From Phormidesmis priestleyi BC1401 (lineage in GTDB: Bacteria; Cyanobacteriota; Cyanobacteriia; Leptolyngbyales; Leptolyngbyaceae): a stretch of DNA of 47,418 nucleotides. Both the position numbers and the translations under genes were made by a program. Under the pieces are notes generated by a model. That model was given only the letters and a program-made list of their open reading frames with translations. It searched no databases and had not been told where the DNA came from. The stretch lies in the NCBI RefSeq assembly GCF_001650195.1, contig NZ_LXYR01000040.1:1-47418 (forward strand), given 5' to 3'. Position 1 is the stretch's first letter. Every line of letters begins with the position of its first letter. Below, piece after piece: positions 1 through 47,418 of this stretch.

Positions 1-1
1 G

Positions 2-73
2 GTCTTGACCTCAACGCGTTGGGATCAATTCTGGAACAAACTGAATCAATACGGCTTTTCCGTTGCCCTCTAA
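2..73 (+). CDS. Possible 3' end of a plus-strand gene entering from the left
   Basis: Frame 2 is open from the window edge for 23 codons and stops at TAA 71-73, ending in WNKLNQYGFSVAL. It would converge on the pentapeptide-repeat gene, whose stop codon is five bases further on. The fragment is too short to name and frame 1 is also open here, so this is only a possibility. Confidence 0.25.
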   Translation, partial: VLTSTRWDQFWNKLNQYGFSVAL

Positions 74-78
74 TAGTA

Positions 79-657
79 TCAAATAGAGGTCGCACCCCCG
101 CTCAGATCGCTATTAACCAGGTTGACACGACGCAGATCGGCGTGACCAAAGTTTGCCTCGATCAGATTTGCGCCAGTCAGTCTAGCTCCGGTTAAAGTGC
201 TGCGACGGACATCGGCATAGCTGAGATTTGCGTTGACCAAATTTGCACCTGTGAGATTGGCGCTGACTAGCGTTGCTTTCATCAAGTTTGCAGAGGTTAA
301 GTCTACGCCGATCAACGATGCCTCAGTCAGCATAGCGTTGATCAAAACTGTGCTGGCGAGGTTGGCGCTAATTAGGTTAGCGCTGGTGAAATTGGTGTTA
401 ATCAAATGAGCACCCGCCAAATTAGCGCCCACTAAATCAGCACCCGACATATTCTTAGACCGTAAATCGATCGCGCCTAAGTTCGCTTCAGAAAAATCTT
501 GGAGCGGATTTAGCCCTGCAATCTGCGCCAAGTCAAAGAAATCGTCTGTATCGGCTGTCTCGACGCGCTCGATCAATTCTCGAAGAAACTGAAGGGATTT
601 GTCTTTGGTCATCATCTTTTTACCTAACTGAGACCATGCGGAGACGAGGTACTGCAA
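79..657 (-). CDS. Pentapeptide-repeat protein
   Basis: 192 residues. After about 55 non-repeat residues, the protein is a run of A(D/N)LXX pentapeptides from about residue 56 to 185 (for example LVGANLAGAHLINTNF), which fold as a right-handed quadrilateral beta-helix. Such proteins are abundant in cyanobacteria and their roles are mostly unknown. No transmembrane segment or catalytic domain is visible. The start is the ATG at 655-657; the next gene on this strand is a small ORF about 95 bp upstream. Family assignment is firm; function is open. Confidence 0.88.
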   Translation of the reverse strand: MQYLVSAWSQLGKKMMTKDKSLQFLRELIERVETADTDDFFDLAQIAGLNPLQDFSEANLGAIDLRSKNMSGADLVGANLAGAHLINTNFTSANLISANLASTVLINAMLTEASLIGVDLTSANLMKATLVSANLTGANLVNANLSYADVRRSTLTGARLTGANLIEANFGHADLRRVNLVNSDLSGGATSI

Positions 658-751
658 TTAGGTAGGACTACAGAGCACTGCGACTGGATTTCGCAATGCA
701 CTCAAAGATTGATAGATCCAGAGTTAGACCTCGGAAGATGCTGGAAGAGTT

Positions 752-934
752 TCAGGTCGCCTGTGAGAGATGAAGCGCAATAAGCCGTTCAATGACTGCT
801 TTTTTGTTGTGACTAAGATTTTTGGGAATGAGGCTACTTAGAGTAGGAGCGTCATTCAAAATGCCCTCAGACTGTTCAGGGACAGCGAGTTCTGCTGAAG
901 TGATGTTATTCGTGAGGTGATTTGAGTCAGACAT
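752..934 (-). CDS. Small hypothetical protein, 60 aa
   Basis: An ATG-started 60-residue ORF between the adenylate cyclase gene and the pentapeptide-repeat gene, all on the minus strand. It is polar at the N-terminus and ends in a short amphipathic helix-like stretch (KAVIERLIALHLSQ). No family is recognised and no clear Shine-Dalgarno precedes the ATG. Its support is its position in a same-strand series and the absence of a competing frame. It could be spurious. Confidence 0.45.
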   Translation of the reverse strand: MSDSNHLTNNITSAELAVPEQSEGILNDAPTLSSLIPKNLSHNKKAVIERLIALHLSQAT

Positions 935-1133
935 AAAATATAACGAGTGGTGAATCGTTTTGATCTAGCTGGGCGTGAGTTCTAAAGATGGCTGAGAAAG
1001 CTGCACTTAAATAGCCTAGTCGATCGCCAAGAATCGAGACATTCCCCGATCGAACGAGTGCTTTGAGTTAACGATAACACTGCTGCTCAAGGATTCAATT
1101 CAGGACATCAAACTTTCATCATTCCCCTGACTT

Positions 1134-3842
1134 CTATTTTTCGGTTAGCGCCCACGCCCCATCCCACTCGCCAATCGGAGGATTTGTGAGCCAGTGTTGA
1201 CAGCGCTCCATGTGCAGCGCCGCCGCTTTGTCGTGACTGTCAATTTCTAAAACGGTTGCAAATCCAGCGATCGCGAGAGCAAACTTGCGATTCAAATAGT
1301 GCTGTCGGGCTTTCTCATAGTGCTCGATCACCTGCTGTTTTTGGTCAGAAATGGTTTCCGATCGTAGCCCCACCAATTCGTAAACAGCAACCGGGTTGTT
1401 TTTGCCTTTGACTTTGATGAAGTCAAGTTCGCGGGTCCAGACGCGATCGCTCACAGGGCGATAGGTGCTCTCACTAATCACAATATCGGTGCCGTAGATC
1501 TTGGTGGCTCCTTCTAGCCGAGCGCCGAGATTAACCCCATCGCCGATCGCCGTAAACTCCATGCGTTTGCTACAGCCGATGTTGCCACTGATTACCGTGT
1601 CGGAGTTGATGCCAATGCCGATTTTGATGGTTTTCTTATGGTCTGCCCGACGTTTTGCGTTGAAGTCAGTGAGGCGGTGACGCATATCAACCGCTGTTTG
1701 CACCGACATCCACTCGTGATCGTCAAGGGGTAATGGCGAGCCGAAAACCGCCATAATCGCGTCGCCGATGTATTTGTCGAGAATGCCTTTGTGGGTGAAC
1801 ACGGCATCCACCATCGATTCAAAATATTGGTTGAGCAGTTCGACGACTTCTTCAGCCGCCAAGGTTTCGGTGAGCGTCGTATAGCTGCGAATGTCAGAGA
1901 ACAACACTGAGACTTCTTTGCGATCGCCTCCCATCTTGGCAGCGTCGGGGTTTTCTAACAACTGTTCTGCCAGTTCTTGAGTCATGTAGCGATACATCGT
2001 GCTTTTGAGTCTCTTTTCATCGCTGATGTCATCCATGACGACCAGCGCCCCAGAGATTTTTTTGCTGTCGTTGGCATCGGCGATCGTATTGATCGATAAG
2101 TTAATGCTGTGCTGTTCTCCTCCTTTTGTGGGCTGTAGAGTTTGGTCAGGATAATATTGCTGGCGGTTTTTATCGCCGATCGCCATGCCAAACCACTTCG
2201 AGAAATCTCCCTTCTCAATCTTCACCAGCTTTGAGATTAAATGCCCTTCTAGCGACTCATTGCTGTCTAAACCCAATAGCTTCTTGGCGCTTTCGTTGGC
2301 AGCAATGATATGACCTTCTTTATCGGTGGAGATCACGCCATTGGAGAGCGATCGCAGAATGTCTCGCTGCATCTGCTCTTGCTGTTTAATGGTCTCAAAC
2401 ATTTTGGCATTTTGCAGCGCAACCCCCGCCTGAATGTTAAAGGTCGCCATAAACTCCTGATCGCTGCGATTAAAGCTGGCTTTCCAGAATTCAGGCGCTG
2501 CGGGCCAATAGCTGGGATTGTAATCGGGAAAGTATCCCTGCTTGTTTTTGTTGACGAGTTGAGTCACCCCAATCAGATCACCATTGACGTTGCGAATCGG
2601 CATACACAATAGGCTGCAGGTTCGGTAGCCTGTTTCTTGGTCAGTTTTTTTGGCGGTTTCGGCTCCCTCATGATCGTAGAGATCAAAGGGAATATTGATG
2701 ACTTCACCAGAGGCAGCGACTTGACCCGCGAAGCCAACCCCGATCGGAAACCGCAACTCTTTTAGGTTGCCGTCTGCCATCACCACACGAGTCCAAATCT
2801 CGTCTCGCTCTCGGTCAATCAGCCAAAGAGTGCTGCGATCGGCGTTCATCAGCTTTTTGGCTTCATCCATGACTCGCATCAGCGTATCATCTAAGTCTAA
2901 GCTGCTTTGACTGAGCGATTGAGTCGCCTTAATCAGCGCATTGGCTGCCCGCTGTCTTTGCGTTGCAATATAGAACGATCGAGACGACTCTAGAATCAGT
3001 TGAATCGAAGGAGCAAATTCGATAAAAAGCTGCTCGTCGCCGTGAGTAAAGCCACCCAGATCAATTCGCTCATCGAGAGGAGTTGAGCGATCGCACCCTG
3101 GCTTGAGCTTGTTGATCAGTTGAATCACTGCTACCAGATCCCCATCGTCGTTGAGGAGGGGCAATGTCAGCATTGTGTAAGCGCGATATCCCAGCTTCTG
3201 ATACTGAATTTTTGCTTGCCCCGATCGAGGGTCATCAAAAAAATCATAGTGGATATTGATCCCCCGTTTAAAGGTGGCGGCTTCTCCGGCAATGCCCTGA
3301 TCGGCAGGGAATCGAATTTCAAAGCTGCGTCCATCAGTATCGTTGGTGACCGTCGTGTAGAGTTCGTTTTTCTCTTCGTCTAGCAAATAAATCGTGGTGC
3401 GATCGGCGTTGAGCAACTCTCCAGTTTTAGTTGTGATCGAGGTGAGCATCTCTTCTAAAATGGTGTCAAACCCCTGCATATCAAGCATCGAAAGAGTTTG
3501 GTTGACGATTCTTAGCTTTTGCTCAACCTCATAAACAACTTCCTTAAACTTGTCTTGCGTCAAAGGCGCGAGCAAGGAAGCAAACTTACCTTTCGGTGCC
3601 GACAGCGAACTCTTACTCGTTGCCAGACCTGATTCAGACGAATCATGGGTCGCAATACCAAACGAAGAGGGTTCTACGATCGCGTTACTCCACGTCGCCA
3701 CATCGTCGCCATAGTGGGTTTCACTCGTTGAGGAGTCAGAATTGTGATCGCTAATCAGATAGACAGGACTATTTGTAATAGCCGCGTCTGTAACGACATC
3801 ACTAGAATTTCGGTTGGGTAGATGGGGAGATGCAGGAGTCAT
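1134..3842 (-). CDS. Class III adenylate cyclase, GAF-GAF-PAS-CHD-TPR (CyaB type)
   Basis: 902 residues. It would make cAMP from ATP in response to ligands or signals bound by two GAF domains (about 127-285 and 317-480) and a PAS domain (about 495-612). The cyclase domain is about 640-815: metal-binding Asp650 (FSDI) and Asp694 (YIGDAIMAVFG), adenine-selecting Lys690 and Thr764 (EFTAIGDG), and the transition-state Asn771/Arg775 in NLGARLEG. A TPR-like helix pair follows at about 838-872. The Lys/Thr pair argues for adenylate rather than guanylate cyclase. The order matches Anabaena CyaB1/CyaB2, whose GAF tandems bind cAMP. Residues 1-90 are Ser/Thr-rich and probably disordered. Confidence 0.92.
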   Translation of the reverse strand: MTPASPHLPNRNSSDVVTDAAITNSPVYLISDHNSDSSTSETHYGDDVATWSNAIVEPSSFGIATHDSSESGLATSKSSLSAPKGKFASLLAPLTQDKFKEVVYEVEQKLRIVNQTLSMLDMQGFDTILEEMLTSITTKTGELLNADRTTIYLLDEEKNELYTTVTNDTDGRSFEIRFPADQGIAGEAATFKRGINIHYDFFDDPRSGQAKIQYQKLGYRAYTMLTLPLLNDDGDLVAVIQLINKLKPGCDRSTPLDERIDLGGFTHGDEQLFIEFAPSIQLILESSRSFYIATQRQRAANALIKATQSLSQSSLDLDDTLMRVMDEAKKLMNADRSTLWLIDRERDEIWTRVVMADGNLKELRFPIGVGFAGQVAASGEVINIPFDLYDHEGAETAKKTDQETGYRTCSLLCMPIRNVNGDLIGVTQLVNKNKQGYFPDYNPSYWPAAPEFWKASFNRSDQEFMATFNIQAGVALQNAKMFETIKQQEQMQRDILRSLSNGVISTDKEGHIIAANESAKKLLGLDSNESLEGHLISKLVKIEKGDFSKWFGMAIGDKNRQQYYPDQTLQPTKGGEQHSINLSINTIADANDSKKISGALVVMDDISDEKRLKSTMYRYMTQELAEQLLENPDAAKMGGDRKEVSVLFSDIRSYTTLTETLAAEEVVELLNQYFESMVDAVFTHKGILDKYIGDAIMAVFGSPLPLDDHEWMSVQTAVDMRHRLTDFNAKRRADHKKTIKIGIGINSDTVISGNIGCSKRMEFTAIGDGVNLGARLEGATKIYGTDIVISESTYRPVSDRVWTRELDFIKVKGKNNPVAVYELVGLRSETISDQKQQVIEHYEKARQHYLNRKFALAIAGFATVLEIDSHDKAAALHMERCQHWLTNPPIGEWDGAWALTEK

Positions 3843-4361
3843 AACGATTTCAGTGAGAAACTAAAGGAATCCGTTCTGTCTAAACGAGCAACGGAGCGAT
3901 GGTAAACTGTGAATCATGACTGAACGATCGTGGTTTATGAGACACGTTCTATCTAAGACGATTCTGACACGATGACCAAAGATTAGATGTGCCAATTTCT
4001 ACCGACTGACATCCCTTGCCTCGTCGCTTGAGCACTTCGAGGTTGATCGTTTGCTGCCATCAAGGGTTTGTAGGTGCTCACTACACTCGATCGCTTCAAG
4101 CAGAGGTTTTTTGCCATTTCTATTTATGGAATAGTTTGAGTGCTCTTACAATCACCGATCGGCTGCTCTCATGGTTCCCCCTTTTGAGAGTCTTTATGCT
4201 GAATTGCATCGACATTTGACAGTGAGAAAGTTGCTGAGTGCTTTCTTAGACAGTAAAGGGAAACCACAGTTTTTTCTAGATAGATATAAAATACAGTGAA
4301 TCTTATGCAAATCGCCGACGAATGAGCGGTTAACGTTGATAGGTCTATATTAAGATAGGTT

Positions 4362-4494
4362 TATACAACAGTCCGGACAATTTTAAATCGCCAACGGTGG
4401 AATGCGGGTTTCAGCATCATCACTGAGGCAAATACCAACGGTGGAATGAGGGTTTCAGCCTCTGCCTCAAAAAATGTCCGGAGTATTGTTTATA
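4362..4494. mobile_element. MITE-like element with TCCGGACA inverted ends and an internal 44-bp duplication
   Basis: Left end ATACAACAGTCCGGACA (about 4364-4379) is matched in inverse orientation on the right by TGTCCGGAGTATTGTTTAT (about 4475-4492), with a few mismatches and T-rich bases just inside. Both ends abut TA-rich sequence, which would fit the TA duplication of IS630/Tc1-type elements, but the exact boundary is not clear. Inside, a 25-bp motif (CCAACGGTGGAATG then GGGTTTCAGC) occurs at 4391 and 4435, a 44-bp period. No transposase is encoded. Confidence 0.5.
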
Positions 4495-4795
4495 TAAAGT
4501 TTGTGTATGGGCGCACAAACTCAGACAGGTTCTGCTGACGCTCATGATTTGTGGATATTTCACGACTCACTATGCAGACAATTTCTGTGGTGATTCCGGC
4601 TCATAACAAAAATCTCAGATTCTCTATCGCTACTCTTTAAGATCTCTTTCTGCCGAGATTGACGTGACAAAGAAATGTAACGCAATTGTAACCGATCGAG
4701 GATTTAGATCGGCTCCTTAAACGCTACAACATCTGAGAAGCCAGAATCTAGCCAACATTTATCAATCTAACGAGGCTGATTTTAGCTGATGTTAA

Positions 4796-4878
4796 GAGTG
4801 ACGCGCAGGTCAAGGTTGGTCAAAAGCTATGGACGGCGATTTGCTTAAATCCTCGCGTCCTCTCTAATAGAGTCACTC
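4796..4878. other. Nested inverted repeats, possible structured RNA
   Basis: GAGTGAC (4796-4802) pairs with GTCACTC (4872-4878). Inside it, GGACG plus CGA (4831-4839, one bulged G) pairs with TCG plus CGTCC (4853-4860). Two coaxial stems in a non-coding stretch could be a small RNA, an attenuator-like structure or chance. No known RNA family is recognised. Confidence 0.25.
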
Positions 4879-4999
4879 AGCGATATCTCCTGAAATGGCT
4901 ACTGTTGACTTTACTGCCACCCGGATTTGTGAGGCGCTTTGCTCAACCGTTCGGCGACCCATTGCAGCATCTGATCTGAGTTATCAGCCTTGAATCGGC

Positions 5000-6901
5000 T
5001 TAGGTCTTTTTCGCTGCTTTTACCCGGGTCGATCGAGGTTTTCGAGCGGTGTCAGAAGCAGAGTGATCGACTTGAACTGATCCATTTTCTCGGAGGCTTG
5101 CTGCCTGAGCGAGAAGAGATTCTGCAAAGGCAGAGGCTGCGTCTTCGCCAGAGCCATTGGTCGAGTCGCTGGAGTGCCCCCCCGCAAGTTGAGCTAGTTC
5201 TTCTCGGCGCTGCTGACGATCGAGCGCACTCACCCGCACCACCGTCCGCAGTTCAGGCGTATCTACCGCAGACCCATTTTCTTCAACCGATGCATCTTTT
5301 GCCTTGCGCTTCTTGCCCTTTGTCGCCTGCTCGCTGCCGTTGAAGTCAATGACCTGCTTATCGACATGGAAGTGATGATCTGCCATCGCCGCCACGATCG
5401 GCTGGTGAGTCACACAGAGAACTTGATGCTGACGGCTGAGATGATGCAGTTTTTCAGCGATCGCTTGAGCAACCCGCCCTGAGACCCCGACATCGATTTC
5501 GTCAAAAACCAGCGTCCCAACCGAATCGACCTGCGAAAAGCAAGCCTGTAACGCCAGTAGAAAACGGCTCATCTCGCCACCAGAGGCAGTTTCGGTCAGC
5601 GACTGTAGCGGTTCGCCAGGGTTGGGGCTGAACAAATAAGTGATGCGATCGGCTCCCGCAGAGGTCGGTGAGACGGGCGTGATCCCCACTTGAAACTGGA
5701 CTTTTTCCATCGCTAGGGGTTTTAGCTCTGCCACGAGCCGATTTTCCAAATCCTTGGCGGCAGTCTGACGCAGGTGAGTTAATTTTGCACACACGTCCGT
5801 CAATTCAGTTTTACGATCGTGGGCAGTCTGTTCAAGTTCTTCGAGAGACTGTCCGGCTCCAGTGAGTCCTTCAAGTTCGGCTTGGAGCGATTGTTGAAGC
5901 CCGATCGCCTCTGCCAAACTCGGACCGTATTTGCGGCAAATCTGCTTAAGTTCAATGATGCGTTCTTCAACTTCCTGCAATCGCTGAGGGTCGGTTTCTA
6001 GCCCGTCTCCATAGGCGTTGATTTCCTGTCCCGCTTCTTCGACCTGCGCGAGGGCTGACGTAACGAGATCCAAAATCGGCTGAATTTGCTCGTCATAGCG
6101 CAGCATATCCGTCAAAAGCGATCGGGCTTTACCCAAAAGGTCAGAACACGCATCATCGCCATTTTCGTTCTGGTAGAGCGACTGATATGCCTCGTAGCTC
6201 TGCTGCTGCAATTCGACGCTGTGACCGAGGCGTTTTCGCTCCTGTTCTAGCTGCTCGATCTCATCGGGATCGCTAAGATTGGCGACATTGAGTTCTCGAA
6301 GCTGATATTCAAACAGGTCAAGCTGCTGAAGGCGCTGTTGCTCAGAGTGACGACGCTTATCGAGTGCCTGAGACGCTTGCTGGTAAACAGACAACGCCTG
6401 ACCCACGCGATCGCGTTGTTTGAGCAGGGTCGCCCCACCATAGCTGTCTAGCCAATTTCGCTGAAGGCTCGGCTGCCCTAATTGCACGGTCTGCCCCTGA
6501 GCGGTGATTTCTACAAGCCGATCGCGCAGCGACTCCATTTGCTGTTTGTTGACCAACACGCCGTTGACGCGCGATCGATTGCGCTGTCCGCTGCCACTGG
6601 CAACAATTTCGCGGGTGCAAACTAATAGAGAACCGTCTAGGGGATCGATCTGCTCGATGTCTAGCCAGTTTTTCATGGCGGGATCAATCCGAAAGGTCGC
6701 CTCGACCGAGGCGCGCTCTGCCCCTGTGCGAACGGCTCGACTCGTGACTTTGCCCCCTAGCGCAGCATCGATCGCATCTAAAATAATCGATTTCCCTGCA
6801 CCTGTTTCACCCGTCAAAACGTGTAAGCCTGAGCCAAAATCCAACTCTAGACGATCAATTAAGGCAAAGTTTTCGATTTGCAGAGACAGCAACATGGGCA
6901 A
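5000..6901 (-). CDS. recN: DNA repair protein RecN
   Basis: 633 residues. SMC-like ATPase that acts at double-strand breaks during recombinational repair. Walker A is GETGAGKS (31-38); long coiled-coil arms span about 155-395; the ABC signature is SGGEMSRF (440-446) and Walker B is LVFDEID (464-470), followed by the His-loop THQ (498-500). The protein is longer than usual: a polar Lys/Glu/Ser-rich insert (about 521-548) splits the C-terminal domain and a basic tail (about 610-633) ends it. The ATG at 6899-6901 begins the typical MLLSLQIENFALI start after two extra residues. An inverted repeat lies 34 bp upstream. Confidence 0.95.
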   Translation of the reverse strand: MPMLLSLQIENFALIDRLELDFGSGLHVLTGETGAGKSIILDAIDAALGGKVTSRAVRTGAERASVEATFRIDPAMKNWLDIEQIDPLDGSLLVCTREIVASGSGQRNRSRVNGVLVNKQQMESLRDRLVEITAQGQTVQLGQPSLQRNWLDSYGGATLLKQRDRVGQALSVYQQASQALDKRRHSEQQRLQQLDLFEYQLRELNVANLSDPDEIEQLEQERKRLGHSVELQQQSYEAYQSLYQNENGDDACSDLLGKARSLLTDMLRYDEQIQPILDLVTSALAQVEEAGQEINAYGDGLETDPQRLQEVEERIIELKQICRKYGPSLAEAIGLQQSLQAELEGLTGAGQSLEELEQTAHDRKTELTDVCAKLTHLRQTAAKDLENRLVAELKPLAMEKVQFQVGITPVSPTSAGADRITYLFSPNPGEPLQSLTETASGGEMSRFLLALQACFSQVDSVGTLVFDEIDVGVSGRVAQAIAEKLHHLSRQHQVLCVTHQPIVAAMADHHFHVDKQVIDFNGSEQATKGKKRKAKDASVEENGSAVDTPELRTVVRVSALDRQQRREELAQLAGGHSSDSTNGSGEDAASAFAESLLAQAASLRENGSVQVDHSASDTARKPRSTRVKAAKKT

Positions 6902-6934
6902 ATTTCAAGCTGAGGAATGAGACGCTGGCTGATT

Positions 6935-6963
6935 GAACTAAACGTCTGACGATCGTTTAGTTC
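6935..6963. promoter_or_regulatory. Perfect 10-bp inverted repeat 34 bp upstream of recN
   Basis: GAACTAAACG (6935-6944) and CGTTTAGTTC (6954-6963) form a perfect palindrome with a 9-base spacer. It sits in the presumed recN leader or promoter, and could be an operator or a hairpin in the 5' leader. It is not the cyanobacterial LexA-type box as I know it. It also overlaps the end of a doubtful small ORF, for which it could be a terminator, though no T-run follows. Confidence 0.45.
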
Positions 6964-7151
6964 AGACAAGAGGGTTGGGTCTGCTGAATGGTTTGAAAAG
7001 TAGAAAAAGCATCCGTAAAGGTGCCCAATTCAATGTTAGCGGTCAGGGAACTGATAAGGGTTTCTTTTTCGCGCTTCTGGTAGTAAATTTGTCCTATTTT
7101 AGCCGTCAAACGGTCAAAAGCAAAACTTTTCATGCTTTGTGTTGACGACAC
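6957..7151 (-). CDS. Doubtful small ORF upstream of recN
   Basis: 64 codons from a GTG, or 58 from the ATG at 7133 (MKSFAFDRLTAKIGQIYY). No ribosome-binding site and no recognised family. It lies between divergent recN and the ABC1 kinase gene and overlaps the palindrome at 6935-6963. It may be chance; it is listed because the composition is not unlike a small soluble protein. Confidence 0.28.
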   Translation of the reverse strand: MSSTQSMKSFAFDRLTAKIGQIYYQKREKETLISSLTANIELGTFTDAFSTFQTIQQTQPSCLN

Positions 7152-7340
7152 CCTGACCGAATAGAACTATTTTGAATCAAGTAACCAATTGCCTCAGAAG
7201 AGTTTCCTACAAAATAGTTCGTGAATCCTTCTTTAATCCATGATCTGTGGCTTCTAAAGAAATAATTAACTGAAAAGAGGAGAACTCTGTAAGCTTGTTG
7301 TTACAATGCTTTACATACCGTTTCAATCCGGTTTCACTGC

Positions 7341-9374
7341 ATGAGCGTCATGAACGATAAGTCTGTTTCTGTTACGACAATTGACTCGAGGTACACGACT
7401 GAGGATGTTGATCGAGAAATGGCGGACTTATCAACCGTCACGATCGCGAATGAATCTGAAATCTTGATGGGTGACGTGCCCTCTGAGCAAGCGGCTCCCA
7501 GCATTCACTATGACCCCGATGAAATTGCGGCTCGATATGAAAGACAGCCCTTTAAGGTGTTTGCGAGAACGTTAAGCATCTTCTTACCGCTTGTCTGGTT
7601 CGCGTTTCGTCTGTGGTGGGATCGCGTGACTGGAGGTGGCGATCGTGCCCAGAAGGGGCAAGCGATCCATCTTCGCAAGATGCTGACCACATTGGGACCC
7701 GCCTTTATCAAAATTGGACAAGCGCTATCTACTCGTCCAGATTTGGTGCCCCCGACTTATTTAGAAGAACTGACCAAACTTCAAGATCAGTTGCCTCCTT
7801 TTCCAAATGAGATCGCGTTTCAGTTCATCCGCGAAGAATTGGGTGCTGACCCCAGCGAAGTATATGCAGAACTGAGTTCGATGCCGATCGCTGCTGCGTC
7901 GCTCGGTCAAGTCTATAAAGGCAAACTCAAGACGGGTGAAGACGTTGCGGTGAAAGTCCAGCGCCCCGGTTTGGCTGAAAGCATTGCTGTGGATATGTAT
8001 ATTCTGCGAAAGATTGCGGCTTGGGCGATGAACAACATCAAGCGAGTGCGGAGTAATCTAGTCGCGATCGCCGACGAACTCGCCACCCGCATTTTTGAAG
8101 AGACGGATTATAACCAAGAAGGACGCAACGCCGAGCGGTTTGCCAGCCTCTATGGTTATCTTCCCGAAATCTATGTGCCTAAAATCTATTGGCGCTACAC
8201 AGGGCGACGCGTCTTGACGATGGAGTGGATTACGGGCACTAAGCTGACCGAACTCGACAAAATTCGAGAGCAGGGCATTGATGCCACTCACTTGATTGAT
8301 GTAGGTGTGCAGTGTTCGCTACGGCAGCTTTTAGAGCATGGCTTCTTTCACGCTGACCCTCACCCTGGCAACTTGCTGGCAATGCCAGACGGCAGACTGG
8401 CTTATTTAGACTTCGGCATGATGAGCGAAGTCAAGCCCTATCAGCGCTATGGATTGATTGAAGCGATCGTTCACTTGGTCAACCGAGACTTTGAAGGGTT
8501 GGCACACGACTATGTGAAGTTAGAGTTTTTGACTCCTGACACTGACCTTGCGCCAATTATTCCTGCCTTTGCGAGTGTTTTTAACGATGCGTTAGGAGCC
8601 AGTGTTGCCGAAATTAACATCAAAAGCATCACCGATCAACTCTCATCATTGATGTATGAATATCCGTTTACGGTTCCGGCTTATTATGCGTTGATTATCC
8701 GATCGCTCGTCACCCTAGAAGGCATCGCCATCCACGTCGATCCTGAGTTCAAAGTGTTGAGCAAGGCATACCCTTACGTCGCGAAGCGATTGCTGACGGA
8801 TCAGTCTCCTGAGCTTCGAGAATCGCTAAGAGACCTACTGTTCAAAGATGGTAGATTTCGATGGAATCGCTTAGAGAACTTGTTGCAAAACGCCCGCAGC
8901 AATCAAGAATATGACCTGGATCAAGTTCTTGACCAGGCGGTTGATTTCTTGTTTTCAGAACGAGGTGAGTTTATTCGCGCCAACCTGGTGAATGAGATTA
9001 TTAAAGGATTAGATTCACTCGGTCAAAGCGTTTGGCAAACCGTAAATTACCGATTTCGTGAACAGGTAGGCTGGACGGTTGAGCGTCCGGTAGCACTATC
9101 GGAGAATCAGCAAACCCTAGAGCACGTCAAGCGCATCTGGAATATTTTGCAAGAAACTCGCGGGTTTGATCAGGGCAAGCTGCTGTCGTTGCTGCCGCGT
9201 CTACTTGCAAAACCAGAGACGCAAAAAATGGGTCAAAAAATTGTCGGAGGTTTAGCGCAAAAGTTTGCCGTTCGACTTCTTCGCGATTTTCTGTTAACTG
9301 AGCAGCCCTCTCCTCAAATTGTGAAGGATGGTTATCCGATCGCGCGTCCGGCTCTGCCCGCAGCAAGAGGATAA
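7341..9374 (+). CDS. ABC1/UbiB (AarF) family protein kinase-like protein
   Basis: 677 residues. ABC1 kinases are atypical kinases/ATPases tied to isoprenoid-quinone or lipid metabolism; cyanobacteria and plastids have several. Hallmarks: the KxGQ motif in KIGQALSTRPDLVPP (124-138), the Ala-rich nucleotide loop AAASLGQVYKG (184-194), Lys205 in VKVQRPG, the ExD motif in EETDYN (253-258), HADPHPGN (337-344) and DFG (357-359). A C-terminal domain of about 300 residues lacks known motifs. Residues 1-60 are acidic and probably flexible. Which quinone or lipid pathway it serves cannot be read from the sequence. Confidence 0.93.
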   Translation: MSVMNDKSVSVTTIDSRYTTEDVDREMADLSTVTIANESEILMGDVPSEQAAPSIHYDPDEIAARYERQPFKVFARTLSIFLPLVWFAFRLWWDRVTGGGDRAQKGQAIHLRKMLTTLGPAFIKIGQALSTRPDLVPPTYLEELTKLQDQLPPFPNEIAFQFIREELGADPSEVYAELSSMPIAAASLGQVYKGKLKTGEDVAVKVQRPGLAESIAVDMYILRKIAAWAMNNIKRVRSNLVAIADELATRIFEETDYNQEGRNAERFASLYGYLPEIYVPKIYWRYTGRRVLTMEWITGTKLTELDKIREQGIDATHLIDVGVQCSLRQLLEHGFFHADPHPGNLLAMPDGRLAYLDFGMMSEVKPYQRYGLIEAIVHLVNRDFEGLAHDYVKLEFLTPDTDLAPIIPAFASVFNDALGASVAEINIKSITDQLSSLMYEYPFTVPAYYALIIRSLVTLEGIAIHVDPEFKVLSKAYPYVAKRLLTDQSPELRESLRDLLFKDGRFRWNRLENLLQNARSNQEYDLDQVLDQAVDFLFSERGEFIRANLVNEIIKGLDSLGQSVWQTVNYRFREQVGWTVERPVALSENQQTLEHVKRIWNILQETRGFDQGKLLSLLPRLLAKPETQKMGQKIVGGLAQKFAVRLLRDFLLTEQPSPQIVKDGYPIARPALPAARG

Positions 9375-9390
9375 GAACGCCGTGGAGAAG

Positions 9391-9415
9391 AGAGACGTTT
9401 CACCGAAACGTCTCT
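9391..9415 (+). terminator. 11-bp hairpin after the ABC1 kinase gene
   Basis: AGAGACGTTTC (9391-9401), loop ACC, GAAACGTCTCT (9405-9415): a perfect 11-bp stem starting 17 bases after the stop codon. No T-run follows, so termination is uncertain. The core GAGACGTT/AACGTCTC stem resembles a hairpin dispersed in many cyanobacterial intergenic regions, so it may be a repeat of that kind. Confidence 0.5.
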
Positions 9416-9516
9416 ACGAGGGTTGGGGATGGTTTGAATATTTGTCAGGTGACGGGCTTTTGGTCTGAGGCGCGACGATCGAGATCCTGGTTTCTCGCCT
9501 CAAACTCAGACGTGCG

Positions 9517-9939
9517 TCACTCGAACTGCTTTCTTTCACGCTTCAGGTCTTCTTCAAGGGCTTGAATTTGTTCTCGACGGGCTTCTAGTTCTAACGTGCG
9601 GCGATCGAGTTCTTGATTTTGAAGGGTTAGCGATTGCCGCCATTGCTCTGCGCGCTCGGTTTCTTGCTCAAGAAACGCGGGAGTAATACCGTTCACTAAA
9701 TAGTCTTCAACCAGCTTTAAGACCCAACTTTTGGCATCTCGAATGCTAAGAATTTGTTGAGTACTGGATAGCTCGACCAGAACCAAGGCACTCTCGCCAT
9801 AGTCACTGGCTTCAGTAGAAAGAACAAATTCTCCCTCAGTAGCGACTGCCCAAACGTTTTCGGCTTTTTGAGTCGCTAGCAGGCGCAATCCTGCTTTACC
9901 TGCATAGCTTTTTTGATGGACTTGAGCCAAGTGCAGCAT
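9517..9939 (-). CDS. Hypothetical cyanobacterial protein with C-terminal coiled coil, 140 aa
   Basis: N-terminal half (1-75) looks like a small alpha/beta fold, including repeated short strands (AVATEGEFVL, SALVLVELS). The last 55 residues are a charged Glu/Arg/Gln helix with heptad-like leucines, predicted as a coiled coil, and probably mediate self- or partner binding. No named family is recognised. ATG at 9937-9939. It stands alone between convergent and same-strand neighbours. Confidence 0.75.
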   Translation of the reverse strand: MLHLAQVHQKSYAGKAGLRLLATQKAENVWAVATEGEFVLSTEASDYGESALVLVELSSTQQILSIRDAKSWVLKLVEDYLVNGITPAFLEQETERAEQWRQSLTLQNQELDRRTLELEARREQIQALEEDLKRERKQFE

Positions 9940-10037
9940 AACCGTTTCTCTCTATTTGTCTCTACTGAATATCACGTCAGGATCAGTCTCTTTGGATTGG
10001 CAATCGGACAGCGAGCAGTTGTTAGGCTATCTGATTG

Positions 10038-10069
10038 AGGGCTAAGTGATCTTAAAAGAGATTAGCCCT
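10038..10069. terminator. 8-bp hairpin downstream of valS
   Basis: AGGGCTAA (10038-10045) pairs perfectly with TTAGCCCT (10062-10069). It lies 120 bp beyond the valS stop codon on the minus strand. It could end the valS transcript, but there is no strong T-tract in that direction. Confidence 0.3.
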
Positions 10070-10189
10070 ATTACAAATAACATAGCGTTTCTAAAGCAGG
10101 TTCGATAGCCCGTAGGAGCACGGGAATGGAAACAACACTGAGGGAATGGCTGAATGAGTCCAGTAATTTTGCTGAATGCCTCTTGAATC

Positions 10190-13100
10190 TCAATCCAAGC
10201 GATCGAGGCGTGTCTGGAGAATCTCGGCTTGCGTCTCAAATTCTGACAGCGCATCTCGTGCAGTTTGAACCACATCAGGAGGGGCTTTATCGACAAATTT
10301 AGCGTTGTTCAACCGTCCTGAGAGGGCTTGAATTTCAGCTTCTACTTTCTTCAAATCTTTCTCGGTTTTTGCCTTGAGAGCGACTAAATCGATCAATCCT
10401 GCCAGAGGAATCGCGACTCGCACCGTTCCAACTACGCCAACGATCGTTTGGGCTGAGTCTTCTTCGCTAGGCGATGACGAATTCACGATCGGTTCGGGTG
10501 CGTCTGGACGCGGCTCACCGACGACTTCGGTTTTGAATTGCTCAATCTGGCTGAATAGCTGCTGGCGATCGCCCACTTTCCAGAGTTTTTGCTTGATAAA
10601 CCAGACGGTGTAGCCAATCCCCACGAGTTCTAAAAAGGTTGACAGAAGCAGAATTTCGTGAACGGCTTCTAAAAGACCCGCACAAATTTTGAGCGTGATT
10701 AACGTCAGCAGAATGCAGCCGATCGTCAGCAAGACGCGCTGATGAGTGGATAAGAATGTGGCGATCGAGCCAACCAAATCCGTCTCAGAAGAATCCACAG
10801 TGACTTCTGGACGCGCTTGCTGAGTCTGAGGTTGATTAATCCTCAACGTTTGCACCTTTGCCAAATCCTGAATGTAGGGCTGACCTGACTTGAGGATGTG
10901 TTCTTCTTTCTCGCTCTCGGTTTGCAAGATTGCCTCAATTTTGACTCCGGGCTTGATGTCTGCCTCGGCTCTAAGATTCCGAATCGTGCGAATCGTGTCA
11001 ATCAGGAGGTCAAACTGCTGCTCTAGGTCAGGGTTGATCAGCGTAGAATCGGCGATCGGATAAGTTTGTAACGCTAGTGTCTGACCTGACGTTTCATCGG
11101 TTTGAGTCACTGTATGCCAAATCTCTTCGGTGATGTGGGGCATAAAGGGGTGAAGTAGCTTCAGAGTCCCTTCTAAAACGTAGGCGAGCGTTTGCTGCGC
11201 GGCTTTACGAGAAACGGCATCATCACCCAGCAGACGAGATTTCACCAATTCGATATACCAGTCGCAGAAGTCGCCCCAGATGAATTCGTATAACAGTTTG
11301 GCAGACTCGCCCAAGCCATAGTGATCAATCTGATCGCGAATCTGCTGAGTGACCTGATGGAATCGGGACAGAATCCAGCGATCGCTCAAGTCCAACTGAT
11401 CTCGATCGGGCAATCCTAACTGGTCGGGGGTCTTGCCATCTAGGTTCATCAACACAAACCGAGAAGCGTTCCACAGCTTATTGGTGAAATTACGAGATGC
11501 CTCAACCGACGCAGACTCATCTGTTTTGCGGTTATATTCCAATCGGATGTCTTGCCCCGCCCCCGTCACCTCACGCACGAGGGCATAGCGCAGTGCATCC
11601 GTACCATATTTGTCAATCAAAATCAGCGGATCGATGCCGTTGTTAGACGACTTAGACATCTTCTTGTTGTTTTCATCCCGCACCAGCCCGTGAATATAGA
11701 CGGTCTTGAAGGGCATTTTTCCCGTAAAGTGCTTTGCCATCATCGTCATCCGGGCAACCCAAAAGAAGATAATGTCAAACCCCGTCACCAGCGTCGCAGT
11801 CGGATAGTAGCGCTTAAAGTCCGGCGTTTCGTCAGACCAGCCCAAGGTTGAGAAGGGCCATAAGCCAGACGAAAACCACGTATCGAGCACGTCAGGGTCT
11901 TGCTCAAGCTGAACATTTTCGCCGAACAGAGCGATCGCCTTTTCTCTCGCCTCTGCCTCGCTTCGAGCCACCATAAATGGGGTCGTGTCGGTGATGATGC
12001 CGCCCGTCTCGCTGATGGCATACCAGGCAGGAATTTGATGCCCCCACCAGAGTTGGCGAGAGATGCACCAATCTTTTAAGCTCACGAGCCAATCGCGATA
12101 AACTTTTGTCCAGCGATCGGGCACAAACTCAGGCGAATTCTTTTGGTCGAGATCGGCTAGAGCAGGCTCTGACAGGGGTTTGATCTTGACAAACCACTGA
12201 GTAGAGAGCAGAGGCTCGACGGGAACCTTACCCCGATCGCTATAGGGAACCGTGTGCTTATAGTCCTCGATTTTGACCAGCATTCCTTCTTCTTCGAGCC
12301 GTCTGACCACGTTTTTACGCGCCACAAAGCGGTCTTGCCCCTGAAACTCTCCGGCATTCTCATTCAGAGTGCCGTCTTTGTTCATAATGTTGATGAATCT
12401 CAGGTTATTCCGTTTGCCCATCTCAAAGTCGTTGGGGTCGTGAGCGGGTGTCACCTTGACGCATCCCGTCCCAAAAGAGGGATCTACAAACTCATCTCCA
12501 ATGATCGGAATCTCTCGGTCTACGAGCGGCAAAATCACCATTTGACCAATCAGATGCTTATAGCGATCGTCCTTCGGATTGACCGCAACGGCAGTATCTC
12601 CCAACATCGTCTCAGGGCGAGTCGTGGCAACCTCCACATAGCAATCACTCTGCGCCAGCGGATAGCGAAAATGCCACAAATGCCCGTTGACTTCCTGATT
12701 TTCAACTTCTAAGTCAGACACAGCAGATTGACTGGCAGGGCACCAGTTGACCAGATAGTTGCCTCGATAGATCAGCTTCTCTTCATAAAGCTGAATGAAG
12801 GCATCTAGCACGGCTTTTGACAGCCCTTCATCCATCGTAAAGCGCTCTCTCGACCAGTCTACCGAAACGCCGAGTCGTCGAAGTTGATTGACGATCGTGC
12901 CTCCCGATTCGGCTTTCCATTTCCAAGCGCGTTCTAGAAACTTCTCGCGCCCCAACTCTTGCCGAGTCTTTCCCTCAGCTTTTAGCTGCTTTTCAAGAAT
13001 AGTTTGCACTGCAATGCTGGCATGATCCGTTCCAGGAAGCCAGAGTGTGTTGTAGCCACACATACGGTGATATCGCACAAGCGCATCAATCAACGCTGTC

Positions 13101-13285
13101 TCAAAGGCATGACCCATATGAAGACTGCCCGTGACGTTGGGAGGCGGAATCACAACGCAGTAAGGTTCGCCGGGGGCATTGGGGTCGGCTTTAAAGACGT
13201 GGTTTTCTTCCCAAAACTTCTGCCACTTGGCTTCTGAGGCAGTAGAGTCGTAGTGGCTGGGCAGATTAGCGATCGTTGCAGTCAT
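10190..13285 (-). CDS. valS: Valyl-tRNA synthetase with inserted CAAD membrane domain
   Basis: 1031 residues. Charges tRNA-Val with valine. The class I HIGH-type motif is in [13 protein letters not shown] (about 48-60) and the KMSKS loop in NNKKMSKSS (about 560); the connective editing domain lies between and the anticodon-binding domain carries [12 protein letters not shown]. Between the anticodon domain and the C-terminal coiled-coil arm (about 950-1031) is an insert of about 125 residues. It holds two hydrophobic helices (about 850-870 and 878-898), the architecture of CAAD, the cyanobacterial aminoacyl-tRNA synthetase appended domain known to anchor some synthetases to thylakoid membranes. 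A membrane-tethered ValRS is therefore expected. The start matches the family ([13 protein letters not shown]). Confidence 0.96.
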
Positions 13286-13434
13286 TGGGAAAACGTTGGG
13301 ACTAGGTGGGGCGCTTATTTGTCAATGATAAACGTTCATACGCCTAGGGCATGAAGTGAATTTTTAGGATACAAAAATGGGTGCCTCTCAGAAGAAACAC
13401 CCCGTCAATGAGCCAATTAAATTTGAAGCCTGTT

Positions 13435-13863
13435 CTAGTCAATAAAGCCCATCAACGCAGGGGCATCATCGACATTGTTAGAGGCGATCGGGCGTTGCCC
13501 GAACCCCATGTTGTCGTTCATCAAATCTGGATCGCTGACCATCACAGGTCTGCCGTAAGGACCTTCGCCTTCAATCATTTTGATCTCATCACAAAAGACT
13601 GGGCGTTTGTCCACCATTTCAAAAATGCGAAGGTGGCTTGCCACAATCGGACGGTTCGTCAGCAGAGTGCCCACGATTTCTAGGTGACTGGCTCCGATCG
13701 GTCGAATGCCCCCGTCCTGAATCGTGCCTGCGATTTCGATATCGCTGGACATGACAGGGCGGTTCCAAACAGAAAGACTGGGCTGTTTGTGGAGTGCGAT
13801 CGCTCCCTTTTTATCGGCTTTTTTCTCGGCTTCGGGGGTCACGTCAATAACGTCTGCGCTCAT
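13435..13863 (-). CDS. Repeat-motif protein of unknown function, 142 aa
   Basis: After a charged Lys/Glu N-terminus (1-25), the protein carries six degenerate units of about 17-20 residues beginning with RP(I/V): NRPVMSSDIEIAGTI, IRPIGASHLEIVGTL, NRPIVASHLRIFEMV, KRPVFCDEIKMIE, GRPVMVSDPDLM and QRPIASNNVD. Units 1-3 are the best matched. The pattern (RP, hydrophobic, S, acid/His-hydrophobic-hydrophobic) suggests a stacked beta solenoid or short beta hairpins. No signal peptide, no catalytic signature and no recognised family. It sits alone upstream of valS on the same strand. Confidence 0.78.
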   Translation of the reverse strand: MSADVIDVTPEAEKKADKKGAIALHKQPSLSVWNRPVMSSDIEIAGTIQDGGIRPIGASHLEIVGTLLTNRPIVASHLRIFEMVDKRPVFCDEIKMIEGEGPYGRPVMVSDPDLMNDNMGFGQRPIASNNVDDAPALMGFID

Positions 13864-14183
13864 GGTTTTTCCTTTGTGGAGTCGGTGATGTTTGGAGTAA
13901 CGTCGTCGCTCGTTTTGCCGTTTGTAGCGACAGCGGACTTGGTATTGAGTTTTACGCTTCGATCTCTAACACTTATTCTTTTTTGGTGACGTTAAAAGAA
14001 GAAAGTTTGAAGCGATCGTGAGGCTGAATATTAAATTCAAATCTTAAGCAATTATAAGGTCAAAGCGTCCCCTACCTTCGGTTAAATTGGCTAGGAGATC
14101 TTATCAGACTGATCTTCAGAGATCAAATCACTGAGAAAGGGGGACGCTGATGGCATCCCCGATCGTCAAAATCAACTCAAGAA
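13864..14183. other. 320-bp intergenic region between prk and the repeat-motif gene
   Basis: Contains the promoter side of the 142-residue repeat protein and the 3' side of prk. The only structure seen is AGCGTCCCC (14064-14072) matching GGGGACGCT (14140-14148), a perfect 9-bp inverted repeat with a 67-base spacer that could act as a weak prk terminator. No gene is apparent. Confidence 0.5.
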
Positions 14184-15185
14184 TTAAGCGCTAACCGCAA
14201 CTTTCTCTTTAGCGATTATTCGCTCATAGGTCGCTCTCATTTTTAGCCCAACTAGCACTTGGAATAAGCCCGTCCCATTGTTAGAACCTGGATATTCACG
14301 GTGCTTGAGCAATAGCTCGGTCAACTCACCGTTATGCTTCGCGGAAGTTTTGCTCAGGTGTTGTTCGATGTAGATGACTTCTTCGAGCTTGTCGAACTGA
14401 CCATCGACTTCTAAAATCGAAACACTGTGACCGTAGTAAGAGTCAGGACCGTAATACATTTTGATTCCAGGATAGGAGCAAGTGAGCTTGCGTCCGCAAG
14501 GAGTCCAATGAATCTCGGAGCCTTCGTCAAACAAGTAAGCAGGCTCAAAGCCCTCCACTTCATCGCGTTGAATCATCTGCACCCGCAGCACTTTTCGCTC
14601 TTGGTCGTTCTTGATTAACTGCGTCGGCAACACTTGCACCACAACATCAGCAAAGCCTTTCTGAGGGTCAATGTACGCCTCAAAGTCGGGTTTGCGAGCG
14701 TTGATCTGAGCCAGCACATCTTCATAAGTGTGACCCCGTTCTGCCATGTCGCGCTGAATCTTCCAGGCGATTTTGACTTCATCGCTGATGTCGAGATAGA
14801 CGCTAAAGTCTAACAGGTTGCGAACTCGTTCGTCGTAGAGCGGATGTAACCCTTCGATCACGATGATGTGATTGGGTTCAACAATTTCAGGAGGATCGAG
14901 AAGACCCGTCTCGTGGTTATAGATAGGCTTATTAATCTTTTCCCCACTTTTGAGCGCTTTCATCTGCTCATACATCAGGTCAAAGTTATTGGCTCTAGGG
15001 TCTAGTGCCGTGATTCCGGTTTCTTTGCGCTGCTTGCGATCCAGACTGTGGTAATCGTCGAGGCAGATAACGGTGACGAAATCTTCCCCAAACAGATCGG
15101 TCAATCGACGCAGAAACGTGGATTTACCGCACCCGGAGTCTCCGGCAACCCCAATTAGAACCACGCGGTCTGGCTTACTGATCAT
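14184..15185 (-). CDS. prk: Phosphoribulokinase
   Basis: 333 residues. Phosphorylates ribulose 5-phosphate to ribulose 1,5-bisphosphate, the CO2 acceptor, in the cytosol. The P-loop is GDSGCGKST (15-23). The thiol-regulated pair Cys19 (in the P-loop) and Cys41 (VICLDDYH) is present at the same numbering as in known cyanobacterial and plant enzymes, so thioredoxin control and CP12/GAPDH complex formation are expected; CP12 is encoded at 42.1-42.3 kb. The length is the usual 333 residues. The ATG at 15183-15185 has an AGAGGA ribosome-binding site five bases upstream. It is divergent from petH. Confidence 0.97.
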   Translation of the reverse strand: MISKPDRVVLIGVAGDSGCGKSTFLRRLTDLFGEDFVTVICLDDYHSLDRKQRKETGITALDPRANNFDLMYEQMKALKSGEKINKPIYNHETGLLDPPEIVEPNHIIVIEGLHPLYDERVRNLLDFSVYLDISDEVKIAWKIQRDMAERGHTYEDVLAQINARKPDFEAYIDPQKGFADVVVQVLPTQLIKNDQERKVLRVQMIQRDEVEGFEPAYLFDEGSEIHWTPCGRKLTCSYPGIKMYYGPDSYYGHSVSILEVDGQFDKLEEVIYIEQHLSKTSAKHNGELTELLLKHREYPGSNNGTGLFQVLVGLKMRATYERIIAKEKVAVSA

Positions 15186-16862
<1,677 letters not shown>

Positions 16863-16871
16863 GATTCATTG

Positions 16872-16909
16872 AAAAACCGGGAGAGCTAATGAAGTTCCCC
16901 CGGTTTTTT
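16872..16909 (+). terminator. Rho-independent terminator between petH and the aminotransferase gene
   Basis: AAAAACCGGG (16872-16881) pairs with CCCGGTTTTTT (from 16899), with a 17-base loop, ten bases after the petH stop codon. The A-run before and T-run after the stem make it usable in both directions, so it probably also ends the convergent aminotransferase transcript. Confidence 0.85.
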
Positions 16910-16932
16910 AGTAGATTGGAGTGCTTCGCTCT

Positions 16933-18081
16933 CTACGACGCGAACACTTTCACCGCCGCCGCAACCCCGGCACCTGGCGTAAATTCATGACCTAGTTCTT
17001 GCAGGGTGGCTTCTAGAGACGCGATCGCCGTGAGCACATCTCGATCGCTGACAAAGCCTAAGTGACCAATCCGAAAAATCTTGCCCTTGACGTGATCTTG
17101 TCCGCCTGCTAGCACGATATCGAATCGCTTTTTCATCACCGATCGAATTTGTTCGGCATCGACACCGCTTGGCATCACCGCTGTGATTGCCGGACTTGCA
17201 CACTCCTCTGCGGCAAATAAAGGCATTCCCATCGCTTTCATGGCGGCGCGGGTTGCTGCTAGCAGCCGATGGTGACGCGCAAAAATGTTCTCTAGACCTT
17301 CTGCCTGCATCATTCTTAACGCCGCTTGCAGAGCAAAGAATAGGTTAATCGGAGGCGTGAAAGGAGTCGTATTTTTGGCGGCATCTTTGCGATATTTGCC
17401 CAAATCCAGATAATAACGAGGCAGTTTTGCCATTTTGTACGCATCCCAAGCTTTAGCGCTGACTGCCACAAATCCCAACCCTGGCGGAATCATATAGCCC
17501 TTTTGCGAACCAGATGCCACCACATCCAAAGCCCAAGTATCGACTGGAACGTTTGTCGCTCCCAAGCTCGTCACGGTATCGACGATAATCAGCGCTTCGC
17601 CGTGGGCTTTGACGTGACGATTGATCGTTTCGAGGTCGTTGATCACTCCTGTCGAAGTTTCGCTGTGGGTAATGACGACGGCTTTGATTTGCTTCTCGGT
17701 GTCCGTCTCTAACGCCACACGGAACTGCTCAGGATCGAGAGGTTTGCCCCACTCAGCCGTGATCCGCTCGGTTTTCAGCCCATAAGCATCGGTAACTTCT
17801 GCCCAACGCTCTCCAAATTTGCCATTTGACCCAACCAACACCCGATCGCCCGGACTGAGAAAATTAATAATCCCAGCTTCCATTACGCCCGTGCCGCTGG
17901 CAGTGAGAATCAGCACATCATTTTGCGTTTGGTGAAGCCATTTTAGATTGGCGGTGACTTCTGCCATAATTTTGCCAAAGTCAGCGCTGCGATGCCCGAT
18001 CGGATGCCTCGCCATCGCTAGCAAAACCCGCTCCGGCACAGGAGTCGGACCCGGAATCATCAGCATTAACTTGTCGTCCAT
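16933..18081 (-). CDS. Alanine-glyoxylate/serine-pyruvate family aminotransferase
   Basis: 382 residues, class V PLP-dependent aminotransferase. The PLP-binding lysine is in SGSQKGYMIPPGLGF (about 192-206) and the upstream Asp in IVDTVTSLG. Family members transfer amino groups from alanine or serine to glyoxylate, which in cyanobacteria fits photorespiratory glycolate recycling. Homologues have sometimes been labelled as a soluble hydrogenase subunit; the sequence gives no support for hydrogenase activity. The ATG at 18079-18081 has AAGGA eight bases upstream. It is convergent with petH. Confidence 0.92.
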   Translation of the reverse strand: MDDKLMLMIPGPTPVPERVLLAMARHPIGHRSADFGKIMAEVTANLKWLHQTQNDVLILTASGTGVMEAGIINFLSPGDRVLVGSNGKFGERWAEVTDAYGLKTERITAEWGKPLDPEQFRVALETDTEKQIKAVVITHSETSTGVINDLETINRHVKAHGEALIIVDTVTSLGATNVPVDTWALDVVASGSQKGYMIPPGLGFVAVSAKAWDAYKMAKLPRYYLDLGKYRKDAAKNTTPFTPPINLFFALQAALRMMQAEGLENIFARHHRLLAATRAAMKAMGMPLFAAEECASPAITAVMPSGVDAEQIRSVMKKRFDIVLAGGQDHVKGKIFRIGHLGFVSDRDVLTAIASLEATLQELGHEFTPGAGVAAAVKVFAS

Positions 18082-18210
18082 GAGAGTGTCCTTTTAGGGG
18101 TGAGGATGCAGTTTTTTGTGCATGATCCAGGATTACACAAGTAATCCACGATCGGCTTTAATCCAACTGGAAATTAATTTTTATAGTCAAGAATCAGGAA
18201 GAAAGCCATT

Positions 18211-19431
18211 CTAAGATCGGTTGCGATAGGTGCGGCGGCGGGTCAAAAAGTCTGGTAAATCAATCTTGAGATCTTCGTTAAAAGCATCGGCTCTGCTATT
18301 TGATCGTAGAGGTTCGCCGCCGATCGTCGAAGTGGCTTGAATGTCTGCAAATAATTCTGCTAACTCTAGTGACCGATCGGAAGAGTCATTCTCCAAGAGA
18401 TCTTTGAGCTGCGCCACTTTATCTTGGGTCGTGTAGAAACGGTCTTTCCAGTGCTGGACAGCGGTTTCATATTCACTGGCTTGCTGCGCCTGACTGAGAA
18501 TTTGCTCCTGCATTTCGGCGGCTTGTCGCTCTAATTCGGCAATGCGAGTCTGATTTTGTTCACGATCGAGTTCTAGCTCTTGACAGGCTTGCTGCAAAAG
18601 TGCCTGAGTTGCCATTTGTTTGACGAGTTGTGACTCTAATTCTTCGACTTTTTGCGGCGAATCTTGGGCATCTGAATGGCTCGAAGCAGAATTTAGGGAC
18701 TGGTCGGAGAAATCTCCCTCTAGTCGGGCTTCTAGCTCGTTAATTGCGGTGTGTCGATCGTTGAGTTCTCGATAGAGTCGTCGAATTTGTTTTTGCGCTT
18801 CTTGCAGTTGCAGTTCTAAATTAGCTGATAAACTACGCGCCGTTAATTCTTGCGATTCTAGCTCTAAGACCTGTTGCTGCTGGGTTTGCATCGCCACTTG
18901 CAGCTCATCGATTTGGGAAGTTAGCCGCGTTTGATCAGGTGCATTGGGGCGATTGAGCGTCACCTGCGCTCTCAATCGCTGCAATTCGGCGTGTTGACTT
19001 TGGGCAAAGAGTTCTGCGGCTTCGAGCAACTTCTGATAGTCTTGCTCTCGCTCCTGCGCCTGATGAATTTGCTGCTCAAAAGCGGCTTGTTTCTCAGCAA
19101 ACTGTCGCTTTAGCTGGTTGATTGCCTGCTGCTGAACGTTGGCAATCTCTTCAGTCGAAGCCAGATGTTCTTCTAGAAACTGCTGATTGACGATTTGCAG
19201 CCTCAGCTCATTAAGGTTGTCAATCGATTGGTCTAACGCCAGCTCTAGATCCTGAATCCGCTCGATTTGGTTGCGGATTTTGGCTTGCATATAGTCTAAC
19301 TGTGACTCTAACTCGTCAGAATTTGCAGATATTTCTGGCGTATCGGAGCGATCGGATAACTGTTCCGACAATTTTTTACCCTGATCAGCGTTCGGTTCAG
19401 ACACTCGGAACCTCCCAAAACCCGATTCCAC
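18211..19431 (-). CDS. Long coiled-coil protein of unknown function
   Basis: 406 residues, overwhelmingly helical and rich in Gln, Glu and Leu. Residues about 40-350 form nearly continuous coiled coil, broken by a Ser/Asp-rich linker around 245-260. The N- and C-terminal tails are polar; the C-terminus is basic (TRRRTYRNRS). No signal peptide or membrane segment. Such proteins are common as scaffolds in cyanobacteria, but no family is recognised. The first residues are uncertain, since the Met at 19429-19431 lacks an obvious ribosome-binding site. Confidence 0.78.
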   Translation of the reverse strand: MESGFGRFRVSEPNADQGKKLSEQLSDRSDTPEISANSDELESQLDYMQAKIRNQIERIQDLELALDQSIDNLNELRLQIVNQQFLEEHLASTEEIANVQQQAINQLKRQFAEKQAAFEQQIHQAQEREQDYQKLLEAAELFAQSQHAELQRLRAQVTLNRPNAPDQTRLTSQIDELQVAMQTQQQQVLELESQELTARSLSANLELQLQEAQKQIRRLYRELNDRHTAINELEARLEGDFSDQSLNSASSHSDAQDSPQKVEELESQLVKQMATQALLQQACQELELDREQNQTRIAELERQAAEMQEQILSQAQQASEYETAVQHWKDRFYTTQDKVAQLKDLLENDSSDRSLELAELFADIQATSTIGGEPLRSNSRADAFNEDLKIDLPDFLTRRRTYRNRS

Positions 19432-19506
19432 TTAGGAGAATTAGCTTTTATAGTAGACGCAAAATCAGAAATATTAGCGACGGGACAAATCGGCGATCGC
19501 GCGAGG

Positions 19507-19788
19507 TCAGGAGATTTTAGGCTCTTGTGAGGTTTTTGCAGCCTTTTCGACGTTAGGAGGGGCTTCAAGGCTATTCAGCGACCAGCGATATTCAACCTCT
19601 AATTGACTGCGCTGACAGTCTTCTTCCAGATGTTTTTGTTGAGAATATGCTTTTCGCAGCGTGATGATCAACTGGTGAACTTGCTCTCGCTGATGTTTTT
19701 TCTGAGTTACGGCAAACATTGTCTGCCGCTCTAGAAGTTGCAGCAACAATTCATAGTGAATATGCGAAGGGAGAGGAATCGGCTCCAT
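19507..19788 (-). CDS. Small conserved cyanobacterial protein, possibly DUF5340
   Basis: 93 residues starting MEPIPLPSHIHYELLLQLLERQ. It is helical and charged in the middle (KKHQREQVHQLIITLRKAY), with a polar tail. The start resembles a short protein conserved in cyanobacteria that I associate, with limited certainty, with DUF5340. Function unknown. It lies 50 bp downstream of trpC on the same strand and may be co-transcribed with it. Confidence 0.7.
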   Translation of the reverse strand: MEPIPLPSHIHYELLLQLLERQTMFAVTQKKHQREQVHQLIITLRKAYSQQKHLEEDCQRSQLEVEYRWSLNSLEAPPNVEKAAKTSQEPKIS

Positions 19789-19837
19789 GTAACGCTAACC
19801 TGGCTAAAGGAAAAAACGATCGACGAGAAATATTAGC

Positions 19838-20722
19838 CTAACGAGTCACCAACCGCGCAAGCGCCTGACCCGGATCGGGCTGTCTGATTAAGGATTCTCC
19901 CACGAGAGCTGCCTGAGCACCCGCATTAACCACTAAATCGAGGTCGGCAGGAGTGTGTAGCCCTGATTCGCTGACGACTAAAATTTCCTTTTCTGTCAGT
20001 TGATTGCCTCTCGCCGCCAGCAGTTGACAAGTAGTGTCAAGATCTACTGAGAAGTCTTTAAGGTTGCGGTTGTTGATGCCTACCATCGTCACTCCGTCGA
20101 GAGAGAGAACGCGATCGAGTTCTTCAAGCGTGTGCACCTCAATCAAAGCCACCATGCCCAACGCTTTGACGATTTTCAGAAAATACTGCAAGTCTGTGTC
20201 GGGCAATATCGCCGCAATTAGCAAAACCGCATCGGCTCCTTGCAGCCGCGCCCAATACATCTGATAAGGGTAAATGATGAAATCTTTACACAGCAGCGGC
20301 AAATCGACCCCTTCACGAATGCGCGAGAGATTCTCAAAGCTGCCTTGAAAAAACTTTCGATCGGTGAGGACAGACAGACACGATGCCCCACCTTTCACAT
20401 AGGATTGGGCGATCGCCACCGCGTCAAAGTCTTCTCGAATCACTCCTTTGCTGGGCGATGCCTTCTTCACTTCGGCGATCACCGCTGGGTGAGTTTTTCC
20501 CTGACGTAGAGCCGTCACAAAATCGCGGGTTGGCGCGATCGTCTGCATTTTTTTCTGCAGCTCCATCAAAGGGAGACGATCGCGCATTTTAGCGACTTCG
20601 ACTTCTTTTTCCCAAACGATCTCTTCTAAAATGTGACGCGGAGCAGAATCAGGAACCGTTGTCTGATATTGGATCTGAGGAATCGTAATAGCGGGATTGG
20701 GCTGACGACGACGAATCTCCAT
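19838..20722 (-). CDS. trpC: Indole-3-glycerol phosphate synthase
   Basis: 294 residues from the chosen start. Converts 1-(o-carboxyphenylamino)-1-deoxyribulose 5-phosphate to indole-3-glycerol phosphate in tryptophan synthesis. TIM-barrel motifs: [15 protein letters not shown] with the catalytic Lys, [32 protein letters not shown] and [13 protein letters not shown] chose the ATG at 20720-20722 ([10 protein letters not shown]) because cyanobacterial homologues begin this way; a TTG further upstream adds seven residues with no support. It is single-domain, not fused to TrpF. lpdA precedes it on the same strand, beyond a repeat-rich gap. Confidence 0.95.
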
Positions 20723-20928
20723 TAGGGTAGCCAGAAACCACAAAAGAAACTTAAAGTCAATGAAACTTGAGCCTAATCAGGTTCCAGCCGTTTTGACCAG
20801 AGTTGACCGACACAAACTCTTATTTAGTAGAGTAACGCAATTCCTTGAGAATTCTGAGTTTTGAACGGTACGGCTAGAGAATCTTTGAATGGTATCAGAT
20901 CATCCTCTAACCATCCATCTCCTTGATG

Positions 20929-21313
20929 TCCTACCGTGTGCACATCAGTCCTCGTCGCTTCGTTTGAGTCGGCTCATGCCCCCTAAATCCCCTACGTCAC
21001 TTGCTTTAAGTCGGGGAACCCGCCCAACGCAGTGACTCATCAAAATTGGGTGACTTTGAACGAGATCAATGACTTGACCTCTAAAACCTCGTTTCATCTC
21101 AAAATCCCCCAGCATAGGCAGGGCTAATTTAAGGTCGAGAAAGAAAATCTGTACCCTTTATCTTGCGTTAAGGCATCATTCTGATGCTGAACGAAGACTC
21201 AAGCTTGTAGATTTTATCTGGTGACAACTAATCAGCCCTGCCAGCATAGGGGATTTAGGGAGCGAGGGTCTCAGCGATGACTGATCGAAAGACTCGTGTG
21301 TACGCCGTAGCCT
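20929..21313. repeat. Dispersed inverted repeat with a nested insertion, between lpdA and trpC
   Basis: The left arm (20929-20992, from CTACCGTGTGCACA to CCCCCTAAATCCCCT) and the inverted right arm (21249-21313) are diverged copies of one sequence. A third copy, closest to the right arm, lies at 26830-26900. The core CCTAAATCCCC motif recurs widely in cyanobacterial intergenic DNA. A 122-bp element has inserted near the centre (21119-21240). The stretch 20744-21318 contains no gene. Confidence 0.65.
21119..21240. mobile_element. 122-bp MITE with CAGGGCT ends and a 10-bp target duplication
   Basis: The element starts CAGGGCTAATT and ends in the inverse of CAGGGCTGATT (10 of 11 bases matched). 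It is flanked on both sides by CCAGCATAGG (21109-21118 and 21241-21250). Removing the element and one duplicate restores the palindromic AATCCC-CCAGCATAGG-GGATT of the host repeat. There is no coding capacity. The 10-bp duplication and CAGGG ends fit mobilisation by an ISAs1-family transposase; a degraded ISAs1-like element with CAGGGTGG ends lies at 26905. Confidence 0.72.
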
Positions 21314-21318
21314 TGATA

Positions 21319-22749
21319 TCAATGGACGGCGGCTCGTTTATAGGCTTCGTCTAGAATCTCGGATAGCGTGGGATGGGTGTGGACTAAGAACGCCAACGAT
21401 CGCACCGATTGACGATTGGCGATCGCGTTTGCTGCTTCCTGAATCAAGTCTGCGGCGTGAAGCCCAATGATATGAACGCCCAAGACTTCTCCAGTGTCCG
21501 ATCGATAGATTAGTTTAGCGATTCCGTCAACTTCTCCTTCAGCCAGCGCTTTGGCGTTGCCTTTAAAGTAAGTTCGCACCGCAGACACTTCAAATCCCTC
21601 CGCTTCGCCTAATTCTTGTGCCGCAGGCTCGGTCATGCCCACAAAGCTGATTTCAGGATGCGTAAACGCGGCGGCGGGAATGCTGCGATAGTCTACTTTG
21701 CGATCACGTCCGCACATATTTTCAACCGCAATCACGCCCTGGGCAGAAGCCGCATGAGCCAGCATCATCTTGCCTGTTGCGTCTCCGATCGCCCAGAGGT
21801 GCGGAACAGATTCTCCGGCTGAAAGGACTTCTAAGCGATCGTTAACGGGAATGTAGCCTCGTCGATCTAACTCGACGCTGACCGATTCTAACCCTATCTC
21901 TTTGGCAACCGGAATCCGACCCGTCGCGATCAAACACGCATCGACTTCGAGAACTTCGACGATTTCCTTGGTTTTGGCATCGGCAAGCTCAATCACCACA
22001 GGCGAACCAGGAGTGACTTTCATCGCCAGCATTCCAACTTTGGTCTCGATATCGCGAGGGGCAATCAGAATGCGCTGCGCGAGCTTGGCAATATCGGGAT
22101 CGAATCCGGGCATGAGCTGATCGAGCGCTTCGATCATCGTCACCTCGCAGCCGAGAGCGGTGTAGACATCGGCAAATTCGAGTCCGATATAGCCGCTGCC
22201 AACGATCGCGATCCACGGGGGCAACGTCTCTAGCTTGATCGCGTCGTCGCTCGTAAACACGGTTTTGCCGTCGATTTGCGCGCCAGGAGGCACAAAGGGC
22301 ACTGATCCCGGCGCGAGAATGATGTCTTTTGCCGTGATGATTTTCTCGCCTGCGTCAGTGGTAACGGACACCTTTTGCGACCCTGCGACCCGACCCCAGC
22401 CATGAATCACCTCGACTCCGACCCGCTTCAGGCTGTTGACTAGCCCGTCTTGTTGTTTAGCGACCATGTTGCCTGCATGAGTGGCGATCTCGCCTCGATC
22501 GAACGAGACATTGCCGACCTGAATGCCCAATGACTTTAAGTGGTGGGCGTTGCGGAGTTCTCGCACGCGACCCGCCGCCGCCAACAGCGCCTTAGACGGA
22601 ATGCAGCCCCGATTGACGCAGGTGCCGCCCATATCTGCCGCCTCAATGATGGCGGTCTTTAATCCACAGTCAACCGCATGGAGAGCTGCACCATGTCCGC
22701 CAACGCCCGCGCCGATAATTACCAAATCGTAATCAAATCCGTCTGTCAC
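21319..22749 (-). CDS. lpdA: Dihydrolipoamide dehydrogenase
   Basis: 476 residues. FAD enzyme that reoxidises dihydrolipoamide in the pyruvate dehydrogenase and glycine cleavage complexes. FAD motif [10 protein letters not shown] (13-22), redox disulfide Cys44/Cys49 in [16 protein letters not shown] motif GSGYIGLEF, second FAD motif [14 protein letters not shown] and the catalytic His459/Glu464 in HTHPTLSE. The length is normal. It is divergent from a small plus-strand gene and upstream of trpC on the same strand. Confidence 0.96.
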
Positions 22750-23063
22750 ATCTGCCTCCCGGTGCTGGTGGTTGCTTTATTTATTTTCGTCTGCTGAGGG
22801 TGGATCAGACAACCTTTCAAACGAGAGTGCTCGAAAGAAGTCAGTTTTGAAGACAACGAAGCGGTATGAAGTTATCATCAACAGCGAAGTCTGAATCGTA
22901 ATGAAACGATTTAGTTTAGATTGGGCATTCTGATCTGGGTGGATGCCCGATGAAACTGTGATCAACAAAACCTGAAGGCTGAGTCGGCGATCGCTTTGTG
23001 ATAGCTGACCATTTTTGAAGCCCAAACAGTCTAAGGTTTTGATCCTTGAATTTGGAGTCAAGC
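22750..23063. promoter_or_regulatory. Divergent region between lpdA and a 79-aa gene
   Basis: 314 bp that must contain the promoters for lpdA (minus) and the small plus-strand gene. One short hairpin, GGGCAT/ATGCCC, lies near 22922-22948. A 111-codon minus frame here overlaps the plus gene and looks spurious. Confidence 0.45.
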
Positions 23064-23303
23064 ATGATGGATCTGCAACAGCAAGACGCGCGACGTGCCG
23101 CAGCGAGAGCATTTATTGAGTCGCTCGATAAACTGCAAGAAACCCTCTGCTTTGAAGCGGGTCAACCTGCACTTCCTGCGTCGAAAGTCGTTGAGGTGGT
23201 AATTGACAAGCCCTCTGAGGTTCCCGTAGCACTCACTCTCGACACGTTAGAGCAAGCCGTGGCAGATGTTGAGCAATTCATGCAGGCAAAAGAGCAGGGT
23301 TAA
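23064..23303 (+). CDS. Small hypothetical protein, 79 aa
   Basis: Starts MMDLQQQDARRAAARAF and ends QFMQAKEQG: an acidic, helical protein with a Pro/Val-rich middle. The ATG at 23064 has GGAG at 23054-23057, six bases upstream, which fixes the start against the upstream TTG. It is convergent with the ABC transporter gene, 18 bp beyond its stop codon. No family is recognised, but the ribosome-binding site and codon use support a real gene. Confidence 0.7.
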   Translation: MMDLQQQDARRAAARAFIESLDKLQETLCFEAGQPALPASKVVEVVIDKPSEVPVALTLDTLEQAVADVEQFMQAKEQG

Positions 23304-23321
23304 AAATAGTCCAAAAAAGAA

Positions 23322-25172
23322 TTAGCTTTCTAGCATTTGTAGTTGATAGAGACTCGCGTAAAGTCCGCCTTGGCTTAGTAATGCGTCGTGACTGCCTGAC
23401 TCGACAAGCTGCCCTCGCTTGAGAACTAAGATGCGATCGACATTCCGAATCGTCGAAAGTCGGTGGGCAATAATAATCGCGGTACGGGCTTCTAACAGGC
23501 GTTCTAAGGCTTCTTGAATCAGCGATTCAGTGCCTACATCCAGGTTTGCTGTCGCTTCATCAAGGACTAAGATCTGGGGATCGCGAATTGCAGCACGAGC
23601 AAACGCCAGCAGTTGTTTTTGTCCGCCAGACAGATTGGTGCCCCGCTCACGCAGCAGCGTATTGTAGCCTTGGGGCAACTGCTCGATCAAACTTGCCACG
23701 TTGGTGTTTTCAGCCGCCGATCGAATCTGATCAAAGGTATAGGTTTCCCCCAGGGTGATGTTGCTCTTGACATCTCCAGCGAACAGGAACCCGTCTTGCA
23801 AAATGATTGCCATCCGTCGCCGCAGTTCTGCTTGGGGCAATTGACGGATATCAATACCGTCGAGTAAAATTCGCCCGTTGGTTGGCTCATAGAGGCGACT
23901 TAACAGGCGAATGATCGAGCTTTTTCCGGCTCCGGTGGGTCCGACCAAGGCGACTTTCTCACCAGGGCGAATCGTGAAATCTAAGTCTTGGAGAACATAG
24001 TCATCTTGCTTGTAGGCAAACCAAACGTGCTCAAACTGAATCTCACCGGGAGCATCGGGCGTTTTGAGCGTTAAGTTGGCTCCCTTTCTCTCGTGTGCTT
24101 TTTCGGGATCGCGGATCTCGATCGGTTCGTTCATAATGTCGCTGACCCGCTCGACTGCCGTGAATCCGGCTTGAATCGCGGTGAATTTCTCAGCAAACTG
24201 ACGCAGCGGATCAAATAAACGTTGAGCAAACAAAATGAACGTAGACAACAGCCCAAAATCGAGTTGTCGGTTCATCACGAGCCAGCCGCCAACGCCCAAA
24301 ACCCCCGAAATCGCGACGAGAGAAATCCATTCCAGCGTAGCGGACACCGCAGAGTCGTGAAAAATCGTCCGATCGACCTCGTGAATGTAGCGCTTGTTGA
24401 CCGTGCGAAATAATTCGCCGTTAAATTGCTCACGTCGAAATAGCTGAACGACTCCGATCCCCGTAATATTTTCCTGCAACATCGAGTTGAGCGAAGATAA
24501 TTCTTCTCTTGCTTTATAGTTCGCTTTGCGATATTGCTGCTGAAAATAAATAATCAGCCCCGTCACGGGTAACAGCATCAGCACGAGCAGAGTTGCCAAT
24601 TGCCACTGCCGAGCAAACATAATCACCGTGATCACAAGGATCGAAAACAAGTCATTGACGACCCCGATCGCGCCTGTCGAGAAGACTTCTCCCAGCGCTT
24701 CGACATCGCTAGTGAGGCGAGTGATCAAGCGTCCAACCGGAGTGCGATCGAAAAACCGAACCGCCAAAGACGTGACATGATCAAACAAATCGCTGCGGAT
24801 GCCTGCGGTAATGCGCTGCCCGACTTTTTGCACGAGATAGCTCTGAGTGCCGTCTAAAATCAGTCGAGTCAAAATCGTGGCTAACAGCAAACTCGCCACA
24901 AAATTGAGTCCGTCGGTCAGCGATCGACCTTCGAGAAAGTCAAGCTGGACACCAAAAAAGCCCAGGCTAGTAGACTCACGTTTGAGCAGCGAGACGGTCT
25001 GACCGATCAAAATCGGCTGAAGGGCGTTAGCGATCGCCGATGGCACCAAAAACACCATCGACAGCAGCAACAGCCGCATATTCTTTTTAGCGTAGGGAAC
25101 CAGCCGCAAAAAAAGTCGCCAATCGGTTTCTTTAGGGCGGCGATCGGGGCGATCAGCGAGAGAGTGGGTCAT
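23322..25172 (-). CDS. ABC exporter, fused membrane and ATPase domains
   Basis: 616 residues. The N-terminal six-helix type I exporter domain (about 25-320) is followed by the nucleotide-binding domain with Walker A GPTGAGKSS, Q-loop AIILQDGFLF, signature LSGGQKQLLAFARA, Walker B ILVLDEATANLD and the H-loop IAHRLSTI. It would work as a dimer, exporting an unknown lipid, peptide or drug. The start is the ATG at 25170-25172 (MTHSLADRPDRRP); the open frame continues upstream to 25301 but would overlap hisG and adds an unlikely leader. It lies 71 bp downstream of hisG on the same strand. Confidence 0.92.
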   Translation of the reverse strand: MTHSLADRPDRRPKETDWRLFLRLVPYAKKNMRLLLLSMVFLVPSAIANALQPILIGQTVSLLKRESTSLGFFGVQLDFLEGRSLTDGLNFVASLLLATILTRLILDGTQSYLVQKVGQRITAGIRSDLFDHVTSLAVRFFDRTPVGRLITRLTSDVEALGEVFSTGAIGVVNDLFSILVITVIMFARQWQLATLLVLMLLPVTGLIIYFQQQYRKANYKAREELSSLNSMLQENITGIGVVQLFRREQFNGELFRTVNKRYIHEVDRTIFHDSAVSATLEWISLVAISGVLGVGGWLVMNRQLDFGLLSTFILFAQRLFDPLRQFAEKFTAIQAGFTAVERVSDIMNEPIEIRDPEKAHERKGANLTLKTPDAPGEIQFEHVWFAYKQDDYVLQDLDFTIRPGEKVALVGPTGAGKSSIIRLLSRLYEPTNGRILLDGIDIRQLPQAELRRRMAIILQDGFLFAGDVKSNITLGETYTFDQIRSAAENTNVASLIEQLPQGYNTLLRERGTNLSGGQKQLLAFARAAIRDPQILVLDEATANLDVGTESLIQEALERLLEARTAIIIAHRLSTIRNVDRILVLKRGQLVESGSHDALLSQGGLYASLYQLQMLES

Positions 25173-25243
25173 GATGGTTAGATAAAAGCTTGCGGCACGA
25201 TCGCACAAGCCCAGGGAAGACAGTTGCTTAAGCTTAACGAAGA

Positions 25244-25897
25244 TTAGACCTTCAGCGCGGGTTGACTCACCTGCCGACGAATCTGCTCGATGCAGGTGCA
25301 CAGCCCATCGGTGTCAAGGCGATAGCTAAGAGGGTGGGCGATCAGCCGAGCCGTACTTTGAAACAGCACATCGATTTCAATCAAGCCGTTTTCTCGCAGC
25401 GTGTTGCCCGTGGCGACTAAATCGACGATCGCTTCAGACATCCCTGTGATCGGACCCAACTCCACCGAGCCAGAGAGTGGAATAATCTCCACAGGCAAAT
25501 CTAAGCTCTGAAAATAATCGTAAGCACAGTGAACAAATTTAGAGGCGACTCGCCCGTTGAGCGGAAGTTCGAGGCTCGATCGATAAGGACTCGATGCCTT
25601 GACTGCGACCGACATCCGGCAATGCCCAAACCCTAAATCGACCAATTGGGCAACATTGGCGCTTTTTTCGCGCAGCACATCATAGCCGACCACGCCCAAC
25701 TGCGCCTGTCCATATTCGACGTAGACCGACACATCTGAATTTCTAACCAGCAGCGCTTTTGCAGTGTTTGTGGGATCGGTGATTTGCAGTTGACGGTTGC
25801 CCGACTCTAGAAATGCGCTAAAGTCAAGCCCGATCGCTTGCAGCAATCGAATGCTGTCTTTGAGCAAAGCACCTTTGGGTAATGCGACGGTAATCAT
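25244..25897 (-). CDS. hisG: ATP phosphoribosyltransferase, short form
   Basis: 217 residues. Catalyses the first step of histidine synthesis, joining ATP and PRPP. Motifs: [14 protein letters not shown] at the start, [18 protein letters not shown] and the PRPP loop [18 protein letters not shown]. The length shows the short form lacking the C-terminal regulatory domain. That form needs the HisRS-like subunit HisZ, which is not encoded here. It is divergent from the response regulator gene and probably co-transcribed with the ABC exporter. Confidence 0.95.
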
Positions 25898-26004
25898 GGG
25901 AAGAGTAAGGGGCGAAGAAGAATTAAGAATCAGTTCTAAAATAAAGAATAGAAGGTTGAGCGACTCCTAGCCTAATTTATCCTTCGTCCCTCATCCTTCC
26001 CTGT

Positions 26005-26688
26005 ATGCAGATTCTCTTGGTCGATGACGAAATCGAAATGGCTGACCCACTTAGTCGCTTACTGATGCGAGAAGGTTATGTCGTGGATGTAGCACATGAT
26101 GGTCGTGAAGGGGCACTGCTGGTCGAGCAAAATCGCTATGACTTGCTCATCTTAGATTGGATGTTGCCCCACGAGTCAGGACTCGATCTGTGTCAACGGC
26201 TGCGATCGCGTGGTGACACCACCCCAGTTTTGTTTTTGACGGCTAAAGACACAATCGACGATCGCGTGCAGGGACTCGACGCTGGAGCCGACGACTATCT
26301 AATCAAGCCCTTTGAGCTAAGAGAATTATTGGCACGAGTCAGAGCCTTACTGCGTCGTCCTGCGACGTTAGAATCTGCTCCTGATTTGCGGCTCCGCGTC
26401 GATGATCTAGAGCTAGATTCTCAAAATCAAATCGCTTATCGCAAAGGACGGGCGATCGAGCTTTCTGAAAAAGAAAGTCAACTGCTGGAATATTTCATGC
26501 GCCAACCCAATCAACTGCTGGCCCACGACCAGATTTTTCAACATCTCTGGAGCGATGGCGAAAAGCCAATGAGTAATGCACTCGCCGCTCAGATTCGCTT
26601 ACTGCGTCGCAAAATTGAGTCTGAAGGAGAACCGCCCCTGATCTCAACCGTGTACGGCAAAGGCTATCGATTTGGGGGAGGCGAGTAA
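26005..26688 (+). CDS. OmpR/PhoB-family response regulator, RppA-like
   Basis: 227 residues. The receiver domain (1-120) has acidic residues Asp7/Asp8, phospho-acceptor Asp51 in LLILDWMLP, the conserved Thr in LFLTAKD and Lys in YLIKPFELRE. The winged-helix DNA-binding domain (about 130-225) ends in STVYGKGYRF. The overall sequence resembles cyanobacterial RppA, linked to redox or metal responses; that identity is only moderately sure. No histidine kinase gene is adjacent: the next sequence downstream is an IS remnant, so it is either an orphan or has lost its partner. Confidence 0.93.
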   Translation: MQILLVDDEIEMADPLSRLLMREGYVVDVAHDGREGALLVEQNRYDLLILDWMLPHESGLDLCQRLRSRGDTTPVLFLTAKDTIDDRVQGLDAGADDYLIKPFELRELLARVRALLRRPATLESAPDLRLRVDDLELDSQNQIAYRKGRAIELSEKESQLLEYFMRQPNQLLAHDQIFQHLWSDGEKPMSNALAAQIRLLRRKIESEGEPPLISTVYGKGYRFGGGE

Positions 26689-26722
26689 GAACTCCTCATC
26701 TTTGCTGTGCACTATTCAAGAA

Positions 26723-26800
26723 TAGACCTCCTGCGTGAATCCTTCGCCCTCCTCACGAAGTGGGGCAAGCCCTCGCCAACCCTTCTCCCCAGGGAGAAGG
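26723..26800 (+). repeat. Left arm of a 78-bp inverted repeat
   Basis: From TAGACCTCCTGCGTGAATC to about CCCAGGGAGAAGGG. The same sequence in inverse orientation is at 27612-27687. About 65 of 75 positions match, with a block difference after the first 19 bases. The two arms enclose the ISAs1-like remnant. It starts 35 bp after the response regulator stop codon. Confidence 0.75.
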
Positions 26801-26829
26801 GAACTAGAACCTCTTGTTCCCTCTCCTTA

Positions 26830-26904
26830 GGGCTACCGTGTACACACAAGTCTTTCGATCGGTCGTTGCTGAGATCCTCGCCTCCTAAATCCCCCAATCT
26901 GGGG
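26830..26904 (+). repeat. Third copy of the dispersed CCTAAATCCCC repeat
   Basis: From GGGCTACCGTGTACACACAAG to CTAAATCCCCCAATCTGGGG. It matches the inverted right arm at 21249-21313 closely (TACACAC, AGTCTTTCGATC and CTGAGA shared). It is truncated at 26904, where the ISAs1-like end begins, so the IS probably inserted into it. Confidence 0.65.
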
Positions 26905-27611
26905 CAGGGTGGTTTCATACAAGGAAATAAAAGACCTGATGCAGTTGATTCGCCCAAGACCTGAGGGCTTGTGGAACGGTGCGCCACCGCTGCCGTCTTG
27001 CCAAGGTGATGAACGTATTGAGAACTGCCCAATTCACGTTGCAGGGTTGGGGGTGAGGTAAACAACTTGCACAGAGCGCTGAACGCTGCGCCCATGAGAA
27101 TGATCTTGCTCTACGGCGACCGTCAAAGCGGGTTCAGTTTAGGTCAGAGTCTCGGCTTGACTGGATTTGAGTGCCAGAAGATAGTCCTGTTCGATGGCAT
27201 TCACCTCGTTTCGGGCAAGGTTGCCAGTGCCCACTGATTAAACGTCTCAATCCATCCCTGAGGCTCGACTTGCAGAAAACTGTGCCGAAAGGTCGAATAG
27301 GACGGCATCGCTTGCCTATTGGGTAAGTCCAGCAGATGACCAAACTCGATTGATGGTGCCAGCAAAAGTCTGCCAAGGGGCGATACCCGCGGTAGCCGCA
27401 CAGAAACCCCAGGAGGCTGAGAAATAGAATCATCCGCCAGGGATGTCGACGACCTTTGATCTTTCGAGGGTCGGGAATTTGCTTTAATTGCTCTATGAGG
27501 GTCATGGACTGAATCGATGAATCACTACTCAGTCCATCCTCATTTTCCTACGACTGAGCAGTATCTATTCAGTTCATTCTCATTTTCTTGTTCTTGTATA
27601 AAATCACCTTG
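26905..27611 (-). mobile_element. ISAs1-like insertion sequence remnant, internally deleted
   Basis: The ends are inverted repeats: CAGGGTGGTTTCATACAAG at 26905 and, in inverse, CAAGGTGATTTTATACAAG ending at 27611 (about 18 of 22 matched). Only 707 bp lie between, against roughly 1.2-1.4 kb expected for an intact ISAs1 element. The transposase is broken (see the pseudogene). No target duplication is left, which suggests rearrangement at one side. Confidence 0.7.
26930..27505 (-). pseudogene. ISAs1-family transposase, fragmented
   Basis: The N-terminal part is clear: MTLIEQLKQIPDPRKIKGRR, then SLLGFLCGYRGYRPLADF. A frameshift near 27350 moves the rest to another frame (FGHLLDLPNRQAMPSYSTFR, then GWIETFNQWALATLPETR). 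After a deletion that removes the centre with the first catalytic Asp, later pieces follow (IEQDYLLALKSSQAETL; EQDHSHGRSVQRS), again in different frames. It cannot encode an active transposase. Confidence 0.75.
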
Positions 27612-27687
27612 CTTCTCCTTGAGAAGGGTTGGCGAGAGCTTGCCCCACTTCGTGAGGAGGGCTGTCCAGATTCACGCAGGAGGTCTA
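27612..27687 (-). repeat. Right arm of a 78-bp inverted repeat
   Basis: Inverse copy of 26723-26800, ending ATTCACGCAGGAGGTCTA at 27670-27687. It is six bases from the stop codon of the alkyltransferase-like gene and begins just outside the inverted end of the IS remnant. Confidence 0.75.
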
Positions 27688-27692
27688 CTGAT

Positions 27693-28007
27693 CTAATCCG
27701 GTTGCCAGCGATAGTGAGATAAGCTGATTTTTCCGGTCGGGCTAAACTGAACGCCTTCAGATTCTAGGAGCGATCGCTGCAAATAATCTCCACCGTTGCG
27801 AAAGGGTGACTCAGAAATCTCGCCCTTAGCATTGATGACTCGATGCCAGGGCACATCGTCTTGGAGTGGGCTAACTCGAAACAGGGCATAACCGACCAGA
27901 CGCGCTCGACCCGCCAGATCTGCCAATTCTGCCACCTGCCCATAAGTCGCCACTTGCCCATAAGGGATTTGGCGAACGATAGCGTAGATCCGATCGTAGC
28001 TAGACAT
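27693..28007 (-). CDS. Alkyltransferase-like protein (ATL), MGMT family
   Basis: 104 residues, the DNA-binding domain of O6-alkylguanine-DNA alkyltransferase. The active-site PCHRV is replaced by PWHRV (53-57), so Trp54 takes the place of the acceptor Cys. Such ATL proteins cannot repair alkyl groups themselves; they bind O6-alkylguanine and hand the lesion to nucleotide excision repair. The helix-turn-helix region and the Arg finger (AGRARLVGYAL) are present. It starts 18 bp after the end of the AI-2E-type gene and is probably in one transcript with it. Confidence 0.93.
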   Translation of the reverse strand: MSSYDRIYAIVRQIPYGQVATYGQVAELADLAGRARLVGYALFRVSPLQDDVPWHRVINAKGEISESPFRNGGDYLQRSLLESEGVQFSPTGKISLSHYRWQPD

Positions 28008-28025
28008 CAGACTGATGGGGAAGTT

Positions 28026-29120
28026 TCAAGAGTGTTCTGAATCTGAACTCTCGGCAGGCGATGCTTCGAGAAGAGTCGGCACGTCAGATCGAAACTTCTC
28101 GCTGTCTTGCCAGGGGTCAAGAATATCTTTCACCAAGACTTCTTGCAGCCAAATGTGACCCACAATCACTAAAGGAATGGCGAGAAATAAGCCTAAAAAC
28201 CCGAAAAAGATGGCAAAGATGACTTGAGACAACAGCGTCACTGCCGGAAGCATCGATAGCTGCTTTGACATCACAAACGGCACAAGCAAATATTGCTCAA
28301 GCTGTTGAATCACAATATACAGAACCACAACGGCTCCTGCTTTTACGGGATCTTCGATCAGCGCGATCGCCACGGGTGGAATCACACTCAGCGTCGGACC
28401 CACATTCGGAATCGCTTCTAACAACCCGGCTAACAGGGCATTTGCTAACACGAGAGGCACCCGCAAAACCAGCAAGCCAATGCCGCTCACCGTCCCGATT
28501 ACGACCATGTTGATTAGAATGCCGCCAATCCAGTTCACCAGGGCAATCTCGCACAGAGACAAAATTTGATCAGCGCGTCGCCGATAAAACGAGGGAAACA
28601 GCAGCACAAACCCTCGGCGATAGGGTTGAGGATTGATCAAAAACATCACCGTCAAAATCACCACGAGCAGAAGATTAATGACGATCGCGAGTGCGTTTGA
28701 AAACCAGGAGAAAAAGTTTCCGGCAACCCGTGCGGCTAAGGGTTGAATTTGCCGAATCAGATCATCGACTCCTGGCAGATATTGAGAATAACCCGGAATC
28801 ATGCCCTGCATATCTTGAAACCGATTTTGGAGGTTATCAAGTCCTTTAGGCACGAGTTCAACGAGCTGCTGAAACTGAGAAATAAACGGCGGCACAATTA
28901 GCCCAATAAAGACGAGCAACAGCAACACAAAAACAATTATTGAGAGCGCCACCGCTCCTCTTCGCTTCAACCCAGCTCGCTGGAGGCGACGCACCAAGCT
29001 ATTGAGTGCCGTGGCAAACACGACTGCCGCAAGCACCAACAGCAACACCTGGCGAATCTCCCACAAGATGTAAAGCGAGATCACCAACCCTAAAAACCCA
29101 ACCCATTTACCCAATCCCAC
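28026..29120 (-). CDS. AI-2E/PerM-family membrane transporter
   Basis: 364 residues with about seven hydrophobic helices: two paired near residues 8-35, one near 60-80, then a cytoplasm-like stretch (80-130) and four to five more from 135 to 330. The order and the motif GLLEAIPNVGPTLSVIPP (about 235-252) identify the AI-2E transporter family (UPF0118), whose members export varied substrates or act as Na+/H+ antiporters. The C-terminus is acidic and Ser-rich. It is divergent from the gshA gene. Substrate unknown. Confidence 0.9.
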   Translation of the reverse strand: MGLGKWVGFLGLVISLYILWEIRQVLLLVLAAVVFATALNSLVRRLQRAGLKRRGAVALSIIVFVLLLLVFIGLIVPPFISQFQQLVELVPKGLDNLQNRFQDMQGMIPGYSQYLPGVDDLIRQIQPLAARVAGNFFSWFSNALAIVINLLLVVILTVMFLINPQPYRRGFVLLFPSFYRRRADQILSLCEIALVNWIGGILINMVVIGTVSGIGLLVLRVPLVLANALLAGLLEAIPNVGPTLSVIPPVAIALIEDPVKAGAVVVLYIVIQQLEQYLLVPFVMSKQLSMLPAVTLLSQVIFAIFFGFLGLFLAIPLVIVGHIWLQEVLVKDILDPWQDSEKFRSDVPTLLEASPAESSDSEHS

Positions 29121-29282
29121 GATTTGCTCTCCCTACCACGTTCTGGCTTAGATGAGTATGCCATCTCTAGGGTTTTATGCTCGATCTCGATCACAATCCG
29201 TCTCCCTCTCTTTGGGATAGTTCGCAGTCGTGCCTTTTTCCCAGATACTAAAAGAGTAATACCGCTCAACTTGCGAGGCGAG

Positions 29283-30434
29283 ATGCTGCTATCAAAAGGG
29301 TTTGAAATCGAGGTTTACACGGGGACACCAGCGGGTGAAGTCGTCGGCATGTCTGACAAGATTGTGGCGACGTTGGATGGCTTTGTGCGAGAACCCGACA
29401 GCCGCAACGTTGAATACACCACCGCTCCGAGCTATCGATATGAGCGATCGCTGTGTGATCTCGTCCGTCCACGAGTGCAACTCCGGCACTATCTTCGGCA
29501 GTTGGGCGACTACACGTTGATTCCGGGCAGCACTTTGGCATTAAGTGGAGCAGATGAGTTTCACCGATCTGATCCGGGGAACCCCTATCACGACTATATC
29601 GAGCAGACCTACGGAACCAAAGTGGTGACGGCAAGCGTTCACATTAATGTCGGCATCAGCGACCCAGAATTGTTGATGCGTGCCTGTCGTCTAGTGCGAG
29701 TTGAGGCACCGTTATATCTGGCATTGAGCGCTGCCTCTCCCTTTTTGAATGGCAAGGTGACAGGCTCTCACTCTAGCCGTTGGGCGGTGTTTCCTAAAAC
29801 GCCGAGTCACGTTCCATTATTTGAGAGTCACGCTCACTTCATTCGCTGGACAGAGGAGCAGTTGGTGGCAGGCACGATGCAAAATGTGCGTCATCTCTGG
29901 TCGTCGGTGCGTCCAAATGGCGATCGTCGCCCTTATAATCTCAATCGACTGGAGTTGAGAATCTGTGATTTAGTGTCTGACCCGATCGCGCTTCTCGCCA
30001 TCACCGCTTTGCTAGAAGCCCGACTTCATCAACTGATCGAAGATCCGCATCTCGACCCATTAGAACTAAGTCAACTGCCAGCCGCAACGAGAGCAGAAGA
30101 TTTAGTCGCGATCGCCGATGCGAATGAGATCGCCGCCGCTCACGCCAGCCTCGATGCTGAGTTAATTGATTGGCGATCGGGCAAGCGCATCGTGGCACGA
30201 GATTGGGTTGAGGAGCTTTATGGAGAAGTTTGGTCGATCTCTAAAAAACAAGGCTTTAGCTGCTTTCTGCTGCCACTCAAAAAGATTTTGCGAGAGGGCA
30301 ATGAGGCACAGCGTTGGTTAAAGCAGCATGACCAAGGTTGGGACACGCACCAAATTGTCAGGGAGTCGATTCAAACCATGCAAACTCAGGAGGCAGCGCT
30401 TCAAAACGAGATATGTCAACCTCTCGTTGCATAG
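29283..30434 (+). CDS. gshA: Glutamate-cysteine ligase, cyanobacterial type
   Basis: 383 residues. Makes gamma-glutamylcysteine, the first step of glutathione synthesis. The sequence matches the cyanobacterial GCS family: MLLSKGFEIEVYTGTPAGE at the start, SRNVEYTTAPSYRYE, IPGSTLALSG, TASVHINVGI, RPYNLNRLELRICD. I start at the ATG 29283, which has GAGG at 29275-29278; the open frame upstream to 29124 overlaps the divergent promoter and has no family support. Glutathione is the main low-molecular-weight thiol of cyanobacteria. Confidence 0.92.
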   Translation: MLLSKGFEIEVYTGTPAGEVVGMSDKIVATLDGFVREPDSRNVEYTTAPSYRYERSLCDLVRPRVQLRHYLRQLGDYTLIPGSTLALSGADEFHRSDPGNPYHDYIEQTYGTKVVTASVHINVGISDPELLMRACRLVRVEAPLYLALSAASPFLNGKVTGSHSSRWAVFPKTPSHVPLFESHAHFIRWTEEQLVAGTMQNVRHLWSSVRPNGDRRPYNLNRLELRICDLVSDPIALLAITALLEARLHQLIEDPHLDPLELSQLPAATRAEDLVAIADANEIAAAHASLDAELIDWRSGKRIVARDWVEELYGEVWSISKKQGFSCFLLPLKKILREGNEAQRWLKQHDQGWDTHQIVRESIQTMQTQEAALQNEICQPLVA

Positions 30435-30442
30435 CTATCCAA

Positions 30443-30874
30443 TCATTTAATCATTGAGACGGGATAATCAGGATGAGCGGGGTTGGGAATCAATCGCTGA
30501 TTTTTGCAGTCTGGCAGCAAATCTAGCTTTTCTAAGATCACCTGACCGATGAGAATTTCATCGCCTACCACAAGCGCCTCATCCGCTGTGATGCGTCCTT
30601 CACATTCGAGGATGAGCGGTTCCGTCACTCCCACTAATTCTTCTGCGCCATTGGCAAATCGAGCCACCTGCTGACCTCGAATTCTCAACCCAAGCTCGTC
30701 TGCAACGCTTTGAGGAATCACCAACATGACTGCACCCGTATCGACGAGGGCTTGTCCCTCATAGACTCGCAGATGACGAGGTGCCAAAACTCCCCGACTC
30801 ACCATGCTCTCATCCCCTGCATTAGTAAGTTTGACCTTCGTATGAACTGCGCCCATTGTGGTTTGTTCTGCCAT
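30443..30874 (-). CDS. Clan AA (retropepsin-like) aspartic protease
   Basis: 143 residues. A single retropepsin-like domain with the active-site motif ALVDTGAVMLVIP (Asp45-Thr-Gly) and the following Leu/Ile-rich strands (EILIGQVILEKLDLL). Such small proteases work as homodimers, one Asp from each subunit. Cyanobacteria carry many, some paired with small unknown proteins. It begins eight bases after the 113-residue gene stop and is probably co-transcribed with it. The cellular target is unknown. Confidence 0.88.
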   Translation of the reverse strand: MAEQTTMGAVHTKVKLTNAGDESMVSRGVLAPRHLRVYEGQALVDTGAVMLVIPQSVADELGLRIRGQQVARFANGAEELVGVTEPLILECEGRITADEALVVGDEILIGQVILEKLDLLPDCKNQRLIPNPAHPDYPVSMIK

Positions 30875-30882
30875 TGTTTTGC

Positions 30883-31224
30883 CTAAATAGAGGATTCCTC
30901 ATCGATCGGAGTTTCTACCGAGTTCTCGTCTGCGATCGTTTCCCACAAAAACCGTTTTGCTAGTCGATCGTAGGTTCCCGGTCCGACAAATTGCGGATAT
31001 TTGTGCGATCGACTGTAGACCCACACTAAACTTCTGTCTTCAAAAATACGGACATCCTGCATCCACTTGCATTGGGGCATGAGCGACTTTGCCATCTCTA
31101 ACGCATCGACCCAGCGATCGAACTCTTGTGAAAATCCAGGAGAAACCACTTTAAACATCGTAAGAACTATAGGCTTGATTTGATCATAGAACGCCTGAAG
31201 ACAATCAGGAGAGCGTTCAGTCAA
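30883..31224 (-). CDS. Unknown protein, 113 aa, upstream of the aspartic protease
   Basis: Soluble, mixed-charge protein with KYPQFVGPGTYDRLAKRFLW near the C-terminus and an acidic tail. No known family is recognised. The start is uncertain: TTG at 31222-31224, or ATG at 31158 (MFKVVSPGF). A decayed copy at 33330-33480 keeps the residues ERSPDCLQAFYDQIK, with mostly silent differences, so translation probably begins at or upstream of the TTG. It may be the partner of the protease gene eight bases downstream. An attC-like palindrome lies just upstream. Confidence 0.72.
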   Translation of the reverse strand: MTERSPDCLQAFYDQIKPIVLTMFKVVSPGFSQEFDRWVDALEMAKSLMPQCKWMQDVRIFEDRSLVWVYSRSHKYPQFVGPGTYDRLAKRFLWETIADENSVETPIDEESSI

Positions 31225-31291
31225 GCAGCAGCGAGTTCGTATGGTTTCGCGATCGCCTCGAAGTCCGAGTGCAAGAACTCTGAGCGGAGCC

Positions 31292-31376
31292 AGCTAACGT
31301 TCCCATTCAGCGGCGACAGACAGGATTGAAACGTAGCGCGAAACTCTGTACGTCCGCTGCAATGGGGTTGTTATGC
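31292..31376. repeat. attC-like imperfect palindrome
   Basis: 85 bp. The outer boxes AGCTAAC (31292-31298) and GTTATGC (31370-31376) each match the integron core-site consensus (RYYYAAC and GTTRRRY) with one mismatch. The inner arms CCCATT-CAGCGG-CG and, in inverse, CCCATTGCAGCGGACG pair with single-base bulges, as in attC sites. It lies between the methyltransferase stop codon and the 113-residue gene. No integrase is in the window. It may belong to a dispersed repeat family that only resembles attC. Confidence 0.5.
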
Positions 31377-31442
31377 CGCGCCTTTGCGAGCTACTTCCTG
31401 TACATTGATCGAACTTAACTTTGCGCGGACTCGTTAAGATTG

Positions 31443-32216
31443 TTATGCACTTTTGTATGCCAAGACAGCAGATGGCGCAAAGCTACCAAAAGTGACTGCT
31501 TTGAGAATGACATCTCGGATTGCATTGTTATAAAGCCGAATGTTTGTCATGCCACGAAGCTCAAAATATTTTGCATACTCAAGCTGATAGACAATATCTG
31601 ACAGAACGACAATACCATTTGGCTTGAGAACTCTAATAATTTCATCTAGTGCTTTTTCCCGATCAGTCTCTGCTTCTAAGTTATGAACCGCCCAACTTGA
31701 GACTACAGCATCAAAAGAATCATCTGGAAAAGGTAGCTGACGCATATCGGCTGTTTTGATTTCAACGCGCTCTGTAACACCTTCAACTTCAGCATTTGAT
31801 AGTGCAGCATCAGAACTATTGTTGGCTTGATCCTCCTGCTGCCATAGATCAATGCCGATCGCCTTGCCCGATGTGAGACGCTTTGCAGCCCCTATCAGCA
31901 TTAAACCTCGTCCACAACCCACGTCAAGAACAAATTCACTCCCTGACCATTGAACTAGATCCAGCAGTTTTTCTCTGTCTTTTAACTTCATGACTTTACT
32001 GCCATAAAGCATGAAGCAACCCATACCAAGCAAGTAAGTAGCGGCAATGCCGAATAGCACACCGCCAATTATTTTTGGAATTTGTCCAAATGTCGATGAG
32101 AACAGGATCACAAGAGAGATCGTGAGTGCAACTGCACCAGCGATAAAAAAGAAGCCTAATAAACCTGGCGCATCAATGCCATAATTCGGCTTGCCTTGAA
32201 CATTTTCAGTCGCCAT
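31443..32216 (-). CDS. Membrane-anchored SAM-dependent methyltransferase
   Basis: 257 residues. Two hydrophobic helices (about 18-42 and 48-72) precede a class I methyltransferase domain (about 80-215). Motif I is FVLDVGCGRG (95-104), the acidic end of strand 2 is AIGIDLWQ, then TADMRQLPFPDDSFDAVVSS and RVLKPNGIVVLSDI. It is closest to ubiquinone/menaquinone-type C-methyltransferases in pattern, but the substrate is unknown. The gene is more AT-rich than its neighbours, in keeping with acquired DNA. An attC-like site lies 67 bp downstream and a 40-bp-period repeat 130-265 bp upstream. Confidence 0.85.
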   Translation of the reverse strand: MATENVQGKPNYGIDAPGLLGFFFIAGAVALTISLVILFSSTFGQIPKIIGGVLFGIAATYLLGMGCFMLYGSKVMKLKDREKLLDLVQWSGSEFVLDVGCGRGLMLIGAAKRLTSGKAIGIDLWQQEDQANNSSDAALSNAEVEGVTERVEIKTADMRQLPFPDDSFDAVVSSWAVHNLEAETDREKALDEIIRVLKPNGIVVLSDIVYQLEYAKYFELRGMTNIRLYNNAIRDVILKAVTFGSFAPSAVLAYKSA

Positions 32217-32742
32217 TAGCCTTGCGTCTCATCAGAAACAACAGAAATAATAATAGTACATTTGCTCATATCGCTCAAGTGATAGCAAACACGATTTCTA
32301 TTTGCGCCTCTAAAGACTTGCGGCGTAACTTGTTATTAGAGAGAAAGATTCCGCACATCACACCAAAACAGGTGGATCGGCAGAAAATTTCCGCATATCA
32401 CTCTAAATCGGTTGGATTGACGGAAACTTTCTGTTCAATACACCGACTAAGATGAATCGGCAGAAACCTTCTGCATATCTTTAGGGCATACGGGGAGTTC
32501 TTAAGGATTACAAGTACGGCGTACCGTTGAGTGAGCGATCGCCCCTCCTTTCCCCAAACAAACGATCGGCTTTGCAAGAGCCGAAGGCAACGCACCCCTC
32601 CTCAAAAAATCAGCATTCCAAAAAACAAAAAACTCTTGTAAAATACATCGCAGTGATGAAGTTGTGCCCCGAAGCCTGATCTCGCAAATCAGACTCCGAG
32701 GACTTCCATCCCTAGTTAAACCAACTAACTCAGGAGGCGTTC
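32217..32742. other. Intergenic region upstream of the methyltransferase and the small leader ORF
   Basis: 526 bp without a convincing gene. It holds the 40-bp-period repeat (32349-32480), a GC-rich stretch with GCGATCGC (about 32530-32600) and an AT-rich block CTCTTGTAAAATACATCGC (about 32631-32650) that could include a -10 element (TAAAAT) for the plus-strand genes. Two short frames here (plus 32222-32455, minus 32398-32595) run through the repeats and are not credible. Confidence 0.55.
32349..32480. repeat. Degenerate tandem repeat, exact 40-bp period
   Basis: Units begin at 32349, 32389, 32429 and 32469. Each starts TTC(C/T)G(C/T) and ends near GGCAGAAA or ACGGAAAC; the first two share CCGCA(C/T)ATCAC. 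The period is exact although the sequence has diverged. Unit ends (TTCTGC and GCAGAA) are mutually complementary, so adjacent units could form hairpins. It resembles the tandem intergenic repeats of filamentous cyanobacteria, and lies upstream of the methyltransferase start. Confidence 0.65.
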
Positions 32743-32862
32743 ATGATTGTACACCGTCAGCTTTGCTATGGGATCTTGAAAGGCTGGAATCAAGATCCTG
32801 CATACAGTTTTCACCCCTACAGACCGTCTGAGAAATCAGTGTTTTTGTCCTCTTTGAAGTAA
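32743..32862 (+). CDS. Small ORF (39 aa), possible leader peptide
   Basis: ATG at 32743 preceded by a full AGGAGG at 32732-32737, five bases upstream, the strongest ribosome-binding site in the region. The product MIVHRQLCYGILKGWNQDP, then a basic tail, has no recognised family. Its stop codon (32860-32862) lies in the loop of a hairpin (32842-32877) that ends just before the ATG of the next ORF at 32880. That layout would let translation of the leader open the hairpin and couple to the downstream gene. Confidence 0.5.
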   Translation: MIVHRQLCYGILKGWNQDPAYSFHPYRPSEKSVFLSSLK

Positions 32863-32877
32863 TCGAGAAGACAAAAA
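32842..32877 (+). promoter_or_regulatory. Hairpin between leader ORF and downstream ORF
   Basis: TTTTTGTCCTCTT (32842-32854) pairs with GAGAAGACAAAAA (32865-32877) at about 11 of 13 positions. The loop contains the leader stop codon, and the 3' arm ends two bases before the downstream ATG (32880). In RNA it would cover the region where the downstream ribosome-binding site should lie. Confidence 0.5.
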
Positions 32878-32879
32878 CT

Positions 32880-33251
32880 ATGGGAGTTAGGACGATCGTG
32901 CCTAGCTCGATTTCGTTCACGGTTGAGTTGCGATGCTCGATCGAACGGCGTTATCGAGTTGGCGTTATGCTGGATTTGCAAGAGCGTTATATCTTCATGT
33001 CGTCTGGCATTCTTCCGAATGTTAGCGACAGCATTGAGGACTTTGTTTCACAACTGAGTGAGATTGCGTCCAATCAACTGGCATTGCTCAAGTAGGATGG
33101 CACGAGTGATTTAACGACTGAGTATCAGATTGTTCGAGTGTTGCCGGGATATCAAGTTGAACGATCGTTCGTGAAATTCAACATTGTCGGGGGTAATGGT
33201 TCACTGATTCAAGTGGAGGAATTGCACAACAAAACCATCATTCAACTGTAA
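32880..33251 (+). pseudogene. ORF split by one in-frame TAG (71 + 51 codons)
   Basis: ATG at 32880 gives 71 residues (MGVRTIVPSSISFTVEL to SNQLALLK), then TAG at 33093-33095. The same frame then continues open for 51 codons (DGTSDLTTEYQIVRVLPGY and onward) to TAA at 33249-33251. The downstream part has protein-like composition, so this is probably one gene of 123 codons interrupted by a nonsense mutation, or much less likely read through. No family is recognised. Confidence 0.5.
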
Positions 33252-33258
33252 AGAGTTG

Positions 33259-33296
33259 GGGAGCCGTCGATTCCCCCTTTGAAAAACTCGGCTCCC
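33259..33296 (+). terminator. Hairpin after the split ORF
   Basis: GGGAGCC (33259-33265) and GGCTCCC (33290-33296), eight bases after the TAA. It is a moderately strong stem without a T-run. Plausible terminator. Confidence 0.35.
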
Positions 33297-33324
33297 TCAA
33301 TAGGTCTCAAAAGCTGTTTTGTAG

Positions 33325-33485
33325 ACCTCGATTTGGGCATGAGCAACTTTGCGATCTCTAAGGCATCAACCCATAATCGAACTCTTGTGAAAATCCAGGA
33401 GGAACCACTTTGAACATAGTCAGAAATATAAGCTTGATTTGATCATAGAACGCCTGAAGACAGTCAGGAGAACGTTCAGGTAAGC
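33325..33485 (-). pseudogene. Truncated, frameshifted copy of the 113-aa gene
   Basis: About 160 bp matching 31070-31243 at roughly 85% identity (shared GCTTGATTTGATCATAGAACG and similar runs). The copy encodes ERSPDCLQAFYDQIK and then FKVVPPGFSQEFD, after which a two-base deletion causes a frameshift and stop. The C-terminal half is missing. Differences in the first half are largely silent, so the copy was probably under selection before it decayed. Confidence 0.75.
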
Positions 33486-33743
33486 AGTAGCGAGTTCGTA
33501 TTGTAAGACTAGAAATTCATCTGGCTTGAGAATTGCTATCGCATATTCTTGCCCTTGAGAATCGGCAAATTCAACTAGGTAATGATTATTCTGTTCTTGC
33601 TAGTAGACTTCAACGATCGTGCCCACAAGTCCACTAGGTAAATAGTTTATAGAGGAATAGTCTGGCTCTACGAGAGTCAATCGCTCAATGAGCAAATTAT
33701 TTAGAATTGCAACTGTATCCAGAAGCTTAGGCTGATTGCTCAT
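33486..33743 (-). pseudogene. DUF4926-like gene with an in-frame TAG
   Basis: ATG at 33741-33743 starts MSNQPKLLDTVAILNNLLIE, which continues ERLTLVEPDY and GLVGTIVEVY, typical of DUF4926 proteins. TAG at 33600-33602 interrupts codon 48; the frame continues QEQNNHYLVEFADSQGQEY, AIAILKPDEFLVLQYE, the expected second half. The end runs into the duplicated 113-aa fragment. A single substitution from CAG would explain the stop. DUF4926 genes often accompany genes of unknown role in mobile or toxin-immunity contexts. Confidence 0.75.
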
Positions 33744-33854
33744 GTCTTGATGAACGCAGAAATTAAACTTTTGGTTGAGCAGCAGCGAGTAGTCTTTGCA
33801 TCATTACCAAGATTTCTCAACTGTCCGCTCCAACCGTGTTTTAGAATACGCCCA

Positions 33855-34148
33855 TTATCGTGATACGACTTTTATCAAGCCTGAAAGTATACCTAAGGTA
33901 GGTACTAGACTTTTTCCAAGAGCTTCAGAAAGCGGTTTTCCAACTTCTGCAAGCTTTTCAGCTCGTGTGTGATAGTAACCACTTTCGATTTTTTTCATGT
34001 CCCGCTCATGTTTCAGTTGCATACGTAGCTGTCGCGTCGCATATCTATTTGCAGTTTTCACATCTTTTTTATCTTTTCTTTGTGTCTTTTTCTCGGCACG
34101 CTTAACCTGCCTTTCTATTGGTTGCTGGACTTTTGATGGGTGAGCCAT
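33855..34148 (-). CDS. Basic hypothetical protein, 97 aa
   Basis: Residues 1-50 are Lys/Arg/Gln-rich (VKRAEKKTQRKDKKD), suggesting nucleic-acid binding or disorder. The C-terminal 25 residues (LVPTLGILSGLIKVV) are hydrophobic enough for an amphipathic or membrane-associated helix. The gene is AT-rich compared with its neighbours. No family is recognised and there is no clear ribosome-binding site before the ATG at 34146-34148. Probably acquired DNA. Confidence 0.55.
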   Translation of the reverse strand: MAHPSKVQQPIERQVKRAEKKTQRKDKKDVKTANRYATRQLRMQLKHERDMKKIESGYYHTRAEKLAEVGKPLSEALGKSLVPTLGILSGLIKVVSR

Positions 34149-34342
34149 AGTTTAGAAATCTTAAACGTCTTGAACTATTATGGCTATATATGCTGGTGAT
34201 TAGAGATACTTTACTGAAAGTTCAAGTTCACGTAAGTATTGATAACTAAAGATCCACTTTCATCTATGCTCAAGCCGAGGTTTAGCAGTCTAACAACGTT
34301 ATCGGGTGAGCAAATCTTGACCGATCGCCCACCCAACACAAT

Positions 34343-36949
34343 TTAATGAGCCACCGCAGGCATTCCTAGAATGTCTTCAATGCGAGGCATCTCTTCTAAC
34401 GGAATCACCCGACCCTCATCTCCAAATCCAGCAATCTGATCGAAGTTGAGATAGCGATAAAGATCGTCCGCAAAGGGATTAATCTTATTCGCCATCATCT
34501 CCAAATATTCTTGAACGGTGGGAATGCAACCCAGCAACGCACACGCCGCCGCCAACTCTGCCGAGCCTAGATAGACCTGGGCACCTTTGCCCATGCGGTT
34601 GTTAAAGTTGCGCGTCGAAGTCGAGAAGACCGTTGTGTTATCGCCGACTCGCGCTTGATTGCCCATACACAGCGAGCATCCGGGCATCTCGGTTCTGGCT
34701 CCCGATGCGCCAAAGATGCCATAGATGCCTTCTTCTTTGAGTTGATGTTCGTCCATGCGAGTCGGAGGGCAAATCCACAGGCGACTGCTCACCGGGGGAA
34801 CGCCTTCTAAGACTTTGGCGGCGGCGCGATAGTGACCGATGTTGGTCATGCACGAGCCGATAAAGATTTCGTCGATTTTGTCTCCCGCCACTTCTGACAG
34901 CAACTTGATGTTGTCGGGGTCATTGGGAGCCGCCACGATCGGTTCTTTAATCTCGCTCAAATCGATCTCAATGATCTCAGCATATTCAGCATCGGCATCG
35001 GCTTCGAGTAGACTCGGATTTGCCAGCCATTGCTCCATTTTGGCGACGCGACGCATCAGAGTTCGGGCATCTTCATAGCCGCGTGCCACCATATTTGTCA
35101 GCAGGGCAACGTTCGATCGCAAATACTCCGAAACCGTTTCGGGGCTGAGTTTAATCGTGCATCCCGCGCAAGACCGTTCGGCAGAGGCATCGGTTAGCTC
35201 AAAGGCTTGCTCAACTTTGAGATCCGGCAATCCTTCGATTTCTAGAATGCGCCCCGCAAACACGTTCTGTTTGTTTTCTTTGCTGACGGTCAACAGCCCT
35301 TTCTGAATCGCCATATAGGGGATGGCATTCACCAAATCTCGCAGCGTGATTCCGGGCTGCATCTCGCCCTTAAAGCGGACGAGAACCGATTCGGGCATAT
35401 CGAGGGGCATGACTCCGATCGCCGCCGCAAATGCCACCAATCCAGAACCCGCCGGGAACGAAATCCCCAACGGAAAGCGAGTATGAGAATCGCCGCCTGT
35501 GCCCACGGTATCTGGCATCAACATCCGGTTAAGCCACGAGTGAATGATGCCATCTCCGGGACGCAAGGCAACGCCACCCCGCGACGAGATGAAGTCGGGT
35601 AAGTCGTGATGCGTTTTGATGTCCACAGGTTTGGGATAGGCAGCCGTGTGACAAAAACTCTGCATCACGAGATCAGCGCTGAAGCCCAAGCAAGCGAGTT
35701 CTTTCAGTTCGTCACGAGTCATCGGTCCCGTCGTGTCTTGTGATCCTACTGTCGTCATAGCAGGTTCGCACGACGTACCGGGACGCACACCCGCCAAACC
35801 ACAAGCTTTGCCAACCATTTTCTGCGCCAGAGTGAAGCCTTTGCCCGTGTCGGCAGGCATTTTGGGACGAATAAACAAATCGCTCGACGCAAGGTTTAAA
35901 GCGGTGCGAGTTTTGTCGGTCAATCCGCGTCCGATGATTAAGGGAATCCGTCCACCCGCCCGGACTTCATCGACGATCGCGTCAGGCTGCAAGCTAAATG
36001 TCGCGATCACGTCCCCCGATTCGTTCGTCACTTCGCCTTTAAACGGGTAAATCGTGATCACCATGCCCGTCTCCAGTTGAGACACGTCGCACTGAATCGG
36101 CAGCGCCCCCGAATCTTCAGCAGTGTTGAAAAAGATCGGCGCGATCGAGCTTCCCAAAATATAGCCGCCCGTCCGTTTGTTGGGCACAAAGGGAATGTCT
36201 TGCCCGATGTGCCAGAGAACGGAGTTGATCGCCGATTTGCGCGACGATCCCGTACCCACCACATCGCCCACATAGGCAACGGGATGACCTGTTTGCTTTA
36301 ACTCGACCAGAGTTTGCAACCCACCAGGCATTCGCGATTCCAGCATCGCCAAAGCGTGTAGCGGAATGTCAGGACGCGTCGTGGCGTGAGTTGCCGGAGA
36401 CAAATCATCGGTGTTGGTTTCTCCGGGCACTTTGAAAACGACGACCGTGATCGCCTCTGCCAACACGGGACGATCGGTAAACCATTTTGCCTCCGCCCAA
36501 GCCGTCATCACTCGTCTAGCGTTGGCATTCGTCTCTGCCAAGACTTGCACATCGTGAAACGCATCGAAAATCAGCATTGTTTTGCTGAGAGCGGCAACCG
36601 CTGCTGCGGCTAATTCTGCATCGTCGGATTGCAGCAGATCAATTAACGAATGGACGTTATAGCCGCCCATCATCGTGCCCAGCAGCATCACGGCATCTTT
36701 GGGCGAAATGAGCGGACTGGTGATATCTGTTTTGGCGATCGCCGTCAAAAAACCCGCTTTCACATAAGCAGCTTGGTCAACGCCGGGAGGCACCCGATCG
36801 CGCAGCAACGCCAATAACGTCTCTTCTTCACCCGCAGGCGGGTGTTTGAGCAACTCACACAGGTCTGATGTTTGTTGAGCATCGAGGGGAAGTGGCGGAA
36901 TACCCAAAGCGGCACGGTCAGCCGCGTGTTGGCGGTAGGATTCAAGCAT
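34343..36949 (-). CDS. acnB: Aconitate hydratase B
   Basis: 868 residues. Interconverts citrate and isocitrate through cis-aconitate with a [4Fe-4S] cluster. The N-terminal HEAT-like domain is characteristic of AcnB, and the swivel domain precedes the catalytic core as expected. Cluster cysteines are in the [12 protein letters not shown] and GCSLCMGNQ segments, the latter giving two of the three ligands. The ATG at 36947-36949 ([18 protein letters not shown]) is chosen because AcnB proteins begin this way; the upstream in-frame Met adds nine unsupported residues. The length is typical. It is the cyanobacterial TCA-cycle aconitase. Confidence 0.96.
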
Positions 36950-37090
36950 GGTTAGATTATCTCTTACGATCGACATTCAACAATTTTCTGGTGTCAGTAG
37001 TCTAGTTTCAAGCGCTAGAAGAATTCTGTCAGTTTGCGCTCTTATTTCAGTGTGGTGCATCCGTAAACGATCAGAGGTCAAGCGTTGGGG

Positions 37091-37813
37091 TTAGACTTCG
37101 TTGGGATCAACGCCCATCTGACGCAGCCGTTCAGCGAGTCGATCCGCCCGTTGCTTCTCTCGTTCAGCGCGTTCGTCGCCTGTGGATAGTAGATTGCCCT
37201 GATCATCCCACCAGCGCAGCCACGGAAGCTCTATCGACTCATGTTCTCCCCGCCAAATGCCTAGCTCAACGCCCATCGGCGGAATGGGAAAATGTCCGCG
37301 CTTGTTGGCAGTCATTGGCTGATAGCGACTATCGACGAGATGATATAGCTCGATCGAGCTTCTACTACAGTCATAAATGCCATAAAACGGGATGCGAATT
37401 GCCTGTTCATAAACCCAAAACTTGCCTGTGACGGGCGTTTGGTCTCGTTCTTCGCTGCCGTCTCCAGACACAAATTCTAAGGCAATCAGGGGCGCGACAT
37501 ATTCTTGCCACAGCACATAAGAGCGACGAAACACCCCCTTCAGCATCGGCGGAACGCTAGGCACATAAAACCAGTCGGGTGCCTCGGCTCCTTTTTCAGG
37601 AGGCTCGGTCAATCGCCAATATATGCCGCAATCTTGACCGATGCAATACTGTCCGTCGGGGTGAAGTCTCTGCAACACGGGGCGAATTGAGTCAGTCAAG
37701 AGGCTACTTTGAGGATGTTCTTGAAAGTTTTTCACAAAGGTGCCGTCTGACTCTGGAAGTTGAGTGTGGTCAGGGAGCGTCTTGAGCGTAAACTCAGATT
37801 GGGTTGCCGTCAT
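37091..37813 (-). CDS. Uma2-family putative restriction endonuclease-like protein
   Basis: 240 residues. The PD-(D/E)XK-like core of the Uma2/DUF820 family, found in large numbers in cyanobacterial genomes: AEAPDWFYVP (Asp), APLIALEFVSGDGSEERD (Glu and distal motif) and KFWVYEQAIRIPFYGIYD. The C-terminus is a charged coiled helix (AEREKQRADRLAERLRQMG), common in this family. The ATG at 37811-37813 with AAGGG upstream is preferred over a GTG five codons earlier. Biological role unknown; nuclease activity is inferred from the fold only. Confidence 0.88.
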   Translation of the reverse strand: MTATQSEFTLKTLPDHTQLPESDGTFVKNFQEHPQSSLLTDSIRPVLQRLHPDGQYCIGQDCGIYWRLTEPPEKGAEAPDWFYVPSVPPMLKGVFRRSYVLWQEYVAPLIALEFVSGDGSEERDQTPVTGKFWVYEQAIRIPFYGIYDCSRSSIELYHLVDSRYQPMTANKRGHFPIPPMGVELGIWRGEHESIELPWLRWWDDQGNLLSTGDERAEREKQRADRLAERLRQMGVDPNEV

Positions 37814-37878
37814 AGAAATGCCCTTCACCGTTGGGAGCTTGCATCTATTGTATTGACTTTAGGGGCTGAACTGATGAC

Positions 37879-39078
37879 CTATTTCAGCAGCAAATAATAA
37901 AGCTGTCCAGTGGCGTTGACAAGTCCTGCCCGATCGCCTGCTTCTTTGCCAGTGCCCATAAAAATATCGACTCGCCCCGCTCCAATAATGGCACCCCCTG
38001 TATCTTGATCCAGCACAAAGCGGCTAACGGGACGCTGTTCTAAGAATTTGTTTGCATTCAGAATCGGCAGTTGAGTTTGAATCAGAGCGATCGCGCCCGG
38101 TGGCATTAATGATTTGTCCGTGGCGATCGAGCGTTCTGCCGTTACCGGAACGCCTAAACTCCCCATCGCGGGAGCACCTTGAGTATTTTGAAAGAAAACA
38201 AACCGTCGATTGCGAGGCAAATAAGTATCCAACTCGTCGGGATGCTGCTGAAAATAGCTCACCACATTGGGAAGATTCAAATCTTCGAGGCGGAGTTTGC
38301 CATCTTTGACCAATTCTCGCCCGATGCCTGTGTAAGGTTGATTGGTGTGCCCGGCAACGCCGATCGACATCCTGGTGCCATCGGTGAGTTGCAGTCGAGC
38401 CGAGCCTTGCACCTGCACCAGAAACGCTTCTAGACGATCGGGCAACCACACCAATTCCAACCCTCGCAGCAGTCCTTTATTCGCTTGCAATCCGTCTTTG
38501 CCTTCTAGCTCAAGGCGAGTAGGATGAGGCGGTTTCAATTTAGCGAGATCGGGCGATCGATAGAGCGGATAGCGATAGACTGCGGTGCGAACCCGACTCG
38601 CTTTATGGACTGGCTCAAAATAACCTGTGAACGACACCGTTCCCTGAGTATCTTTGCCCGTGGATTGATAGAAGACAAATTCTCGCTCGATTGCTGTCTG
38701 CAAATCCTGAGCAGAGCGAGACGTGAGGACAAGTTGTCTAAATCGTCTGAGACTGCGATCGACGCGATCGCGCGTGATCTCTTTCACCGGATAGTTCTGA
38801 TAAGCCTGAACTGCCTGAGCCGTTTGCAAATAGCGTAAGCTGTGGTCGATCGCGGTCAGCAACGCTTGACGATCGCTAGAACGTTCCCACAGTCGATCGT
38901 CAAGGGCGTTGAGCGGCTGAGTCGCGGGTTTGAGCGGAATCATCGGAACCGCAATCATCGGATTGACCGACGCTGATGGAGTGGGCAACGATCGAGCCGG
39001 ATTGACCCACACTCCAGATATCCCCAACGTCACCAGCGCCAAAAAACGAGGGATTCCAGCGATTCGTAAGTTTCTCAT
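37879..39078 (-). CDS. mltA: Membrane-bound lytic murein transglycosylase A
   Basis: 399 residues. Cleaves peptidoglycan glycan strands to form 1,6-anhydro ends. A signal peptide is present (MRNLRIAGIPRFLALVTLGIS, with cleavage likely after ARS). The MltA domain (about 120-250) has GYFEPVHKASR and the 3D domain (about 290-395) has FVLDQDTGGAIIGAGRVD, the motif with the catalytic Asp. No lipobox Cys is visible at the cleavage site, so it may be periplasmic rather than a lipoprotein. The start is the ATG at 39076-39078; an upstream TTG is rejected. Confidence 0.92.
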   Translation of the reverse strand: MRNLRIAGIPRFLALVTLGISGVWVNPARSLPTPSASVNPMIAVPMIPLKPATQPLNALDDRLWERSSDRQALLTAIDHSLRYLQTAQAVQAYQNYPVKEITRDRVDRSLRRFRQLVLTSRSAQDLQTAIEREFVFYQSTGKDTQGTVSFTGYFEPVHKASRVRTAVYRYPLYRSPDLAKLKPPHPTRLELEGKDGLQANKGLLRGLELVWLPDRLEAFLVQVQGSARLQLTDGTRMSIGVAGHTNQPYTGIGRELVKDGKLRLEDLNLPNVVSYFQQHPDELDTYLPRNRRFVFFQNTQGAPAMGSLGVPVTAERSIATDKSLMPPGAIALIQTQLPILNANKFLEQRPVSRFVLDQDTGGAIIGAGRVDIFMGTGKEAGDRAGLVNATGQLYYLLLK

Positions 39079-39139
39079 TCTGTCCAACTCAACTCAGCTA
39101 GAAGCGGGACGATCTCAGAACTCCTAAGTTCCTCCAGTC

Positions 39140-39391
39140 TCAATAGCGATCGACGCTTCCCGAATAGACTGGCTCAACGCGAATTCCCAGCACTTTAGAA
39201 GGACGCACCACCATATATTCCCCTTGAATATTCTTAATGGGAACGCTGATAAAATCACTAGAAGCAGCCTTGGGCACAAGTTCGCCGCTATACCATTTTT
39301 GAAAATCTTGAATCGTGGCAAACCGCACTTCTTCGCGATGCCCACCTTCTAGCAAGAGATGGACAGCAAACTCACTCGGAGTTCTAGGCAT
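39140..39391 (-). CDS. Small conserved cyanobacterial protein, 83 aa
   Basis: Starts MPRTPSEFAVHLLLEGGHRE and ends VYSGSVDRY. It is a compact alpha/beta sequence (VRFATIQDFQKWYSGEL, NIQGEYMVVRPSKVLGIRV) without membrane segments. I recognise the general pattern as conserved in cyanobacteria but know no function. It lies between mltA and glmM on the same strand, 61 bp from mltA, suggesting a shared transcript. Confidence 0.75.
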   Translation of the reverse strand: MPRTPSEFAVHLLLEGGHREEVRFATIQDFQKWYSGELVPKAASSDFISVPIKNIQGEYMVVRPSKVLGIRVEPVYSGSVDRY

Positions 39392-39476
39392 AGGGGTTTA
39401 TCTCCAACATGACGACCCTATTATGGTCTGGAAGTGGGTTGAAATAACGTCAGCGCGCGGAATTATTGCCGCAGAA

Positions 39477-40925
39477 CTATGCTAGATGGGCTTGCACGAT
39501 CGCCACCAATTGCTCTGTCCAATAGCTGACCAGCGCCTCGGTTTCAGCTTCGACCATGACGCGAATCACAGGTTCCGTCCCAGACGCGCGCACGAGAATG
39601 CGCCCACGATCGCCCATGTCTGCTTCTGCTTGCTCGATCGCCGTTTGCACCGCATCGCACGATTGCCAGTTGAGCCGACGATCGCGATCCTCAACCCGCA
39701 CGTTTTTCAAAAGCTGCGGATAAGTCTGAAAACTCTGGTCAACCAATTCCGCCAAGGTGCAGCCTGATCGTTGAACCAGGCAAGCCAGATGCAAGGCAGT
39801 CAACAAGCCGTCGCCACTGACGCTGTAAGAAGGACAGAGAATATGCCCTGACTGTTCGCCGCCAAGCTGGGCACCGTGTCGTATCATTTCTGCATGAACA
39901 TATTGATCGCCGACCGCCGCCCGAATCAGTTGACCGCCTTGCTTATTCCAGGCGCGCTCAAAGCCCAGATTTGACATCACCGTAGAGACGATCGTGTTTC
40001 CAGGCAGTTGTCCCGATCGAAGAAGCTGCTGTCCCCAAAGATAGAGAATGTAATCGCCATCAACGGTTCTGCCCTGACTGTCAACGGCGAGGACGCGATC
40101 GGCATCGCCATCAAAGGCAAACCCGATCTCTGCCGAGTGGTCTTGCACCGCTGCTTTGAGTAACCCCAAATGGGTTGAGCCACAGTTGACGTTGATCTGG
40201 TTGCCATCGGGTCGATCGTGCAGACAAATCGTCTCGGCTCCCAGCGCTTGAAAGACCTCGGCAGAGAGTCGCGTCGCCGATCCCCACGCCAAATCTAAGA
40301 CGACTCGCATTCCTGCCAACGGCTGCGATGTTTGACTCGTCAGAGGAGTTTGCAACGCCTCAATGTAGTGGCTCACCAAATCCGATCGGTGATAGTGCTG
40401 CCCCCAATGATTGCCTGAAACCGCCGAAATAAATTCTGTTTGACCCCGCAGTGCCGATTCGATCTGCTGCTGTAGTGCCGTTGCTAGCTTCGTGCCATCG
40501 GGGTTAAAAAACTTGATGCCATTGTCTTCGGGCGGATTGTGGCTTGCAGAAATCATAATGCCCCCGATCGCCCCACAGTGATGAGTCAGGTGAGCCACCA
40601 TCGGAGTCGGACACAGCCCCAGATCCCACACGTCTAACCCTGCTGCGGTCAAACCCGCCGATAGCGCCATCGCCAACATATTGCTAGAGTTGCGAGAATC
40701 TTGACCCAAAATAACGGGCGCGATCGTCGAAGATGCTGACTTTAAAACCTGTCCTGCCCAATATCCAATCTGAAGCGCTAAGGGAGCCGTCAACACCTCT
40801 CCCGCCTGACCGCGAATTCCGTCAGTGCCAAACAGGGCTGAATTGGGAAGCACGATCGTGCCCCACCTTAGAGCACCAGAAGTCAAGGGACTGATGAGTT
40901 GAGTCCTTACGGGCGATGAAACCAT
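39477..40925 (-). CDS. glmM: Phosphoglucosamine mutase
   Basis: 482 residues. Converts glucosamine 6-phosphate to glucosamine 1-phosphate for peptidoglycan and lipopolysaccharide precursors. The phosphoserine loop is [16 protein letters not shown] with Ser128 as the phosphorylated residue. The metal loop is [12 protein letters not shown], the sugar loop GGEQSGHI and the phosphate loop [12 protein letters not shown]. An N-terminal extension of about 30 residues precedes the usual LFGTDGIRG start, as in other cyanobacterial GlmM. The ATG is at 40923-40925. Confidence 0.95.
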
Positions 40926-40986
40926 AGCTGAATCCTGCTCCTCACACTTGTTACTGGGAGAATACCACTTCTCCCGAAAAAGACAC

Positions 40987-41286
40987 TCACACCCCTACCG
41001 ACGACAATAAAGCCTGAAATTCTCCCCAAGAGATCCCTTTTTGAATGTAGCGGGGATCGTTGGGATTGTAAGGGCTTTCTAGCCGATCGATCGACAGAAC
41101 TGTTGCCCGATCGCACACCACAGGCACATCTGGATCAAACGCAGTCGGATTCATCAACGAGCTAGAAAACCCCTTAAAAATCGCTACTTCATCGGGTTGC
41201 CCGTCTGTCTCGATCGCAACCAGCAAAACCTCGCTCGGGCGTTTAAGCGTGTACTGTTCTAACCGTCGCCCCAGAGAATCAGCCAT
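40987..41286 (-). CDS. Conserved hypothetical protein, 99 aa
   Basis: Begins [20 protein letters not shown] and contains [23 protein letters not shown], an alpha/beta pattern conserved in cyanobacterial and plastid proteins of about this size (possibly DUF7734, not certain). No catalytic motif is recognised. It lies between glmM and the DUF3177-like gene on the same strand with a 24-bp gap to the latter, so the group is probably one operon. Confidence 0.78.
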
Positions 41287-41310
41287 AGATCATGATCCGA
41301 ATTAGATATC

Positions 41311-41913
41311 TTAGTTGCCCATCGCCGATCGCTTGCGCTTACCGACTTTAAAAAAGACAAAATAGCCGAAGTAGAGCGTGTAGACAATCAGCCCAGCGAT
41401 CCCCAAAAATCCTAGAAACCAAGGCTGAGTTGAGCCGTGAAAATATTCTCGATATAGCCAGGCTGGCTCTAACCAGGTGCGACAGACGGCATCGCTTTGA
41501 ATCTCAGCACTCGCTTGCAAAGCGCATTTCAACACGGGCAGTTGTGCCAAAACGCCCAGCCCACAATAAATTGAGACTGCCCAACGCCAAGAAGTCATCG
41601 TCAATTTCAATGGGCTTGCAAGCTGCTCACGAATTTCTTCATTCAAATCAGCCCAGTACCAGAGTGAGACCGGGATGAGAACGCGAGCGAACCAGCCAGC
41701 AAAAAACGCGATCGGCAATGCTCCAATCAATAGATAGATGGTAATCGCCAACAGGCTTGCAACTCGCCAATAGATGGTCAGCAATCGCTGCATCGCATCT
41801 GCCTTCTGCACAAATGCCCAGAGCAGCAGCGCCAGAGGCACGACGACCAGAAAAAGAATCGCGAGTCGATAATCAGCCCAAACAAACGGGGAAAACCAGG
41901 GGACATCTTGCAT
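41311..41913 (-). CDS. DUF3177-family membrane protein
   Basis: 200 residues from the chosen start MQDVPWFSPFVWADYRLA. Five to six hydrophobic helices: about 15-37, 50-75, 80-102, 120-137 and 170-193, with a basic C-terminus. The sequence matches a cyanobacteria-specific family (DUF3177) of unknown role. The open frame extends upstream to 42039, but the conserved family start and the lack of a ribosome-binding site further up favour the ATG at 41911-41913. Membrane location, thylakoid or plasma, cannot be told. Confidence 0.85.
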   Translation of the reverse strand: MQDVPWFSPFVWADYRLAILFLVVVPLALLLWAFVQKADAMQRLLTIYWRVASLLAITIYLLIGALPIAFFAGWFARVLIPVSLWYWADLNEEIREQLASPLKLTMTSWRWAVSIYCGLGVLAQLPVLKCALQASAEIQSDAVCRTWLEPAWLYREYFHGSTQPWFLGFLGIAGLIVYTLYFGYFVFFKVGKRKRSAMGN

Positions 41914-42057
41914 AGTAATTCGCAGTGAACGAAGCGCATCTCGCAACACGCCTAGCTTAAACCATAAAAAACAAGCAATTAGACTACCACAAAGGGAAAT
42001 CTTCATTGCTTGTCCAATGATTCTAGACGATGGATTCAAAATCGACCCGATCGTGTT

Positions 42058-42276
42058 TTAGTTGTCGTAAACTCGGCACTCTAGCGCGTCAGGGTTGTCG
42101 TCGCAGAACTGCTCTAAAGAGTTTTTGGGCTTAGCCTGAAGTTGGTGAGAGCGCTCTGCCTGAAGCTCTTCAACAACATCCCATGCAGCCGCGCACTTAG
42201 GATCTTTGCCGTCAATGCCGCAGATCTCGCGGGCATTGTCACGTTCTTGTTCAATCTGCTTTTCGATTTCGCTCAT
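42058..42276 (-). CDS. cp12: CP12, redox regulator of the Calvin cycle
   Basis: 72 residues. An intrinsically disordered protein that in the dark, when oxidised, binds GAPDH and then PRK, switching both off. Both cysteine pairs are intact: Cys19/Cys28 around the signature AAAWDVVEELQAE, and Cys58/Cys67 near the C-terminus (FCDDNPDALECRVYDN), the GAPDH-binding end. The partner prk lies at 14.2-15.2 kb with its own regulatory Cys pair. The ATG is at 42274-42276, with AAAGGA about 13 bases upstream. Confidence 0.96.
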   Translation of the reverse strand: MSEIEKQIEQERDNAREICGIDGKDPKCAAAWDVVEELQAERSHQLQAKPKNSLEQFCDDNPDALECRVYDN

Positions 42277-42727
42277 GATTATAATTTCGTCCTTTCGTTG
42301 AACGGAGATACTGAAACAGGTCGCTCAAAGCGTTTGAGAGAGTAGGTAGTGCAGGTCAGGTTTTTGGAGTGCCGCTCACCTGATATCGCTAAAGCAGTGA
42401 TATTGGCGATTGCAGGTCTGTTTCTCGATCGAGAGTAATCTCTTAAGATTCAGCTATCTGCAATGAATGCAACACTTTTTGAGCCTGAGAGCACTCACGA
42501 TTATGGATGTTTCAATATTTTAACCTGCTTTCAAACCAGAGTCGCGTTCGGAAAACCCAGCAAACGATTACGGGAGGCTCGATTAGAAAACTTATGCCAC
42601 GATCGCATCGGGTGCGCTTTTGCTCTCAGGCTGATTGCTCCAGTCCACGCACAGGTTGAGTAAACTAGGAATACACGATCGTCTCCACCCTGTTAATTAA
42701 TGGTTCCTGGCAACCGGGAGAAACTTT
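42277..42727. promoter_or_regulatory. Divergent region between cp12 and the FIST gene
   Basis: 451 bp. Contains an 8-bp hairpin ATATCGCT/AGTGATAT near 42384-42404 (one G-T pair) and TCAGGT/ACCTGA just before it. The 66-codon plus frame at 42463-42663 shows no family or ribosome-binding site and is not accepted as a gene. No further features are seen. Confidence 0.5.
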
Positions 42728-44002
42728 ATGACAGAACCAACCCCTGACTCAATGAAGTGGGTTTGTGCCCTCTCAACGCGCCCTTCGCTTGAAGCAGCCG
42801 TGATAGAAGTGGTTGAGCAAGCGCAAACATTGTTAGAGACTCCTGCTGATTTGGGGTTTGTGTTCATCTCCTCTGCGTTTGCCAGTGAATTTTCTCGGCT
42901 GCTTCCCTTGCTGAGAGACAAACTGCCAGACATTCCGCTGATTGGTTGCAGTGGAGGCGGCATTGTCGGCGTGTCTCAGCGGGGCAAGGTGCGTGAAATC
43001 GAAGGAGAACCTGCTCTCAGCCTGACGTTGGCAGCGCTTCCGGGGGTGAAGATTAAGACTTTTCATCTAACGGCTGAAGAGTTGCCCGATCTAGACAGTT
43101 CGCCGGATGCGTGGGTCGAGTTAGTTGGGGTGCCGATCGCCGATCAGCCTCACTTTGTCGTTTTAGCCGATCCCTTCTCTGCCAAAGTCAATGATCTGCT
43201 GCAAGGGCTAGACTATGCCTATGCCGGGGCTTCTAAAGTCGGTGGGTTGGCAAGCTCTGATCGCATGGGCGGCACAACTGCGCTGTTTTGCAACGATCGC
43301 TCTTACCGAGAAGGATCGGTTGGGGTGGCGCTCAGTGGCAATCTTGTCATGGACACGATCGTCGCTCAGGGATGTCGTCCGATCGGGCAACCCTATTGGG
43401 TGACTGAAGGCGAACGAAATATTGTGCTGGGCTTGCAAGAGCGCGACAGTTTAGAAGAAAGCCCGACATCTAGCCGCAAGGTTGTCACTCAGCGCACCCC
43501 ATTAGAGATTTTGCGAGAAGTGATCGACACTCTGAGCGAAGACGATCGGGATTTAGCGCAACACTCTCTGTTTGTCGGAGTGGCGCAAAATGAGTTTAAG
43601 CAAGGGTTAGAGCAAGGCGACTTCTTGATTCGCAATCTGCTGGGCGTTGATCCACGCGTGGGCGCGATCGCGATCGGCGATCGCATCCGTCCGGGGCAGC
43701 GCATCCAGTTTCATCTGCGCGATGCCCAAACCTCTGCCGAAGATTTAGAAGTCTTGCTGCAACGCTATCAAACCGAGACCGACGCAAAATCATCGGCGAT
43801 CGGTGCTTTAATGTTCTCCTGCATGGGGCGGGGCGAAGGGCTGTATGGCGAACCCAATTTCGACACTCAGATGTTTGCTCAATATCTCGATCGGGTTCCG
43901 GTGAGCGGCTTCTTTGGCAGCGGTGAAATCGGTCCGGTTGGCAACACGACGTTTTTGCACGGCTACACATCGGTGTTTGGCATTGTGAAAGAAAAAGATT
44001 AA
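42728..44002 (+). CDS. FIST-domain sensory protein
   Basis: 424 residues. FIST_N domain (about 45-235: FVFISSAFASEF, PLIGCSGGGIVG, VGGLASSDRMGGTTALF, GVALSGNLVMDTIVAQGCRPIG) followed by FIST_C (about 250-400: EDLEVLLQRYQTE, ALMFSCMGRGEGLYG, VSGFFGSGEIGPVGNTTFLHGY). FIST domains are proposed to bind small ligands, probably amino acids or derivatives. The protein has no kinase or cyclase output, so it would act through a partner. It is followed by trmB with a 32-bp gap and may be co-transcribed. Confidence 0.93.
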   Translation: MTEPTPDSMKWVCALSTRPSLEAAVIEVVEQAQTLLETPADLGFVFISSAFASEFSRLLPLLRDKLPDIPLIGCSGGGIVGVSQRGKVREIEGEPALSLTLAALPGVKIKTFHLTAEELPDLDSSPDAWVELVGVPIADQPHFVVLADPFSAKVNDLLQGLDYAYAGASKVGGLASSDRMGGTTALFCNDRSYREGSVGVALSGNLVMDTIVAQGCRPIGQPYWVTEGERNIVLGLQERDSLEESPTSSRKVVTQRTPLEILREVIDTLSEDDRDLAQHSLFVGVAQNEFKQGLEQGDFLIRNLLGVDPRVGAIAIGDRIRPGQRIQFHLRDAQTSAEDLEVLLQRYQTETDAKSSAIGALMFSCMGRGEGLYGEPNFDTQMFAQYLDRVPVSGFFGSGEIGPVGNTTFLHGYTSVFGIVKEKD

Positions 44003-44034
44003 TTTGAGTTTTTCACCCTTTCCAGGAGGCTCGT

Positions 44035-44673
44035 TTGGCTATTGTTCGGGTGCGTGAGCACGTCAATCCCTTAAGTCGAAAGTATCAAACTCCCGCAGAA
44101 TCGCCTGATTGGGAAAAAATCTATGCCGACTTGACGCTGCCTCTGCACCTAGATATCGGCTGCGGACGGGGACGGTTTTTGCTTAAAATGGCACAGCTTC
44201 AGCCAGAGTGGAATTTTTTGGGATTGGAGATTCGGGAACCGTTGGTTGATCAATCGATCGAGTTTCGCGATCAGTTGGGGTTGCAAAATCTCCACTATTT
44301 GTTCTGCAATGTTAATAACTCGCTGCCTGCTCTGCTTGCGCCGCTCAAACCGGGGACGCTGCAACAGGTGACGATTCAGTTTCCTGACCCGTGGTTTAAG
44401 CGTAAACATCAAAAACGACGCGTCGTGCAGCCCGAAGTCGTCGAAGAATTAGCACTCCATTTAAGCAATGGTGGTCGGGTGTTTGTCCAATCTGATATCG
44501 AAGAAGTGGCGATCGAGATGGTCGATCGCTTTGCTGCCCATCCTGCGTTTCACCGTCAAGACTGTGATTGGTTGACGGATAACCCGATGCCCATCCCCAC
44601 TGAGCGAGAAGCCTCGACGCTAGAGCGAGGGGAACCTGTTTATCGAGCCGTGTTTTATAAACATAGAGACTAG
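44035..44673 (+). CDS. trmB: tRNA (guanine-46-N7)-methyltransferase
   Basis: 212 residues. Methylates N7 of G46 in the tRNA variable loop using SAM. Motifs: HLDIGCGRGRFLLKMA (SAM binding), FLGLEIREPLV, and QFPDPWFKRKHQKRR, the TrmB signature with the catalytic Asp. The start is a TTG at 44035 supported by AGGAGG at 44024-44029, five bases upstream; no ATG lies near. It ends before a strong hairpin. Confidence 0.95.
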   Translation: MAIVRVREHVNPLSRKYQTPAESPDWEKIYADLTLPLHLDIGCGRGRFLLKMAQLQPEWNFLGLEIREPLVDQSIEFRDQLGLQNLHYLFCNVNNSLPALLAPLKPGTLQQVTIQFPDPWFKRKHQKRRVVQPEVVEELALHLSNGGRVFVQSDIEEVAIEMVDRFAAHPAFHRQDCDWLTDNPMPIPTEREASTLERGEPVYRAVFYKHRD

Positions 44674-44695
44674 GCAATGCGATCGCTCTACCGTC

Positions 44696-44734
44696 CACGA
44701 TCGCCCCTGCGTGATTAACTCAAGGGCGATCGTG
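44696..44734. terminator. 11-bp hairpin between convergent trmB and hepT
   Basis: CACGATCGCCC (44696-44706) and GGGCGATCGTG (44724-44734) pair perfectly over 11 bp with a 17-base loop. It lies 23 bases after trmB and 33 bases beyond the hepT stop, well placed to end both transcripts, though T-runs are weak. The arms contain the common CGATCG motif. Confidence 0.55.
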
Positions 44735-44766
44735 CTTCTCACTCAAATAAAACTTCTCTAAGCAGC

Positions 44767-45099
44767 CTAAAACTGTTGGTAAAGCGCATCAACGGCTTGC
44801 TTTAAATCTGGCAGGTAGTTTTCCACCACATTCCAGATGATATCGAGGTCAATGTCTAAATATTGATGGGCTAGGACATTGCGAAAATCGCCAATCGTTC
44901 TCCAATCAATTTCAGGACGTATCGCTTTCCAATCATCTGGTAGTCGTTGGGTTGATTCACATAGGGTTTGCAGATTTCGGATCACTGCATCCTGAGTTTT
45001 CAGATCTGCAAAAAATGCAGCTTTTCCCGCCACAGTGTAAGCTTCAATTCGATTAATACAGTCCCGAACGTGTACCAGATAAACACGGCTATCTTTCAT
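44767..45099 (-). CDS. hepT: HepT-like HEPN toxin (DUF86)
   Basis: 110 residues. HEPN RNase-type toxin of the MntA/HepT module. The active motif RX4HXY is RNVLAHQY (about 81-88), so catalytic Arg and His are intact, as is the Tyr that MntA AMPylates to neutralise it. All-helical sequence, as expected. The ATG overlaps the MntA stop codon (ATGA, 45096-45099), so translation is coupled. Confidence 0.9.
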   Translation of the reverse strand: MKDSRVYLVHVRDCINRIEAYTVAGKAAFFADLKTQDAVIRNLQTLCESTQRLPDDWKAIRPEIDWRTIGDFRNVLAHQYLDIDLDIIWNVVENYLPDLKQAVDALYQQF

Positions 45100-45425
45100 A
45101 GCGATCGAGCTTCACTTAAGATGCGATCGCGGATGAAATAGTGCAGCGATTTTTCGGTTACGACATCAACTTTATGTCCTAGCAATGCCTCTAATTCTTG
45201 GATTAAACCGACAGGAAACCAGGGGCTTAACGATTCACCTAAATCTACTAGAAAATCAATATCACTGTTGGGTTGAGCTTCTCCCCGAACAACGGAGCCA
45301 AATACCCGCACGTTTCTAGCGCCGTGTTGAACCGCAATTTCTAGAATGCGATCGCGCTGCTCATTGAGAATTGCTTCAATCTTCAGTGTTTCTTGGGTTT
45401 TCATAGACAACCAAGCTGTCGCCAT
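45096..45425 (-). CDS. mntA: MntA-like nucleotidyltransferase antitoxin
   Basis: 109 residues (102 if the ATG at 45404 is used). Minimal nucleotidyltransferase: FGSVVRGEAQPNSDIDFLVD contains the GSX(10)DXD active site, complete, with the third Asp expected in KVDVVTEKSL. MntA proteins AMPylate the paired HepT and so act as antitoxin. First gene of the module, overlapping hepT by four bases. Two ATG starts are possible; neither has a clear ribosome-binding site. Confidence 0.9.
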   Translation of the reverse strand: MATAWLSMKTQETLKIEAILNEQRDRILEIAVQHGARNVRVFGSVVRGEAQPNSDIDFLVDLGESLSPWFPVGLIQELEALLGHKVDVVTEKSLHYFIRDRILSEARSL

Positions 45426-45525
45426 TCTTGCACTTTCAATCTATCTCTTTTTTCTTCAACGATCGCTCTTGCATGATCGGATGAAGAACAATCGCGTCAT
45501 TAAGAGAGCAGGGCATACAGTTTTT

Positions 45526-45834
45526 CTACGATTTGCTTATGAGTTTTGTGGATAACCCGCCTAGCTGACGCTGGATCATGGAGTGGCGCAGTGTGAGCAA
45601 ATGATTTAGCCTCAGCACGGAGGTTTTTTTGAGTCCAGTGACGGCAAAGTCAGGGTGAGTCGCATCTAAGATTAGGTCGGTAGCCAGGGGGTGAGTCGGA
45701 AGGCGGCTGGTAATGAGTGCGAGAACGACGTGACGATGTTCTCCGATCGGGTTTGTTAACGCGTAAGCAGGTCGAATTTTACTATCAGATAGATCGTCGT
45801 AGGGAAATTCAACCAGAACGATGCTACGTTTCAT
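45526..45834 (-). CDS. MazF/PemK-like toxin
   Basis: 102 residues. Starts MKRSIVLVEFPYDDLSDSKIRPAYAL, the beta-hairpin and loop pattern of PemK/MazF endoribonucleases (RPA.. with conserved Arg), followed by VVLALITSRLP and a C-terminal helix region (VLRLNHLLTLRHSMIQRQLGGL). Expected to cut mRNA in single-stranded regions. It overlaps the upstream small gene by 11 bases, a typical toxin-antitoxin layout. Confidence 0.85.
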   Translation of the reverse strand: MKRSIVLVEFPYDDLSDSKIRPAYALTNPIGEHRHVVLALITSRLPTHPLATDLILDATHPDFAVTGLKKTSVLRLNHLLTLRHSMIQRQLGGLSTKLISKS

Positions 45835-46060
45835 GGTCGATCAGTTTACCGTCTTCTAGTGTGTAAATGTCTTCGTCAGGATCACTGAGAAGATCGATCG
45901 CCGAAGTTTTGAGAGCTGCTAAAGACCATTCTTGAGCGTCGTCTTGATCGGGGAAAAGCAAGATGCCTCGAAAGCGAATGGGTTTTAGGGCAGCCAGGGG
46001 TTGGTCTAACTCGACAATGCCCTGTTCGTCAATGCTGCCTGTGATTTCGATGGCTTTCAT
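45824..46060 (-). CDS. Antitoxin partner of the MazF-like toxin
   Basis: 78 residues. N-terminal beta-rich stretch (MKAIEITGSIDEQGIVELDQP) like small cyanobacterial antitoxins, then an acidic C-terminus (SAIDLLSDPDEDIYTLEDGKLI) that would be unfolded and wrap the toxin. The role is inferred mainly from its position directly upstream of, and overlapping, the MazF-like gene. A DNA-binding fold is not obvious. Confidence 0.8.
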   Translation of the reverse strand: MKAIEITGSIDEQGIVELDQPLAALKPIRFRGILLFPDQDDAQEWSLAALKTSAIDLLSDPDEDIYTLEDGKLIDHET

Positions 46061-46197
46061 GGGCTTTACGATCGCTCAACTGCTTCTAAAGTATCTTATT
46101 TTCACGATTCCCCTACACGATCGGCTGAAGGGCGATCGCGTGTGCAAAAGTATCGGTTTGTATAGGCAGGAATTTCTAGGCTGATGCTGCTGGAACC

Positions 46198-46425
46198 CTA
46201 ATGAGAAAGAGTAGCAAGGTGATCTGCAATCCAAAGTTTGATAATGGCTTGGCGTGTGACTCCAAGGCGCTTGGCTTCCTGGTCTAGTGCTTCAAGCATC
46301 CAGATGGGAAAGTCAACATCAACACGCGTCTGCTCGTAGCCTGGATGATTTGCTTGAGAGAGGTCTAAAAGATTGGTAATGTCTTCGCCATTGTCAAATC
46401 TAGTGTCAAATTCATCTGCTTTCAT
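46198..46425 (-). CDS. BrnA-like ribbon-helix-helix antitoxin
   Basis: 75 residues. The C-terminal half RVDVDFPIWMLEALDQEAKRLGVTRQAIIK has the strand-helix-helix pattern of CopG/BrnA DNA-binding proteins, with an acidic N-terminal segment that would contact the toxin. It overlaps the BrnT gene by 14 bases. Such antitoxins usually repress their own operon. Confidence 0.85.
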   Translation of the reverse strand: MKADEFDTRFDNGEDITNLLDLSQANHPGYEQTRVDVDFPIWMLEALDQEAKRLGVTRQAIIKLWIADHLATLSH

Positions 46426-46675
46426 AAATTTCTACCTCTTCTGTGCGAGAGCGTCGAACCGAAATAATGCGTACTCTGCTGTTTCGGTAGGTGACAACGG
46501 CTGACCAGCACTTTTGGTTGATTGTACCAATCACTAGAAATCTTGGCTCGTCTTCTGTTCTAGCTGGAATCTCGATTCTGTCGGAATCAGCCCACAGTTG
46601 TTGTGCTTTGACGAAGCTAATGCCGTGTTTCTCTTGATTAGACTGACTCTTAGCTTCATCGAACTCGAATTTCAT
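46412..46675 (-). CDS. BrnT-like toxin
   Basis: 87 residues from the ATG at 46673-46675 (MKFEFDEAKSQSNQEKHGISF). BrnT family ribonuclease toxins share this start, EKHGISFVKAQQLWAD, then RFLVIGTINQKCWSAVVTYR and RIISVRRSRTEEVEIYE. All expected conserved residues (Lys, His, Arg, Glu) appear present. The open frame continues 20 codons upstream, but the family start is clear. Gene order toxin-then-antitoxin is the usual one for BrnTA. Confidence 0.88.
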   Translation of the reverse strand: MKFEFDEAKSQSNQEKHGISFVKAQQLWADSDRIEIPARTEDEPRFLVIGTINQKCWSAVVTYRNSRVRIISVRRSRTEEVEIYESR

Positions 46676-46838
46676 AAGGTATTTGAACCATGCCTCTGAT
46701 TCCTGATTGAAAGAAGCGATCGTTCTTCTCCACAATAGGGGCGATCGCAGTCAGCAAAATCTAAAACAGCGATCGCTCCTGCCAACAATGACCACGATCG
46801 TCCCCGACACAATTAGCTCAAATGCGATAAAGCTCAAT

Positions 46839-46882
46839 GAGCGGGTAAGTCTTCGGCTTTCGCCTACCAAGCTACCCGGCTC
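46839..46882 (-). other. Hairpin with GAAA tetraloop downstream of the variable-region gene
   Basis: GAGCGGGTA (46839-46847) pairs with TACCC-GGCTC (46873-46882, one bulged base), and inside it, read on the minus strand, GGC-GAAA-GCC (46855-46864) forms a three-pair stem with a GNRA loop. It is 30 bases past the stop codon of the FGE-fold fragment. Hairpins or cruciforms of this kind follow the target site in known DGRs, although usually closer to the variable region than here. Confidence 0.5.
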
Positions 46883-46911
46883 TGTTTTATTTTCGGAGGT
46901 CGTTGTCTTCC

Positions 46912-47364
46912 TCACCGGAACAGGTCTGGACTCTTCTGGATACGCCCAAACAATTCCCATTGCTTAGTTCTGATAGTAGAAGAGTGCTGGAAAACCGAAC
47001 ACACCACCCGAAAACCGACATTAGAGCCGCGGTAGGCAGGAGAGCCAGAGTTGCGGAAGGCAGCGCGACAGTACGACGGATTGCTGAACCACGAACCGCC
47101 CCGAAGTACACGATTTTCACTATTTTTATTAGTTGTCCAGGAACTGCCATCTGATGGAGCAGCCTCATAATTTCCATGCCAGTGGTCAGCGCACCACTCC
47201 CAGACATTGCCGTGCATATCGTAGAGACCGAAAGGATTTGCTGGAAAACTGCCGACATCAGTGGTCTGCTTTCGATAGATTCCTTTCGGTGCCTCGCCAT
47301 GAGTATGGTTACCGTTGTAATTTACCGGAATGGAGGGCTGGGGAACCCTTAAAGCCCCTGTCTT
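46912..47364 (-). pseudogene. FGE/C-type-lectin-fold protein, 3' part; candidate DGR variable protein
   Basis: The frame is open from 47364 to the stop at 46912. The product matches the C-terminal half of the formylglycine-generating-enzyme (sulfatase-modifying factor) domain: [60 protein letters not shown]. After GFRVV a 30-residue tail follows. The 5' half is absent: the frame meets TAA at 47365-47367 inside a hairpin-rich sequence. FGE-fold proteins with this C-terminus are frequent targets of DGRs. Whether the gene is truncated, interrupted by an IS or frameshifted depends on sequence beyond the window. Confidence 0.75.
47002..47112 (-). repeat. Candidate DGR variable region (VR)
   Basis: The stretch from RVLRGGSW to GFRVV. 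Between the fixed W, P, CR, R, P, R and G residues, 13 of 14 variable codons end in C or T (TTC, AGC, AAT, TAC, TTC, AAC, TCT, GGC, TCT, TAC, GGC, TCT, AAT; exception TCG). This is what adenine mutagenesis of AAC/AAT template codons yields, since the third base is kept. The template repeat is not in the window. Confidence 0.6.
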
Positions 47365-47418
47365 TTAAGCATGGGGATGTAAAAGGGGTTCCCGCGTGGC
47401 GGTCACGCCACAGAGTCT
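47337..47418. mobile_element. Possible IS200/IS605-type element end
   Basis: On the plus strand AAGCCCCTG-TCTTTTAAGC-ATGGGG forms a small stem (CCCC/GGGG), nested between GGGAACCC and GGGGTTCCC (47341-47392), followed by GTGGCG/CGCCAC (about 47395-47412). The nested-stem pattern resembles the ends of IS200/IS605 or IS1341 (TnpB) elements. It interrupts the FGE-fold gene. The window ends before any transposase or TnpB gene could be seen. Confidence 0.4.

Follow-up and report, generated by a model that had tools for sequence, protein, structure and literature searches.

Does the variable tail of an FGE-fold gene in Phormidesmis priestleyi BC1401 belong to a diversity-generating retroelement (DGR), and, if it does, what has become of the template repeat (TR) and the reverse transcriptase? 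The gene lies at the end of the stretch of DNA analysed here (the window), an entire contig of 47,418 bases (C40) from a 5.55 Mb draft genome of 213 contigs that is 99.99% complete and whose closest named protein relatives are cyanobacterial. A first-pass annotation, made from the letters alone, had placed a DGR variable region (VR) at 46995-47120 and offered two readings, a remote target diversified in trans or a fossil. The accessible part of PMC7517822 describes DGRs in cyanobacteria that have caspase-CLec targets, as well as remote targets and a single remnant with no reverse transcriptase nearby.

The variable stretch is present on the minus strand as claimed. It comprises 37 residues in frame with the FGE domain (PF03781, 103.8 bits, profile positions 151-254 of 255) and forms the 3' end of that domain. 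The VR is real but its core lies at 46994-47103 (minus strand) rather than within the bounds first proposed; the FGE-fold gene is likewise real but incomplete in the window, contig C40 ending at 47418 in mobile-element sequence. The earlier count of 13 NNC or NNT codons among 14 variable ones corresponds to P = 0.0015, given the third-base pyrimidine rate of the window's long open reading frames (0.52) and uncorrected for the choice of stretch. A comparison with a real template is the stronger test, and the closest locus found, on contig C141 of a relative (G035; 78% over almost the full query), provides one. It carries a TIR-FGE gene with a VR, and a TR 305 bases further on; 19 of the 20 mismatches between the two fall at template adenines. 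Its FGE domain is preceded by a TIR domain, not a caspase, and it is therefore a related locus but not an orthologue in the strict sense.

Measured against the G035 TR, the window differs mainly at template adenines (13/22 adenine sites versus 10/88 other sites, Fisher P = 8e-6), the template being that of a relative, with none found in the window's own genome. The template adenines all occupy codon positions 1 and 2, so that non-adenine sites at those positions are the fairer control; there the difference persists (13/22 versus 4/52, P = 6e-6). The body of the gene lacks the bias (8/49 versus 28/128). All 12 codons that face adenine-bearing template codons end in C or T, and the one exception to this ending, a TCG codon, faces GTG. 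Ordinary codon or composition bias is ruled out by the gene-body and position 1-2 controls, and the minus-strand stretch 46994-47103 is confirmed, on sequence grounds, as a genuine DGR VR.

The first-pass annotation had proposed a genome search for an adenine-biased template copy and a DGR reverse transcriptase; we found neither, the outcome that the annotation itself had named as refuting an active target. Queried with the VR, the 5.55 Mb genome returned the VR, five matches at chance level (15-23 bases) and no TR; a longer query of the same kind did find the G035 TR, at 81%. Four enzymes in the genome carry an RVT_1 domain: a group II intron maturase, two retron-type enzymes and one UG13b-type enzyme. 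A profile built from ten DGR enzymes (A2) reached at best 28 bits, on the UG13b-type enzyme, and together the RVT_1 classification and the profile yielded no DGR reverse transcriptase in this genome. The possibility that a DGR enzyme is hidden among the four was rejected on their best PADLOC/NCBIfam matches (group II intron, retron-type and UG13b-type). Three of these loci (L008, L009, L010) hold the two retron-type reverse transcriptases, one of which best matches RT-Toprim models, and the UG13b-type enzyme. A remote DGR variable protein is one whose VR is homologous to a DGR of the same genome, with 50% or more nucleotide identity as the threshold for remote targets in the accessible part of PMC7517822; here no TR or DGR was found to which the VR could be homologous. 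A true VR signature but no TR and no DGR enzyme in the genome supports the fossil alternative of the first-pass annotation.

Alignment to the G035 locus points to how the TR was lost. In BLAST the VR gene of G035 matches 47326-46977 (78%), the TR of that locus together with its 3' flank matches 47103-46740 (79%), and the two alignments overlap only around the repeat. On the gene (5') side 143 of 179 positions are identical to the G035 VR gene. Within the first 160 bases past the junction, 131/158 positions are identical to the G035 TR flank versus 69/152 to the G035 VR flank, the baseline from shuffled sequence being about 50 of 160. With a VR-like gene side and a 3' side like the TR flank, the window is a VR/TR chimera that lacks the intervening piece. 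The junction lies on the minus strand within 46986-47024, between the last adenine-site change (47024) and the first TR-type base (46986).

Directly behind the VR, at 46837-46988 (minus strand), lies a structured RNA that the first-pass annotation missed and that replaces the VR's normal 3' flank. It resembles RT-14, here a 3' element of DGR template RNA. The window RNA matches RF02921 over its full length in sequence and fold (41.7 bits, E = 3.5e-4), below the gathering score of 48.1, and an Rfam scan of the window at the gathering threshold gave no match. In G035 the RT-14 RNA lies directly 3' of the TR (RF02921, 52 bits, above the gathering score). Against our own model (R1, trained on 14 aligned RNAs, some of them fused copies) the window RNA scores 127.4 bits, being itself among the training sequences, and it keeps 31 of the 34 pairs of the R1 structure, in agreement with the RT-14 consensus structure. 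Across the alignment of the 14 RNAs 96% of cells pair, 20/34 pairs show change on both sides, and there are 73 double-change cells versus 24 in shuffles. Folded as a single sequence the window RNA is mildly stable (z = -1.9); its best fold departs from the consensus and its centroid retains the conserved helices. RT-14 and R1 find a single match in the window's genome, the one attached to the VR. An RNA that elsewhere follows the TR now stands directly 3' of the VR; VR and TR have thus been joined and the TR lost, and the alignments show the gene and the RNA element in a fused state.

The link of RT-14 (RF02921) to the 3' end of DGR templates is a result of the present analysis, drawn from sequence comparison. 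To our knowledge this Rfam family has had no role assigned so far, and a literature search on RT-14, with most subscription journals outside its coverage, found nothing. Since the family is tied to DGR template RNA, templates and their relics can be found by an RNA search rather than a repeat search. In BPP-1 the TR is directly followed by the structured Sp RNA, to which RT-Avd is recruited and from which cDNA is primed (accessible part of PMC12875486). The RT-14-like element sits where Sp sits, and by this analogy of position it may have the role of the BPP-1 spacer. At the G035 locus itself (L132/L169) template and RNA are accompanied by no enzyme motif within the 20 kb read, and the single strong DGR enzyme match of that genome lies on contig C59, with a template of its own.

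The gene is not only fused at its 3' end but also split, which the first-pass annotation missed as well. The window holds the 3' half of a caspase-FGE gene at 46912-47319 (minus strand; PF03781 positions 151-254), whose frame enters the RNA and stops at 46912. The sole matching first half in the genome, on contig C71 (L014, 241-1839), consists of Peptidase_C14 and PF03781 positions 4-134 and runs into a TnpB fragment (PF07282, 28.3, over its cut-off of 26.3; PF01385, 28.2, under its cut-off of 30.5). The last 99 bases of the window, 47320-47418 (minus strand), are the end of a multicopy mobile element inside which the contig stops; 94-99 bp of it recur at 100% identity at seven other contig ends, which places mobile-element sequence at both breaks. 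We infer that the window's end piece belongs to the TnpB-bearing element at the C71 break. For an element of IS200/IS605 type (TnpB), the TnpB fragment and the multicopy end piece were seen, all as fragments, and no full-length copy was read. As the two halves are complementary, C71 and C40 probably join, with one element between them.

We then asked how widely the RNA and its fusion occur. Among 388 genomes RF02921 matched at E ≤ 0.001 in 12 and above its cut-off in two, the window's genome being in neither group; R1 matched 103 of the 388, the window's included, and the wider counts rest on R1. An Rfam scan of 19 related loci at the gathering threshold likewise returned none, and several of these were later matched by R1. 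The 96 best R1 loci (matches down to E = 4e-20, minus one tie, G195:C40, weaker ones being left out) fall into five groups. At 74 a TR-like stretch, defined as seven or more AAC/AAT codons outside a gene, precedes the RNA; 14, the window among them, have a mutated VR inside a gene; two have an FGE frame that ends in an N-rich, template-like stretch (L209, L227); two are mutated and non-coding (L204, L226); and four were left unparsed (L161, L270, L272, L280). The 14 fused loci comprise 13 sorted by script and one by hand (L166, a 280-residue frame with an FGE body); a first sorting pass had flagged 18 loci as genes, of which L215 and L267 were dropped because their frames are not FGE bodies. 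Six of the 14 come from assemblies of 1 to 10 contigs (G046, G208, G281, G005, G203, G338). A TR/VR pair was demonstrated by alignment at nine of the 15 RNA loci so tested.

The DGR-enzyme profile matched 67 of the 388 genomes at E ≤ 1e-60, and 64 of these 67 also have the RNA (P = 8e-42, training genomes counted in and relatedness ignored). At the same threshold a DGR reverse transcriptase occurs in 1/11 genomes with only fused, mutated copies versus 44/58 with a TR-type copy (Fisher P = 5e-5, with the genomes that hold both kinds, G208, G238 and G155, counted as TR-type); the species are related, so that such Fisher tests overstate independence. Weaker profile matches, up to 105 bits, occur in eight of the 10 enzyme-less fused-only genomes; we take them to be other kinds of reverse transcriptase, as classified in the window's genome alone. 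Two gene orders occur among complete relatives: L157, for example, has VR-avd-RT-TR-RNA, and L165 and L167 have VR-TR-RNA-avd-RT, with bAvd profile-confirmed in L165 only. In the first order a crossover between VR and TR removes template and enzyme together, in keeping with the 10/11 fused-only genomes without enzyme. One further pair of loci shows a different change: in L168 versus L167 (G167 and G179) the RNAs are identical and the 5' flank is common to both, part of the adenines of the G167 template repeat have been replaced and G179 has an intact one, the template having seemingly been overwritten.

With these data in hand we consider it most likely that the locus is a dead DGR, the relic of a VR-TR fusion that was also cut by a mobile element. 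The ancestor would have been a caspase-FGE target gene ending in its VR and followed on the same strand by the TR with its 3' RNA element, avd and the reverse transcriptase lying nearby or elsewhere. The TR would have rewritten the VR by adenine-specific mutagenic retrohoming, a step to which the adenine-site bias attests. A crossover of the two direct repeats would then have removed the whole piece that began with the VR's own 3' flank and ended with the TR, and fused the gene to the RNA element; given the order VR-avd-RT-TR-RNA, this single event would also have deleted avd and the reverse transcriptase. Finally a mobile element, probably of TnpB type, would have split the coding region. Such recombination between direct repeats, the simplest cause, is probably what produced the fusion. 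The genome yielded no DGR enzyme and we therefore take the VR to be frozen. The VR-RNA fusion would thus be a recurrent type of scar in cyanobacteria, most likely a DGR relic, and a VR directly followed by the template RNA element can be read as the mark of a DGR's death.

Cyanobacterial DGRs with CLec targets resemble the window in combining an orthocaspase-like domain with a CLec target whose VR lies at the 3' end, and all3226 resembles it as a remnant without a nearby reverse transcriptase that retains 'remnant TR-VR homology'; the fusion of the RNA 3' of the TR to the target gene is a feature of the window that the accessible part of the same source (PMC7517822) does not describe. Our own search for a VR-RNA fusion, by title or the start of the abstract and with most subscription journals uncovered, found none, and within the literature searched the scar appears to be newly described.

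If the fused copies are relics, their RNAs might be expected to decay. Scored by pairs kept, no decay was found in enzyme-less genomes: the fraction of pairs kept is 0.938 in the 10 fused RNAs of such genomes and 0.946 in 36 TR-like copies (P = 0.29; the author chose the 36 from the 74, and for 35/36 the sequence read contains an enzyme motif), and it is 0.931 in the six fused copies outside the training set (P = 0.11). This speaks against plain decay: the enzyme may have been lost only recently, or the RNA may be retained for some other function, for instance in the 3' end of the mRNA.

A more radical reading of the fused genes is that they template themselves. The fused transcript bears the DGR RNA handle, and a reverse transcriptase might copy the VR from it, mutate the remaining adenines and write the copy back; we regard this as a tentative proposal. 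The same fused gene occurs in two close relatives (L201 in G208, L202 in G238), with the RNA directly behind the VR and a DGR enzyme at another locus in both. The two strains differ at 16 positions in 67 bases of the VR, at 13 in the 4,900 bases upstream and at one in the RNA. All 16 VR differences fall at codon position 1 or 2, and 10 have A in one strain, so the fused VR seems to be still diversifying. With three mismatches allowed, a pattern search of each genome returned the VR and no other match, and a search of the genus with the fused gene as query gave nothing in G208 beyond that gene and the DGR locus already known. A diversified VR without a matching template implies either that it is its own template or that the template was lost in both strains, sits on a plasmid absent from the assembly or survives in some members of the population. 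The G208 assembly could indeed miss plasmids, and there is precedent for the population explanation: in Thiohalocapsa PB-PSB1 transposons degrade DGR loci and some VRs vary without a matching template in the reference genome, which is explained by structural variants that keep the reverse transcriptase and TR (accessible part of PMC10907252, which describes no VR-RNA fusion).

In a second case, G092 (L273), the frame of a DGR enzyme is intact and is followed by an FGE gene with its VR right next to the RNA; this fused RNA is the only RNA match in the genome, and an avd-like frame was seen beside it by eye. Its two VRs were tried as template and copy and rejected (22 mismatches, only five at template A), which counts against self-templating there. 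L209 and L227, in which the FGE frame (only 95 residues in L227) closes with the template-like stretch immediately ahead of the RNA, would suit a gene acting as its own template. We think it conceivable, if doubtful, that a VR fused to the RNA handle is a one-part mutator gene that carries its own template, with the enzyme in cis (G092) or in trans (G208 and G238); a literature search for self-templating found none. If it were so, such genes would exhaust their adenines and afterwards, with the enzyme gone, freeze in the state seen in the window. That the window is the relic of such a gene after loss of the enzyme is, in our view, possible and no better than that, since neither the window's genome nor, with it counted, 10/11 fused-only genomes yielded an enzyme. 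The G208/G238 gene pair offers a direct test case for a target acting as its own template.

For the fusion itself, as opposed to what may have followed it, a crossover is not the only conceivable route. A cDNA begun in the RNA element could have carried that sequence into the 3' flank of the VR during retrohoming, with the TR lost separately; the cDNA of the model phage is primed within the spacer behind the TR (accessible part of PMC12875486). However, the homology to the TR side of G035 spans the whole RNA plus about 97 bases, to 46740, more than a cDNA primed close to the TR would be expected to cover, and we consider this route unlikely. It is very unlikely that the assembler created the fusion by merging short reads of VR and TR. 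The assembly is a 213-contig draft with a contig end 315 bases from the VR, but an artefact of this kind should have left another contig with either the 5' side of the TR or a second copy of the RNA, and none was found; moreover, the same fusion is present in the single-contig assemblies G046 and G208, which rule it out as a mere draft artefact. A live remote target diversified in trans, for which the true VR signature and the 76 remote targets reported in cyanobacteria (accessible part of PMC7517822) might speak, has hardly any chance left, since its gene is split and a genome that is 99.99% complete yielded neither TR nor DGR enzyme: it is refuted for this assembly, and only a missing plasmid or a missing contig could rescue it.

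Two further features of the genome lie close to the subject of the relic. Another FGE gene, which as judged by eye begins in a similar caspase-like way, lies on contig C5 (L012, 337-2286, plus strand); its tail is VR-like, with many codons that do not end in C or T, and no RNA element was found at the gene. Behind the relic the window carries a row of toxin-antitoxin genes at 44767-46672 (minus strand), made up of BrnT with a CopG-type antitoxin (score slightly below its cut-off), a toxin of PemK/MazF type preceded by a small unassigned frame, and HepT paired with a nucleotidyltransferase.
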